A stretch of DNA of 64,000 bases from the NCBI RefSeq assembly GCF_000478825.2, contig NZ_CP007542.1, positions 2,542,001 through 2,606,000 of the forward strand. The letters are read 5' to 3'. The notes beneath the pieces were generated by a model. It did not search any database. It was not told the origin of the DNA and saw nothing but the letters and a program-made list of their open reading frames with translations. Source of the DNA: Synechocystis sp. PCC 6714. GTDB taxonomy: Bacteria; Cyanobacteriota; Cyanobacteriia; Cyanobacteriales; Microcystaceae. This document shows positions 1-64,000 of the stretch, piece after piece (position 1 is the first letter of the stretch; each line of letters starts with the position of its first letter). A program made the translations under genes and the position numbers.

Positions 1-2934
1 CTTCCACTCATTGAATTTACTACAGCCAATACCGCATTCATAGCCAGCATTGACTTCCCGTGCATCCTCCTTGATCCGCTTGAGGGAATCGATGTTGCCT
101 TCAAAGACCACTTGATCGCCCCGGCGTACCCGTAGATTGCGGTTCCGGATAATTTTGCCCGACTGGACATAACAACCGGCAATGTTGCCCCGACCAACGG
201 GGAATACCGCGCGCACTTCTGCTGTACCGAGGGAAGACTCAATTTCTTCGGGATCCAAGAGACCTTCCATGGCCCCCTGGATATCATCCAAGAGTTTGTA
301 GATGATGTCGTATTCCCGAATATCTACCCCTTCCCGGTCTGCTGCTTGGCGAGCTCCCGTGGCCAAGGTCGTGTTGAAGCCGATAATAATTGCTCCACTG
401 GCGGCGGCCAAATCCACATCGGTTTCCGTGACTTCCCCAGGGGAAGCAAGAAGTACCCGGATCTGTACCTCGCCTTGGGGTAACTGTTCCAAAGCCCCCA
501 AAATTGCCCCCACGGAACCTTGCACATCTGCTTTGAGGATGATGTTGAGTTCCTTGAGTTCCCCTTCCTGGGCCTGGGCGGAAATACTGCTGAGGGTAAC
601 TTTACGGGAGGACATGGCCTGTTGCAGACGGGTTTGACGGTCCTCCATGGCCCGGGCTTCCGCCTGGAGACGGGCATCCTTTTCGTTGGTGAACACTTCA
701 AATTCATCCCCGGCGGCGGGCACATCCCCTAAACCGAGAATTTCGACTGCGAAGGAAGGACTGGCTTCCTCTACCTTGTCGCCGCGGTCGTCAATCATGG
801 CCCGGATTTTACCGTACACAGCCCCCACCACAATGGCATCCCCAACCCGTAGGGTACCGTTCTGGATTAGTAGAGTGGCCACAGGGCCCCGGGTCCGGTC
901 TAGGTTGGCCTCAATCACGGTGCCTTTGGCCTGACGGTTGGGATTAGCAACCAGTTCTTCCACTTCCGATACGAGCAGAATCATTTCCAGCAAGCCGTCT
1001 AAGTTATCACCGTTGAGGGCACTAACGGGCACCATAATGGTGTCTCCACCCCATTCCTCGGCTAATAAACCGAGTTCTGACAACTCCTGTTTAATGCGAT
1101 CGGGATTAGCTTCAGGTTTATCGACCTTGTTAATAGCTACAATTAGCGGCACCCCAGCGGCCTTAGCATGGCTGATGGCTTCCCTCGTTTGGGGTTGAAC
1201 ACCATCGTCGGCGGCCACAACTAAAATGGCAATATCCGTAACTTTGGCTCCCCGGGCCCGCATGGCGGTAAAGGCTTCGTGGCCAGGGGTGTCAAGGAAG
1301 ACAATTTGTTCCGTTTTACCGTTGTGCTCCACTTCCACATGGTAAGCACCGATATGCTGGGTAATGCCCCCCGCTTCCCCTTGGGCGACCTTGGTTTTGC
1401 GGATGGAGTCCAGCAAAGTAGTTTTACCGTGGTCTACGTGGCCCATGATGGTGACCACAGGGGGACGACGTACTAGGTTATCTAGATCTGCTTCATCGAG
1501 CATTTCTGTGGTTTTGGCGGCCGCAGCCACTTTTTCGGGGGTTTCCACCGCCACCTCAAAGGACTCGGCCACCATACGGGCCGTTTCTTCGTCCAGGGTT
1601 TGGGTAATTTGTACCGCCACCCCTTTGAGGAAGAGCCGTTTGATAATGTCCGTTTCCGAAACTTTTAGGAGATCCGCCAGATCCCGAACAGTCAAGCTCC
1701 GGTTTAACATGATCACTTCTGGTTTTTGCACCACTTCCTTCCGGTCCCGGCGATCGCCACGGCTACGGGAATTACCACCAGGACTACTACCTGCTTCCGA
1801 CTTGAGGGTGGGTTTTTTAACCTTGGCAACGGTGGGAGCGCTGGGTTTGGCCAAGGATTTTGGTTTGGGGGGACGGGCAATGGAAAGACTGACCAAGGTG
1901 GGTTTAGGACCGTTATCTCCTTCCATATCAAGGTCATCGTCATCTTCATCCATTTTAGGACGACGCTTGCCCTTATTCGCTGCCTTGGCCTTATTGGCTT
2001 TTTCGTCTTCATCGTCTTCCCATTGATCCGGTTTACCCAGCCGGGGTGGGGTGGGGCGTTTTAACTTCGGCTTGGGTTTTTCGGTGGAGAGTAAGTCACC
2101 ATCGTCAGTATCACTGTCTCCATCTCCCCCTTTACCTCGACTGAGGGGCGGAAACTCTAGCAATTCAGGTAGATTCTCATCTTCCTCGGGCCTAGGGGGC
2201 TTGGGACGGCGCAATTCCACCTTGGGTTTGGGGGGCTCTGGAGCAGCGATCACCACTTTTTCCTCCCGTTCGGCGGAACGGGTTTGGCCCCGATTATCCT
2301 TGAGACTGACAATTTCCGGACGATTAGTTTTGGGTTTAGCTGGGGCCGGAGGGGCCGGCTTACTGGGAGCAGGAGTACGACTGGGGGGACCGGCCAAACG
2401 AGGGGCTGGAGCCGTTTTCTTGGCCGGCGGAGTGGGGGCCGCAACTTTACTAGGAGGAGCCTGGAGGCTAGGCACCGGGGGAGGAGCTAGAGGGGGAGCA
2501 GGGACAGCTTTGGTCGTTTCGTTCAGAGGCTCTTCCTGTTTTGAAGCTTTGGGGGCTGGTGCCTTGGCCACGACGGCTTGGGGAGGAGTGGGGGCCTTGG
2601 GAGCCTGCAGTTTGGGTCGGGGAGGAGGGGTGGGACGGGCTGGGACAGAAGCGCCGGGTTTTTCCTGCTTGTGGTGAATAGCCAAAATCTTCTGTTGCTT
2701 GGGATCGGATTTATCCTGTTTCGACTCTGACCGGTTGGCCACCCTGGGTTTTTTAGGTTGTTGTGGGGTAAACTTTTGGGCCGCGGCCTTGATCCGATCG
2801 GCATCGGATTCACTGATGGTACTGCTATGACTTTTGGCGGCCACATTGAGCCGTTCGCAGATGTCTAAAATATCTCGATTCTCCAGATTTAATTCTTTTG
2901 ATAGGTCATAAATTCTAACTTTGGCGTTGTTCAT
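1..2934 (-). CDS. infB: Translation initiation factor IF-2 (3' end outside window)
   Basis: GTPase that places initiator tRNA on the 30S subunit and promotes subunit joining. The frame is open from the ATG at 2934 to base 1 (978 codons, no stop), so only the last few residues of the C-terminal tRNA-binding domain are missing. The protein opens with the small IF2 N-terminal domain ([16 protein letters not shown]). Residues of roughly 50-440 are low complexity, rich in Pro, Ala and Lys with acidic patches. The GTPase core starts near residue 495 with [17 protein letters not shown] and NKVDK. The long disordered N-terminus is usual for cyanobacterial IF-2. It is the last gene of a rimP-nusA-ylxR-infB cluster, 219 bp after ylxR. 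Confidence 0.97.
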
Positions 2935-3153
2935 CCACTGTCCCCCTGACTAATGATCCATAGATTTAATAAGTGACAAATTGGTTTAGGTGAGTGCAAA
3001 GACTAGGTGCACAGGCGGAGCACTAACTCTTTCCAGGGGGCTCGTCCCCGGGAACGCTTTGCCGAGTTGCTGATGTTAAGCCGAGATTGTAAATGGTCTT
3101 ACTCCTAATGCTAACTAACGGTCATGGGTGGGGAAAAGGTTGATGGCATGGCC

Positions 3154-3408
3154 TCAGGGAGTGGCGAGAAGACGGGCTTCTAGTTGCTCAAAGAGATGGT
3201 CGGGCACCGGGGCTCGGAGGGCACGCCCCAAGGTGTTTTTTTGGCGGGCCTTACGCAGACAATCATGGGTCGGACATAAATAAGCCGATCGCCCCATACC
3301 GTGATCTAATTGTACAGTTCGGGATGGATAGACTCGGACAATTCGCCAAAATTGTCGGCGATCGCCTACCTTTCGACAACTGAGGCAACGACGGTATCCA
3401 GGGGCCAT
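3154..3408 (-). CDS. ylxR: YlxR/RnpM-family small RNA-binding protein
   Basis: Small basic protein of 84 residues in the nusA-infB interval, the standard position of the YlxR (DUF448) family. The sequence shows the family signature near the start (YRRCLSCRK) and a later Cys pair (LCPTHDCLRKA). Family members bind RNA, and some have been linked to RNase P; a role here is inference. The ATG at 3408 is preferred because the signature follows directly. A GTG at 3444 would add 12 residues that do not look conserved. Neither start has a clear ribosome binding site, so translation may be coupled to nusA, whose stop is 59 bases upstream. Confidence 0.85.
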   Translation of the reverse strand: MAPGYRRCLSCRKVGDRRQFWRIVRVYPSRTVQLDHGMGRSAYLCPTHDCLRKARQKNTLGRALRAPVPDHLFEQLEARLLATP

Positions 3409-3467
3409 GGTCAAAGGTGGGGAAGAAATGGTTAGAATCAGCACAGAGCTGTCAATGGCAATCCTTC

Positions 3468-4853
3468 CTAGCTTAACTCTTCTTCCTCCTCCAACTCCGG
3501 TTCTGTCCCATGTTCTTCTTGATCAAGCTCATCGGGTTCTTCTTCCATCAAGGCGATCGCCTCTGGGGCTAACTCCAGATCTTCAGCTTCCTCGGTTGCT
3601 AAAGCGGCCATTTCTGCTTCTAACTTAGCCTGGGCCTGCTGTTCCGCAGCCTCCCGTTCCGCCCTAGCCTGGGCCGAAGCCGCCGCCCGTTCAAGAATGG
3701 ACTGTTCGATGGCTTCCCTATCCCGGGCGTAGGTTTCCGGATCTTTGATGTCGATTTTCCAGCCGGTTAAGCGGGCGGCCAAACGAACGTTTTGACCCTC
3801 CTTACCAATGGCCAAACTGAGTTGATCCTCCGCCACAATTACCAGGGCATGGCGTTCTTCCGCATGGATGAGGTAAACCTGATCCACCCTGGCCGGACTG
3901 AGGGCCTGGGCAATGTAGGTAGCTGGATCGGGAGACCAACGGATCACATCAATTTTTTCCCCCCGCAACTCATTAACCACCGCATGGATGCGGGAACCCC
4001 GGGCCCCAATGCAGGCCCCCACCGGATCCACATCCCGCTCCAGGGTATCCACTGCAATTTTTGTCCGGGGCCCCACCGAAGGGGAAGGGGGTTTTGCTTC
4101 CCGGGCCACGGCCACAATGCGAACAATTTCCTCTTCAATTTCCGGCACTTCCACACTGAATAAATCCACCACTAAGCCCGCCGCCGCCCGGGAGACCACC
4201 AACTGGGGCCCCCGTTGGGAACCTTCCCGTACCCGTTTGAGATAAACCCGAAAGGTGGAGTTGGCCCGGTAATTATCGTTGGGGAGCTGTTCCCGCTTGG
4301 GTAATTCTGCTTCCACCTCCGGTTGGCCAAAACTACTCTGCACCGCCACAATGATGGACTGCCGTTCAAACCTTAGGGCCCGGGCATTGAGCACGGTGCC
4401 TTCTAGGTCTTGGAATTCTTCTTGGATGATTTTCCGCTGTTGATCCCGCAGTTTTTGCAGCAGCACCTGTTTAGTTTGAATGGCGGCCATGCGACCGAAG
4501 TCCTTCTGCTCTGGAGTCACATCCAGTACCACTTCGTCCCCCAGCTGAGCTTCCTGGGCCACTTCCAGCACTTCTTTGAGAGAAATCTGTTGGTCGGAAT
4601 TTTCCACTTCTTCAACAATACGCTTGGTGGAAAGCACCCGAAAACCTTCCTCTTCGGTGTCTAATTCCACTTCAAAATTGTTGAAATACTCTTCGGGGAA
4701 TTGGTGACCCATTAACTGCGATCGCCGAAAACGTTCATAGCCCTTTAATAAAGCTTCCCGTAGGGCTTCCTCCACCGCCGTGGTGGGGAGATTATTACGC
4801 TTACTAATTTCGGTAATCATGGCCGGGAGCCCCGGTAAACTGACAAGAGACAT
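3468..4853 (-). CDS. nusA: Transcription termination/antitermination protein NusA
   Basis: RNA polymerase-associated factor acting in pausing, termination and antitermination. It has 461 residues. The N-terminal polymerase-binding domain (MITEISKRNNLPTTAVEEAL) is followed by an S1 domain and two KH domains with the motifs DPVGACIGARGSRI and SLAIGKEGQNVRLAARLTGW. A strongly acidic tail rich in Glu fills the last 60 residues. The E. coli-type acidic repeats are absent, as in other cyanobacteria. The ATG at 4853 has a GGAGG ribosome binding site on the minus strand at 4861-4865. It sits between rimP and ylxR in the same direction. Confidence 0.97.
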   Translation of the reverse strand: MSLVSLPGLPAMITEISKRNNLPTTAVEEALREALLKGYERFRRSQLMGHQFPEEYFNNFEVELDTEEEGFRVLSTKRIVEEVENSDQQISLKEVLEVAQEAQLGDEVVLDVTPEQKDFGRMAAIQTKQVLLQKLRDQQRKIIQEEFQDLEGTVLNARALRFERQSIIVAVQSSFGQPEVEAELPKREQLPNDNYRANSTFRVYLKRVREGSQRGPQLVVSRAAAGLVVDLFSVEVPEIEEEIVRIVAVAREAKPPSPSVGPRTKIAVDTLERDVDPVGACIGARGSRIHAVVNELRGEKIDVIRWSPDPATYIAQALSPARVDQVYLIHAEERHALVIVAEDQLSLAIGKEGQNVRLAARLTGWKIDIKDPETYARDREAIEQSILERAAASAQARAEREAAEQQAQAKLEAEMAALATEEAEDLELAPEAIALMEEEPDELDQEEHGTEPELEEEEELS

Positions 4854-4932
4854 GGAAAATCCTCCAAAATATTTGCGATAAAGCTCTACATCATCCCCTG
4901 GGTTAGGTTGGCTTGATGTGGAGCCCCAATCC

Positions 4933-5385
4933 CTAGGGCAATCGCACCGTCAACCCCACGGTCACAGGAATGGTTACAGTCCTTCCCTTAATGCTCAGAT
5001 AGACTGCTTCTCCATCTCGTCCCTGTAAACTTCCCTGCCACTGACTCTGACCCTGGTGGGGTTCATCACTGCTCACCACCACTTCAAACCCTTTGAAAGC
5101 AATAAAATCTCGCTCCGTCACGAGGTATGGAGAAACACCTGGGCTAGAAACTTCCAGCACATAGGCGCTGGTAATCAAGGTGCTTTGCTCCAACCGAGCG
5201 TCAAAGCTCCGACTAAAGGCTTCGCAGTCGTTTAAGCTTGTGTCCTGCCGGAGATTACGGACATCAATCCGCAACACCGGTGGACGTTTATTGGTTTGAA
5301 ACACCGCATCCATCACCTCCAGCCCAAGATCCTCAGCAATGGGCTGTGCTAATGCAAGAATTTCGGGAATTACGGGATGGGTCAT
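4933..5385 (-). CDS. rimP: Ribosome maturation factor RimP
   Basis: Assembly factor for the 30S subunit, found upstream of nusA in most bacteria. It has 150 residues with the family core (LEVMDAVF, LRIDVR, SLNDCEAFSR and YVLEVSSPGVSPYL). The frame extends upstream to 5460, but the ATG at 5385 gives the usual family length and begins just before the conserved helix, so it is chosen. No clear ribosome binding site is seen. The 80-base gap to nusA suggests co-transcription. Confidence 0.94.
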   Translation of the reverse strand: MTHPVIPEILALAQPIAEDLGLEVMDAVFQTNKRPPVLRIDVRNLRQDTSLNDCEAFSRSFDARLEQSTLITSAYVLEVSSPGVSPYLVTERDFIAFKGFEVVVSSDEPHQGQSQWQGSLQGRDGEAVYLSIKGRTVTIPVTVGLTVRLP

Positions 5386-5540
5386 TGAATACAATTGGGC
5401 ATAAAAAAAGCGGGGGACACCCACTTCTGGAAAAAAGTCCAAGATTGGGGCAGACCGCACCGTTGCGTATCTACTCGGATCTAGTCTAGCAAATCTTCGT
5501 GGCCATCAGAGTGAATCTCCGCAACCACTTGCTTGGCCCC

Positions 5541-6215
5541 CTAGTCCCTTTTGCCGGTGACGATGTAAGAAACCCTTTGGGCAATATTGGTGGCATGGTC
5601 GGCCATTCTTTCCAGATGGCGAATCACCAGGGCCATGAGCAAAATTGGTTCCACTACGCCTTTGATGTCCCGCTGAAAGGCGAGGGTTTTGTAAAGACGA
5701 TCGTAGGCATCGTCCACCACGTCGTCCATTTTTTTGACAATTTCCCCGGCGTTGGGGTCTAGTTGGGTCAGGCAAACGAGGCTTTGATCGAGCATATGTT
5801 GGGCCTGCCAGGCCATGGCGGCAATTTCGTCCATACAGGGATGGGGGGGGTAACGGGTTAATTTCATCGCTATTTCCCCTAAGTCCTGGGCATAGTCGCC
5901 AATTCTCTCTAAATCCCGCACCAGTTGCATAATGGCACTGAGTAGGCGTAAATCCTGGGCTACAGGAGCCTGGAGGGTGAGAAAACTGGCACATTCCTGC
6001 TCGATATGGCGGTATAGGCGATCGATTTCCTTTTCTAGCTCAGCAATTTTGAGGGGGGTTTCTAGCCTATTCTCAAACAGGGCCTGGTGGCTCATGCGAA
6101 AAGATTCTTCCACTAAAGCGCCCATGCGGAGTACGTCTTGTTCTACCCGCTTGAGGGCTTGCTCAAAATAACTACGTTCGGGGTTGTTAATCTGTTGGGA
6201 TAAGCTGGCGGCCAT
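5541..6215 (-). CDS. phoU: Phosphate signalling regulator PhoU
   Basis: Cytoplasmic regulator that couples the PstSCAB phosphate transporter to the phosphate-sensing kinase and represses the Pho response when phosphate is ample. It has 224 residues built of two copies of a three-helix PhoU repeat. Each repeat carries an acidic metal-binding helix, visible as LVRDLERIGDYAQDL and VIRHLERMADHATNIA. The ATG at 6215 is preferred to an upstream start at 6257 because the extra 14 residues have no counterpart in the family. No pst genes are next to it. It is divergent from the CPBP protease gene with a 76-base spacer. Confidence 0.94.
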   Translation of the reverse strand: MAASLSQQINNPERSYFEQALKRVEQDVLRMGALVEESFRMSHQALFENRLETPLKIAELEKEIDRLYRHIEQECASFLTLQAPVAQDLRLLSAIMQLVRDLERIGDYAQDLGEIAMKLTRYPPHPCMDEIAAMAWQAQHMLDQSLVCLTQLDPNAGEIVKKMDDVVDDAYDRLYKTLAFQRDIKGVVEPILLMALVIRHLERMADHATNIAQRVSYIVTGKRD

Positions 6216-6291
6216 GGTGTTGGGGTAATGGGGAAAGGAATCGACTGAGCAGACCATTTGGGACTATTTACGGGTATGGGAAAAGACTGGA

Positions 6292-7164
6292 ATGCCAAAA
6301 TCAACCGTTAATTTCAAATTCAATTACCAAGCCATTGCTGGACTAGCTCCTCCGTTGAGAATTGGTGTGTTTATTTTACTGTTGGCCATTGCTTGGTTGC
6401 CGTTCTTGGTTTCCCTTTCTCTGGCGATCGCCGACGCCAATTTGCGTTCCATTGTGGTGATGGGGGTTTTATTTTTAATTTTCCTCATCCTGCTAATTTT
6501 TTGGAGCCACTGGTGTTATCGAACGCCATTGTCTTTAAAAGCCTATGCAGTTTACGGTCTGGTCTGGAACCGCCGTCAGGGAGTGGAGTTACTGCGAGGA
6601 CTGGTGCTTGGTTTTAGTTTTACCTTCGGTTTATTCATCATCCAGGGGTTGTTGGGCTGGGCGGTGCTGGAACCCTCGGGCGATCGCCTTTGGCTAATTA
6701 TTTGGCAGGGGAGCCTAACGGGGTTGGGGGTGGCCCTGGCGGAAGAACTATTTTTCCGGGGTTGGTTGCTGAAGGAGTTGGAACAGGGTTACGGCAACAA
6801 AATTTCCCTAGCCAGTAATGCCGTTATTTTTGCTGGGCTTCATTTCCTTAAGCCTCTGGGGGAAGTAATTCGTACTCTGCCCCAATTTCCGGCCCTGGTG
6901 TTGTTGGGTTTGAGTCTGGTAGTTACTAAACGCCGCCACGGCGATCGCCTGGGCCATTGCATCGGCCTCCATGGGGGCATGGTCTGGGCTTATTACATTG
7001 TCAATGTGGGGCAATTGGTCAGTTATACGGAAAAAGTGCCGGCTTGGGTAACGGGCATTGATCGCAATCCCCTTTCCGGAGTGATGGGCATAGCTGGTTT
7101 ATGCCTCTTACTTTGGCTAGTAAACCAAGGGGAAAAGCCCCGGCTTAAACGGCTGGGCTTCTAA
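6292..7164 (+). CDS. CPBP-family intramembrane metalloprotease
   Basis: Multi-pass membrane protein of 290 residues with the CPBP (Abi/Rce1-like) glutamate motif AEELFFRGW, placing E151, E152 and R156 in a transmembrane helix. This is followed by the second motif with His in FAGLHFLKP and the third in HGGMVWAYY. Several hydrophobic helices precede the motif, starting with one after residue 20. Family members are membrane-embedded proteases; the substrate is unknown. Its last 20 bases overlap the end of a convergent gene. Confidence 0.85.
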   Translation: MPKSTVNFKFNYQAIAGLAPPLRIGVFILLLAIAWLPFLVSLSLAIADANLRSIVVMGVLFLIFLILLIFWSHWCYRTPLSLKAYAVYGLVWNRRQGVELLRGLVLGFSFTFGLFIIQGLLGWAVLEPSGDRLWLIIWQGSLTGLGVALAEELFFRGWLLKELEQGYGNKISLASNAVIFAGLHFLKPLGEVIRTLPQFPALVLLGLSLVVTKRRHGDRLGHCIGLHGGMVWAYYIVNVGQLVSYTEKVPAWVTGIDRNPLSGVMGIAGLCLLLWLVNQGEKPRLKRLGF

Positions 7165-7573
7165 CACTGGTAACAAATTGCCTTAGCTTCAGTAAGCTCA
7201 GGGTCTGGCCCAAATTTAAGGGCAATGGGGAAATGCCTTCCAAACGGGATTGTATCCAACCGTCCCCCCAGTACCACTCATGGAAGCCGTCGATAGCTCC
7301 ACTGAGTAGTAAGCGCAAATGATCTTCCCCTACCCGATCCACCGTTTGGGTCAGCTTGGCATAACCAATGCCCGTGTGGAGTATAACATCGGGGGCTAAG
7401 CGTTCTGGTAAACCTTCCCCCAGGGGCAGGGGCGCCAACCATTGCCGCAGTTGGGGAATTTTGATCAAGCTATCTCGAATTATCGGTGCCGTTGCTTCCA
7501 CTTCAATGCGGAGTTGGCTTTGTTGGAAATTTCCCAGCATGGCGAGTGTGAGTTCAGTGCAATGAAAGGACAA
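7145..7573 (-). CDS. Conserved hypothetical protein, possible SRPBCC fold
   Basis: A 142-residue frame starting at a TTG (7573), or 131 residues from the ATG at 7540. No catalytic motif is seen. The stretch IEVEATAPIIRDSLIKIPQL followed by RQWLAPL and a conserved-looking GFHEWYWGDGW recall cyanobacterial SRPBCC-like proteins, but this is only a resemblance. It converges on the CPBP gene with a 20-base overlap and precedes nothing in the same direction. Function unknown. Confidence 0.6.
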   Translation of the reverse strand: MSFHCTELTLAMLGNFQQSQLRIEVEATAPIIRDSLIKIPQLRQWLAPLPLGEGLPERLAPDVILHTGIGYAKLTQTVDRVGEDHLRLLLSGAIDGFHEWYWGDGWIQSRLEGISPLPLNLGQTLSLLKLRQFVTSVRSPAV

Positions 7574-7615
7574 AACTGTCCCTAGCTTAACGGGAAATTC
7601 TCTTGAGGCAAGGGA

Positions 7616-8524
7616 TCAATGCTTTCTAGCCACAATATATTCGGCGATCGCCTGGAGGGGTTGGGCCGATGTGCCAAAGGATTCAAGATTGGCAATGGCT
7701 TCGTCGATCAGACTTTGGGCTTGGGTCCGGGAAGCATCTAAACCAAGCAGGCTGGGATAGGTGGCCTTTTGAGATCTCAGATCTTTACCAGCGGTTTTGC
7801 CTAATTCCTCCTTGGTAGCGGTGATGTCGAGGATGTCATCCACCACCTGGAAAGCTAAACCGATATTTTGGGCGTAACGGGACAATTTTTGCTGTTGTTC
7901 TCCACTGGCCCTGGCCAAAATAGCTCCAGTCAGTACAGATGCTTCTAGTAATGCTCCGGTTTTATGGGTATGGATAAAAGTTAAGGTTTCCGGGGTGATG
8001 TCAGTGCGCCCTTCGGATTCTAAATCCAACACTTGCCCCCCCACTAAACCGGCGGCCCCCACGGTGCGGCCCAGACGGGCAATGACCTGCAGTAAAGCTT
8101 GGGGATCGGCTTGGGGGGTATGGGTCACCACGTATTCAAATGCATAAGCCAGTAGTCCATCTCCGGCCAAAATGGCAATATCTTCCCCATAAACTTTGTG
8201 ATTGGTGGGTTTCCCCCGGCGGAAATCGTCGTTATCCATGGAGGGCAAATCATCATGGATAAGGGACATGGTGTGGATCATCTCCAGAGCACAGGCCGTG
8301 GGCAGGGCCAGGGCTTCATCCCCACCACAGAGTTCACAGGCCGCAATACATAAAATAGGGCGTAATCGTTTTCCCCCCGCTAAAAGGGAATAGCGCATGG
8401 CTTCGTAAATCTTTTCCGGTCTGGCGATCGCCAGGGAACTATCCAGGGCTGCCTCGACCACCGCTTTTTTAACTTGTAAATATTGGGCTAAATCAAAGTC
8501 GGTTCGGGTTTGTTGGGCAACCAT
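7616..8524 (-). CDS. crtE: Geranylgeranyl diphosphate synthase
   Basis: Prenyltransferase that condenses isopentenyl diphosphate to geranylgeranyl diphosphate, the precursor of carotenoids, the phytyl tail of chlorophyll and tocopherol. It has 302 residues with both aspartate-rich motifs: the first as [15 protein letters not shown] and the second as [10 protein letters not shown]. The GKRLRP motif near the N-terminus is also present. The second-motif form and the length fit the bacterial/plant type. ATG at 8524. It lies 88 bases downstream of trpE, with a possible terminator between them. Confidence 0.95.
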
Positions 8525-8553
8525 ACTGTCACTGAATACTGAATAACGGTGTT

Positions 8554-8578
8554 GAAAACTAGCCGGGGGTAACGGCTA
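8554..8578 (-). terminator. Possible rho-independent terminator after trpE
   Basis: On the minus strand, TAGCCG and CGGCTA pair over a 7-base loop and are followed by GTTTTC. The stem is short (6 bp) and the U-run only four, so it may be partial. Confidence 0.4.
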
Positions 8579-8612
8579 TGGGCCATTTTACAGGGCAGGG
8601 TGATGGAAAAAC

Positions 8613-10139
8613 CTAGGATAGGGAACGAATCGCCTCCAAAAGGCCCCGGGCTTTATTAAGGGTTTCTTCATACTCCTTTTGAGGGTCAGAGTCCGCCACA
8701 ATACCCGCTCCAGCCTGCACTGATACCCGATGGAAACCGTCCGCCTGCTCCTGCACCACCATGGTACGAATGGCGATCGCCGTATTTAACTGGCCTTCAA
8801 AATCATAGTACCCATAGACCCCAGAGTAGGGGCCCCGCCGCTCTGGTTCCAGTTCGTTGATAATTTCCATGGCCCGGATTTTGGGCGCGCCACTGACGGT
8901 GCCGGCGGGAAAACAGGCTTTAAGCAAATCCCAGGCGGTTTTATCCGGTGCCAATTCCCCAATGACGTTGCTGACTATGTGCATGACGTGGGAATAACGT
9001 TCAATCACCATCAACTCGTTCACCTTAACCGAGCCTTGGATGCAAACCCGCCCCAAATCATTGCGACCCAAATCTACCAACATGACGTGTTCGGCAATTT
9101 CTTTGGGATCGTTGAGCAATTCTTTGGCTAACTGTTCATCCTCTTGGTGGGTTTTGCCCCTGGGTCTGGTGCCGGCAATGGGGCGTACCGTGGCCATTAA
9201 TTTGCCATCCGGTTGGCGATCGGCCTTGACCATCACCTCTGGGCTAGAGCCAATAATTTGCCAATGGCCAAAGTTGTAGTAGGCCATGTAGGGGGAAGGA
9301 TTAATCAGTCGTAGAGAACGGTAGAGCTTGAAAGGATCATCCTGGTAAATGGTGGAAAGTCTTTGGGAGAGCACCACCTGGAAAATATCCCCCGCTGTGA
9401 TGTAATCCTTGGCGATCGCCACTTCTTCTAAAAATTTTTCTTGCTCGGTATTACTGCTATAGTTCAGTTCCTTATTCTCAAGTTGGGTTTTAGTCAGCAG
9501 TTCTAGGGGGGTAGCTTCCGGGGGTAAAGGCAATTGTAGTTGCAGGACCAATTTAGTTACCTGTTGGCAAGCATTGCGATAGGCCGCCTCCAAATCCACA
9601 TCTTCCCCCCGCAAATCCGCAAAGGCGATCGCCCAAATTTTGCGTTTGACCTGGTCAAAAATAAGAAGATGATCCACCTGCATCCAAATGCCATCGGGTA
9701 GATCCGGATCTTTAGGTTCATAGACTGGCACCCGATTTTCCATCCAACGGATCAACTCATAGCCCCAAACCCCAAACAAACCACCAATGCCCGGAGGTAG
9801 TTCCGGTAAATTCACCGGGCGGATCGACTCCAAGCACTGGGCCAAAGTATCGAGGGGATTACCCCGAAAGGTTTCCGTTTGCCCATTGCGTAAAACTTGA
9901 GTAGTTTCCTCACCCCTGGCTTCTAGTACCCACATGGGGTCACAACCAAGAAAACTATAGCGGCCAATACTTTCCCCCCCTTCCACCGACTCCAGGAGAA
10001 AATTGTAGGGTTGGGCAGAGCAAACCTTATACCAGGCGGACACCGGCGTTTCTAAATCCGCCACCCATTCTTGATACACCGGAATAAAATTACCGTGTTG
10101 GGCGAGTTCAGTGAAGTGAGAAAACCCAGGGGAGATCAT
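8613..10139 (-). CDS. trpE: Anthranilate synthase component I (TrpE)
   Basis: Converts chorismate and glutamine-derived ammonia to anthranilate, the first step of tryptophan synthesis. It has 508 residues. The N-terminal domain contains the feedback element LLESVEGGE. The C-terminal chorismate-binding domain shows AGDIFQVVLSQR, GTRPRGKT, DLGRNDLGRV and PAGTVSGAPKIRAMEII. The glutaminase partner TrpG is not in the window. The ATG at 10139 is chosen over a TTG at 10175. No trp leader peptide or attenuator is evident upstream. A paralogue in para-aminobenzoate synthesis is less likely given the intact feedback motif. Confidence 0.93.
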   Translation of the reverse strand: MISPGFSHFTELAQHGNFIPVYQEWVADLETPVSAWYKVCSAQPYNFLLESVEGGESIGRYSFLGCDPMWVLEARGEETTQVLRNGQTETFRGNPLDTLAQCLESIRPVNLPELPPGIGGLFGVWGYELIRWMENRVPVYEPKDPDLPDGIWMQVDHLLIFDQVKRKIWAIAFADLRGEDVDLEAAYRNACQQVTKLVLQLQLPLPPEATPLELLTKTQLENKELNYSSNTEQEKFLEEVAIAKDYITAGDIFQVVLSQRLSTIYQDDPFKLYRSLRLINPSPYMAYYNFGHWQIIGSSPEVMVKADRQPDGKLMATVRPIAGTRPRGKTHQEDEQLAKELLNDPKEIAEHVMLVDLGRNDLGRVCIQGSVKVNELMVIERYSHVMHIVSNVIGELAPDKTAWDLLKACFPAGTVSGAPKIRAMEIINELEPERRGPYSGVYGYYDFEGQLNTAIAIRTMVVQEQADGFHRVSVQAGAGIVADSDPQKEYEETLNKARGLLEAIRSLS

Positions 10140-10260
10140 AAAACCTTTGCCAACAGTGAAAGAGCGAACTGTCAAAGGTGTCGTGGTGCCTTCAACAAAT
10201 TCGCCCGTTAGTTAAACTTCTGCCAATTGTGCAAGTTCCGCAAGCAAGTATCGCCAGGAA

Positions 10261-10704
<444 letters not shown>

Positions 10705-10723
10705 TCATAAGGTATTTTAGGGA

Positions 10724-10773
10724 ATCCTACCACTGACCTACGGTTACCATCTGGGTTTGTCAAGAACTGTAAC
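10724..10773 (-). promoter_or_regulatory. psaD promoter with HLR1-like element
   Basis: On the minus strand GTTACAGT and TTGACAAA form a direct repeat with a 10-base period (10773-10756), resembling HLR1, the binding site of the response regulator RpaB: (G/T)TTACA(T/A)(T/A) twice with a 2-base spacer. A -10-like TAGGAT lies at 10729-10724. If that is used, the repeat falls at about -56 to -39, where RpaB activates photosystem I genes in low light. The repeat has two mismatches to the consensus. Confidence 0.55.
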
Positions 10774-10882
10774 ATTTCATCAAGCTTTATGCCGTGGCCC
10801 ATCCGGTGGCAAAGTCTCGGGAAAATCTCCCAGGGGGTTGGTGCAATCAAGATAGAATCATAGGAGTTTTGGCAAGGAGATT

Positions 10883-12874
10883 ATGGGGACTTCTGCGTCC
10901 AATCCGACAGCAATACTACAAACTCTGCAGGATTTTCTGCGTAAATTGTGGTCTGAATTTAACCTGCAAACCCGGTTGATGGCGGCGGCCACCCTGGTGG
11001 TTTCCCTGTTGATGACTGGGCTAACTTTTTGGGCGGTGAATACCATTCAAGAGGATGCCCAATTGGTGGATACTCGCTTTGGCCGGGATGTGGGTCTGCT
11101 TTTAGCGGCCAACGTTGCCCCCATGATTGCGGACAAAAATTTGACGGAGGTGGCCCGGTTTTCCAGCCGCTTTTATGAAAATACCTCCAATATCCGTTAC
11201 ATGATCTATGCCGACCCTTCCGGCAAGATCTTTTTTGGCATTCCCTACTCTGAAGAAACTGTCCAAAATTCCCTTACCCTAGAGCGTCGCATCGAATTAC
11301 CCCAGATTGATCCCCACAATTTTGACCAGCCCTTTGTGCGGCAACACCACACCCCCAACGGTGACGTTACCGATGTGTTTATTCCCTTGCAATATCAGGG
11401 CAATTCCCTCGGTGTATTGGCGATCGGCATTAACCCTAACCCCGCCGCTGTTAATTCTTCTAACCTAACCAGGGATGTCACCATTGCCGTTTTCATTTCC
11501 ATCTGGGTGATGGTAATTCTCGGAGCGGTATTCAATGCTTTGACCATCACGCAACCGATTAAAGAATTGTTATTGGGGGTAAAAAACATTGCCGCCGGTA
11601 ACTTTAAGCAAAGGATTAACTTACCCTTTGGGGGGGAACTGGGGGAATTAATTGTCAACTTCAACGAAATGGCGGAGCGGTTGGAACGATACGAAGCCCA
11701 AAATATTGAGGAATTAACCGCCGAAAAAGCTAAGCTGGATACCCTCGTTTCCACGATCGCCGACGGGGCCATGCTGGTGGATACCAATTTACAGTTATTG
11801 CTGGTCAATCCCACGGCCCGGCGCCTATTTGCCTGGGAAAATAAGCCTATTATTGGGGAAAATTTACTGGAAAATTTGCCACCGGAAATCACCGCTCAAC
11901 TTACCCAACCCCTACGGGAACTAGCCTCTGACCAGGGTAGTTTGCTGTTTGGCCCGCACCATCAACCCCAGGAACCAGATCAAGATAACACCTACGCTCC
12001 AGAAGAATTTCGCATTAGCCTAACCCAACCAGTTCCCCGCACCATTCGGCTAATGTTGACCCAGGTGTTGGATCAAACCAGGGAAAATTTGCGGGGCATT
12101 GTCATGACGGTGCAGGACATCACCAGGGAAGTGGAATTAAACGAGGCTAAAAGTCAGTTTATTAGTAATGTTTCCCATGAATTGAGAACACCTTTGTTCA
12201 ATATTAAATCCTTCATTGAAACCCTAAGTGAGTTTGGGGAAGATTTGAGTGAAGTGGAGCGCAAAGAGTTTTTAGAAACCGCCAACCATGAGACCGATCG
12301 CCTTAGCCGTTTGGTCAATGACGTACTGGATTTGTCCAGGCTAGAGTCGTCAAAAATTTATCAATTGGATGCGGTGGATTTACATCAATTAATTGAGCAA
12401 AGTTTACGGACCTACCAACTCAATGCCAAGGATAAACAATTACAATTGGAGAAAATTTTAGATCCGGATTTGCCCCTGGCCCTGGGGAACTATGATTTAC
12501 TACTCCAGGTAATGACCAATTTAATTGGCAATTCCCTTAAATTTACTAAAGCGGGAGGAAAAATCATTGTCCGGGCCTACCCCCTCCACCGCAGTAACCT
12601 CAGACCAGAGGAGGGAGCGGGGCTAGTACGGGTGGAAATTGCCGACACTGGCATTGGCATCGACCAGGAGGATCAAAGTGCTATTTTTGAGCGTTTCTTT
12701 CGCGTGGAAAACCGTGTCCACACTTTGGAGGGCACTGGCCTGGGGCTTTCCATTGTGAAAAATATTATTGCTAAGCACCAAAGCCAAATCCACTTGGTCA
12801 GCGAAGTGGGGGTGGGTACGACTTTTTGGTTTGACTTGGCGGTGTACCAATCCATGGTGATGGTGGTGGGCTAG
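10883..12874 (+). CDS. hik33: Multistress sensor histidine kinase Hik33/DspA (NblS)
   Basis: Membrane-bound kinase conserved in cyanobacteria that governs responses to high light, cold and osmotic stress, acting with RpaB. It has 663 residues. Transmembrane helices are at about 32-55 and 190-215 and flank a periplasmic sensor region. A HAMP domain (TQPIKELLLGVKNIAAGNF), a coiled coil, a PAS domain (about 285-400) and the kinase core follow. The phosphoacceptor is His432 in NVSHELRTPLF. The ATPase boxes are NLIGNSLKFT, DTGIGI and GTGLGLSIV. The ATG has an AAGGAGA site upstream (10874-10880), and a -10-like TAGAAT is at 10853-10858. Confidence 0.96.
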   Translation: MGTSASNPTAILQTLQDFLRKLWSEFNLQTRLMAAATLVVSLLMTGLTFWAVNTIQEDAQLVDTRFGRDVGLLLAANVAPMIADKNLTEVARFSSRFYENTSNIRYMIYADPSGKIFFGIPYSEETVQNSLTLERRIELPQIDPHNFDQPFVRQHHTPNGDVTDVFIPLQYQGNSLGVLAIGINPNPAAVNSSNLTRDVTIAVFISIWVMVILGAVFNALTITQPIKELLLGVKNIAAGNFKQRINLPFGGELGELIVNFNEMAERLERYEAQNIEELTAEKAKLDTLVSTIADGAMLVDTNLQLLLVNPTARRLFAWENKPIIGENLLENLPPEITAQLTQPLRELASDQGSLLFGPHHQPQEPDQDNTYAPEEFRISLTQPVPRTIRLMLTQVLDQTRENLRGIVMTVQDITREVELNEAKSQFISNVSHELRTPLFNIKSFIETLSEFGEDLSEVERKEFLETANHETDRLSRLVNDVLDLSRLESSKIYQLDAVDLHQLIEQSLRTYQLNAKDKQLQLEKILDPDLPLALGNYDLLLQVMTNLIGNSLKFTKAGGKIIVRAYPLHRSNLRPEEGAGLVRVEIADTGIGIDQEDQSAIFERFFRVENRVHTLEGTGLGLSIVKNIIAKHQSQIHLVSEVGVGTTFWFDLAVYQSMVMVVG

Positions 12875-12893
12875 ATGCCAATGGCCTCTATGG

Positions 12894-14219
12894 CTAATCA
12901 CTAAATTTTCCTATTTGTCTGATTCCCTCTTCCCCCATTAAATAATCCACAAATTGCCTGGCGGTGCGGCCCGATCGCCCGTTATGGCGGGTGGCCCATT
13001 GTTTTGCCCGGAAATCTAATTCCGTCGTCGATAAATTAACACCAGCCTGTGTAGCTAAATGGTGGACTATTTCTAAATAAACATCTTGGTTGGCAGGCAG
13101 AAACGTCAGGGTCAAACCAAAACGATCACTAAAAGATAATTTTTCCTGCACCGTGTCCCAAGCCTGTACTTCATCGGCATCCTGGGGCGAAGGGCGATCG
13201 CCAAAGAATTCCCGGATTAAATGGCGGCGGTTACTGGTGGCATAGATGACCACATTGGCGGGCCGGGCGACTAAATCCCCTTCCAAAACTACTTTGAGAT
13301 TTTTAAAACGCTCATCTTCCTCTTCAAAGGACAAATCATCGACAAAAATAATAAATTTCTGGGGATAATGGCGTAGTTTTTCCACCAGAACAGGCAAAGA
13401 TTCTAAATCCGCCAGGGAAACTTCCACCAACCGCAAACCCCGATCGCCATAGTGATTCAGTAGCGCCTTAACTAGGGAAGATTTACCACTGCCCCGACTG
13501 CCGTAGAGCAACACATTCAAGGCCGGTAGTCCCCGCAATAAACATTCCGTATTTTGGCAGAGGGCCTTCTGGGGTTCATCGTAGCCCACCAAATCGCTCA
13601 ATTTAACGGCATCAGCATGGACAATACCCCGCAATTCCCCTTGCTGCCAACGGAAAGCCCGGTAATGGGCCACTGCTCCCACCCCATGGTCACGGTAATG
13701 GTCCACCACATAGCTAAGGTTTTCCCCCCAGCTTTGGCCGTTGTCCCCAGGAAAACTAATCTGGTTAGGCATTTGCCAAGCACTCAAGCCCACATGGGTT
13801 TGGGAAGCAATAATTAACCACTGTAAAATCTGCTCCGTTGGGCATTGGTAAACCATTTGGATCAAATTCAGATCATGGCGGGCCGCCTCCAGCAAACTTT
13901 CCGGCAGTTCGGTCAAATCTTCCCCCTGCACCCGCACACTAAAGGGATTCTCATCCGTTAACAGGCGATCGAGCAAAAAATCCTGCCAACTTTTGCCAGA
14001 AGCGGCCAAACGACGAAACCAATGGCCATAGGCCTGCAAACAAACCGTGGCCTCAGGCCTTTGATTGGTACCGTTATGGTGTAAATATCGCAGTAAGTCT
14101 AAAAATGCTTCCCCAATGGGATGGTGAAAAATGCCCTGGTACAGCAACAGACTAGAAACTTGATGGTATAAAGCTTTGCTGGATGTGGCGAGCACAGGAG
14201 CCGGGTAGGAATCCGTCAT
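12894..14219 (-). CDS. AAA ATPase of the DUF815 family
   Basis: ATPase of 441 residues from the ATG at 14219. The N-terminal 200 residues are a variable adaptor. The ATPase domain has Walker A GSRGSGKSS near residue 245, Walker B FIIFVDDLSFE, and a sensor region VVIYATSNRRHLIREFFGDR. DUF815 proteins are predicted ATPases of unknown function. It begins 29 bases after the stop of the ParA-like gene in the same direction, so the two are probably co-transcribed. It converges with hik33, leaving 19 bases between the two stops. Confidence 0.85.
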   Translation of the reverse strand: MTDSYPAPVLATSSKALYHQVSSLLLYQGIFHHPIGEAFLDLLRYLHHNGTNQRPEATVCLQAYGHWFRRLAASGKSWQDFLLDRLLTDENPFSVRVQGEDLTELPESLLEAARHDLNLIQMVYQCPTEQILQWLIIASQTHVGLSAWQMPNQISFPGDNGQSWGENLSYVVDHYRDHGVGAVAHYRAFRWQQGELRGIVHADAVKLSDLVGYDEPQKALCQNTECLLRGLPALNVLLYGSRGSGKSSLVKALLNHYGDRGLRLVEVSLADLESLPVLVEKLRHYPQKFIIFVDDLSFEEEDERFKNLKVVLEGDLVARPANVVIYATSNRRHLIREFFGDRPSPQDADEVQAWDTVQEKLSFSDRFGLTLTFLPANQDVYLEIVHHLATQAGVNLSTTELDFRAKQWATRHNGRSGRTARQFVDYLMGEEGIRQIGKFSD

Positions 14220-14248
14220 AGGGTTAGAGAAAACAAATCTCAACAAGT

Positions 14249-14836
14249 CTAGGGTAAAATCTCCTGACCCACTGCCTTGTAGCGTCCCCAGGCCAGGTGG
14301 GAACGGGGATCAGCGTAATCACGAATAATCACCCCCGATTGGGAAGCCCGCTCAAAGGCCACCAGCAGAGGAATTTCCGTTGCAAATAGGGGTAAGTTTT
14401 CCGATTCCAATAACTGCCGGGCCTCCCGGCCACTGCGGGTGCGGGCATCCACTTTGGTCAACAAAATTTTGTAATTAACCTTCAGGGAAGCCAACTGCTC
14501 CGCCGCCTTTAAGGTGGCATCCAAATCCAGATGGTTGGGGGTAGTGGGAATAATTAACAGATCGCTCCCCTCCGCCAAATCCCGAAACTCATCTAGCTCC
14601 GGCATCGCCCTGGTGTCCACCACAATGTGGGGATATTTACGGATCAAGGCAGTGGAACCGGCCTGGGAAGCCACATAAAAAGGTAGTTTTTCCTCCCTGG
14701 CCCAAATTAAGGCCGAACGGTTACGGTCTGCATCAATGAGCAAAGTTTGATCTTTTTGTTGCAGATAGGCCGCCAGGTGAACAGCGGTGGTGGTTTTCCC
14801 AACGCCCCCTTTGAGGGCAGTGATGGCAATAATCAT
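14249..14836 (-). CDS. ParA/MinD-like P-loop ATPase
   Basis: Short ParA-family ATPase (195 residues) with the deviant Walker A KGGVGKTTT at residues 9-17, a switch region IVVDTRAMPELDEF and LLIIPTTPNHLDLD. No DNA-binding N-terminal domain and no neighbouring ParB are present, so it is an orphan (type Ib-like) member. Such ATPases position plasmids, carboxysomes or other cargo; its cargo here is unknown. It is followed after 29 bases by the DUF815 ATPase and is separated from psbD by a terminator. Confidence 0.85.
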   Translation of the reverse strand: MIIAITALKGGVGKTTTAVHLAAYLQQKDQTLLIDADRNRSALIWAREEKLPFYVASQAGSTALIRKYPHIVVDTRAMPELDEFRDLAEGSDLLIIPTTPNHLDLDATLKAAEQLASLKVNYKILLTKVDARTRSGREARQLLESENLPLFATEIPLLVAFERASQSGVIIRDYADPRSHLAWGRYKAVGQEILP

Positions 14837-14850
14837 CGGCTACGGCAAAA

Positions 14851-14876
14851 GAAAAGGAGAGCGGTGACACTCTCCC
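14851..14876 (-). terminator. Rho-independent terminator downstream of psbD
   Basis: On the minus strand GGAGAG and CTCTCC pair around an 8-base loop and are followed directly by TTTTCTTTT. It lies about 80 bases beyond the psbD stop and 15 bases before the ParA start codon, so it should insulate parA from psbD transcription. Confidence 0.75.
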
Positions 14877-14957
14877 AACTTTAGCTAATTGCTGATATTT
14901 TTCTCAATTAGTTTTGATTTTTAGTCATTTTTCAACGAAATGAGCACTTTCCAAAAC

Positions 14958-16016
14958 CTAGAGAGCATTACCCCGGGGAAGGACTTCCTCAGGGAAGATA
15001 AAGTTTTCATGGGGTTGATCTTGGGGAGCCATCCAAGCGCGCATCCCTTCGTTCAACAAAATGTTTTTCGTATAAAACGTTTCAAATTCCGGGTCTTCAG
15101 CGGCCCGCAGTTCCTGGGATACGAAGTCGTAGGCCCGCAGGTTCAGAGCCAAACCAACAATACCCACGGAGCTCATCCATAACCCCGTTACCGGTACAAA
15201 CAGCATGAAGAAGTGCAACCACCGTTTGTTGGAGAACGCAATGCCGAAAATCTGAGACCAGAAACGGTTAGCGGTCACCATGGAGTAGGTTTCTTCCGCT
15301 TGGGTGGGTTCAAAGGCCCGGAAAGTGTTGGAATCTTCCCCATCTTCAAACAGGGTATTCTCCACCGTGGCACCGTGGATAGCACATAACAGTGCACCGC
15401 CCAAAATCCCCGCAACCCCCATCATGTGGAAGGGGTTCAACGTCCAGTTGTGGAAACCTTGCAGGAACAAAATGAACCGGAAGATTCCCGCTACCCCAAA
15501 GCTGGGGGCAAAGAACCAACTGGATTGTCCCAAGGGATACATCAAAAAGACACTGACAAACACCGCAATGGGGCCAGAAAAGGCAATGGCGTTGTAGGGA
15601 CGAATACCCACCAGCCGGGAAATTTCAAACTGACGGAGCATAAAGCCAATCAGACCAAAGGCACCGTGGAGGGCAACGAAGGGCCACAAACCACCGATTT
15701 GAAACCAACGGGTCAGGTTACCCTGGGCTTCGGGACCCCAGAGGAACAGCAGGGAATGGCCGAAGGCATCGGCGGGGGAAGATACCGCCACAGTGAGGAA
15801 GTTAGCCCCTTCCAAGTAGGAACTAGCCAGACCGTGGGTGTACCAGGAAGTAACGAAGGTGGTGCCGGTTAGCCATCCCCCCAGGGCCATGAAAGCGCAG
15901 GGGAAGAGTAGCAAACCAGACCAACCAATAAATACGAAACGATCACGCTTTAACCAATCGTCGAGGACATCAAACCATCCTCTTTCGACTGGGGCGCGTC
16001 CGACTGCAATGGTCAT
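14958..16016 (-). CDS. psbD: Photosystem II D2 protein
   Basis: Reaction-centre subunit D2 that carries the pheophytin and QA side of photosystem II. It has 352 residues with five transmembrane helices. Key residues are in place: redox-active Tyr160 (VFLMYPLG), His189, the P680 ligand His197 (LNPFHMMG) and the iron-binding histidine downstream. No psbC follows, so this is the monocistronic copy, equivalent to psbD2 of PCC 6803, which is high-light responsive there. The ATG at 16016 has a GGAG site about 10 bases upstream. Confidence 0.97.
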
Positions 16017-16044
16017 GGCGCAAAATCTCCAGAATAATAATTAC

Positions 16045-16062
16045 GAAGGAAAATTTTCCTTC
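16045..16062. repeat. 18-bp perfect palindrome in the psbD leader
   Basis: GAAGGAAAATTTTCCTTC is a perfect 18-bp inverted repeat lying 29 bases upstream of the psbD start codon. It could be an operator, or a hairpin in the 5' untranslated RNA. Confidence 0.7.
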
Positions 16063-16139
16063 CCGATCGCCTCTCGCCGCTCATTCCCTAGGGGATTGGG
16101 ACAAAAATGAGAAAGAACCGGGAAATCTTAATTTTTCTT

Positions 16140-16157
16140 AATGTTCGCCATTGTAAA
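16140..16157 (-). promoter_or_regulatory. Weak HLR1-like repeat upstream of psbD
   Basis: On the minus strand TTTACAAT (16157-16150) matches an HLR1 half-site fully. The second half CGAACATT, 10 bases on, matches only in its last five positions. The site is about 125 bases upstream of the start codon. Confidence 0.35.
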
Positions 16158-16239
16158 GCAAATTTTGGCAATCTGCCAGGGGCTAAGGGGTTGGGAACTC
16201 GTTAGAGTACAATTCACCCCATTGAAACTCCTTTTCCCC

Positions 16240-17469
16240 CTAAGTTTTCATTAACGCCGATACCAGGCGATCGCCAGCCATTCTTCCCCCCGCCAAGTTC
16301 CGGGCCACAGGGCCCAATTGAAGGGCGGCGGCCCCTCCCAGAATATGCAGATTGGAACCGGCCCAACTCAGGTCATGGTTTAACACGGGCAAGCCATTCA
16401 CCGTCGGTATGGGCTGGGTTGATCGAATCCCCGCCAGGAGCGACCATTGGTCAACATTGATGGTACTGCCAGTACAAAGCCAAAGGCGATTAATGTCCAA
16501 ATGAGCAACGCAGTCATGGATACCGGCATAGTTGCAACTCACCTGCCAGTGATTGTCCTGCCATTGGACCCCGGTAATTTGGCAATGCTCGTAAAAAATT
16601 AGTTGTCCCTCTTTTTCCAAACGGCGCAGATGGGCCAGGACAGGGGGGGTGAGGGAACCACCATTGCGGGCATTTTGAATTAATTGCCAACGTTTTTCCC
16701 AGTTGGGTTCTGCGGCAAAACCCTTTAGGTATTTCGGGCCCAGCCAACCAGGTTCCGCATCAAAAAGTTTGCTGTAGAATTTCCGTCGGGCCATCAAAAT
16801 CACCTGGGCCCCCCGCTTGATGGCTCCGATCGCCAAATGGCCACTGGTTAGTCCACTGCCAACAATGAGAATTTTTTCCCCAGCGGGGTTTATGGTCCTC
16901 AAATCTATTTTTTCTGAATGCAATAGGGCATGGGATGGATAGGGGCCACGAATTTGATCAACCCAAGCAGGAATTTGGGCTTTTCCCCCGGCGATCGCCA
17001 ACACCACCCGACGGGCCAGGATGGATTCTCCGGTGCTTAACCAAAGACAAAATCGTTGACGACCTCGATGGGTCAAGGGTTCTATTTCCCTCACCAGGGC
17101 AGGGTAAACCAAATTTTGCAACTGCCAACATCGGATGACATCTTGGCAAAATTCCCAAAACAGAGACGTACTCGGTAAATCATAGGGGGGAAATAATTCC
17201 TGGGGCCGCTGTTCAGCAAAAGTCCGCAGGGCATGGGGGTTGGGGTCGGGATGGTGCACCGCTGGAGATCGCAGATGGGCAATTTCCGCCGCCGCAAATT
17301 GAGAATGCCAACGTTGCAGCCAATCGCCACTGGGATCGAACACTATAAATCTTCCCCGTAAGCGCTTTCTTTTTTGCAACAAATGGGTCACTAGGGTCAA
17401 CGCCTGGGGACCGGCTCCGGCGATCGCCAGATCAATGGACTTGGGCAAGGCTCTGGGCTGGGGTACCAT
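16240..17469 (-). CDS. FAD/NAD(P)-binding protein, iron-regulated
   Basis: Flavoprotein-like enzyme of 409 residues with two dinucleotide folds: an N-terminal FAD site AIAGAGPQALTLVTHLL (residues 15-31) and an NAD(P) site LIVGSGLTSGHLAIGA near residue 200. The layout recalls the FAD-dependent N-hydroxylating monooxygenase/lysine oxygenase group (FAD_NAD_binding families), but the substrate cannot be told. A Fur box and a promoter sit directly on the start codon, so expression is expected in iron shortage. That would fit a role in siderophore or iron handling, which is inference. No ribosome binding site is seen. Confidence 0.8.
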   Translation of the reverse strand: MVPQPRALPKSIDLAIAGAGPQALTLVTHLLQKRKRLRGRFIVFDPSGDWLQRWHSQFAAAEIAHLRSPAVHHPDPNPHALRTFAEQRPQELFPPYDLPSTSLFWEFCQDVIRCWQLQNLVYPALVREIEPLTHRGRQRFCLWLSTGESILARRVVLAIAGGKAQIPAWVDQIRGPYPSHALLHSEKIDLRTINPAGEKILIVGSGLTSGHLAIGAIKRGAQVILMARRKFYSKLFDAEPGWLGPKYLKGFAAEPNWEKRWQLIQNARNGGSLTPPVLAHLRRLEKEGQLIFYEHCQITGVQWQDNHWQVSCNYAGIHDCVAHLDINRLWLCTGSTINVDQWSLLAGIRSTQPIPTVNGLPVLNHDLSWAGSNLHILGGAAALQLGPVARNLAGGRMAGDRLVSALMKT

Positions 17470-17474
17470 AAATA

Positions 17475-17503
17475 ATGATAATGATTATCGTTAGGTTCAA
17501 CAA
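17475..17503 (-). promoter_or_regulatory. Fur box over a probably leaderless promoter
   Basis: TGATAATGATTATCG at 17476-17490 matches the 7-1-7 Fur motif TGATAATxATTATCA with one mismatch. The longer stretch 17471-17489 matches the 19-bp Fur consensus at 17 positions. On the minus strand it lies across a promoter with -35 TTGTTG (17503-17498), a 17-base spacer and -10 TATCAT (17480-17475), so bound Fur would block RNA polymerase. The start codon at 17469 falls at the expected transcription start. Confidence 0.8.
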
Positions 17504-17671
17504 AACGACATCCTAGGGGCCAACCTGAAAGAAAATCAAGCTCATCCATGGCCCTGCCCATCTGCCAAGCTGTCCCTTCGAGCTAGCCTATTTTCCGAGC
17601 TTTTGCCCTACAACTTGAAAATGATTGTGCTCGACCTCAACCGTATTTGGTAGTTGCTAAGTTACTAGTTT

Positions 17672-17911
17672 TTAGAAATATTCAACTTTGGGATTTACTG
17701 CCCCATTGCTAGAACCAGAAAAACGATGGGGCCGTAGGAGTAGTTGTTGTAAAGAGCGTTGCAACCGCAGACGAGCTTGGTGCTTAGATTGTTGGGCAAT
17801 GGTGAGGGACTGTTGGGGCAAAGTGGTAATTTCACTGGGAATGTTACCCGAGACAGCCAGGGCCACCGCAAAAGCAATGAATGTAGCGAAAACTCCCAAT
17901 TGTTTAAACAT
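17672..17911 (-). CDS. Small exported protein, function unknown
   Basis: A 79-residue protein. The ATG at 17911 is preceded by a perfect GGAGG site on the minus strand six bases away. The first 23 residues (MFKQLGVFATFIAFAVALAV and on) form a signal peptide or a single membrane anchor. The rest is Gln, Arg and Leu rich (QARLRLQRSLQQLLLRPHRF). No family is recognised. It is divergent from the next gene across 75 bases. Confidence 0.65.
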   Translation of the reverse strand: MFKQLGVFATFIAFAVALAVSGNIPSEITTLPQQSLTIAQQSKHQARLRLQRSLQQLLLRPHRFSGSSNGAVNPKVEYF

Positions 17912-17986
17912 AGCTTGCCCTCCTTTCTCACAGACTGGACTTGAGCTAATATTCTAGGAACTATCCAGAATGGCTCACTCGCAAAT

Positions 17987-18631
17987 ATGACAATATCCCA
18001 GGCTCAAAAGGATCCAGGCATTTTGCAGACAGTTTCGCTTTTGACTGCCTACTGTTTCGACCTGCGGGGACTGGCCCCAAAGCAGGTAATTAATAGTTGG
18101 CTCAAGGATTTTTCGGCCCTGTGGATTCGTCTGGCGGTGATCGAAGCCCTTTACCTAGGCCGTTATAAGGCGGTTTCGGTAGAACATTTGCTGAAATTCT
18201 GGCACAAAAAAGGGCAACCTAATCTTCACTTTTCTGCTGAGTTTGAACGCTTGGTTTCCCGAAATTTGCCCAGATCTCTGGCGATCGCCACGGACGAATC
18301 AATGGAGGAGTTGACTAAGCTGTGCGACCAGTCATGGCCGTTAAAGGTTCCTGCTTTGGCACAGGAAAAATCGCCCCCATCATCAGAGCGAAAATTTTCC
18401 TTGGCTGACCCAGAGGGTCTGCCACCCCTGCCCTGGCATCACCGTGACCCTAAAAATATCCAGCCCCAGAGTAAAGACAATTTCACAACCCCCGATATGT
18501 TTGGGGAAGCACCAACAAATCGAGTCCCGGGGCCAGCCCCTTCCATTGAACAATTCATTCCCATTACCCAGGAATCGGATCTGCTCCATCGGCTCCAGTT
18601 AGTGCTCAGTCAGGAAAGCGAAAATGTTTAA
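17987..18631 (+). CDS. Conserved hypothetical cyanobacterial protein
   Basis: A 214-residue soluble protein. The first 110 residues look folded and helical (TVSLLTAYCFDLRGLAPKQV and IRLAVIEALYLGRYKAVSVE); the middle (about 120-185) is Pro-rich and probably disordered. The helical part resembles a conserved cyanobacterial domain of unknown function. Its last 8 bases overlap the start of the next gene, so the two are translationally coupled. Confidence 0.75.
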   Translation: MTISQAQKDPGILQTVSLLTAYCFDLRGLAPKQVINSWLKDFSALWIRLAVIEALYLGRYKAVSVEHLLKFWHKKGQPNLHFSAEFERLVSRNLPRSLAIATDESMEELTKLCDQSWPLKVPALAQEKSPPSSERKFSLADPEGLPPLPWHHRDPKNIQPQSKDNFTTPDMFGEAPTNRVPGPAPSIEQFIPITQESDLLHRLQLVLSQESENV

Positions 18632-19091
18632 AGCAAAAATTTCCTCCGGCAAACGATGGAGTTCAATGGTCGGCTTAGCGGCAGTCTTAACTTTGTTCTC
18701 TGCTAATCCAGGCTACGGACAAAGTAACCAAAACAGTTTTTACAATCCCATCATCATCAGTCCCAATGCAACAATTAACGATCGCCTAACGGTGGAGGAT
18801 ATGCCCACCGGGGAAGGGGGTTTTGCAAGGGATTATCGCATCAGTCTCCGGGCGGGAGATCAAGTATCCATTGACCTGCGCTCCGATGAGTTCGACACCA
18901 TGGTGATGTTGATCGGTGATGACGGCACCACCATTGTGGCCAACGATGACAGTACGGAGGGAGGAACCAATTCCCTTGCCTTTGCCCGCATTACTGAATC
19001 GGGGGATTACGTTGTCCGAGTCAAAACCTACGCCGCCACTGGGGGAGGAGCATTTTCCCTAGAAGTGACGAAATTACAGCCTGCTCCCTAG
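18624..19091 (+). CDS. Exported PPC-domain protein
   Basis: A 155-residue protein with a signal peptide (SMVGLAAVLTLFSANPGYGQ, cleavage likely near residue 33). It is followed by one bacterial pre-peptidase C-terminal (PPC) beta-sandwich: YRISLRAGDQVSIDLRS, DTMVMLIGDDG, and GDYVVRVKTY near the end. PPC domains usually hang on secreted proteases; here the domain stands alone, so it may be a periplasmic binding module. Overlaps the upstream gene by 8 bases. Ends 18 bases inside a convergent gene. Confidence 0.8.
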   Translation: MFKAKISSGKRWSSMVGLAAVLTLFSANPGYGQSNQNSFYNPIIISPNATINDRLTVEDMPTGEGGFARDYRISLRAGDQVSIDLRSDEFDTMVMLIGDDGTTIVANDDSTEGGTNSLAFARITESGDYVVRVKTYAATGGGAFSLEVTKLQPAP

Positions 19092-19904
19092 GGGATTAAG
19101 GCGATAATATTTCTGCAAAAGTTGATAGAGTTGCCCATGGTTCCGTTGTAGCTCTTGCCCTTTTTCAAAAAAAGTTTCCGTCACCACCGCAAAAAATTCA
19201 CAGGGGTTGGTGGCTCCATAGGGGTCGATGACAGTGGGTAAATTATTTTCCAACTGGCTGAGCAGTTGTTGGTATTCCTCGGTAAAGACCGATCGCCAGC
19301 GTTGATAGTCATTGTTGCGAGATAATTTGGGCACTCCATTCATAGCTCCGTCCCCCATATCCAACTGGTGGGCAAACTCATGGAAAATAACATTATGACC
19401 GTCCTGCCACCGTTCCAAATCCCAGGCGATGGTACCCCAGGCAAGGATTAATTGCCCTGCCCTATCCCAGGATTCCCCGGCTCGAATGGTATCTTCTTCT
19501 TCTACCACGTAACCGTCGGGGGAGGTAATTTGCCGAACTTGAAAAGCATCGGGGTAAACAAGGATTGTATCTAGCCGGGGGTAGGGATTACTGCCTAATT
19601 CCAACGCTAGATAGCAAGCTTGGGCGGCAATGACCAACCGCACTTCATCGGTTAAAACAAAATCATTACAACCAATAAATTGTTTTTGCTGCAGAAATAA
19701 CTGAATTTTCGCCTCTAGTTTCTGCCTTTGCTGGGGGGAAAATTGGGAATAAAAAGGTAGGCGATCGCCTAAAATTGCTTGCCAATGGGGGGGCAGGGGA
19801 CGATGGAAAAGTTGTTTTTCTCGCCAATCGAGCCAATGGGGGTAGCCCCAAATGTAGGCAATAATGCCCAAAAGGATGGTGAGAACAATGGCAGTGGGCA
19901 ACAT
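19074..19904 (-). CDS. MtfA-like zinc peptidase with membrane anchor
   Basis: A 276-residue protein from the ATG at 19904. One N-terminal transmembrane helix (AIVLTILLGIIAYIWGY) is followed by an MtfA (DUF980) domain. The zinc motif HEFAHQLD is intact and the downstream acidic motif is in NPCEFFAVVTETFFEKG. E. coli MtfA is a peptidase acting on the Mlc regulator; no such partner is seen here and the substrate is unknown. The frame is open upstream to 20018, but that extension reads through a dispersed repeat and is rejected. Confidence 0.85.
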   Translation of the reverse strand: MLPTAIVLTILLGIIAYIWGYPHWLDWREKQLFHRPLPPHWQAILGDRLPFYSQFSPQQRQKLEAKIQLFLQQKQFIGCNDFVLTDEVRLVIAAQACYLALELGSNPYPRLDTILVYPDAFQVRQITSPDGYVVEEEDTIRAGESWDRAGQLILAWGTIAWDLERWQDGHNVIFHEFAHQLDMGDGAMNGVPKLSRNNDYQRWRSVFTEEYQQLLSQLENNLPTVIDPYGATNPCEFFAVVTETFFEKGQELQRNHGQLYQLLQKYYRLNPLGSRL

Positions 19905-19949
19905 GAAAAAAAACGGGTAAATCTCTAGGCTAAGAGCAGGTTTCAAAAG

Positions 19950-20015
19950 CCCCCCACCCCCCAAGTTTGGGGGAAAATTAGATGGAAGTCCCCCAGTGTT
20001 GGGAGATTTAGGGGG
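19950..20015. repeat. Dispersed cyanobacterial C/G-tract inverted repeat
   Basis: Alternating C and G runs: CCCCCACCCCCCAAGTTTGG through GTCCCCCAGTGTTGGGAG to a final TTTAGGGGG. Short inverted repeats of this type are scattered in intergenic DNA of many cyanobacteria. It lies upstream of the MtfA-like gene and extends its reading frame artificially with Pro/Gly-rich codons. Confidence 0.6.
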
Positions 20016-20048
20016 CACATCAAAACTTCGTAAATAAGCTCTAAGGGG

Positions 20049-20456
20049 TTAAACTGCCCGGTCGCCTCCAGCGATGGTTTGAATTTGTTGAACAAAAGCT
20101 TGGTGATCCACCACCGGTTTGGCAATGTAACCTTCTGCGCCACTTTCCGCCAATAAAGACTCCCGATCGCCGGCCATGGCATGGGCTGTGACCAAAATCA
20201 CCGGTAGGCTGGCCGTAGCAGGGTCTTGTTTGAGCAATTGGGTAATTTGAATGCCGTTATAGGCCTTGCCTTGGTAATGACTGCGGGACAGGGATACGTC
20301 CATCAAAATCACGTCCACCGCCTTTTGACGAGCTAATGCCAATACCTCCGCCACATCCTCGCTGCCCTTGACGGTGAAGCCCCCCCGCTTGGTAAGAATT
20401 TTGGAAAAAACCCGGAAGTTCATGGGGTCGTCTTCGACGATGAGAACCGTTGTCAT
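20049..20456 (-). CDS. Single-domain response regulator
   Basis: A CheY-like receiver of 135 residues with no output domain. It shows the acidic pair in [11 protein letters not shown] (residues 3-13), the phosphoacceptor Asp in [10 protein letters not shown], the Thr in VTAHAM and the Lys in YIAKPV. The Asp loop carries an insertion ([11 protein letters not shown]), as in other PatA/CheY-like cyanobacterial receivers. The ATG at 20456 is chosen; the frame extends to 20597 into the gyrA start region. No kinase is adjacent. Confidence 0.9.
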
Positions 20457-20546
20457 AAAACTGTACTCGGCAAAGTGGGCAGGAGAATCAGCCTTTCCAA
20501 TGCTAACATTGGCCGCGAATTGACGAGCGCACAGGTTCCCAGCGGC

Positions 20547-23312
20547 ATGGCCAGAAAATCTTTCCCCAGCGGTCAAATTATCCCCACCGATCTCCACGAA
20601 GAAATGGAACGTTCCTATCTGGAATACGCCATGAGTGTGATTGTGGGGCGGGCGTTACCCGATGTGCGGGATGGCTTAAAACCAGTGCATCGCCGCATTC
20701 TCTACGCCATGTACGAGTTGGGTTTAACCCCCGATCGCCCCTTTAGGAAATGTGCCCGGGTGGTGGGGGACGTGTTGGGCAAATACCATCCCCACGGTGA
20801 CCAGTCCGTGTACGATGCCCTGGTGCGGATGGTGCAGGATTTTTCCAGTCGTTATCCTCTGTTGGCCGGCCATGGCAACTTCGGTTCGGTGGACAATGAT
20901 CCCCCCGCTGCCATGCGTTACACCGAAACCCGCTTAGCACCCATTGCCATGGGGGCCATGTTGGACGGCATCAGCGAGGCGATCGTTGATTTTACCGGCA
21001 ACTTCGACAATTCCCAGGAAGAACCCACCGTGGTTCCCGCCCAGTTACCTTTGTTGCTCTTGAATGGTTGCTCCGGCATTGCAGTGGGCATGGCCACTAG
21101 TATTCCGCCCCACAACTTAGGGGAAGTGGTGGATGGTTTGATTGGTTTAATCAATAAGCCCGACCTGTCGGATCAAGAGCTATTTAAGTTAATTCCGGGG
21201 CCTGATTTTCCCACCGGCGGCCATATCCTCGACAGTGGAGGCATTTTGCAGGCTTACCAAACGGGGCGGGGACTAATTCCGGTGCGGGGGGTTAGCCATA
21301 CCGAAATAATCCGGGGGGAGAAAAAACGCAGTCATAATCGCACGGCGATCGTCATTACAGAGTTACCGTTCCAAGTCAATAAAGCGGCTTGGATTGAGAA
21401 AATTGCCAGCTTGGTCAACGACGGCAAACTGGACGGTATTTCCGATCTGAGGGATGAAAGCGATCGCACCGGTATGCGGGTGGTAATTGAGCTCAAGCGG
21501 GATGCTGACCCCAATGCCATTTTGCAAAAGCTCTACCGTATGACCCCTTTGCAGAGTAATTTTGGCGTGATTTTCCTGGCGCTGGTGGATAATCAGCCCC
21601 GGCAAATGTCCCTGCGGCAAATTCTCGAAGAATTTTTACAATTCCGAGAAGATACCCTCCTGCGACAGTACGAAAACGAGTTGGGGGAAAACCGTCGTCG
21701 GCTAGAATTATTAACTGGTTTGCTAATTGGTTTAGAGAATTTAGATACGCTGATTGAAATTCTCCGTTTTGCCCCCGATGGCACCACCGCCAAAATTCAA
21801 CTCCAGGAACGGTTGGGCATTTCCCCCCAACAAGGGGACGCCATTTTGGGTATGCCCATGCGCCGTATCACTGGCCTCGAAAGGGAAAAGTTACAACAGG
21901 AACACACCGATCTAGCCCAACGCATTGAACAGTTGGAAACCCTCATTGGCGATCGCCAGGAAAGATTAAAGGCGCTCAAGAAGGAGTTGCGGGGCTTAAA
22001 GAAAAAGTTTGCCGATGAGCGACGCACCAAAATTTTGCAGGGTATGCCAGCCAAAATTGAGCCTCTACCTGTGGATGAAAACCAATCACTTGAACCGACA
22101 ATCCCCTTGGTGGAAAGCCAGTTAGCCACAGAAAAGGAAAATGGGTCCCATATCCCCGGGGAATCAGAGCAAGAACAGTTGGTGTTAGAAAAATTTCCCT
22201 CCCCAACGCTAGATTCCGCTCCAGAAGTAAAACAGGATAATCTAAACCTAGCTGTAAAACCAACCCCCAAAAGCGTCAAACAAGAAGCCCAACCAAGCCC
22301 GGAAATAATAGCCGCCCATAGCAAACTCGTTTCTGTCGCTGAGAAAAGTCCCCTCACCCTCTTCACGCCCCAAACACCCCCAGCGGAGGCCTTTCTGAGT
22401 ATTAATTTGCAGGGGGAAATCGCCTGGCACCCGGAAGAGCTGACCTCCGCCAACAGTTTTGAACCCTTGGATCAGCAATTCTCCATTCAAGGGCGGGAAA
22501 ATCTCATTGTCATTGGCGACCATGGCAAAACTTTTCCAGTCGCCATTGCGGATATTCCCCCTTTGGCTGTTACCCGCATTCCCTTGTTACAAATTCTGCC
22601 TAAATCAGCCCAGCGGGATGCCACCGCCGTAGCTTTCCAGGGATTTTTACCGCCCCCAGAACAGCCCCAGGATTTACTCTTAGTTAGTCAGCAGGGTCGG
22701 GTCAAACTGCTAGCTGGTCAGGAGTTGCAAGAGTTGGGCCAGCGGGGTTTAAGTTTAATCAAGTTAAAAAATGGCGATCATCTTCAGTTTGCCCAATGGG
22801 TTACGCCAGTTAATTCGGACTCTGCCCAAAATCCAGGTAAAAATTTGGTTATTGCAACTAGCAATGGACGTTTACTACGGTTTGATCCAGCCCAAGTTGG
22901 TTTAACCTGTTCTAGTCCCAGCGCCCAGGGCCAGGAAGCAATGCCGCTTCGTCCAACGGAAAGTTTAGTGGGAGTACTGATGACGTCGCCGGGGGATAGG
23001 GTTTTGCTCTTGACTCAGGCAGGCTATGGCAAACGTTTAGATTTAACTGCCGTGCGCCTGGTTAATTTCGGCGAATTAGGCACAACAGTGATGCAGTTTA
23101 CCAGTAAAGAAGATCGTTTGTTGACCATGGTGGCGGAACATAATGCCCCCGGTGCCCTGGATAATGGCTACGATTTTTACAGTAATCAACAACGACTCCA
23201 TTCTGTCCGGGCTGATCAGTTCCGACTCTGGGGTAAGGATGGCTTTGGCGATCGCCTAGTAGACCTTAACGGAGGGGAATATTTAACTGCCCAAGTAGCT
23301 CACCTTGGTTAG
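20547..23312 (+). CDS. gyrA: Type IIA topoisomerase subunit A (GyrA/ParC type)
   Basis: DNA-breakage subunit of gyrase or topoisomerase IV, 921 residues. The winged-helix domain has the quinolone-region sequence [16 protein letters not shown] and the catalytic Tyr125 in [10 protein letters not shown]. The tower and coiled-coil domains follow to about residue 498. A Pro/Glu/Ser-rich linker of about 115 residues (498-612) then leads to a divergent beta-propeller C-terminal domain. The GyrA box (QRRGGKG) is not visible. Cyanobacteria encode two such subunits, so this may be the ParC-like one; the gyrA name is by convention. The ATG at 20547 is preferred to an upstream GTG at 20475. Confidence 0.85.
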
Positions 23313-23368
23313 CGTCGGGGAAATTTTGGGCTAGAATGGGCAACATCTTTTTTCCGTGGGTGGGGACA

Positions 23369-24103
23369 ATGGACAAATATGAAGGATTGGGCAGATCAGC
23401 CAAACCCTGGTGGCTAAAAAATATTGACAAAATTTTCCTGGGGGGAGGCATTTTATATCTGCTTTTGGTTAGCTCTTGGCTGCTGTTTCAATCCCGCCAG
23501 TCCACTGACTCTGTGGCATCTACGACGGAAACGGTGACCGTGGATCAAGCGGATGAAGAGTTTATTGTTTATTTGCAACAATCCCTGGAAACCCTAAAGC
23601 AACCCCAAACACTCCCAGCTTCCCCCCCGGCCAATGGCGTGGTTTCTCCGGTAACTCCCCATCCACAAACGGTGGCGATCGCCCCTGCTAACCAAAGCAT
23701 TCCTCTACCTCCTCCGCCCCCCGGCGCCATAGCCCAAAATGGGCAAGGTAATGGTGCCCCCATGGCAGCCCCCGGCAGCACCACTGTAGTGGAAAGGTAT
23801 TATTACCCTGTTTATCCCAATGGCCAGGCAGCTCCAACCACGGCAGCTCCCCCCCAACCCGTAGCCGTGGCTCCCCCGGCAGTGCCCATGGTGCCCAGCA
23901 GCACTAAACACGATTTAGTGGGTGTATTGGAATCCGGCGAGCTTTCTTCAGCTTTGTTCCGCTGGAATGGCATGACCCAACGCATTCAAATTGGTGAGGC
24001 GATCGGTAGTAGCGGTTGGCAATTGGCGGCGGTTAATAGTCAGCAGGCAATTCTGTCCCGTCAAGGAAAAACTCGCTATCTGGAAGTGGGGCAAAGTTTT
24101 TAG
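23369..24103 (+). CDS. Single-pass membrane protein with GspC/PilP-like C-terminus
   Basis: A 244-residue protein with an N-terminal cytoplasmic segment, one transmembrane helix (FLGGGILYLLLVSSWLLF, about 24-41), a long Pro/Ala-rich spacer, and a folded C-terminal module from about residue 180 (LVGVLESGELSSALFRWNG to YLEVGQSF). That module resembles the homology region of GspC and PilP, inner-membrane pilot proteins of type II secretion and type IV pili. The assignment rests on pattern only. The ATG at 23369 follows a purine-rich GGGGA. Confidence 0.65.
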   Translation: MDKYEGLGRSAKPWWLKNIDKIFLGGGILYLLLVSSWLLFQSRQSTDSVASTTETVTVDQADEEFIVYLQQSLETLKQPQTLPASPPANGVVSPVTPHPQTVAIAPANQSIPLPPPPPGAIAQNGQGNGAPMAAPGSTTVVERYYYPVYPNGQAAPTTAAPPQPVAVAPPAVPMVPSSTKHDLVGVLESGELSSALFRWNGMTQRIQIGEAIGSSGWQLAAVNSQQAILSRQGKTRYLEVGQSF

Positions 24104-24147
24104 GGCCTTATTTGTTTTGTAAGGTTCACGGTCATAGTCAATTTCAA

Positions 24148-25344
24148 CTAAGAGGGTATCAGATCGCCCAATTGCTGCAAGGTTTTGGCATAACTTTCTA
24201 AGCTGTGACGTTGGCGGTAGGTTTGGCCCATGGCAGCCAACCTCCGACGGATGATGGGATCAGCTAACTTTGGGGCAACGTCTGCCCATACTTGGGAAGG
24301 TTCCTGCCAGTTCACCACTAAATTGCTAAGACCGTACTGCTCCAGTTCCCTAGCCATCCAAGTTGCTGGGGATACCAAAGGTAAGCGCTCTGCAATGATG
24401 GCCTCGGTGAAAATCCCCGAAGTTCTCTCTGCATAGGCTTCTCGGTCGTAGGGTAGCAAAATGACCTGGACTTGATTGAGCCAGGCGGCATACTCCTCCC
24501 TTGTCAGGCGATCGCCAATTAAATGAACTTCTATTCCCTTGCCATCGTTTTTTAACCCAGAAGCCTCCGCTGCAATCACCTTAAGTTTGGGCAGGTTAGG
24601 CAGATTGTCCGTGGGAAATGAAACCAAATTTCCCATCACCGACCAACCTTTTTCTTCCCTGGGGGAGCCGGGCCACCAGCAAAGGATTGGATCAGCCTTT
24701 ACAGATAGAGGTACAACCTCGGCAAAATCCGTGTGGGGAATGGGCATAACCGTGAATGGTTGCCGAAAATAATCCTGGAGAGATCGCCCGAGGGATTCAC
24801 TGTCCGTTAAAAATTGGCATTGGGGCGGGGGTAATAATTTCCGCAAACTTTGATGGAGCCAGTGGTAAACAGAACGGGTTTGGTCTAAATGAACATCCCG
24901 ACGGTACAGTAGCCAAAAATGTAATCGTTGCCGAGCTTGGGGGGAAAGTTGCCGCAGACCCCACCAGATAGCAAAAAGTTGAAGATGGATAAAGCGCTCT
25001 AAAAAAAGAATAACTGGTCCATTTTCGCCATTGGCCAACAACGATTGTAGTTGTTGAGCTAACACATCACCACATTGCATGGCCTGGGGAAGACGGGTTA
25101 TTTTTGCCACCATGCTCCCCTCCGCTTCCAAGTCTTCCGGCAGAAGAATGTTCCACTGGCGATCGCCAATTTCCTCTAGATTAGCCTCCGCATCCTGGGG
25201 CACCCAAGCTTGGTACTGCCAGCCCAAAGACTCCACCGATCTCCGTACCGCCCCGTGGTAGGGCAAAATATGGCCTTCACCGCCCATTAAATGGGGAATC
25301 AGGGAAATAAATAAAGGTTGACCGGTAGAATTGCCAGAGTTCAT
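24148..25344 (-). CDS. Glycosyltransferase, GT4-like
   Basis: A 398-residue protein with a two-domain Rossmann layout. The C-terminal sugar-nucleotide region shows VILLPYDREAYAERTSGIFT and EAIIAERLPLVSP, with an acidic residue pattern like GT4 enzymes. The start codon overlaps the stop of gmhB (ATGA at 25341-25344), so it is coupled to the heptose genes and may transfer a sugar to lipopolysaccharide or another surface glycan. The donor is not known. Confidence 0.75.
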   Translation of the reverse strand: MNSGNSTGQPLFISLIPHLMGGEGHILPYHGAVRRSVESLGWQYQAWVPQDAEANLEEIGDRQWNILLPEDLEAEGSMVAKITRLPQAMQCGDVLAQQLQSLLANGENGPVILFLERFIHLQLFAIWWGLRQLSPQARQRLHFWLLYRRDVHLDQTRSVYHWLHQSLRKLLPPPQCQFLTDSESLGRSLQDYFRQPFTVMPIPHTDFAEVVPLSVKADPILCWWPGSPREEKGWSVMGNLVSFPTDNLPNLPKLKVIAAEASGLKNDGKGIEVHLIGDRLTREEYAAWLNQVQVILLPYDREAYAERTSGIFTEAIIAERLPLVSPATWMARELEQYGLSNLVVNWQEPSQVWADVAPKLADPIIRRRLAAMGQTYRQRHSLESYAKTLQQLGDLIPS

Positions 25345-25910
25345 TGGGTTGAGGAAGAAGTCAGCAGAGTAACAGTTTGCCCCAAATTGGCAAAGACGGG
25401 AATCGGCCTAGCTAATTGCGCCGTAAATTGCTCCAACTGCTGACAGGTTTCCTTGCCCCTCCCTGTCATTACTACCACTGGCTGACAATCAGCGGCAATG
25501 GCCGCCCCAACGTCACTGGGGGCATCACCGATGAAGTAGGAGTGCTCGAGGGAAATTTGGTATTGCGCCGCCGCCCGCAAGAGCATTTCAGGGGAAGGTT
25601 TACGGCAATCACAGCCCTCCTCTGGATGGTGGGGGCAAAGGAAAAAATCAGTGAACTGCACTCCTTCCTTCCCATATTCCTCCTGAATTTTGGCGTGCAC
25701 CGCCGCCACGTCGCTATGGCCGAAATAACCCCGGCCAATGCCCGCTTGGTTAGTGATCACAATTAACAAATAACCTGCTTTTTGCCACTGGATTAACGCT
25801 TGTCCCGCACCGGGCGGTAACTGCACTTGCTCCGGCCTACCAAGGTAGGGAATATAGTCAATAATTACGCCGTCACGGTCGAGGAATAGAGCTTTGCGGA
25901 GGACAGTCAA
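25341..25910 (-). CDS. gmhB: D-glycero-beta-D-manno-heptose 1,7-bisphosphate phosphatase
   Basis: HAD-IIIA phosphatase of 189 residues that dephosphorylates heptose 1,7-bisphosphate in the ADP-heptose pathway. The nucleophile motif FLDRDGVI is at residues 9-16; ITNQAGIGRG and the family zinc knuckle CPHHPEEGCDCRKP are present, followed by YFIGDAPSDV. The start is a TTG, as no in-frame ATG exists nearby. It lies 98 bases downstream of gmhA and overlaps a glycosyltransferase by 4 bases. A histidinol-phosphatase of the same family is less likely given gmhA next door. Confidence 0.88.
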   Translation of the reverse strand: MTVLRKALFLDRDGVIIDYIPYLGRPEQVQLPPGAGQALIQWQKAGYLLIVITNQAGIGRGYFGHSDVAAVHAKIQEEYGKEGVQFTDFFLCPHHPEEGCDCRKPSPEMLLRAAAQYQISLEHSYFIGDAPSDVGAAIAADCQPVVVMTGRGKETCQQLEQFTAQLARPIPVFANLGQTVTLLTSSSTQ

Positions 25911-26008
25911 GGTTATCGTTGATGGATTTTTGTGGTGGGAAAATGTTTGCCATGAATCAGAACTGGGGAAGTCTTCTCACCCAATTGCTTAATCTCGGCT
26001 TTTTTTGA

Positions 26009-26593
26009 CTAAACCTTAACCCCAACGGATTTTTGGGCAAAGAGACGGGATTCCACCTGTTCACAGATGTGGTGATAGGTCATCAGGTGTACTTCTTGGA
26101 TGCAAGGGGTGTTTTTGTCAGCGATAAAGAGGGGATAGTCGGCAAACTCTTGGAACAAACCACCGTTATTACCGGCCATGCCGATGGTGTGTAAACCCTT
26201 ATCCTTAGCACATTTCAGCGCATGGAGCACATTGGCAGATTTGCCAGAAGTGGACAAACCCCAAAGAATGTCCCCCGGTTGCCCCAATGCTTCCACCTGA
26301 CGGGAAAACACAATATCGTAGGTGTAGTCGTTGCTGACGGAAGTGAGGATGGAACTGTTGGCCGTTAGGGCGATCGCCGGCAGAGCTTGGCGGTTGAAAT
26401 AAAAACGTCCGACAAATTCAGCAGCCAGGTGTTGGGCGTCGGCGGCGGACCCCCCGTTGCCACAGACTAACAATTTGTTGCCCGCCTGGAATCTCTGGCA
26501 AATCAGATCAACCACGGCCTCGATGGCCCTGCAATAGGACTGGTCAAAAGCCTTCGCAAAGGACTGTAAACGCTGTTCAACCCACTCAGACAT
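26009..26593 (-). CDS. gmhA: Sedoheptulose-7-phosphate isomerase
   Basis: First enzyme of ADP-heptose synthesis, converting sedoheptulose 7-phosphate to D-glycero-D-manno-heptose 7-phosphate. It has 194 residues with an SIS domain: CGNGGSAADAQHLAAEFVGR (phosphate site and catalytic Glu), LSTSGKSANV, and the C-terminal metal/active-site helix EVHLMTYHHICEQVE. The ATG at 26593 starts 219 bases from divergent queD. It is followed by gmhB and a glycosyltransferase. Confidence 0.93.
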   Translation of the reverse strand: MSEWVEQRLQSFAKAFDQSYCRAIEAVVDLICQRFQAGNKLLVCGNGGSAADAQHLAAEFVGRFYFNRQALPAIALTANSSILTSVSNDYTYDIVFSRQVEALGQPGDILWGLSTSGKSANVLHALKCAKDKGLHTIGMAGNNGGLFQEFADYPLFIADKNTPCIQEVHLMTYHHICEQVESRLFAQKSVGVKV

Positions 26594-26811
26594 AGTAAAT
26601 CCTCATTTTCAAAGCCTGAAGCAACAAGCAAGATCTAGCCTCGACTTTTAGGGACTCCCATTACCGCAAAAAAGTGGCAGGGGCAAAATTATAGTTCCTA
26701 ATCTTAATCGAGGGAGGCAAAAATTGGCTAATGTTAAAAGGGTTGACGTTTGGCCACTGGCAACGGTTTTTCCCAATCTTTGGGATAGGCGGATAGTGGT
26801 TTGGGATTTTT

Positions 26812-27201
26812 ATGTGGATTATTTATAAGGAGTTTTCCTTTGAGGCGGCCCACCAACTGCCCCACCACGAAGGAAAATGTCGACGATTACATGGCCATAG
26901 TTTTCGGGGGCGAGTTTACGTGGCCAGCGATCACCTGAAAACCAGTGGTTCAGAAACGGGCATGGTGATGGATTTTAGCGTACTCAAGGCCCACTTAGAC
27001 CCCTTGATCAAAAATTACCTTGACCATTATTACCTTAACGATAGTTTGGGCTTAGAAAGTCCCACCAGTGAGGCGATCGCCGCTTGGATTTTTGCCAAAT
27101 TGGCGGAGGCGGGGGTACCGGGTTTACATTCCGTGGAAGTGCTGGAAACCTGCACATCCGCCGCCCGTTACTTTTCTCCCCGTCTATCTAGCTTGTTGTA
27201 G
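26812..27201 (+). CDS. queD: 6-carboxytetrahydropterin synthase QueD / PTPS-like
   Basis: Pterin enzyme of 129 residues that makes 6-carboxy-tetrahydropterin on the queuosine path or pyruvoyl-tetrahydropterin. Zinc histidines are in FEAAHQLP and LHGHSF, with the catalytic Cys in GKCRRLHGH. The pterin-binding Glu is in the SVEVLETCTSAARY strand. Pterin glycosides are common in cyanobacteria, so the exact product is uncertain. Confidence 0.88.
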   Translation: MWIIYKEFSFEAAHQLPHHEGKCRRLHGHSFRGRVYVASDHLKTSGSETGMVMDFSVLKAHLDPLIKNYLDHYYLNDSLGLESPTSEAIAAWIFAKLAEAGVPGLHSVEVLETCTSAARYFSPRLSSLL

Positions 27202-27426
27202 GGAAAACTTCCAACAAGTCCGATAAGATTTGAATCAAAATAGACTAGCCTGGGTCAACCATTGTCTAAGCTAGGGAAAAGTACTAAGTCCAATGGGAGA
27301 AACTAAACCGCCAATTTGGGTATTTAGGACAATTTTGATAGGATTTCGCTCCCCTGAGGCATTCTCAAACTAGGACTAGTTTCTGCCGTTGTTGTTTGCT
27401 GAACCGTTATTTTTTCCGCCCCTGCC

Positions 27427-29823
27427 ATGGTTTTTTCCTCCGACTCCTCCGAATTTAGCCTTTCTCCCTTTGAACAAGCTTTAATCGAAGCGGGCTACCT
27501 TTCCCTGTCCCAAATTCACCAAGCCTTAATGGAGGCTCGCCGCACTGGCACTGCTCTGCCAACTTTGGTGGAAGCTATGTTGGGGGAATCGTTACCCGAG
27601 GAACTGCACCGCCAGTACCAGGCCCAACAGCGGTTTGCCCTTTCCGTAATCCATGGGGTGAAATTCTTTGACCATAATCAGTTAATGGCCGTGGCCAACA
27701 CCGAGGCGATCGCCAGTCTACTGAACCGATATTTTCCCCTACCCATCTGTCGTCAATATGGCTTTTTGCCCCTCCATTATCGCGAAGATCCGGGGGCTTT
27801 GTTGGTGGTCATGGTAGACCCCAGTGATCGGGAAGCAAGCCAATTTTTGCAGCGGCAACTGGCGCCCCATCGGCTTACCCTGCGGCGGCGGGGGGTAACC
27901 CAGGAGGATTTCGACCATTTAATTGACCAGCTTTACCAAGACCCCGGAGTTCAGGCCGCCCTCAACACCCATGGGCCAATGGAAATTAGCGACGACCCCT
28001 ACGATGGCAAAGCGACGGTGGTGGAAGTCACGGAAATCATTGAGGATTTACCTCAACAAATTGCCGCTCTGCACAATGTCAGCCCTGCATCATCGACTTC
28101 TTCTGTCTCCACCAGTCCAACGACAGCCGATGTTTCCGTCACGACCCCGGAGATAAAAGCAGAAGGACCGGAAGTTAAATTGGCAAATAAAATCTTGATC
28201 CTTGGCTTACGGGAGGGGGCCAGCGAAATTCACATTGATCCCCAGGATACCAAGGTATTAGTGAGGATCCGCCAAGGGGGCAATTTACGGATGTTGTTGG
28301 AACCGTTGCCCAAGGAGTTGGGACCAAAGTTGGTTGCCCGACTAAAAACCATGACCCATTTGGACACCAGTCAGACCAAAGTGCTCCAAAAAGCCCGCAT
28401 TCGCAAGAGCTATAACGGCCAATCGGTCTTTTTCTACGTCAACATTCTCCCCAGTTTTTACGGTGAAAAAGTGCTGGTGCGGGTGGTGCCTTCCCTAGAA
28501 AAGTTGCCGAATTTCACCGAACTATGCGGCGATCGCCAGGGACAGGAAAGCCTGCAAACATTGGCCCAGCAAACTAAGGGATTAGTGGTGGTCATTGGGG
28601 CGGCCTATGGGGGAAAAACCAGCACCATGGAAGCTTTTTTGGGGGAACAGTTGGGGCAAAATCGCTCCGTTGCCCTAGTGTCCGATCCCCTCGTCCATAT
28701 GTACAAAGGCATTAATCAACTAGAAGTTAATCTAGAAAAAGAGTTTACCGGAGAAAGGGCAGTGCAATCCCTGGAGGAACAGAGTCTCAACGTGGTGGCG
28801 GTGGACCCCCTGGAGGACGAAGAAACAGCCCAGGCTCTCACCCAGGCCCTCAATCAAGGTCGTTTGGTATTTGTTTCCGTCATTGCCAAAGACATTCCCT
28901 CAGCGATGATGCAATTGCAGCAATGGTTTGAGCCAGCGGTGCTGGGGCAACATCTCAAGGGCATTGTTTCCCAACGGTTAGTGCGCCAGGTTTGTCCCGC
29001 CTGTCGTTTGAGGGTGGATGTCACACCGGAAGAGCAGCAGCGTTTTGGTCTACCCCAGGGTCCCATTTACCGGGCTAATAGTTTGAGCGTGGAATTAATG
29101 GCCCAACCCATGATCAAAAGTCGTCTCTGTCGCCAATGCCACGGCCTGGGTTATGCAGGTATGACAGGGGTTTTTGAGGTGGTGCCCATCACCCCGGAGT
29201 TACAACAGTTGGTCAGTGCCCCCTGTTCCCATGGGGAAATTATTAGCGGTCTCAACCAAGCTGGCATTGCTAGCCCAGCCCGCACGGCGATCGCCTTAGT
29301 GAGCCAAGGTGTCACCACCCTCGAAGAGGTGAACCGACTTTTTCCCCAATTGCCCCGGCAACTATCCCCCCAGAATGCTCCCACGGGAGCGGTTGCCCCA
29401 GCCCTAGTTCAAAGTCAGGGAGCAGAAGATTCAGCCCCCAATGACCAGTGGTGGCAACGTCTACAACAACTGGAAAACTCCGTACAGGAACTCAATCAAG
29501 CCCTGGCGGATCTTAAAAAAATGGCCGGCGATCGTCCTTCGAGAACCCGTCCAGCGCCGGCGCCCCATTTAAACCTAGATCTAATGGCGGAACTAAGGGC
29601 CCTAGAAGATTTATCAGCCCATAAAAAGCCCAAACCAAAAGAAGACCAGGATGCAACCCTATTGGGGGATTTCAATGACATTGAAGAACTATTGATTGAT
29701 GAACTGAACCCTCTGCCCCCGGCCCTAGATGCCAAAGAAGCAACTTTCATCAGCGAAGAGCCATTAGATAACCCTGGGCAGGACAAATTCAATCCGTTTA
29801 AGTCGGTGATCGATCCTTGGTAA
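27427..29823 (+). CDS. pilB2: PilB/GspE-family secretion ATPase, divergent
   Basis: Homologue of the ATPase that drives type IV pilus assembly or type II secretion, 798 residues. An N-terminal PilZ-like/T2SSE_N domain and a spacer precede the ATPase core. Walker A is intact (GAAYGGKTS). The Asp, Walker B and His boxes are degraded: VVAVDPLEDEETAQA and VFVSVIAKDI stand where PilB has VGEIRDxETA and STLHTND. The tetracysteine zinc site is kept (CPACRLRV and CRQCHGLGYAG). A Pro-rich, acidic tail of about 150 residues follows. It matches the second PilB copy of PCC 6803 from memory. Confidence 0.88.
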   Translation: MVFSSDSSEFSLSPFEQALIEAGYLSLSQIHQALMEARRTGTALPTLVEAMLGESLPEELHRQYQAQQRFALSVIHGVKFFDHNQLMAVANTEAIASLLNRYFPLPICRQYGFLPLHYREDPGALLVVMVDPSDREASQFLQRQLAPHRLTLRRRGVTQEDFDHLIDQLYQDPGVQAALNTHGPMEISDDPYDGKATVVEVTEIIEDLPQQIAALHNVSPASSTSSVSTSPTTADVSVTTPEIKAEGPEVKLANKILILGLREGASEIHIDPQDTKVLVRIRQGGNLRMLLEPLPKELGPKLVARLKTMTHLDTSQTKVLQKARIRKSYNGQSVFFYVNILPSFYGEKVLVRVVPSLEKLPNFTELCGDRQGQESLQTLAQQTKGLVVVIGAAYGGKTSTMEAFLGEQLGQNRSVALVSDPLVHMYKGINQLEVNLEKEFTGERAVQSLEEQSLNVVAVDPLEDEETAQALTQALNQGRLVFVSVIAKDIPSAMMQLQQWFEPAVLGQHLKGIVSQRLVRQVCPACRLRVDVTPEEQQRFGLPQGPIYRANSLSVELMAQPMIKSRLCRQCHGLGYAGMTGVFEVVPITPELQQLVSAPCSHGEIISGLNQAGIASPARTAIALVSQGVTTLEEVNRLFPQLPRQLSPQNAPTGAVAPALVQSQGAEDSAPNDQWWQRLQQLENSVQELNQALADLKKMAGDRPSRTRPAPAPHLNLDLMAELRALEDLSAHKKPKPKEDQDATLLGDFNDIEELLIDELNPLPPALDAKEATFISEEPLDNPGQDKFNPFKSVIDPW

Positions 29824-30178
29824 CTACGAATCGTTTGTCAGGGGCGACCAATGGCTGAAAAAAAATCCTACCCATCCAAATCAAACAGACCACAAAATAA
29901 CCACTGGTAATTAAGCCGTTGAGATACATTAGGCGAAAAGCGGCCAATTCACCGACCCCTTGCCCTGCCCCCCAAAGTAATAAGTACAATCCCAACCAGC
30001 CTAGGGTGAACTGTAGTGACCGACGGCTGACATGACGGCGTTGCCGAAAAACTTGACCATTGCCCTGCTCCGGCTGGCGCAACTGCCACAGGGACGGTAA
30101 TATGCCCACTACGGGAAGCAGATATAAACAAAGCTGTAGGCGTATCAGTTTCGTGTCGGCAAAACGATCTTCGCTCAC
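29798..30178 (-). CDS. Conserved small membrane protein
   Basis: A 126-residue protein with three or more hydrophobic helices (LIRLQLCLYLLPVVGILPSL, FTLGWLGLYLLLWGAG and SGYFVVCLIWMGRIFF) and a basic loop. The start is a GTG at 30178. No known family is recognised; it looks like a DUF of cyanobacteria. Its end overlaps the convergent secretion ATPase gene by 26 bases. Confidence 0.65.
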   Translation of the reverse strand: MSEDRFADTKLIRLQLCLYLLPVVGILPSLWQLRQPEQGNGQVFRQRRHVSRRSLQFTLGWLGLYLLLWGAGQGVGELAAFRLMYLNGLITSGYFVVCLIWMGRIFFQPLVAPDKRFVVTKDRSPT

Positions 30179-30261
30179 TTTAAATTTCCCATCCTGCTTG
30201 GCGTCCTAGCTTTGCGTTTCTCCTTTCTCCCATTCTCCCATTAACCTTGTTGAATTTTTCC

Positions 30262-30744
30262 ATGGCTCCCACTGCAAACTCTGTAACCCTCTACACCGAT
30301 GGTGCCTGCTCGAGAAACCCTGGCCCTGGAGGCTATGGGGCAGTGATTCTTTACGGTGATGGTCGCCGAGAGGAGTTGTCTGCCGGTTATAAAATGACCA
30401 CCAATAACCGCATGGAAATGATGGGGGCGATCGCCGCTTTAAGTTATTTGGAAGAACCCTCCCAGGTGTTGCTCTACAGCGATTCCCGCTATGTGGTGGA
30501 TGCAATGACTAAGGGCTGGGCCAAGAAATGGCAAGCGCAAGGATGGCAAAGAAACGCCAAGGAAAAGGCTAAAAATCCGGATCTCTGGGAAATAATGTTA
30601 GCCCTATGCAAAAAACACCAGGTCACCTTTCAGTGGGTCAAAGCCCATGCTGGCAATAAAGAAAATGAACGGTGCGATCGCCTAGCGGTGGCGGCCTACC
30701 AAAACAATCCCAGCTTAGTGGATAAGGGCTTTGGCAAGTTCTGA
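30262..30744 (+). CDS. rnhA: Ribonuclease HI
   Basis: Endonuclease that cuts the RNA strand of RNA-DNA hybrids. It has 160 residues from the ATG at 30262 and is of the E. coli type. The catalytic carboxylates are in LYTDGACSRNPGPGGYG, NRMEMMGAI and LLYSDSRYVVD, with the last Asp in NERCDRLA. The basic handle GWAKKWQAQGWQ is present. It converges with rpoC2 across a terminator. Confidence 0.95.
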   Translation: MAPTANSVTLYTDGACSRNPGPGGYGAVILYGDGRREELSAGYKMTTNNRMEMMGAIAALSYLEEPSQVLLYSDSRYVVDAMTKGWAKKWQAQGWQRNAKEKAKNPDLWEIMLALCKKHQVTFQWVKAHAGNKENERCDRLAVAAYQNNPSLVDKGFGKF

Positions 30745-30750
30745 GCCGAA

Positions 30751-30784
30751 CAAAAATAATCCCTCCCCCAATGCTAGGGAAGGG
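30751..30784 (-). terminator. Rho-independent terminator of the rpoB-rpoC2 operon
   Basis: On the minus strand CCCTTCCC and GGGGAGGG form an 8-bp stem (one G-U pair) around a loop of about 8 bases, followed by ATTATTTTTG. It lies about 70 bases beyond the rpoC2 stop. Confidence 0.75.
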
Positions 30785-30855
30785 AAACTTAGCTGAGTGC
30801 TTCAAAGGGAAAGAAAAAATAGATGGTTTAATGACCTGGGGTCAAAGGATTAGTT

Positions 30856-33800
30856 TTAATCCTCGTCATCAAAATCATCGTCATCCATGTCGTCCATTTC
30901 AAAATCATCCTCGTCAGTGTCGTAGGTTTCGGTAAATTCCTCCTCATCCTGACCAAGCTGGTTCCCTGCGTAGGCTCGGGCCCTGGTGTCATCCAAGAGA
31001 TCATCATCGGCTTCAACTTTTTTAGTTTTCACCTTAGTGGCGCTGGCCTTTTTCTTCGCCGTTGGCAATTCCATTGGCTCAATCATATAGCCCTGGATAT
31101 CATCCTGGGTTTCAATTAATCCCAACACCTCCTCATGGCTACTGAAGCCAGTACCCGCAGGAATTAGACGACCAATAATGACGTTTTCCTTTAGTCCCCG
31201 TAGCCAGTCTGACTTGCCTTCGATCGCCGCTTCAGTGAGTACCCGGGTGGTTTCTTGGAAAGAAGCCGCACTGATGAAACTATCCGTGTTTAAAGAAGCC
31301 TTAGTGATACCGAGCAATACGGGGGTATAGCGGGCCGGAGCACTGCCGGTGATGCCCATGGCTTCGTTAACCTGTTCCACTTGGCGTAATTCCACCAGTT
31401 CCCCTGGGAGCATGGTAGTATCTCCCCCATCGTCGATGCGGACCTTAGCGGTCATCTGCCGCACAATTACCTCAATATGTTTGTCGGAAATATCCACCCC
31501 TTGGGATTGATAAACCGTTTGCACTTCGTTGACGAGGAATTTTTGCGCTGCTTGGAGACCTTTCAGGGCTGCTTGGTAACAACCATCCTTATCCACGTAG
31601 TAGTTGAAGAACACATCTAAAATTTCGTGGGGATTGTTGTAACCATCGGTGAGGGCATGGCCCACATCAATGCGTTGACCATCGGTGACCATGGCGTTTT
31701 GCCCCGGTAGGAGGGGATATTCGCTCACGGTGCCGTCATCTTCCAGCACTTTAATGTCCACGCTTTCATCTTCCAGGTATTCCACCTGACAGACCCCAGG
31801 GGCCCGGGCTAGAACGCAGGCTTCTTTGGGTTTACGGGCTTCCAAAAGTTCTTCAATCCGGGGTAAACCCTGAACAATATCCCCGGTCTTGGCCCGCTCA
31901 AACACCAGCAGTACAAGGTTATCGCCCCGTTGCACCAGGTCTCCGTCTTCGATGTGGAGCACTGCCCCAGGGGAAACTCGATAGGGCCGAGCCCGCCGTA
32001 GCACTAACTGATATTTGTCCCCTTTGCCATTGATTTCCAGCACTTTGCCGGACTCTTCCAGTTTGACACCGGGTAGCAATTCCTGACCTGCCACCAGTAG
32101 TTGCCCTGGTTTGACATCGGGGGCACCGGGTAAATCCATCACCAGGCGATCGGCTTCCCGCTCCAGCAGTACCCGACGAATGGATTCTTGCCCTTCTTTA
32201 ATACCCCGGACAATACCGGCCTCCTTACATTGGATTTCAGTGCGGGCCACCACCGCCCCTGGGGGAATTTGATCCCCATCCTGCACCAGTAGGCGGGTTT
32301 TGGACGCTCCACCGAGGGGATCAGATTCTTGATCCCGGCGCAGTACCAAGGATTCCAAAATCACCAACTGTAGACGCTGGCAATCTTCCTCTTCATCGTC
32401 CTGGAGTTCAATGTCGGCGGAAAGGTGGGAAATACCTTCACTACCGCTACCGTAAATCTCAAGTACTAGTTGAGTGCTGAGCAGGGGGGCCCCTTCCACG
32501 GATTTCACCCGATCGCCATCTTTGTAGAACAGACGCTGAACGGAACGTAACTCAATGTGGCGACCCCCTTCTTCGTTTTGGGAACCCTGGGAGGGAGCGG
32601 CGGGTTCATCAAACACCTTGTACTCTTCCACTGGCCGGAGGAGCAAACCATTGCCTTCGGGACTTTCAATCCATTCCGCTTGGCTGAGGGTGCTAACGGT
32701 GACACCGGGAAATACATCTTGTCCTGGCTGGAGCAATTGGCCGCTTTCGATTTTCACCGAACCGGGGTCCACATCTTGGTAGAAATCCCCTGGCTTGATG
32801 ATAATTTCCCGCAGAATATCATTTTTCTGTACCACTTCGACGATGCCGCTGGATTGGCAGAAAATGTCCTTGACCACCTCCGTGCCTGCTTCCACATACT
32901 GGCCGTCTTCCACAATTAACAGGGAAATGTCTTTGTTAATTTCGTGGGTTTCTTCTGGAATCCAGAGCAGGGTGCCTCCCTTGGTGACTTCGTAGCCCTG
33001 TTTGCGGCCCCCCTTGGCCACTTCCACTCCGGCGTAGCGAATCATGCCTCCGGTGGTGGTGCGGTATCGGTCATCAATCAATTCCGCCACAATGCTGTGG
33101 TTCTGCACCTTGGTACCGGGAGCGGCCTTGAGCAGGAACCGTTGCTTATCGGCAGTGTAGATGACGTATTGTTCCCGGCCACCACTGCTTTCTAGCTTGA
33201 CCTGGGCCTGGTCTAGCAAGACGGAAGCGGTGATGATTTCAATTTCTCGGTTACTCACTAGGCGTACCACCCCACCATCGTTGGTGACCAGCTTGGTTTC
33301 GGCCATGATGCTACCGACTTCCACCTGCTCGTCATTTTTAACCACTGGCTCCGCCCCAGGAGGTAGGTTATACACTTCCCCGGATAGAATCCACACCAGT
33401 CCCCCCCGTTGGGCAATGCGGGTGGTATTACCCTGGCGATCGGTTTTTTCCTCCGGCACTAGGCGATCAAATAACACTTCCCCAGCCAAGTCCCCGGCCA
33501 CGTCTTTGGTAGCCCGCTCCGTGGAACGTTGGGTTTTAGAAAGGGAAATTTCCGTCATTAATTGTCCCGCGGTCACTGTCTGCCCATCCTGTACAAACAG
33601 TAGGGAACCGGGGGTAAGGGAATAGGTTTGGGTGGCGGCTTTTTTACCTTCCCCTTTCCAAATTAGATCCCCAGCAATTTCCACCTGCTCCGCATCTTCA
33701 CCGTGGCGGGTACGGACTTTGCGGGTGTTGAGTCCTTTACCCCATTTGACGGTGCCATTGTCCGGAGCTTTTTCCTGGCGAGCCACTTCCCCGGTGAATA

Positions 33801-34812
33801 CCCCCCCAGTGTGGAAGGTCCGCATGGTTAACTGAGTGCCGGGCTCCCCAATGGATTGGGCGGCAATGATACCCACCGCTTCTCCTAAATCAACTTTGTG
33901 ACCGTGGGCTAAGCTCCAGCCGTAGCAGTTCTGGCAAACGGACCGGGCCGCTTCACAGGTCAACGGCGATCGGACATAAACCTCATCGGTAACGGCGGCA
34001 ATACGGTTAGCCAACGCTTCATCAATTTCATCATTGCGTTTGGCAATGATTTCCCCATCAGGACTCACCACATCCTTGGCCAGCAAACGACCAAACAGGC
34101 GATCGGCCAGGCTAATTTTTACCTGGTCCCCGTCGGTCATCGCTGTGACCCGCAGACTGCGTTCCGTACCACAGTCCTGTTCCCGCACAATCACATCCTG
34201 GGAAACATCTACCAAACGACGGGTAAGGTAACCGGAGTCCGCCGTCCGCAGAGCCGTATCCACCAGACCCTTACGGGCACCGTAGGAAGAAATTACGTAT
34301 TCGGTAACGGTCAGCCCCTCCCGAAAATTGGTTTTAATGGGTAAGTCAATAATCTCCCCTTGGGGATCCGCCATCAACCCCCGCATCCCCACCAATTGCC
34401 TCACCTGGCTCATGTTCCCCCGGGCACCGGAGAAAGCCATCATATACACGGAGTTGAGGGGATCGGTTTTGCGGAAGTTAACCACCACCTGGTCTTTCAA
34501 CTCTTCCGAAGTGCTATTCCAGGTATCAATTACCTTTTGGAATCGTTCCACCTCGGTGATTTCCCCCCGGGCATACCGCTCTTCGGTGATACGAATTTCC
34601 TTTTCCGCCGCCTCCAGCATCTGTTTCTTTTCCGGAGGGATGGTCAGGTCATCGACGCTGATGGAAACCCCTGCCTTAGTGGCAAAGCGAAAACCTAATT
34701 CCTTCAGTTCATCGGCCAACTGCGAACACCGGGCGGAACCGTAACGACGATAGGCAAGGGCAATGAGTTTTTTAAGACGGCCTTTGTCGATGGTGTAGTT
34801 ATAAAACGTCAT
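30856..34812 (-). CDS. rpoC2: RNA polymerase beta'' subunit (RpoC2)
   Basis: C-terminal half of the beta' subunit, split in cyanobacteria. It has 1318 residues. The N-terminus carries [19 protein letters not shown] and the second zinc site ([19 protein letters not shown]). The trigger-loop region is [13 protein letters not shown]. The large central block is the cyanobacterial/plastid insertion in the trigger loop made of repeated sandwich-barrel hybrid modules. The extreme C-terminus is acidic, ending in Asp repeats. It follows rpoB by 107 bases; rpoC1 is not between them. Confidence 0.98.
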
Positions 34813-34919
34813 AACGCTCCAAGATTGAGATTAGGGGGCAAGGCAATTAAGAGGGCAGGAGGATTAGACCCTAGGCGATCGCCATCCTCCAGGGAAACGA
34901 AGCTAAGGCACCGGGAAAA

Positions 34920-37900
34920 CTACACTTCCTCCTCTTCCAAATCCTCCTCAGTGTGGAGGGATTCATAGGTGGGGCGGTTAGGGGCCCGGCGCTGGCTATC
35001 AATCATCAAATCCACCTCTGCGTCGGCACTTTCCCCGTCTTCGGACAACTGCACCTTGTGAGCTGCAATGTCCAAACCAAGGGACTGGAGTTCCCGCATT
35101 AGCACCTTGAAGGATTCCGGGGTGCCGGGGCGGGGAATACTCTTACCTTTGACAATGGCATTGAGGGCTTCATTGCGGCCTTGCATATCATCGGATTTAA
35201 CGGTGAGTAATTCCTGCAAAATGTACGCGGCGCCATAGGCTTCCAAGGCCCACACTTCCATTTCTCCAAACCGTTGCCCCCCCTGTTGGGCTTTACCCCC
35301 CAAAGGCTGTTGGGTAACAAGGGAATAGGGCCCAGTGGAGCGGGCATGGATCTTATCGTCCACCAAATGTACTAGTTTGAGCATGTAAGCTTGGCCCACC
35401 GTAATGGGTCGGTCAAAGGGCTCTCCAGTACGACCATCAAACACCTGGATTTTGCCGGGATGGTCTTGGTTAAATACCCAGTCTTTGTTGGGGCGTTGGG
35501 ATGCTTCCTCTAGCAAGCCATGGACTGTGTCCCGAGATGCTTCTTCCCCGTACATCTCATCAAAGGGGGTAATTTTGAAGCGCACACCCAGGTTTTCCCC
35601 AGCCCAACCCAGCAAACATTCAAACACCTGGCCCACGTTCATCCGGGAAGGAACCCCCAGGGGATTGAGGGCAATGTCAATGGGGCGACCATCTGGGAGA
35701 TAGGGCATATCTTCAATGGGCAAAATGCGGGAAATAATCCCTTTATTCCCGTGGCGACCGGCCATTTTGTCTCCCACTTGGATTTTGCGTTTCTGAGCAA
35801 CGTAGATCCGCACAACCATATTAGCGCCGGGGGGCAGTTCATCCCCTTTCTCCCGGGTGAAGACCCGTACATCCACCACCCGACCTTTTTCACCGTTGGG
35901 CACCCGCAGGGAATTATCCCGCACATCTCGGGCTTTCTCGCCGAAAATGGCCCGCAGGAGTTTTTCCTCTGGGGGCTGGTCTGCTTCCCCTTTGGGAGTT
36001 ACTTTGCCCACCAGAATGTCACCGGATTCCACCCAAGCACCGATGCGGATGATACCGTTTTCGTCCAAATTACGCAGGGCATCTTCCCCGACATTGGGAA
36101 TTTCCCGGGTGATTTCTTCGGGCCCTAGTTTGGTCTGGCGAGCCTCAATTTCAAACTTTTCGATGTGGATACTAGTGTAAACGTCGTCATAGACTAGCCG
36201 TTCACTGATGAGAATGGCGTCCTCGTAGTTATAGCCTTCCCAGGGCATATAGGCCACAAGGATGTTTTGTCCCAGGGCTAACTCTCCCCCTTCCGTAGCA
36301 GAACCGTCCGCCAGCACCTGTCCTGGCACCACATCTTCCCCGGCATAGACTAGGGGACGCTGATTTAAACAGGTGTCTTGGTTAGAGCGCTGATATTTCT
36401 GGATCGGGTAAACGATTTCTTCCCCTTTTTCCTCTGGATTGTCGGGGGAGTGGGGTTGCACCCGAATTTCCGTGGCATCCACATAGGTGACAATGCCATG
36501 GGTGCGGGAAACAATCACCATACCTGAGTCGCGAGCAGCCTGGGCTTCCAAACCTGTACCCACCAACGGCCTTTCGGGGCGCAACAGGGGCACCGCTTGG
36601 CGTTGCATGTTGGATCCCATCAGGGCCCGGTTAGCATCATCGTGCTCCAGGAAGGGAATCATGGAGGTGGCAACGGAAATAATTTGCACCGGAGACACGG
36701 CAACATAGTCTACCTGTTCTGGGCTGGTAGTGGAAAATTCCTGGCGGTAGCGAATAGGTACTGATTCGCCAATGATGTTCCCCTCTTCGTCGGTGGGAAT
36801 GTCCCCGGGGGCTACCCGCATGTCATCTTCTTCATCGGCGGTGAGGTAAACAGGGTCTAAATCCTTCCTGACTCGACCACTTTCCACTCGAAAATAGGGA
36901 GTTTCAATGAAACCGTAATCATTGACCCGGGCACAGGTGGCCAAGGAGCCGATTAAACCGGCGTTGGGGCCTTCTGGCGTTTCCACTGGGCAAATGCGGC
37001 CGTGGTGGGAAGGGTGAATATCCCGCACCGCAAAGCCAGCCCGCTCCCGAGTTAGACCTCCAGGGCCGAGGGCAGAAATACGACGTTTATGGGTCAACTC
37101 CGCCAGGGGATTGGTTTGGTCCATGAACTGGGAAAGTTGAGAGGAACCAAAGAACTCCTTAATAGCTGCCACCAGAGGCTTGGGGTTCACCAGGGAGGCG
37201 GGGGTAAGAGCATCGGACTCACTAACGGTCATGCGCTCCCGAATAATCCGCTCCAGGCGGTTCAAGCCTACCCGGATTTGGTTCTGCAACAGTTCCCCTA
37301 CGGACCGTACCCTACGATTACCCAAGTGGTCGATGTCGTCGGTGGTACCTACATCGAATTCCAAATTGATTAGATAGTTAATGGCGGCGAGGATATCTTG
37401 GGGGGTCAGTACCCGGGTGGTATCCGCTTCGTTGAGCCGTAGTTTTTTGTTAAGTTTGTAGCGCCCGACCCGACCGAGGTCATAACGTTCGGGGTCAAAG
37501 AAACGGGATTCGAGTAACTGTTGGCCGCCACTAACAGTGGGGGGTTCACCGGGACGGAGTTTTTTGTATAGTTCCACCAAGGCTTCTTCTTCTGTGGGAT
37601 TCCCTTCCTTGTCTAGGGTTTTTTGGTAAAACTCCGGATGGCTGAGGGAGTCGAGAATTTCGTTATCGCTCAGACCGATCGCCTTGAGGAGGACCTGGGC
37701 GGATAGCTTACGGGTTTTATCAATGCGGACGTAGACCAAGCCGTTTTTGTCGGTTTCAAACTTGAGCCAGGCTCCCCGGTTGGGAATGAGGGAAGCGGAG
37801 TAGGTACGACGGCCGTTTTTGTCTAATTCTTTTTTGTAGTAAACCCCCGGTGATCGCACAATTTGGTTGACGATGACCCGCTCGGCACCGTTGATAATAA

Positions 37901-38228
37901 AGGTTCCCCGTTCCGTCATCAGGGGGAGATCGCCGATGAAGACTTCCTGCTCCTTAATTTCTCCAGTTTCCTTGTTGATTAAACGGGTGGGCACATACAT
38001 TTGCACCGAGTAGCTTGCATCCCGTCGTTTCGATTCGTCAACGTCGTACTTGGGTTGTTTGAGCTTGTAATCTTTGCCCAAAAAATGGAGTTCTAACTTG
38101 CCTGTGTAGTCAGAAATGGGGGAAAAACTATTCAATTCCTCGATTAAACCTTCCTCCAAAAACCAGTGGAAACTAGCGTGTTGGATTTCGATTAAATCGG
38201 GCAACATCGTGGTGGCAAGGTTAGTCAT
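34920..38228 (-). CDS. rpoB: RNA polymerase beta subunit
   Basis: Catalytic beta subunit of 1102 residues, the usual cyanobacterial length. Motifs include the rifampicin-region sequence [20 protein letters not shown] with [12 protein letters not shown], the catalytic DAILISERL region, [15 protein letters not shown] and the C-terminal [20 protein letters not shown]. The tail is acidic. Start at the ATG 38228; a second Met at residue 8 is possible. It is downstream of rpsT and tatD. Confidence 0.98.
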
Positions 38229-38311
38229 GGTGGCTCAGAAGTCTCCGAAAAATTGCGATGGTTGGAATCAAGGGGCCAGGGGAAGTTCACTGGAGAGGAG
38301 ATGCCCTCAGC

Positions 38312-39097
38312 CTAGGCGGGAACCGGCAGTTTAAACAGGTTACGGGCATTGGCGGTGGTTTGCTCGGCAAGGGTTTCTAGGGATATATGGCGCAGGGCCG
38401 CGATCGCCTCGGCCACGTGGCGCACAAAGGCGGGTTCGTTGCGCTTACCCCGTTTAGGCACCGGGGCCAAAAAGGGACAATCGGTTTCCACCAATAGGCG
38501 ATCAAGGGGAACCATCTGGGCACTGGCTTGGATGCCCTCGGCCTTTTTGAAGGTGACTGTGCCGCTAAAACTGATGTAAAACCCTAGGTCTAAAAACCAT
38601 TGGGTTTCCTCTGGATTGCCCCCCCAGCAGTGCATCACGCCGCCCACGGGGCCCTGTTCCTGTTGAAATTCCGTTAGCACCTGGCGCATGGTGTCAGCGG
38701 CATCCCGGCAATGGATAATCACCGGTTTGGCCAATTCCCTGGCGATCGCCAATTGGGCCTGGAAAACTTCAATCTGGTGGCCACGGTTATCAGCTTTGAA
38801 AAAATCTAAGCCCATCTCACCAATGGCCACCACCCGGGGGTCAGCCTTGGCGTAGGCGAGAATTTGTTCCGCCGTATTCCCTTGCCAGTCGGCAGCATCC
38901 AGGGGATGGAGTCCCACTGCGAAAAATAGTTCCGGGAAACGATCGGCTAGGGCTTGAATTTGGCCAAACTCCTCGGGTTTAACACAGGAATGAACCAACT
39001 GCACCACCCCCGCCTGCTGCCAGCGATGTTGTAATTGGTCTAAGTCCGCCGCAAAAACGTCAAAGTTAATGTGGACGTGGGTATCAACTAGGTGCAT
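38312..39097 (-). CDS. tatD: TatD-family deoxyribonuclease
   Basis: Metal-dependent hydrolase of 261 residues. It has the N-terminal HxH metal site in DTHVHINFD, the bridging Glu in EMGLDFF, HCRDA and HCWGG, and the final Asp in ETDCPFLAP. TatD enzymes are 3'-5' DNases with roles in DNA repair and decay. ATG at 39097 preferred to TTG at 39109. It lies between rpsT and rpoB, the usual cyanobacterial order. Confidence 0.93.
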
Positions 39098-39247
39098 GGT
39101 TTCTCCCAATGCCGCGGGCGATCGCGCAAATAACCAAAAGTCAAAGGTTGTCCCCAGCTAAAACCGTGGTTTGTCAATCAATTTGCTAAATGCTAAATCT
39201 ATCTACCAAGTACCATCAAACTCCTCTAGGGAGAAGATGATTATGGT

Positions 39248-39544
39248 TTAGGCCGCGGCGGGTAGGGCCTTCTGGAGGGCTTTGGCCAGGCGAGCCTTTT
39301 TGCGGGCAGCATTGTTTTTGTGGATTACTTTACACTTCACCGCCTTATCAATTTTGCTAAAAGCGGCGGCCATGCTGGTGTTAATGGTCTCTAGACTTTC
39401 GGGATTGGGGTCCTGGGCGTAGGCCTCCACCGATTGAAAAGTTTTTTTCATCAGGGTTTTGATGGCCGACTTATAGCTTTTGTTTTGGAGTCGGTTGCGT
39501 TCAGCAATTTCGATTCGCTTTAGGGCAGACTTAATATTAGCCAC
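39248..39544 (-). CDS. rpsT: 30S ribosomal protein S20
   Basis: 98 residues, strongly basic and helical, with the family core [20 protein letters not shown] at the start and [19 protein letters not shown] at the end. It binds 16S rRNA early in 30S assembly. First gene of the tatD-rpoB-rpoC2 run. Confidence 0.96.
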
Positions 39545-39640
39545 GGTTGCTCTCTAGGTACGTAACTGTAAAAGAAGGTTAGATTCACAAAGATCAGAAT
39601 TGTCATTCTAACAGTTTGGGGACACCGCGACAACGCTGGG

Positions 39641-42600
39641 TCAATCGTGCCAGAGGGGTAAATCCACCTCAAAGCAACTGCCTTGGCCTAGCTCACTGGT
39701 GATGGCGATCGCCCCACCGTGGAGTTCCACTGATTTTTTAACAATGGACAGCCCCAGACCCGTGCCGGGAATACTACCAACATTTTTTGCCCGGAAAAAA
39801 CTATCAAACAAGTTAGGCATTTCTTCAGCATCAATGCCAATACCATAGTCCCGGACGGAAAAAACACCACTATTACCCCGGCGTTGGCAATGGAATTCCA
39901 CCGGGGCACCATGGGGAGAATATTTGATGGCATTGCTGAGTAGGTTGGTCAGAATTCGCCTTAATAGTTTGGGGTCAAAAGCGACGATTTCCTCGGCACT
40001 AAAGCCATCATAGCTGAATTGGAGATGGTGATGTTCGGTGCTACTTTGCAGTTCATCCGTGATATTGCGACAGAATTGGATCAAATTTTGGGGGTGGGGA
40101 GCAAATTCAAGGTAGTTGGCTTCGGCCCGGTTGATGGTAAGCACGTCATCCAACAGTTGCACCATATGTTTGACACTTTCTTCGATGCGCCCTAGGTGTT
40201 CATCGAGTTTCCGGTTCTCCAGCCTTGGCCAATATTTTTTCAGAATGCCGGTGGATGAGCTGATAATGGCTAAGGGAGTGCGAAATTCATGGGAAGTCGT
40301 GGAAATAAAGCGAGAACGTAACTCTCCCAAGTCTTTTTCCGCTTCTAGGGCAGACAAAATACGTTTCTCGGCATTTTTGATATGGGTAATGTCGTGGGCA
40401 ATGGCCACTAAGCTAGAGGAATGTTGGCCATCGGCGTCCTGTAGAAGAAAAACGGAAGCGGTAACGGGAATTTCTCGACCAGTTTGGCAATCTTGGAAGC
40501 TAAATTCCCCTTCCCAAGCACCGGAACGGAATACCTGGGGGATAATTTCTTCTTGCCAAAAATTGAGATATTCAGGGCTGAGATAGGTTGTCAGAAGGGT
40601 TGATGGGGCAGTCTCCAGATTTTCTAGGCCGATCAGGGATTGTCCCGCTTGGTTGAGAAAAGTAATTTTTTGCTTCAGGTCAGTGATCACGATTAGCTCA
40701 GTACTATTTTTGACCACAAAATCCAGGTTTTCCTTTTCCTGTTCGATTTGTTTTTGCCGTCGCAAATCACTGATTACCCCCACTAAACCATCTAAGTTAC
40801 CTTGGTCATCCCTCAGGGCCGTAATGGAGATATGTACCGGTAGCCGATCGCCACTTTTGGTGATGTAGGTCCATTCCTTTTCATAGACGCCCCATTGGAT
40901 GGCGGGAAGGGCAAACATGTCGATGGAATTGGGTTCTAGGGATTGCCCTAGCTGTTGGGAAAGTTGGGAGGCTTGCCTTGCCATTTCTTCAAAATCGTGG
41001 AAAATTAACGGGGTTTGTTTACCGATGAGCTCCGACGCTGCATAACCTAAAATTTCCTCTGCCGTGCGGTTGAAAGTGCTGATTAACCCCCTACTGTCTG
41101 TGGAAATAATCATGTAGTTGGCCACATCAAAAATTCCCTTCTGCAGTTGGTTAACTTCCAAAAGTTTTTGCTCCGCCCTTTGCCTTTCTGATAGTTCTTC
41201 CTGTAGGCGCTCGTACAGTAATGATTGTTGAATGGCGATCGCCAACTGGTTGCCGAGGCTTTGCATTAACTGGATTTCCGCTGCTTGCCAGGGGCGGGGA
41301 GCAGAGCATTGGTGCACAATTAAGAGACCCCAGAGGCGATGGTCAAAGACAATGGGAGCCACTATTCTGGACTTGGATTCCGCCACGGTGAAACAGTTGG
41401 TCGCACAGGTGGCGGCGCAGTCTGGTAAGCGCTCAGTGGAAGCGTAGATGTAACCATTGAGGTAGCGTTGGTAGCACTCCACCGGGAAACTTTCTGGGTC
41501 TAGATCCATGGCCATCACCGAAGGATGGCCGCCAGTGACGGATTCGGCGACGGTGGTACCTAGGCCATTTTCCTGGATGCGATAAATCAAAACTCGGTCA
41601 GCTCGGATGGTGCGGCGTACTTCCGTCACAGTGGTGCGGAGAATCGTCTCTAGCTTGAGAGATTCGCGGATCCTTTGGCTGATCAGGGATAAAAGTTTTT
41701 CCTGTTGGGCCTGACTACGCAGGGTTTTTTCCGCCCGTTTGAGGTCTTCAATGTCCGTACTACTAGCTAGCCAGCCACTGATGCCGCCGAAATTATCTTC
41801 GAGGGGCAAGACCTGAAATAATTGCCAACGGTATTCTCCATCATTCCTCCGCAGACGGCATTCCAGTTGAAAAAATTTTCCCCCAGCCAGCCCATCCTGC
41901 CATTGTTTTTGCGCCATCTCCCGTTGTTCCGGTGCGAGGAACTGTTGCCAAGTATTGCCCAAAATTTGTTTACCCCGCCGGCCGAAATAGGTCAGGGTCC
42001 GCTTATTGCACTCCCACACCTGACCCTCCGGAGATAGTCGCCAGACTAAATTAGGCAAAGCTTCTAGCAAGCCGCGGTATCCCCGTTCACTTTCCCGCAA
42101 CTGTCTCAATACCCGTTGGCGATCGGTCACATCCCGCACCGTTACCAGGCGGCAATCTTCCCCCTGCCAGTGGATAGGCACCGCCTTAATTTCCCCTACC
42201 CCTTCCTCTTCTGGGGAAACATTAATGCCAATTTCCGCCTGACTCTGGCTAGATAAACCCAATTGGGAATGCAAAAACTCTTCCTTACTCAGACCAAACA
42301 TCCGGCAGGCCATGGGATTGGCATAGATTACCTTATCATCATGGTCCAGAATAACAATGCCATCAGCAATGGTATTGACCAAGGTTTGTAGTTGTTTTTC
42401 CCTTGCCTGGAGTGCCGCTTCGGCCCTTTTGCCATGGCTGATGTCTTGGGCAATGCATAGAATCTTACTAGTTTTGCCGGTGCCATCGATTTCAAAAGCA
42501 GAAATTTCCACTGTGAAATAATGCACCGATCGCCTAGTATCGGTAAATTCAAAATGAAATTCCTTTTTCTCATGGGCCTGGAGTTCCACCAGGTTTTGCT

Positions 42601-43774
42601 TAGAAAAGTGGCCCACAGGCAGGAGAAAATTCTGCCATGGCTCAGAATTTAGTAGGGGATTGGGAATTAGATTGCCGTCGGAGGCCTCATCCGTTGGGGA
42701 AGCATTATCTACTAAACTTGCCGGTAGATTCAGGTAAATAATTTCATTGCGGATCAGGTCGTATAGGTAAATGAGATTAGGATTATGACTGAGTAATTTC
42801 TGGATTAAATGTTGATTGCGTTGTTGCTGTTGCTGTTGCCAAACTATGCGGGCCTCTAAATGCTGGATAATGCGGGGAATTTCCATTTCCCTCTGCAAAG
42901 CTTCCAGCAATACATCGGGTTGGAGGGTGGCAAGCCATTGCTCGGGGCCCACCCAACCGGCAAAACCACCACTGATGTAGGTGACAATCACATGGTCGTT
43001 ATCTTGTTTGCGGAGTAGTTCCCTGGCATGGCAATAGGTTTGGTCAATGGTGCAGAGAGGAAAGGTGGCACTGAGATCGGGGCCAATGGCATTATCCAAG
43101 ACCAGGGAGCCATAATTGTTAGCCCGGAAGTAATAGCTGAGACTGACGTTCCCCAGGGGAATTTGGAGAGCAGCGGCGGGTAATAGGGGGGAAGAATAAA
43201 CAATTGGAAAGGTGGAAATTTGTTGCTCAAAGCTGTGGCGGGCAAATTCCCTGAGGGTGGTTTCCGGTGCTAAAACAAGAGGGGGCGGGGCAATGCCCTG
43301 GAGGGAAAGATTTTGCCACAGTTGACAAAGATTCACTTGGCGAATGAGATTGCCGATGCTCAGCAAACCCCAGGTTTGATGCTGACGGTCAGCGATGGGC
43401 AACACGTCCCAGCCACGGCCCCAGGTACTAAAAATCTCCACAATTTCCCCTAGGCTAGGCAAATTAGCTAGGTCTAAGCTCAGGGGACAGGGTAAACATA
43501 ATTTACCCAAGGCGATCGCCGGAGAGAAATGTTCGGTCCAGAGGGCGGCTGTCAGTTGCCAATCCGGCAATAAACCCACCAATTGACCCGTATTATCCAG
43601 CACCAAGGCCCAGGGGGGAAAGGTTGTTGCGTCCCCCTGTTGTTCCCGAGGCCGTTGGACATAATGGTGCCAATGGGCCAGGGCCGCTGTGGCATCCAAA
43701 TGCTCGGACAGACAAAGACAAGACCATTGAATAGCTTTGGCAATGACCTCCCTCGGGGTGATGGCAAAATTCAT
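39641..43774 (-). CDS. Large multi-sensor histidine kinase (CBS-PAS-GAF-PAS-HisKA)
   Basis: A 1377-residue soluble sensor kinase. In order: an N-terminal region with CBS-like repeats (to about 300), PAS/PAC units starting near 330, 460 and 570, a GAF domain near 680-850, two more PAS units, and a kinase core with phosphoacceptor His1162 (STTSHEFRTPLAI), NLLSNAIKYSPHG, DYGIGI and GTGLGLSIVK. The GAF domain resembles cyanobacteriochrome GAFs but lacks the chromophore Cys-His and has C786-x3-C790-x3-C794 in the bilin-binding loop instead. No receiver domain. Its ATG overlaps the upstream stop (ATGA, 43771-43774). Confidence 0.92.
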   Translation of the reverse strand: MNFAITPREVIAKAIQWSCLCLSEHLDATAALAHWHHYVQRPREQQGDATTFPPWALVLDNTGQLVGLLPDWQLTAALWTEHFSPAIALGKLCLPCPLSLDLANLPSLGEIVEIFSTWGRGWDVLPIADRQHQTWGLLSIGNLIRQVNLCQLWQNLSLQGIAPPPLVLAPETTLREFARHSFEQQISTFPIVYSSPLLPAAALQIPLGNVSLSYYFRANNYGSLVLDNAIGPDLSATFPLCTIDQTYCHARELLRKQDNDHVIVTYISGGFAGWVGPEQWLATLQPDVLLEALQREMEIPRIIQHLEARIVWQQQQQQRNQHLIQKLLSHNPNLIYLYDLIRNEIIYLNLPASLVDNASPTDEASDGNLIPNPLLNSEPWQNFLLPVGHFSKQNLVELQAHEKKEFHFEFTDTRRSVHYFTVEISAFEIDGTGKTSKILCIAQDISHGKRAEAALQAREKQLQTLVNTIADGIVILDHDDKVIYANPMACRMFGLSKEEFLHSQLGLSSQSQAEIGINVSPEEEGVGEIKAVPIHWQGEDCRLVTVRDVTDRQRVLRQLRESERGYRGLLEALPNLVWRLSPEGQVWECNKRTLTYFGRRGKQILGNTWQQFLAPEQREMAQKQWQDGLAGGKFFQLECRLRRNDGEYRWQLFQVLPLEDNFGGISGWLASSTDIEDLKRAEKTLRSQAQQEKLLSLISQRIRESLKLETILRTTVTEVRRTIRADRVLIYRIQENGLGTTVAESVTGGHPSVMAMDLDPESFPVECYQRYLNGYIYASTERLPDCAATCATNCFTVAESKSRIVAPIVFDHRLWGLLIVHQCSAPRPWQAAEIQLMQSLGNQLAIAIQQSLLYERLQEELSERQRAEQKLLEVNQLQKGIFDVANYMIISTDSRGLISTFNRTAEEILGYAASELIGKQTPLIFHDFEEMARQASQLSQQLGQSLEPNSIDMFALPAIQWGVYEKEWTYITKSGDRLPVHISITALRDDQGNLDGLVGVISDLRRQKQIEQEKENLDFVVKNSTELIVITDLKQKITFLNQAGQSLIGLENLETAPSTLLTTYLSPEYLNFWQEEIIPQVFRSGAWEGEFSFQDCQTGREIPVTASVFLLQDADGQHSSSLVAIAHDITHIKNAEKRILSALEAEKDLGELRSRFISTTSHEFRTPLAIISSSTGILKKYWPRLENRKLDEHLGRIEESVKHMVQLLDDVLTINRAEANYLEFAPHPQNLIQFCRNITDELQSSTEHHHLQFSYDGFSAEEIVAFDPKLLRRILTNLLSNAIKYSPHGAPVEFHCQRRGNSGVFSVRDYGIGIDAEEMPNLFDSFFRAKNVGSIPGTGLGLSIVKKSVELHGGAIAITSELGQGSCFEVDLPLWHD

Positions 43775-44571
43775 GGTTCTGGCACAGCTTCTAGGGTAAG
43801 TTCATAGCGGTAGAGGGCAATGGGACGATGGCGGGCGACAAAATAATCGGGGTCGGTGGGGGAAAGGTAAACAGCGGTAATTTGGCTGGCGGTAATTTTA
43901 CCTGGGCCGACGTGGTGGTAAGCAGTGGTGGTTTCCACTTGGTTGAGGTATTGACTAGTGCCGGCAATGAATTGTTGATTAGTCAGTTCACTAGCAAGAA
44001 ATTCTTCTGGGTCGGGGCTGGCTTGGCTGTGGCCAAGGACAGTGGAAACTAGCCGTTGGTGTTGGGGAAAAACGGTAATTAGGCGGGGACTAGGTTGTTC
44101 TTTCACCTGCACTGTAATGTTCACATCTTGCCCCAAATAAGCTTGGGTGATGGCTTCGGCATTAAAACGGCGATCGGGTACAATCACCGTGGCATTTTTG
44201 ACCAAGTCAGACAGGGCCCAGTTGAATTCCGGCAAAGGGGTTTGGTCAACGAATTTGACTAGAAATTGCACCGGTTGTTGCAGATAGGTACTGTTTTTGG
44301 TGAAACCCGGGCTAACAATTTGGGGAGCCAAGGGAGCACTTTGTTCGAGCAAGGTACTGGTAACCTGCCAGGTACCTGCCAACCATGGGGGGTAATGGAT
44401 TTCCCCTTTTCTTTGCTCCAAGCTGGGCAAATTAGACCATTGGGGATAGGCTTCCAAACGGTCGGGCAGTGATTCCGCCAGACTTGGGTTTTTTACTCCC
44501 CCCAGCCACAGCAAACTCAAAAAAAGCAACACCGTTAAGCGAACTAGCAATCTAGACAAAAATTTACACAA
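43771..44571 (-). CDS. Exported cyanobacterial protein of unknown function (possible DUF6816)
   Basis: A 266-residue protein with an N-terminal signal peptide (VRLTVLLFLSLLWLGGV, cleavage after SLAES likely). The mature part begins with YPQWSNLPSL and has PPWLAGTWQVTSTL, which resembles thylakoid-lumen or periplasmic lipocalin-like proteins of cyanobacteria. The start is TTG at 44571; no in-frame ATG is available. It is coupled to the large sensor kinase by an ATGA overlap, which suggests that the exported protein and kinase act together, though this is inference. Confidence 0.7.
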   Translation of the reverse strand: MCKFLSRLLVRLTVLLFLSLLWLGGVKNPSLAESLPDRLEAYPQWSNLPSLEQRKGEIHYPPWLAGTWQVTSTLLEQSAPLAPQIVSPGFTKNSTYLQQPVQFLVKFVDQTPLPEFNWALSDLVKNATVIVPDRRFNAEAITQAYLGQDVNITVQVKEQPSPRLITVFPQHQRLVSTVLGHSQASPDPEEFLASELTNQQFIAGTSQYLNQVETTTAYHHVGPGKITASQITAVYLSPTDPDYFVARHRPIALYRYELTLEAVPEP

Positions 44572-44646
44572 AACTGACCATAGGGCATAAGTTTGGCCCG
44601 ATCGCCACCGCCGCCAATGCCCCTGAATCCGATTATAGTCTTTCCC

Positions 44647-46920
44647 CTAGGAACCAAAACGCTTTTGCAAAGCGAGTAGAGCTGGGCTGGGCTGTTTTGT
44701 CTGTAATTTAACCGATTTCCGCGCTTGGATTTGGTTCCAGGCAAAGGGGCCTTGCTGGCCAGCGGATAACCACAGTAGGCGTTTGGCTCTGGTCATAGCC
44801 ACGTAGAGCAAACGATATTCCTCCGCTTCCTTGAGCTGACGGGCTTCCTGCCAGGCCATTGTCGTTGTTGGCAAAACCACGGCATCGGAATTTTGTTGCT
44901 GTTGATGGTGTACCACAGTGCGAATTTGGGCCCGGGCCACTTCTGCTAGGGTAAATTGTCCCAAAAATTGTCCCCCTTTGGGTACCCATAGATCCCCTGG
45001 GAGGGTGTCCTGGTGTAAAAAAGGGAGAAAAACATAGTCCCAATCCAACCCCTTGGCTTTATGCATGGTAATAATCGTTATTTGCCCTGGTTTGGTGTAT
45101 TTTTCGTCACTATCGCTGGCGATCGCCTCGAATTGTTCATCATTGACAATGGTATAGAGTGCGCTAAGCAAATTTTTTAAGGACCGCTCCGGCTGAATTT
45201 GCACTTGCAACCGTTCCGATAGTTTTTGGAGAGTGGCTAAATCTGAACCATCGTAATTGAGGGTCAGACCCAAAAAGGCGGTCAGTTGATAGGCCGGTAG
45301 TTCCAGGCGGGCCTTGAGCAAACTGCGGCAGATGCCCTGGGCGGGGATGGCACTGGGGGACAGGGGAGCCATGAGTGGAGTGGGGTAAAGAAATTGTTCC
45401 GGCACCGCCGCCAAGGCGTTTAAATCCTGGGTGGGAATTAATTGCCGTTCCTGCAACACCGTCAATGCGCCCTTGAGCAGATCTGGAGAATGGGGGCGGT
45501 CAATGAATTGCAATAAGTCGAAAATTTCCCTTGGTATGCGGGAATTGCGGTCTTGATCCCCCACATCTAGAACCCTCAACGGGCTATCTTTTTCAATTTC
45601 CCTCAGATGATCAGCAACAAAACGGCCCTGACGATTTTCCCGCACCAGAATGGCCGCATTATGTTGGGGATTAGCTAACAACAGCGGCACTAATTTGCGA
45701 CGAATTTGCTCCACCTCCTCATTGATATCTTTGGGAAAATGAATTTCTACCCCCTTGTCCGTGGCCGGGGGATTGGGTTGGGGATCACCAGGCTCCACCG
45801 GACGAATAGCTTGGACCCGAAAGGGCAAGAAACTATTGTTTTTAGAACTAGTGTTCGACCGAGTTTGCCAGTCTTGGTTAACCCATTCCAGCAAAAAATT
45901 GGCTGCTGCAATAACTTTTACATTACTGCGCCCCGCCTGGTCCATGGTGGCAAAACGCCCCAAATCCTGGCACCGTTGGCAAAATCGGTTGAAATACACG
46001 GGGTCAGCGGGGGTAAAGCTGGAGTTAATAGCTTGGTTGGGGTCCCCCACCCGAATCAAACGGATGGTGCCGTCTACATTTTGGGACAACTTGGTTAATA
46101 ATTTTTCTTGGAGGGGGCTAGAGTCCTGGGCCTCATCTTCAAAAACGCCGAAGAATTGTTCCTGCCATTGACGACAAAGTTGGGGTTCCTCTAGTACCCG
46201 TAGGGCCGCGAGAATCATGTCGTTGTAGTCAATCCAATTTTTGGCTTCCATTAGGGCCTGGTACTGTTTAAACAATCCAGCCCCCATCAGCAACAGTTCA
46301 CTGCCCGGAGCAATGCGACCCATGGCGCCCACATCCTGGGGGGAAAGGCCAGAACTTTTAGCCTCCGTAACCACAATTTTGGTTAATTCCGGCAAAACTT
46401 CCGTGCTCAGCACTGCCTGCCGCCGCAGAGTTTCGGTGGTTTCTCCGTCGAAATTGCCCACTTCCACCAAGGCTTGGTAAGTTTTACTGTTTTCCCGTCG
46501 CCACCGCTCCACCGTCTCTTTGATTAGACCGTGGCCCCGGTTAGGGGAAATTAAAGTTTGTTGCTCCGGATCTAACCCGGACACTTCCGGATGTCTCAGG
46601 GCAATGCTCAGGGCTAAACCATGGAGAGTTTGCACGGTAAAACCTAGGCTTGGTAAACCCAAAGAACGTAAACGTTGGTTAACCTTGCCCCTGATGGCCG
46701 CCGCCGCTGAGCGGGTGTAGGTAACAATTAATAATCTTTCTTGGTTATGTAAACCATGTTGGGCGATGGCGATCGCCGCCGCTACGGAAAGGCTATGGGA
46801 CTTGCCGGCCCCAGGCACAGCGGAAACGGCCATTTCTCCCCCCTGCCAGTCTGCTAATGGTCGTTGACTACTGCGTAAGCTTTGGCGTAGTTGCTCTAAG
46901 TTAGGGGAAAGCTGATGCAT
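44647..46920 (-). CDS. UvrD/Rep-type superfamily I DNA helicase
   Basis: ATP-dependent helicase of 757 residues with the SF1A motifs: Walker A SAVPGAGKSHSL, motif Ia VTYTRSAAAAIRGKV, motif II FGVFEDEAQDSSPLQE, motif III RVGDPNQAIN, motif V ITMHKAKGLDWDYVFLP and motif VI LLYVAMTRAKRLLWLS. No nuclease domain is visible. It is not clearly UvrD or PcrA. The gene is separated by 570 bases of gene-poor DNA from its upstream neighbour. Confidence 0.9.
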   Translation of the reverse strand: MHQLSPNLEQLRQSLRSSQRPLADWQGGEMAVSAVPGAGKSHSLSVAAAIAIAQHGLHNQERLLIVTYTRSAAAAIRGKVNQRLRSLGLPSLGFTVQTLHGLALSIALRHPEVSGLDPEQQTLISPNRGHGLIKETVERWRRENSKTYQALVEVGNFDGETTETLRRQAVLSTEVLPELTKIVVTEAKSSGLSPQDVGAMGRIAPGSELLLMGAGLFKQYQALMEAKNWIDYNDMILAALRVLEEPQLCRQWQEQFFGVFEDEAQDSSPLQEKLLTKLSQNVDGTIRLIRVGDPNQAINSSFTPADPVYFNRFCQRCQDLGRFATMDQAGRSNVKVIAAANFLLEWVNQDWQTRSNTSSKNNSFLPFRVQAIRPVEPGDPQPNPPATDKGVEIHFPKDINEEVEQIRRKLVPLLLANPQHNAAILVRENRQGRFVADHLREIEKDSPLRVLDVGDQDRNSRIPREIFDLLQFIDRPHSPDLLKGALTVLQERQLIPTQDLNALAAVPEQFLYPTPLMAPLSPSAIPAQGICRSLLKARLELPAYQLTAFLGLTLNYDGSDLATLQKLSERLQVQIQPERSLKNLLSALYTIVNDEQFEAIASDSDEKYTKPGQITIITMHKAKGLDWDYVFLPFLHQDTLPGDLWVPKGGQFLGQFTLAEVARAQIRTVVHHQQQQNSDAVVLPTTTMAWQEARQLKEAEEYRLLYVAMTRAKRLLWLSAGQQGPFAWNQIQARKSVKLQTKQPSPALLALQKRFGS

Positions 46921-47490
46921 GGCGATCGCCGTCGTTGGGGATAGTGAGTCAATGGCCGAGTATTTAGAACCCCATGGTAATTGGTCTAGCCCTTACAATG
47001 TCATTCCTGACGTGGCTAGTTAAGCTTGGATGTATTGATTGCCAATTGCTTGGATTAATAAATCCCCAAAACCGGCATCCATGCCCATTGTTGCCCAAAT
47101 CGAATTCACAACAGCCATGGACGGCATAGCGGAACCTTTATATTATAATCTCTAAGGACGATGATCAAAGTAAACCAATAATTTTTTCTATGGCAATCAA
47201 TTATGTCCCTATGACCATTGAGGAAGTTCAATTCTGTGTATATGTATAGCAAAAAGTGGGCTATTTAGGACATCTTTAATTTTATAGTTAATTTAATTGA
47301 AAGTAAGACACTGACCAAAGCTAAAAGCGTCTTTGGTAAAGACTTTAGTCATCTGAATCTTATTTGGATTAACTATAAACATCTTATTTGGAAAGGTTTC
47401 CAGTGACTGTTCATCCTAACCGTCCTGATCTTTGCTCTAATAGAGATTTAGTTATGAAAACTAAAATTTCTGTGAAAAATTCAAGCTTGA
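46921..47490. other. Gene-poor AT-rich intergenic stretch
   Basis: 570 bases without a supported gene. It holds a -10-like TATAAT at 47144-47149 on the plus strand followed by a 19-codon frame (47190-47249), and a hairpin ACCAAAG/CTTTGGT at 47314-47337. It is noticeably more AT-rich than the helicase gene to its left. Confidence 0.6.
47190..47249 (+). other. Possible micro-ORF or 5' remnant of a Uma2-like gene
   Basis: A 19-codon frame, MAINYVPMTIEEVQFCVYV, starts 41 bases after a TATAAT box. The first residues recall the opening of Uma2 (DUF820) family proteins, which are abundant in cyanobacteria, but it stops at once. It may be a decayed gene start or chance. Confidence 0.2.
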
Positions 47491-48162
47491 TTACTCCATC
47501 CATTGGCGAAGCAAATTAACGTAGGTCTTATTCAGTAAATCAAACTCAAGGGTTTTACCAGATTTCCGAAAAACAGACTTTTGTACTGTGTCCAAATCAA
47601 ATAATATTTCCCTCTGTTGGGCCGATCGCACCCAGCTTTCCACCCATGTCACTGCGGCCAATCTCTCACCGGCAGTAACAGTTGTGACACGATGCAAAAA
47701 TGTAGCGGGGTAGGCTACCAGTGAGCCAGCCTGAAGCTTGAATGATTGTTCTCCAAAACCAGTGTCAATAACTAATTCTCCCCCTCCATAGGATTCTGGA
47801 TCACTTAAAAATAACGTCAATGAAACATCAGAGCGACTACCATGGTCCCCCTGCCCCATCAAGGCATTGTCCGTATGCCAACCGTAGGCCATGCCAGGCA
47901 GATAACGGCTAAGCAAACAGGGACGCATTTTCTTCGGACGAATTGCCGCATTGAATAGGGTATTATTTTGAATCGCTGGAGTAATGATCTCGTCGATAAG
48001 AGCCGCTAAGGACAGGTCAATCACTGCTTGCTCATTGTCTTTAACCTCCTGGGCGAAAGTCCCCGCGGTCAACCGTCCCTCCTTAAAAGTTGCAGTTTGT
48101 AACTGCTGTTGAATTGTTGTGACTTGAGGTTTTGTGAGAACCCGGTCGATGCAAATAATCAT
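47491..48162 (-). CDS. PKHD-type Fe(II)/2-oxoglutarate hydroxylase (PiuC-like)
   Basis: Dioxygenase of 223 residues. The iron ligands are seen as GWHTDNALM (His and Asp) and FLHRVTTVTAGERLA (second His with the 2-oxoglutarate Arg). The YGGGELVID strand and TWVESWVRS follow, typical of the PiuC/YbiX family, often linked to iron uptake. The ATG at 48162 is preferred to the TTG three bases upstream. No Fur box is seen in front of it. The substrate is unknown. Confidence 0.88.
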   Translation of the reverse strand: MIICIDRVLTKPQVTTIQQQLQTATFKEGRLTAGTFAQEVKDNEQAVIDLSLAALIDEIITPAIQNNTLFNAAIRPKKMRPCLLSRYLPGMAYGWHTDNALMGQGDHGSRSDVSLTLFLSDPESYGGGELVIDTGFGEQSFKLQAGSLVAYPATFLHRVTTVTAGERLAAVTWVESWVRSAQQREILFDLDTVQKSVFRKSGKTLEFDLLNKTYVNLLRQWME

Positions 48163-48311
48163 CAAGAATTCAGAATCTTTCTCTGGTTATTGCTTATTAA
48201 AACCAAGCCGGGCCATCTTTGCGGAAAATTCCATCAAAAACCTACACCTGGTTTGGACTGGAAATCCCCCTTGCTTTTGGAAAATCGGCAGTACACCAGC
48301 TTGGCTTTTAA

Positions 48312-48497
48312 TTAACCTTTTGTTTGGTTTTCATTACCACCTAAAGGTTCTAAATGTACTATAGAAATTCGGTCGGAATTGGGAACTACTCTACTTTCTC
48401 CACTTTCCCCTCCTTCTCCACCATCGTCACTGCCACAGGCGCCTAACCCAATGGTCACCCCTAAGCTTAAAAAAAGTGCAATAGTTTTGTTTTTCAT
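48312..48497 (-). CDS. Small lipoprotein, function unknown
   Basis: A 61-residue peptide with a lipoprotein signal: MKNKTIALFLSLGVTIGLGA then Cys21, where LGAC is the lipobox. The mature part is short, acidic and Gly-rich (GGEGGESGES), then ends with a Thr/Gln-rich tail. It is probably anchored in a membrane and disordered. There is no clear ribosome binding site. It is 149 bases downstream of nothing recognisable and precedes the dioxygenase gene. Confidence 0.6.
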   Translation of the reverse strand: MKNKTIALFLSLGVTIGLGACGSDDGGEGGESGESRVVPNSDRISIVHLEPLGGNENQTKG

Positions 48498-48833
48498 TGA
48501 AAAATATTAGGTTCGAAATCCCGCCCTTCAGGACGGCTTTATAGTGGCATTCTAGCATCGATATCGGACAGAGAAAAAATTGCTCTGGTCCCTTTTCCGA
48601 TCAACATTGTCGACCCCGACGGGGGGATTGTACTTGATCGGGAGGAGCTTGGGGCCATCTAGGGTGGTCCCCTGAGAATGTAATCGTTGAGGTTACCCCC
48701 AGCATTCAACCATTAATCACGATCGCCGACCAAGGTAATTATGGTAAATAGTAGACCTCTTTTGGAAATAATTAAATTTGATGTCGATAAATTATTCATG
48801 ATTAAAATACCTACAAACGGTTATGGAAACTTT
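48498..48833. other. Intergenic stretch with hairpin and ORF remnant
   Basis: No intact gene is seen. The hairpin CCGCCC(TTCA)GGACGG (about 48522-48537) has one G-U pair. On the plus strand a frame from 48543 to the TAG at 48660-48662 reads protein-like (PFPINIVDPDGGIVLDREEL) but lacks a start. It may be the 3' end of a lost gene. Confidence 0.4.
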
Positions 48834-49910
<1,077 letters not shown>

Positions 49911-49918
49911 CTATGTCT

Positions 49919-49964
49919 TGATAATGATTATCATTTTAGTATACAGTCCTATCTTGTCTATCAA
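49919..49964 (-). promoter_or_regulatory. hemB promoter with perfect 7-1-7 Fur box
   Basis: TGATAATGATTATCA at 49919-49933 is an exact 7-1-7 Fur motif. On the minus strand -35 TTGATA (49964-49959), a 15-base spacer and -10 TATACT with an upstream TG (49943-49938) make a plausible extended promoter. The Fur box lies on the expected transcription start, so hemB should be repressed when iron is replete. FurA control of hemB is known in Anabaena sp. PCC 7120. Confidence 0.8.
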
Positions 49965-50030
49965 CGGGAACTCTTTAGACATTTTTTTGCACTTTAATTC
50001 AATTTACCTCAAAATTTATCGTCCATGGCG

Positions 50031-50909
50031 CTAATTCATGGCGTTAATTTTTACCGTTGTTGCCAACTCTGACTGCACCACTGAGCCTGTTTCTTGAAAA
50101 GTTTTGACCGGGGCCACTTCCCCCTCCACTGGGCTGCAATAGGCTGGAATGGCACTGGCCACTAAAGCAATGTGGCGATCGCCAACGGCCAAACCATGGG
50201 TGGGATCATAGCCCCGCCACCCGGCCCCTGGTAAGTACACTTCTGCCCAGGCATGCAGTTCCCATTGATTAATTTCTGGATCCCCCACTTCATAGCCACT
50301 GACAAACCGAGCAGCCAAACCCATAGCCCGACAGATTTCCATAAACAACACGGTCAAATCTCGACAGGAGCCTTCCCGACTGCGCCAAGTGACCCCCGCT
50401 TCCCAAGGTTCCCCCATTGCCCGTACTGTATAGGTACAATGTTCGTATAACTTTTGGGTTAAATTTTGCAAAAAGGTAATCGGTTGCCGTTGACAATCGT
50501 GGGCAATATCTTGAGCCAGCTCCACCGCCACCGGATCAAGACGACCTTCGTAGGGCACAAGATAACCCCGCAGTTGTTGCGCCAAGGATTGGGGATAGTC
50601 GAACGGTAACTTTAACGCCCACGGTTCCAGCAAAAAGTTAAACGGATTTTCCATGGTGGTTTGGATAACAGATTCCACGGAGATCGCGAGTTTTTTCGTA
50701 GGGTCAGTGAACCAAATTTTTTGCTCCGCATTGCCGTCCAAGGTTGTAATTTCTGCTAAATCAGTGGGGAGGGGATCAACGGTCAAATTATAAGTGAGTA
50801 AATTCTGCCAACCGTTACTGCGGGGTCTTAACCGTAAGCGATGGGGACGCAAATAAACAGACTGATTGAAGTTATATTCGGTGTAATGTTCGATGCGATA
50901 AGTAGCCAT
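50031..50909 (-). CDS. Transglutaminase-like cysteine hydrolase
   Basis: A 292-residue protein with an N-terminal beta domain (YRIEHYTEYNF, RLRPRSNGWQN) and a transglutaminase core. The catalytic triad is Cys in SREGSCRDLTVLFMEICRAM, His in ELHAWAEVYLPGAGW and Asp in YDPTHGLAVGDRHIA. These bacterial proteins are thought to be peptidases or amidases, not true transglutaminases. ATG at 50909. It precedes no co-directional gene closely and the target is unknown. Confidence 0.85.
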   Translation of the reverse strand: MATYRIEHYTEYNFNQSVYLRPHRLRLRPRSNGWQNLLTYNLTVDPLPTDLAEITTLDGNAEQKIWFTDPTKKLAISVESVIQTTMENPFNFLLEPWALKLPFDYPQSLAQQLRGYLVPYEGRLDPVAVELAQDIAHDCQRQPITFLQNLTQKLYEHCTYTVRAMGEPWEAGVTWRSREGSCRDLTVLFMEICRAMGLAARFVSGYEVGDPEINQWELHAWAEVYLPGAGWRGYDPTHGLAVGDRHIALVASAIPAYCSPVEGEVAPVKTFQETGSVVQSELATTVKINAMN

Positions 50910-50976
50910 AAATATTAATAATAAGAATAATAAGAATTTAACTTTAGAGTAAATTTTAAGACTGTTATGACAATAT

Positions 50977-52173
50977 TTAGTTTGACAAAACTCGGTAAAC
51001 TTCTAGGGTTTTTCTGGCTGTATTATCCCAAGAAAAAATCTTACTTCTAGCTAAACTTTTTTGTCTTAATTGATTCTGCCAATCTGGATCACTAACTATT
51101 TTTTTCAATGCTAACGCCAATGCGTGGGTGTCCTGAGGATCTACCAAAACCCCATTATCCCCTACCACTTCCGGTAATGATCCACCATTGGAAGTGATTA
51201 TCGGTAGGCCAAAGTTCATGGCCTCCACCACCGGCAGACCAAAGCCTTCATAAAAAGATGGGTAAACGAAGGCTGTAGCTTGCTGATAAAACATCCCTAG
51301 CCATTGGTTGGAAACATAGGCTAAACGATGGATTTGATCACCATAGGGAGAATTGGCGATCGCCGTTAGGATTGGTTCATATTTCCAGCCCAACTGACCA
51401 ATCAATACTAATTGATGGGGAGCTTTGGTAGCTTTTTTAAATAGGTTGAAGGCGGAGATGAGACCAACGATGTTTTTACGGGGTTCTAAGGTGCTGACAA
51501 ACAAGAAATAGGGTAATTGGAAATTGTAGGGAATTCTAGCAGAAAGTGAATCATTACTTAGCTCAAATGCCAGCGGCGATGTTGTTGGGGATGGTGGCAA
51601 ACCTTGGTAACGGCTAGCTTGGGGTGTAACAAAAATTTTTTCTGGAGGAAATTGATAATATTCAATAATTTCTCTTTTTGTATTTTCAGCAAAGGTTAGA
51701 ATGCCATGGACAAAAGGTAAACAGCGTAAAATTCTTTGGTGATAGCGTTGGACAATGGGGGGGACAAATTGAGGAAACTTGAGAAAAGTTAAGTCATGGA
51801 TTGTCAACAAATTAATGCTCTGCTGACTAGGGAAAATATAGTGGTCTGTGCCATGGATCAAATTAGGTTGACCTAAACATTGTTCCAACAAATTTAAAAT
51901 AGGATTAGGAAAACTTGTTAGGCGATCGCTCAGGGTGACGGGCAGAGGTAAGCAAATACAGTGATCAAATTCAGATAAATAATTATTTTTCTGCCACCGT
52001 CCCCGCAACCAATCTTTGAACCCTGGTTGATAATAAATTTGTAGGGAAAACTGTCCTTGGAACTGTTGACTATACTGCAACTTATTTAAGGCCTGCAGCA
52101 GGCTGAGGTTATAAAAGCCAATGCCGCTTAATTGACCTCGTATCGCTGTGGCATCCACACAAACTTTTAGCAT
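50977..52173 (-). CDS. Glycosyltransferase family 4
   Basis: A 398-residue GT-B enzyme. The N-terminal acceptor domain has VDATAIRGQLSGIGFYN and the C-terminal donor domain has FVSTLEPRKNI, VLIGQLGW and the EX7E motif in YEGFGLPVVEAM. The ATG at 52173 follows a GTG at 52176. The gene is more AT-rich than its neighbours. The sugar donor and acceptor cannot be read; exopolysaccharide or cell-surface glycan is likely. Confidence 0.85.
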   Translation of the reverse strand: MLKVCVDATAIRGQLSGIGFYNLSLLQALNKLQYSQQFQGQFSLQIYYQPGFKDWLRGRWQKNNYLSEFDHCICLPLPVTLSDRLTSFPNPILNLLEQCLGQPNLIHGTDHYIFPSQQSINLLTIHDLTFLKFPQFVPPIVQRYHQRILRCLPFVHGILTFAENTKREIIEYYQFPPEKIFVTPQASRYQGLPPSPTTSPLAFELSNDSLSARIPYNFQLPYFLFVSTLEPRKNIVGLISAFNLFKKATKAPHQLVLIGQLGWKYEPILTAIANSPYGDQIHRLAYVSNQWLGMFYQQATAFVYPSFYEGFGLPVVEAMNFGLPIITSNGGSLPEVVGDNGVLVDPQDTHALALALKKIVSDPDWQNQLRQKSLARSKIFSWDNTARKTLEVYRVLSN

Positions 52174-52214
52174 CACTGATTAACTTTCCTGATTATTTGG
52201 TAATTGCCAAAACT

Positions 52215-53351
52215 TTAAGCAGGAGAATTTGTTAGGGGTAAAGTAAAGTAAATCTCCGCTCCTTGATCAACAGCAGTATTTAAGCCGATCTGGCCACCAT
52301 GGGCCGTAATAATTAACTTACAAACATATAATCCCAAACCCAATCCCAAAGGATTATTGTCCCGATCACCCCGTTGATAACGCTCAAAAATTCGCTGGGC
52401 CATGGCCGGATCAATACCAACTCCATTGTCCTTCACCCGACAAATTAAAACGTCCCCTGGAGCAGTAACGGTGATGGTAATTTCCAATGGCTCCGTTCGG
52501 GGTGGGGGGTTATATTTAAGGCTATTGGCCAATAAGTTTTCCAACACCCGCCAGATAAAGTTAGTATCCCCAGGAATTGGAGGTAAATTTTCCGCCAGGT
52601 TTAGGTTGAGCCTCACTTCTTGCTCCCTTAATCCCAGGGACCATTCTGCGGCAAAATCCTTCACCAGTGTGGCTAGATTCAGTTGTCGCAACACCAAGGG
52701 AACCCCCTGCTGTTCCCAATGTTGACTTTCCACCAAGGAGTTAATCAGAGCCAACTGCCGTTCACAACTACGGACCATTTGCTCCAAGGTTTGGCGGGGC
52801 AAACAAAGTTCTGTTTCCTCGGGATCGGCTCGTTTGAGACAATTGTTCAACACCATGGAAAGTCCCAACACTGGATTCCGCAGATCGTGGGACACCACCC
52901 GCAGGGAAATCTCCAGAGATTGTTCTGCCCGCCTCCGCTCTTGAATTTCTGCTTGGAGTTGATGCTTTTGTTGTTGCAGTAGCAATTGATGCTCAATGCG
53001 GGCCAATACTTCCTCCATCTGAAATGGCTTAGTGATGTAATCAGCTCCCCCCAGGTTAAAAGCTTTAACTTTATCCAACACATTATCCAAAGCGCTGATA
53101 AAAATAATGGGAATGTCCTGGGTACTGGGATTGGATTTTAACCGGGCACACATTTCATAGCCGTTCATCCTGGGCATATTCACGTCCAGCAAGATCAGGT
53201 CCGGTGGGCATTGTTCAATGCTTTTTAGGGCAAAACTAGCGTCTAATGCCTTGCGAATAAGATAACCATGGCCCGATAGAAGATTGGCCAATAGGCGCAC
53301 ATTATCGGGGGTGTCATCAACGATAAAAAGGGTTTTACGGACCTGGCCCAT
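52215..53351 (-). CDS. Response regulator-histidine kinase hybrid
   Basis: A 378-residue protein with an N-terminal receiver (LFIVDDTPDN, Asp in LILLDVNMPRM, Lys in YITKPFQMEEVLARIEHQ) followed by a coiled coil and a kinase core with His in VVSHDLRNPVLG, NLLANSLKYNPP, DNGVGIDP and GLGLGLYV. Receiver-first kinases are common in cyanobacteria and often relay signals from other kinases. ATG at 53351; the frame continues to 53417 without ATG. Next to another kinase, 94 bases away. Confidence 0.9.
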   Translation of the reverse strand: MGQVRKTLFIVDDTPDNVRLLANLLSGHGYLIRKALDASFALKSIEQCPPDLILLDVNMPRMNGYEMCARLKSNPSTQDIPIIFISALDNVLDKVKAFNLGGADYITKPFQMEEVLARIEHQLLLQQQKHQLQAEIQERRRAEQSLEISLRVVSHDLRNPVLGLSMVLNNCLKRADPEETELCLPRQTLEQMVRSCERQLALINSLVESQHWEQQGVPLVLRQLNLATLVKDFAAEWSLGLREQEVRLNLNLAENLPPIPGDTNFIWRVLENLLANSLKYNPPPRTEPLEITITVTAPGDVLICRVKDNGVGIDPAMAQRIFERYQRGDRDNNPLGLGLGLYVCKLIITAHGGQIGLNTAVDQGAEIYFTLPLTNSPA

Positions 53352-53445
53352 GGCGATCGCCTTCTGAAATTGACAGTGGAGAAAGGGTAAGGGTAAGCCT
53401 AGCCGGACGGCAAACACGGTTTTCAGCCAAGCTTCCCCAGTCCCA

Positions 53446-55440
53446 TCAACTAGGCTGGGTCAAAGGGATGGGATACCCAAGGCTGGATTCAAGGGCCAGG
53501 AAAATTTGCTCAAATCGGTATTCCCGGGCCCAGGTGGCCAAAAGTTGGGCTAGGGACGGCGGCAGGGTCGGCAGGGAGCCAATTAAGGTGATGAGGGCAT
53601 CCTCATTGCATTCTAGGGCGATCTTGGCCATCTGTTGTCGCCAGGGGCTGGGGGTCTCGGCCAATTGTTCCGCCAAAGAAGGAGCGGTGATGGCGGGAAA
53701 AGGCTTGGGAGGGGAGGCGATCGGTTTAGCCTGGGGAGGCAGGGCTATGGCTAGATGCTTGGCCAAGAGAGCAATTAATTTTTCTTGTCGAAAGGGTTTA
53801 CTCAAAAAGTCATCACAGCCAGCGGCTAGAATCTCGGCTCTTTCTTCTTCAAAGGCACTGGCGGTAAGGGCAATGATAATGGTGTGATGTCCCTGGGGGG
53901 TAGCCTTAATTTTCCGGGTGGCACTGCGACCATCTAGTACTGGCATTTGCATATCCATTAAAATTATCTGGGGTTGCCAGCTTTCCCAAAGGGCGATCGC
54001 CATAGCCCCGTTTTCCGCCTCTTGGACAATGAAACCCTGGGCTGTGAGCAATTGTCGCAGAAGTAAGCGACTTTCCTGGCGATCATCTACCACAAGAACT
54101 TTTTGATTATGTTGATTGAGGGGAGGCAGAATTAAGGTCGATGGCTCCAGATTAGTCTCGGGAGCGGGCACCATTTGTACCGGAATGGCAAAAAAGAAGG
54201 CACTGCCCTGATCAACTTTGCTCCGCACCTGAATTTCGCCCCCCATTAACTGAACAAACTTTTGGCTAATGGGTAACCCCAAGCCGTTACCTTGGGAAGA
54301 CTTTAGTCCCGTTTCTGTCTGGGCGAAGGGCACAAAGAGCTTATCCATTTCCTGGGGCGCAATGCCCGGGCCAGTGTCCGCCACCAAAAAATGCAGCCAA
54401 ACAGACATGCCTTCTTCCTTGTCGGGATGGGGAGTAGCACCGGTGAGACATTTAACTTTGAGGGTGACACCACCTTGGGCCGTAAATTTAATTGCGTTGG
54501 CCAATAGGTTAATCAACACCTGGCGCAACTTCCCCCCATCTGCCTTAATCCATTGGGGCACTTCTGGCGCTCTTTCCACCTGGATTAGCAGTTCTTTTTC
54601 CTGGGCCCGCAGTTGAAAAAGGGCTTGCAAGTTATCCAACAGACGGTGGCAATCAATGGCCTTCTCGTTCAAAGTGGTGCGCCCCGCCTCGATTTTGGAC
54701 ATTTCCAAAATATCGTTAATTAGTTCTAGTAAATGCTCACCACTACGGTTAATGATGTCTAGGGTGGGACGATGGGGGGCCAGATTAGGATCTCGGTACA
54801 ATAGTTGACTAAAACCGATGATGGCATTGAGGGGAGTCCGCAGTTCATGGCTAATGCTGGCTAAAAACTCCGTTTTGGCCCGGTTGGCCGCATCCGCCGC
54901 ATCCTTGGCTTTAGTTAATGTGGTCTCCGCTTGATGGCGGGCCTGGGCGATCGCCAAAAATTGTCCCACCAGCTTAGCTAGATTTAGTTCCTCAGCGTTC
55001 CAGGGATAATTATTGTGGATATGAACCAAGCTAATGTAGCCCAACACCTGGGCATCTTTGACCATGGGCACCACCAGAATGGTTTTAACCAGATCAAATT
55101 GGAGGGAAGCCCGATCCACTTTGGCTTCCGGTGGCATCTGCTCCACATCCTCCACCAAAACCCCGTCACTGTTCTGTAAATTAGCCCAGATCCAAGGGTA
55201 GGTGGAAACCGGTACCCTTTGAAAAGTTGACAACCGGGGGGCAATGCCCACCTCGCACCATTCTTCCGCCATACGCAAACAGTCCTGGGCGGGGTCGTGG
55301 TAAATCAAATGGGTCCTTTGACAACCGAATAATAGCCCCAACTGCTCTAGGGCAAACCCCACCGCAGTGGACCAGTCTTTTTCCAATAACGTTCTGGCAA
55401 TAGACCGCAGACAATCTTCCCGTTCCAACCGTTGCTCCAA
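53446..55440 (-). CDS. GAF-containing hybrid sensor kinase
   Basis: A 664-residue kinase. Order: GAF domain (about 15-170), coiled coil, HisKA with His198 in SISHELRTPLNAIIGF, ATPase with NLLANAIKFTAQGG, DTGPGIAP and GNGLGLPIS, then a receiver with Asp in IILMDMQMPVLDG and Lys in FLSKPFRQEK. The last 70 residues are an all-helical tail common in such cyanobacterial hybrids and have no His, so not an HPt domain. The start is TTG at 55440; no in-frame ATG lies upstream before a stop. It is divergent from atpB. Confidence 0.88.
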   Translation of the reverse strand: MEQRLEREDCLRSIARTLLEKDWSTAVGFALEQLGLLFGCQRTHLIYHDPAQDCLRMAEEWCEVGIAPRLSTFQRVPVSTYPWIWANLQNSDGVLVEDVEQMPPEAKVDRASLQFDLVKTILVVPMVKDAQVLGYISLVHIHNNYPWNAEELNLAKLVGQFLAIAQARHQAETTLTKAKDAADAANRAKTEFLASISHELRTPLNAIIGFSQLLYRDPNLAPHRPTLDIINRSGEHLLELINDILEMSKIEAGRTTLNEKAIDCHRLLDNLQALFQLRAQEKELLIQVERAPEVPQWIKADGGKLRQVLINLLANAIKFTAQGGVTLKVKCLTGATPHPDKEEGMSVWLHFLVADTGPGIAPQEMDKLFVPFAQTETGLKSSQGNGLGLPISQKFVQLMGGEIQVRSKVDQGSAFFFAIPVQMVPAPETNLEPSTLILPPLNQHNQKVLVVDDRQESRLLLRQLLTAQGFIVQEAENGAMAIALWESWQPQIILMDMQMPVLDGRSATRKIKATPQGHHTIIIALTASAFEEERAEILAAGCDDFLSKPFRQEKLIALLAKHLAIALPPQAKPIASPPKPFPAITAPSLAEQLAETPSPWRQQMAKIALECNEDALITLIGSLPTLPPSLAQLLATWAREYRFEQIFLALESSLGYPIPLTQPS

Positions 55441-55533
55441 AACTCCCCCCTGGCGATCGCCCCGTATCCTAGGATTTGACCCTTCCTGCCCGTTGGGGAC
55501 AGCCCCAAAGTGATACCCTTAAAGATGGCAAAT

Positions 55534-55563
55534 TTGACCAAAACTAAACAGTAATCCTGTAGT
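55534..55563 (+). promoter_or_regulatory. Candidate atpB promoter
   Basis: TTGACC at 55534-55539, an 18-base spacer and TGTAGT at 55558-55563. The implied start, about 55570, gives a leader of about 25 bases. The -10 box matches TATAAT at 4 of 6 positions. Confidence 0.35.
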
Positions 55564-55585
55564 CTAACTATAAACAAATTCCTAG

Positions 55586-57046
<1,461 letters not shown>

Positions 57047-57193
57047 GTTAATGGCCTGGGGTCTAAGTTAGGGAATAGTTAGGGGGAATAACAGTGGTTC
57101 TCTAGGATGACCATCGTTTAGTGTCCCCCCTTTCCCTCACAGGCGATCGCCAGTTGTTTGCATAGAAACGCTATCAAAGGGAAATTCCTAAAA

Positions 57194-57604
57194 ATGACGT
57201 TAACAGTACGGGTAATCACACCGGATAAAGTGGTTTGGGACGAAGAAGTGCAGGAACTCATTCTCCCCAGCACCACCGGTCAACTGGGTATCCTCAGTAA
57301 CCACGCTCCCCTGCTCACCGCTTTGGAAATTGGGGTGATGCGGGTGCGCCCCGGTAAAGACTGGCAGAATATTGCTGTCATGGGGGGCTTTGCCGAGATA
57401 GAAAATAATGAAGTCAAGGTATTGGTCAACGGAGCTGAATTGGGCACCAACATTGATGCTGAATCAGCCCGCCAAGCCTATGCCGAAGCCCAAGGGGCCT
57501 TGGAAGAAGCCAACCGGGGGGAAGATAAACCTAGTCAACTCAAGGCTTCCAATAACTATAAAAAGGCCCGGGCCCGGCTCCAGGCAGCCGGCGGTGCAGT
57601 CTAG
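57194..57604 (+). CDS. atpC: ATP synthase F1 epsilon subunit
   Basis: Rotor subunit and inhibitor of F1, 136 residues (called atpE in cyanobacterial and plastid naming). The beta-sandwich has [41 protein letters not shown] and [21 protein letters not shown] two-helix C-terminal hairpin follows ([16 protein letters not shown]). ATG at 57194 is preferred over a frame extension to 57158. It lies 147 bases after atpB. Confidence 0.97.
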
Positions 57605-57627
57605 CCATTGCCGTTGTCGGTTAATCA

Positions 57628-57646
57628 TTGGTGAAACCAACTTTTT
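57628..57646 (+). terminator. Possible terminator after atpC
   Basis: TTGGT and ACCAA pair over GAA and are followed by CTTTTT. The stem is only 5 bp, so the terminator is weak. Confidence 0.4.
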
Positions 57647-57784
57647 GAACCAAGGTCTTCCCCGTGTTGAGTCATTGTTAACATAGGGAGGGCTTTTGTT
57701 TTGGCCACAAATTTTTGCTTCCCCCAGTTTTACCCCACGTCCTATCACTGGGGACTGTAAAAACCCGATCGCCGTCAATATTTC

Positions 57785-59302
57785 ATGAAAAATTTGTCTA
57801 GAATCCCTAAAGCCCTATTTTCTGGCCCCAATGCCCGGCAACGGTTTGCTCTGCTGGCGGCCCTGGTGATGGCGATCGCCGTTTTTAGCAATGTTTATCT
57901 CAATCCTGCCATTGCTAGGGATCTGGGAGGCCAACCCAAAACCCATGACCAATTAACTTTTCCACCTTTACCGGAAATCACCCTGCCGGACTACGAACGC
58001 TATACCTTGCCCAATGGTTTGGTGGTTTATCTGATGCCTGACCGGAGACTGCCCCTGGTGTCTGGCTCCGTGGTGATGCGGGTAGGCTCCCGTTGGGAAC
58101 CGGCGGATCAGGTGGGCTTAGCCCAGTTAACTGGGACAACCATGCGCCTGGGAGGGACAGAAAAATATCCCCCAGGGGAACTTAACACTCTGTTGGAGCA
58201 AAAGGCCGCCGCCATCGAAACCAGTATTGGCACCGCTTCCGGTTCCGCCAGCTTTTCTGCCCTGAGTAAGGATTTTGACCAGGTATTTGATCTGTTTGCC
58301 CAGGTAGTTCAAAACCCAGCCTTTGATGAAGCCCAAATTAGCTTGGCTAAGAACCAAATTCGAGGCGGCATTGCCCGTCGTAACGATGATCCAGGGGATA
58401 TTGCCAGTCGGGAATTTATCAAAATGCTCTACGGCCCCACCAGTCCCTACGCCCGGACAGTGGAGTACCAAACTTTAGCCAATATTGACCGCCAGGATAT
58501 TGTCGATTTTCATCGGCGCTACATCCGTCCTGACCAAATGATTTTGGGCATTGTCGGAGACTTTAACGGCGAAACCATTAAGCAGACCATTGCGGAAAGG
58601 TTTGGTAATTGGCAGGTGTCGGGCACTGCGCCCCAATTAACGCCGCCGGACGCTAGCCAAGTTAATGACAGTGAAGTTTTTTTGGTGGATTTACCCCACG
58701 TTACCCAGAGCAACGTTCTACTGGGACAAATTGGCGGCATGGTGGACAGCCCTGACTATGCTTCTCTATCGGTGATGAATGGGGTTTTAGGGGGCTTTGC
58801 CGGACGGTTATTTAACAATATCCGTTCCCAACAGGGCTTAGCCTATAGCGTTTCCGGTAGTTGGCAGGCCCGCTATGACTACCCGGGTTATTTTCTGGCC
58901 GGCGGCCCCACCCGTACGGAAACCACAGTGCAATTTCTCCAATCTTTACTAGAGGAATTTGAGCAGCTACGGACTACAGAAGTGACTCCGACGGAATTAG
59001 CCTATGCCAAGGACTCGATTTTGAATTCCTTTGTGTTTAACTTTGAACAACCAGGGCAAACCCTTTCCCGTCTGATGACCTATGAGTATTATGGGTATCC
59101 GGAGGATTTTATTTTCACCTACCAACAGGCTGTTATGGATACTACGGTGGAGGATGTGCAACGGGTGGCGGCTAAGTATCTTCGCCCGGAACAGATGATT
59201 GCGGTCATTGTGGGGCAAGGTGATGGCCTTAGGCCAAAACTAGAGGCCCTAAATCGCCGAGTGGAAGTTTTGGACATTGCTATTCCTGAAGCCAATAGTT
59301 AA
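57785..59302 (+). CDS. M16-family protein without zinc motif (non-catalytic partner)
   Basis: A 505-residue exported protein. A signal peptide (LLAALVMAIAVFSNVYLNPA) is followed by two M16 domains. In the first, the HxxEH zinc motif is absent: the position reads VGLAQLTGTTMRLGG. The second keeps the Arg-Tyr pair (NNIRSQQGLAYSVSGSW) that completes the site of a catalytic partner in M16B pairs. So it probably acts as the non-catalytic half of a heterodimeric periplasmic protease. No HxxEH partner is in the window. It ends 7 bases before the next gene. Confidence 0.88.
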   Translation: MKNLSRIPKALFSGPNARQRFALLAALVMAIAVFSNVYLNPAIARDLGGQPKTHDQLTFPPLPEITLPDYERYTLPNGLVVYLMPDRRLPLVSGSVVMRVGSRWEPADQVGLAQLTGTTMRLGGTEKYPPGELNTLLEQKAAAIETSIGTASGSASFSALSKDFDQVFDLFAQVVQNPAFDEAQISLAKNQIRGGIARRNDDPGDIASREFIKMLYGPTSPYARTVEYQTLANIDRQDIVDFHRRYIRPDQMILGIVGDFNGETIKQTIAERFGNWQVSGTAPQLTPPDASQVNDSEVFLVDLPHVTQSNVLLGQIGGMVDSPDYASLSVMNGVLGGFAGRLFNNIRSQQGLAYSVSGSWQARYDYPGYFLAGGPTRTETTVQFLQSLLEEFEQLRTTEVTPTELAYAKDSILNSFVFNFEQPGQTLSRLMTYEYYGYPEDFIFTYQQAVMDTTVEDVQRVAAKYLRPEQMIAVIVGQGDGLRPKLEALNRRVEVLDIAIPEANS

Positions 59303-59309
59303 TAGGGCT

Positions 59310-60488
59310 ATGGCTGGCGTTGGCAAAAAAACAGGGGTGGTGGTCACAGGCATTGGTTTACGTACTGGCCTAGGCGATCGCCAAGAAACCTGGCAGCAAT
59401 TATTACAGGGCCAAACGGCCATCAAGCTGGAACAACCTTTTCTTAATTTGCCACTGTTACCCCTTGCTCTACTGGGGAATTGCCCTTGGGACCTGGAGCA
59501 ATTGATGCCGGATTTAGTCCGGGCAGCCCTTAACGATGCCCAGCTTAATTGCAGCACCAAAACCTGGGGAGTGGCGATTGGTTCTAGTCGGGCGAGCCAA
59601 GGCCATTGGGAAGATTGGGTAAGCAGTAATGCCCACCCTTCAGCACCGCCCAATTTTTCCCCCGTTGATTGGTGGCAAACTCTTCCGGATCAAGCCGCCC
59701 GTTTAGCGGCCCAACTTTTGCCAGAAGTGGAGGTGATGCAGTCTCCCATGGCCGCCTGTGCTACGGGGCTGTGGGCGATCGCCAAAGGGGTGGATCTCAT
59801 CAGGGAAGGTTATTGTCAAAGGGTTTTAGCTGGAGCTGTGGAGGCCCCCATTACGCCCTTGACCCTAGCGGGTTTTAGTAGAATGGCCACGTTGGCCCGG
59901 GATGGTTGTTATCCCTTTGATCGCCAACGGCAAGGTTTAGTGTTGGGGGAAGGGGGAGCCCTGTTGGTGCTGGAAACCCAGGAATTAGCCCAAAGCAGAA
60001 AGGCGAGAATTTACGGCGAAATTTTGGGTTGGGGTTTTAGTTGTGATGCTCTCCACCGCAGTACCCCCGCCTTTGATAACCGTAGTGCCCAAAAAGCTGT
60101 GGAGCATTGCCTTGCCCGCAGTGGTTTAACCCCAGAGCACATTGACTTAATCCATCCCCACGGCACCGGCACCTCCTTTAATGACCGACGGGAAGCCGCT
60201 TTAATCCAAACTCTTTTTCCTCAAAATCCCTCCATTACTTCCAGCAAAGGTGCCACTGGCCATACCCTAGGGGCCTCAGGGGCGATCGCCGTAGCTTTAA
60301 CTTTATTAAGCCTTCATCAGCAAAAATTGCCTCCCTGTGTTGGTTTGACAGAACCGGAATTTCCTCTAAACTTTGTCGGCGTTGAATCAGCTCAGCAAGC
60401 AACTAACCCTTTAAGCTATGGTCTCTGTCTCAGTTTTGGCTTTGGCGGTCAGAATGGGGCGATCGCCGTGGGCAATGGCATCGAATGA
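59310..60488 (+). CDS. fabF: Beta-ketoacyl-ACP synthase II type (FabF-like)
   Basis: Condensing enzyme of 392 residues. The nucleophile Cys is in MAACATGLWAIA, with active-site His in HGTGTSFNDRREA and GATGHTLGASGAIAVAL. The GFGGQNGA C-terminal motif is present. It elongates acyl chains or may act as a specialised KAS, because sequence around the Cys is less conserved than in housekeeping FabF. ATG at 59310, 7 bases after the M16 gene, so they share an mRNA. Confidence 0.88.
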   Translation: MAGVGKKTGVVVTGIGLRTGLGDRQETWQQLLQGQTAIKLEQPFLNLPLLPLALLGNCPWDLEQLMPDLVRAALNDAQLNCSTKTWGVAIGSSRASQGHWEDWVSSNAHPSAPPNFSPVDWWQTLPDQAARLAAQLLPEVEVMQSPMAACATGLWAIAKGVDLIREGYCQRVLAGAVEAPITPLTLAGFSRMATLARDGCYPFDRQRQGLVLGEGGALLVLETQELAQSRKARIYGEILGWGFSCDALHRSTPAFDNRSAQKAVEHCLARSGLTPEHIDLIHPHGTGTSFNDRREAALIQTLFPQNPSITSSKGATGHTLGASGAIAVALTLLSLHQQKLPPCVGLTEPEFPLNFVGVESAQQATNPLSYGLCLSFGFGGQNGAIAVGNGIE

Positions 60489-60515
60489 ATAAAATGAGCC
60501 AGGAGTCAAGCCTCG

Positions 60516-60544
60516 TTGACAAAAATTAACATTATGTTTACTAT
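60516..60544 (+). promoter_or_regulatory. psrR1 promoter with HLR1 repeat
   Basis: -35 TTGACA (60516-60521), 17-base spacer, -10 TACTAT (60539-60544). Overlapping the -35, TTGACAAA and TTAACATT form a direct repeat with a 10-base period (60516-60533). Each half has one mismatch to the HLR1 (RpaB) half-site. RpaB at the -35 would repress in low light, with release in high light. Confidence 0.75.
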
Positions 60545-60550
60545 GAAGTG

Positions 60551-60681
60551 GATAAGGTTATAGAAACCCAACAGACTTCCTTTGCAAGAACTATTAAGGG
60601 CGCAAGTTTTAGGGGTTTCGGTACCTTCCATTGACATTGAGTTCTCCTAGATATGCCCTCGGTTATGCCGGGGTATTTTTT
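60551..60681 (+). ncRNA. psrR1: High-light small regulatory RNA PsrR1 (SyR1)
   Basis: Transcript predicted from a start 7 bases after the -10 box to the end of the terminator, 131 bases, which matches the length I recall for PsrR1 of PCC 6803, known to lie between the fabF-type gene and hoxH. PsrR1 is induced by high light and represses photosystem I and phycobilisome mRNAs by base pairing near their start codons. The central sequence UUCCUUUGCAAGAACU fits an unpaired seed. Assignment uses position, promoter and terminator, not a search. Confidence 0.8.
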
Positions 60682-60682
60682 T
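60651..60682 (+). terminator. Rho-independent terminator of psrR1
   Basis: ATGCCCTCGG pairs with CCGGGGTAT (nine pairs, one bulged C, two G-U) over TTATG and is followed by seven T residues at 60676-60682. Confidence 0.85.
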
Positions 60683-60702
60683 GTCCATCTGACTATTGTT
60701 GT

Positions 60703-62127
60703 TTAATCCCGCTGGATGGACTTAATTACTTCCCCCTGGGTATTCACTAAATCGATCAGCAATGGCATTTGTCCCGCCGCATGGGTGGAGCAACTGAGAC
60801 AGGGATCGTAACAACGAATGCCCGCTTCTACCCGGTTTAAAAAGCCTTCCTGCACATTGTTATTACGGATGTAATATTTAGCAATCTGGGCCACGGTTTT
60901 ATTCATGGCTAGGTTATTGTTGCCAGTGGCAATGATCAGGTTAACTTTTTCAATTAAGCCATCTTTATCTACTTTGTAATGGTGGAATAAGGTGCCCCGG
61001 GGTGCTTCACTCACCCCCACCGCTTCAGTACAATTGATTTCCGCCCTGGCCCGGCAATTTTTCGAGAGAATATCCCCATCATCCATCAATAATTCAATGG
61101 CTTCTAAGCAGGCCAAAATTTCCACTAAGCGGGCGTAATGGTAGAAGAAGGAAGATGTAGCCACACCGCCAGCCCGTTGTCGATACTCGTCCAATTCTCG
61201 ATCTGCTTCGGCGGTGCCAATGTAATGGCAAACATTGAGACGAGCTAAGGGCCCCACCCGATAAATGCCATCGGGATAGCCCAGGGGTTTGTAGTAGGGA
61301 AATTTTAAATAGGACCATTTTTCCACCGATTCCCCAATAAAATCAGCGTAATTATCTTCACTGAGATTATCGGCCACAATATTGCCTTCACTGTCCGTAA
61401 ACCGCAAATGGCCACCATAATGTTCCCATTCATTGTTTTTGCCCACTAAGCCCATAAATAGAGAAGGAAATTTACCAAATTCTGCCACTTCTGTTTCAAA
61501 ACGATCCAACAGATCTTTAAACAAATTTAAAGCTAGATAAATGGTTTGTTTTGCCTCTGGTAAACGATCCACAATCCACTGTCTTCCCTCTTCTGACAAC
61601 GGCGATCGGACTCCCCCCGGCACTGACCAAGCAGAGTGAATTTTCTTAGCGCCTAAAAGTTCAATTACCGTTTGGCCAAATTGCCGTAAACGGATACCAG
61701 CCCTAGCTAAATCAGGGTCGGAGGCGATTAGTCCAAAAACATTGCGGGTGGCGGGGTCACTATCCCAACCCAACAAAAAGTCAGGACTACTGAGATGGAA
61801 AAAACTCAGGGCATGGGATTGGGTGATTTGTCCTAAATTCATCAAGCGCCGTAGTTTTTCGCCGGCCGGAGGGATTTGCACTGCTAACAATTTATCTCCG
61901 GTTTTAGCAGCACAGAGAAGATGACTGACGGGACAAATGCCACAAATACGGGCGGTAATACCGGCCATTTCCCACATGGGGCGGCCTTCACAGAATTTTT
62001 CAAAACCCCGATACTCCACCACATGGAAGCGGACGTCGTCCACATTTCCCTGATCGTTGAGAAAAATAGAAATTTTGGCGTGGCCTTCAATGCGGGTGAC
62101 GGGATCAATAACAATGGTTTTAGACAT
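60703..62127 (-). CDS. hoxH: Bidirectional NiFe-hydrogenase large subunit
   Basis: Large subunit carrying the Ni-Fe active site, 474 residues. The first ligand motif is [12 protein letters not shown] and the last is DPCLSCSTH. The C-terminal extension after DPCLSCSTH (about 25 residues, AAGQMPLL to SIQRD) is removed by the HoxW endopeptidase on maturation. ATG at 62127. The HoxEFUYH enzyme exchanges electrons between hydrogen and NAD(P)/ferredoxin. Here hoxH is split from hoxY by a toxin-antitoxin pair. Confidence 0.98.
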
Positions 62128-62179
62128 GATAGCAAGCCAAATAATGTAATAATTTTTCTGACAAAATAATTGAATAAAA

Positions 62180-62608
62180 TCAACTGCTATTGGTGACAAC
62201 TAATTTTATTCCAGGGAAATTTTGTTGTACGAAATTAAAAAATTTTTTATCGCAGGTATGGAAGTCTATATCTAATCTTTCTGATAAAGCTAAATAATGG
62301 GCATCATAGGTGGTAGGTAATTGGAATTTTTCGGCGATCGCCAAAGCATCTTGATGTAGTTCTGAGTTTGGATAAAGTTCAATGCCAAGATTAAAAGTTT
62401 CTGTAAGAGCAATTTGAGCTTGACTGTAGGTAATCTGTTTAGTCCTGTTTAAATGCCATAAAACATTAGTTACTTCGTAGTTGATTAGATCAGTAGCAAT
62501 AATCTTAATATTTGCATTACACCATTCATTCCACATCTCAAGGTAGATAGTTTCCTCATAGTATCCAACAAGAAGTCGGAGGATGAAGTTTGAATCAATA
62601 CAAGTCAT
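62180..62608 (-). CDS. PIN-domain toxin (VapC-like)
   Basis: A 142-residue PIN-domain ribonuclease. The acidic residues are in [13 protein letters not shown], the NYEV helix, [12 protein letters not shown] and [13 protein letters not shown] at 62608; the frame extends to 62629 by an upstream ATG. VapC toxins cleave RNA such as initiator tRNA. The partner antitoxin is the frameshifted gene just upstream. This one looks intact, with all the usual acidic positions. Confidence 0.85.
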
Positions 62609-62637
62609 TGAGTAACTTTGATTGATCATATCAGGAA

Positions 62638-62843
62638 TTATTCTCCAAAACAGGTTTGCAGAACATCTTGGGTTCTTTCCTTCCGCATCTCTTCAATGAT
62701 TTCATTTATGGGAATATCAAAAGGTTTTCCCTGACGAGAGGCATAAATTTACTGACGATTGACTTCAATTTTTTCCATAACCTCTCCTCTGGGGAGAGAC
62801 TCTGAATTATCTGGAGCAAGGATTCTACTAATTGAATATTCAC
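62638..62843 (-). pseudogene. VapB-like antitoxin gene with one-base deletion
   Basis: From a GTG at 62843 (with GGAG upstream) the frame reads MNIQLVESLLQIIQSLSPEE and RLWKKLKSIVSK, the standard N-terminus of a cyanobacterial VapB-type antitoxin. It then continues as an unrelated short tail. In the frame shifted by one base the expected C-terminal half follows, YASRQGKPFDIPINEIIEEM and onward to the TAA at 62638-62640. The two halves join in AGTAAATTT near 62746-62752: one extra A (AGT AAA ATT TAT) restores a 69-residue protein. It stands immediately upstream of the PIN toxin. Confidence 0.75.
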
Positions 62844-62893
62844 CGTTAGATCTCCTGAATAGCAATTCTACAAACCGTCGGGAAAACTTAATT

Positions 62894-63442
62894 TTAACCA
62901 AACTTAATCATGGCCCGCCCTTCCATCAGGGGATGTTCCCCATTTAATAATGGTTCTAACGTTGCTCGAATGCGGTGGGCATCGGGGGGACAACCAGGCA
63001 TAAAAATATCCACAGGAATAACTTCATGTAGGGGAAGAACTTTGTCTAATAGGGGCGGTACAATACCAGGTTCATTAGGCAGTTGAGGCGTGCCATCTCC
63101 TAGTTCAATATAGGCTCGTCGTAAAACGGGATCGCTACCTTTGAGCATATTACGCATACCCGGGACATTGGCAGTTACCGCACAATCCCCAAAGGAAATA
63201 ACTACTTTAGTTTTTTTCCTTAACTCTAGGGCCAGCTCTAAATTTTCCTCATTGGCGATCGCCCCTTCCACTAAGCAAATATCAACATTGTCGGGATATT
63301 CTTTGAGGTCGGAACCAACGGGACTAAAAACCACATCTACCTTTTGAGCTAAATCGATTAACCATTCGTCCATATCAAGGAAGGACATATGACAACCGGA
63401 ACAGCCGGCAAGCCAAACGGTAGCAAAACGAATTTTAGACAT
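62894..63442 (-). CDS. hoxY: Bidirectional NiFe-hydrogenase small subunit
   Basis: Small electron-transfer subunit of 182 residues with one [4Fe-4S] cluster. Ligands are Cys14 and Cys17 in LAGCSGCHMSF, Cys in FGDCAVTANV and Cys in PGCPPDAHR. It passes electrons between hoxH and the HoxEFU diaphorase. ATG at 63442, 50 bases after hoxU. Confidence 0.97.
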   Translation of the reverse strand: MSKIRFATVWLAGCSGCHMSFLDMDEWLIDLAQKVDVVFSPVGSDLKEYPDNVDICLVEGAIANEENLELALELRKKTKVVISFGDCAVTANVPGMRNMLKGSDPVLRRAYIELGDGTPQLPNEPGIVPPLLDKVLPLHEVIPVDIFMPGCPPDAHRIRATLEPLLNGEHPLMEGRAMIKFG

Positions 63443-63492
63443 ATTTTTAGGGTTTATTAATGTTGCCTATAGCAAAATCAAGTTGTTGAAAA

Positions 63493-64000
63493 TTAACGAA
63501 TCCATTCCTTTTCTTTGCGGGCGGTGGCTAAAAATTCCACTTTACGGCGATCGCCAATTTTTTCAGCGGTGGTTTCACCTTTATGGAAGATAGAACCGGT
63601 GGGACAGGCATCCACGCATTTGCCACAGGAAGTACAGGCATCAACAGTGCCCCAAGGCTGGTTTAAACCGGAAATAATTTTGCATTCTGCGCCCCGGTAA
63701 GCCACATCCCAAACGTGGGCCCCCTCGATTTCATCACAGACCCGCACACAACGGGTACAGAGAATACAACGGTTATGGTCAATACCAAATAAGGGATGGG
63801 ATAAATCCACTTCCCGCTTGGGAAATTGATATTTAAATCGGCTGTGGTCCATGCCCACAGTGATGGCCATATCTTGCAATTCACAGTTGCCGTTAGCCAC
63901 ACAAATGGCACAGACATGGTTACCTTCGGAAAAGAGTAATTCCACTGTCATACGCCGGTAATCTTGCAACTTTTCTGTGTTGGTGCGAACCACCATTTCT
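63493..64000 (-). CDS. hoxU: Hydrogenase diaphorase subunit HoxU (5' end outside window)
   Basis: Iron-sulphur subunit of the diaphorase. The C-terminal 169 codons are in the window; the [2Fe-2S] domain of about 70 residues lies outside. Seen here are the NuoG-like cysteines HVCAICVANGNCEL and two ferredoxin motifs, CILCTRCVRVCD and CTSCGKCVDACPTG. It is first in this part of the hox run. Confidence 0.96.
   Translation of the reverse strand, partial: EMVVRTNTEKLQDYRRMTVELLFSEGNHVCAICVANGNCELQDMAITVGMDHSRFKYQFPKREVDLSHPLFGIDHNRCILCTRCVRVCDEIEGAHVWDVAYRGAECKIISGLNQPWGTVDACTSCGKCVDACPTGSIFHKGETTAEKIGDRRKVEFLATARKEKEWIR

Follow-up and report, generated by a model that had tools for sequence, protein, structure and literature searches.

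The psrR1 locus of Synechocystis sp. PCC 6714, its HLR1-like promoter repeat and the psb34-linked members of the PsrR1 family

The psrR1 locus and its RNA

The window analysed here is a stretch of 64,000 nucleotides from Synechocystis sp. PCC 6714 (NZ_CP007542.1, positions 2,542,001 to 2,606,000), and all coordinates below are counted from its first letter. Near its end, an intergenic spacer lies between a fabF-like beta-ketoacyl-ACP synthase gene and, on the opposite strand, the gene for the large subunit of a NiFe hydrogenase, which we take to be HoxH (Table 1); the open reading frames bounding the spacer reach to 60488 and 60703. Adjoining the hydrogenase genes is a 149-aa ORF (62180-62629, minus strand), which by eye resembles a PIN-domain (VapC-like) protein.

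The spacer contains psrR1, the gene for a described cyanobacterial sRNA that slows the production of photosystem I proteins in strong light. A psrR1 locus at 60516-60682 had been proposed from the sequence, and the covariance search finds it: the match to the Rfam model RF02701 (PsrR1) is significant, runs over the full length of the model (positions 1-79) and scores 71.4 bits against a gathering threshold of 42. It is the sole Rfam match in the window at gathering thresholds and the single PsrR1 copy that an RF02701 search finds in the genome, and the phage records contain no PsrR1 match. According to the available part of PMC5386190, PsrR1 is among the sRNAs conserved between strains PCC 6803 and 6714 and is up-regulated in high light or upon CO2 depletion.

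The -35 and -10 hexamers are separated by 17 nt and, judged by consensus only, match at 10 of 12 positions, and the intergenic spacer also holds a stem followed by a T run; the promoter and terminator of the original prediction are present as consensus matches. Taken alone, these scans are not significant, as the 801 bases scanned hold two promoter-like sites where shuffles give 1.3 and one terminator-like site where 1.0 is expected. A start at 60551, predicted from the position of the -10 hexamer, would give an RNA of 131-132 nt, in agreement with the 131 bases proposed earlier and with the 131 nt reported both for PCC 6803 (in the accessible text of PMC6202907) and for Synechococcus elongatus, where induction by high light is reported too. 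Upstream of the promoter, the GTCAAG block is identical and at the same spacing in all six aligned loci from Synechocystis and near relatives (G000, G014, G076, G080, G093, G133), which also have the -35 half-site TTGACAAAA in common.

The spacer could also be read as encoding a small protein, with the RNA match being incidental, since a 43-aa ORF does exist on the minus strand (60506-60637). The match to the whole length of the Rfam model, the terminator-like site on the plus strand and the conservation of the RNA core in the six aligned loci all speak against this, and we regard such a reading as hardly credible. We read the locus instead, with a probability of about 0.95, as psrR1 of Synechocystis PCC 6714, comprising a putative sigma-70-type promoter, an RNA of ~131 nt, predicted light control by RpaB through HLR1 and predicted pairing with psaL. 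It resembles PsrR1/SyR1 of Synechocystis PCC 6803 (RF02701) in family, in length (~131 nt), in its complementarity to the psaL ribosome-binding site and in having HLR1 on the promoter, and differs from it in coming from another strain.

Table 1. Features of the psrR1 locus and the flanking genes (positions in the window)
Feature	Position	Strand	Basis or remark
Beta-ketoacyl-ACP synthase (fabF-like), upstream neighbour	59277..60488	+	NF004618, 584.4 bits, cut-off 455
GTCAAG block, 5 nt upstream of -35	60505..60510	+	6/6 aligned loci
-35 hexamer TTGACA	60516..60521	+	consensus scan
HLR1-like direct repeat TTGACAAA-AA-TTAACATT, predicted RpaB site overlapping -35	60516..60533	+	14/16 consensus positions
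-10 hexamer TACTAT, 17-nt spacer	60539..60544	+	consensus scan
psrR1 transcript (predicted)	60551..60682	+	ends from -10 position, terminator and the 131 nt reported in PCC 6803
RF02701 PsrR1 match	60601..60678	+	71.4 bits, E 1.8e-11
Seed ATTGAGTTCTCCT, fully complementary to AGGAGAACTCAAT at psaL -17 to -5 (G000:C1:1931950-1931962)	60636..60648	+	13 Watson-Crick pairs
Intrinsic terminator, stem 60657-60673 and T run 60676-60682	60657..60682	+	sequence, scan
NiFe hydrogenase large subunit, downstream convergent neighbour	60703..62199	-	hydrogenase models match, all below cut-offs

The HLR1-like repeat over the -35 hexamer

We scored HLR1 against the consensus KTTACAWW-N2-KTTACAWW, with 16 specified positions, as given in the available part of PMC13421787. 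Both half-sites of the repeat at 60516-60533 deviate from it at the third base. If transcription starts at 60551, the repeat spans -35 to -18, which falls within the range of -38 to +23 that the same review, in the part available, gives for repression by RpaB; given this predicted start, the position is a repressing one, and the proposal of an HLR1 direct repeat over the -35 box holds. Agreement with the consensus is at 14 or 15 of 16 positions for HLR1 of each of the five relatives aligned (G014, G076, G080, G093, G133).

On its own, the motif proves little, because sites with up to two mismatches show no enrichment across the genome (113 + 89, or 202, compared with 112 + 107, or 219, for the reversed pattern) and because 14/16 is also reached once when the 200-nt region preceding the Rfam match is shuffled 40 times. 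The window contains only two sites of this score, one starting at 60516 on the plus strand and the other at 10756-10773 on the minus strand. Approximately 113/3.74 Mb x 21 = 6e-4 same-strand sites would be expected to start no more than 10 nt from any one base, although this figure is not independent, since TTGACA is itself nearly a half-site. The RNA might be PsrR1 while the repeat is simply a -35 box followed by an AT-rich spacer resembling the motif, with light control coming from elsewhere. The first half-site is indeed the -35 hexamer, and the genome-wide counts and the shuffles of the upstream region fit such an explanation as well. What argues against it is the recurrence of the motif: among the non-redundant free-standing PsrR1 relatives, HLR1 of at least 14/16 lies upstream of 24 of 28 copies as compared to 21 of 1120 shuffles (1.9%), and of at least 15/16 upstream of 17 of 28 as compared to 2 of 1120. 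RpaB control has, moreover, been published in PCC 6803 (PMC13421787 and PMC12850537, in the parts available), and we give the fortuitous origin of the repeat only a slim chance. The recurrence upstream of free-standing relatives is convincing evidence, at the sequence level, for HLR1 as a predicted RpaB site.

For these counts near-identical upstream regions were merged (34 free-standing ones into 28, and 45 psb34-linked ones, discussed below, into 30). Set apart were the window's own locus, seven second copies in genus g2 and seven matches below 42 bits, the last of which have HLR1 of 14/16 in 4 of 6 non-redundant cases; two of the five mixed-class copies were dropped, as was one psb34 copy whose upstream sequence was too short. 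The genome also contains an RpaB-like gene (L202), which is 92% identical to the query, a presumed RpaB receiver domain, the next three matches being at 47-51%.

In PCC 6803, RpaB binding and RpaB control of psrR1 are published, as cited in the accessible text of PMC12850537 and PMC13421787 (citing Kadowaki 2016), and high light induces psrR1 there by log2 ~3.7 (PMC12850537). The same two papers, as far as available, describe a dual repression of photosystem I genes, for which PMC13421787 uses the term RpaB-psrR1 "feed-forward loop"; the loop is named also in the available part of PMC6202907. The locus in the window is therefore an unremarkable psrR1 that has the control site already known for this gene. 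The original observation is confirmed, and its interpretation, repression by RpaB in low light and release in high light, is supported as right but not new, because RpaB control of psrR1 is already published for PCC 6803.

Complementarity to psaL and the proposed circuit

For the pairing analysis, the 56 nt at the start of every PsrR1 match were compared with psaL from -40 to +30, using mononucleotide shuffles and one psaL locus per genome in 27 of 28 genomes (G278 was left out), with starts set by a script rule. Scoring was by the longest run, full-length duplex energies having been set aside as less simple. The seed of G000 pairs with the psaL ribosome-binding site over 13 bp, a length that none of 200 shuffles attains. 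Complementarity of 13 bp is found in G000, G014, G080, G093 and G133 and of 12 bp for each of the two G095 copies, with 0 or 1 of 200 shuffles reaching the run length in these long-pairing copies (1 of 200 in G133). Owing to a single base difference in psaL, the run in G076 is cut to 7 Watson-Crick pairs, a length that 43 of 200 shuffles attain, and the sequences read by eye suggest that the mismatch can be bridged by a G-U pair. Overall, complementarity of at least 12 bp is seen in 7 of 42 sRNA-psaL pairs from the 27 genomes.

Within the genome of PCC 6714, sites complementary to the seed with up to two mismatches number 27, compared with 17 for the control; PsrR1 accounts for one of them, and 21 of the others were read. 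Among these 21, a long ORF follows a site with at most one mismatch only in the case of psaL, and the other three one-mismatch sites are followed by no ORF, by a 35-aa ORF and by a 65-aa TTG frame, respectively. Four two-mismatch sites precede ORFs of more than 200 aa (L265, L266, L269, L270). The targets reported in PCC 6803 are psaL, psaJ, chlN and cpcA (PMC6202907, available part). Upstream of psaL itself, the best HLR1 score within 400 nt is 12/16; for psaL, the loop's transcriptional arm was thus not seen. Folding of the single sequence gives a long 5' hairpin followed by an open seed, in a structure only modestly more stable than those of shuffles (z -1.68, with 11 of 200 at least as good), while in the consensus fold of four sequences most of the seed is base-paired to the segment just before it; the accessibility of the seed thus differs between the two folds.

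In the mechanism that we propose, the sigma-70-type promoter would start a non-coding RNA of ~131 nt at ~60551, whose 3' end would be set by the terminator near 60682. RpaB, bound to HLR1 over the -35 box, would block RNA polymerase as long as light is low; in high light it would leave and PsrR1 would be made. The segment 60636-60648 would then pair with the ribosome-binding site of the psaL mRNA and halt its translation. The steps of this circuit (control by RpaB, high-light induction and target repression) are taken from the PCC 6803 literature and can be expected to hold in PCC 6714.

PsrR1 sequences at the end of psb34

A survey of a phylum sample gave 100 RF02701 matches in 51 of 386 genomes, with more than one match in 28 of the 51. 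No match was found in any of 14 control genomes, S. elongatus among them, and, since S. elongatus reportedly has PsrR1, the model must miss some true members and these counts are lower bounds. As many as 46 of the 100 matches, in 30 of the 51 genomes, begin between -5 and +12 nt relative to where an intact ORF of psb34, a photosystem II assembly gene, ends (examples are L051, L056, L058 and L070). The linkage classes were set by a scripted rule (46 linked, 49 without psb34 upstream and 5 mixed), and on inspection the mixed class comprises two apparently intact psb34 genes (G101_C51_2197, G105_C3_30329), two decayed psb34 ORFs before the PsrR1 element (G382_C1_5887709, G338_C1_5940597) and one case with psb34 ~300 nt away (G284_C1_120845). 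The identity of Psb34 is supported by NCBIfam NF033486 in all three proteins tested, and one of the encoded proteins resembles PDB chain 7dxa_B, Tsl0063 (E 1.4e-6). The psb34 family has matches in 170 of the 386 genomes and linked PsrR1 is present in 30, so most psb34-bearing genomes show no linked PsrR1. The psb34 gene of PCC 6714 likewise has no PsrR1 match in the family search, and no relic was seen by eye in its flanks.

The psb34-linked copies share with the window locus the RF02701 match and a terminator-like end, and HLR1 is found upstream of the psb34 start: at least 14/16 positions within 80 nt in 28 of 30 non-redundant copies, compared with 46 of 1200 shuffles. They differ from it in their start, which lies no more than 12 nt from the stop codon of psb34 instead of following a separate promoter. 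The PsrR1 core and the terminator are kept downstream of that codon in the 40 aligned sequences, namely those of the 46 linked copies that score at least 42 bits, a conservation of the core that is partly by construction, since the aligned copies were chosen by the RF02701 model. The 3'-end-derived sRNAs of cyanobacteria, as described in the available part of PMC8136909, are a possible model for the psb34-linked copies, though not for the window locus. Seven genomes (G095, G097, G235, G237, G253, G312, G357) have second PsrR1 matches (L106, L107, L103, L104, L110, L092 and L102, respectively), which lie 33-44 nt behind an unrelated ORF and have a best HLR1-like score of 12/16.

Another difference from the window locus concerns psaL: across the 22 intact psb34-linked copies tested, the longest complementary run is 9 bp (3 of 200 shuffles as long), and thus no copy reaches 10 bp. 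Among 18 copies without psb34, 7 pair over at least 12 bp and the other 11, including the top-scoring one of G105, a genome of the same family, over 5 to 7, and so weak pairing occurs both with and without psb34 linkage. The members of RF02701 do not all share long psaL complementarity. A target search with GGAGAAGTCCAAATG in 8 genomes, allowing up to two mismatches, gave 149 sites (PsrR1 copies included) compared with 125 for the reversed pattern, with G042 standing out (27 compared with 12), and yielded no target for the psb34-linked copies. One GGAGAAGTCCAAATG match that recurs in all 8 genomes was rejected as a target, as it lies inside a conserved coding region in the 5 of 8 genomes read.

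We found no paper naming both PsrR1 and Psb34, which is no proof that the link is unpublished. The main text of PMC9458560 (on ssl1498) does not contain 'sRNA', 'RpaB' or 'HLR1', and PMC4734099, on heterocystous cyanobacteria, names PsrR1 nowhere but in the introduction and the reference list. As a tentative model, to which we give somewhat less than even odds, the PsrR1 family may be the 3' end of the psb34 mRNA in many cyanobacteria, with one transcript under RpaB/HLR1 giving both a photosystem II assembly protein and a processed high-light sRNA. Free-standing psrR1 could then derive from the psb34-linked copies or have given rise to them, and psaL pairing would be limited to near relatives of Synechocystis.

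In the window itself, the sequence is consistent with a second Synechocystis strain having the light-acclimation circuit that has been established in PCC 6803. Of more weight than this locus is the wider comparison, and the link to psb34 is the part worth following: nearly half of the sampled PsrR1 matches lie at the end of psb34, an arrangement in which a single transcript would couple photosystem II assembly with control by an sRNA.
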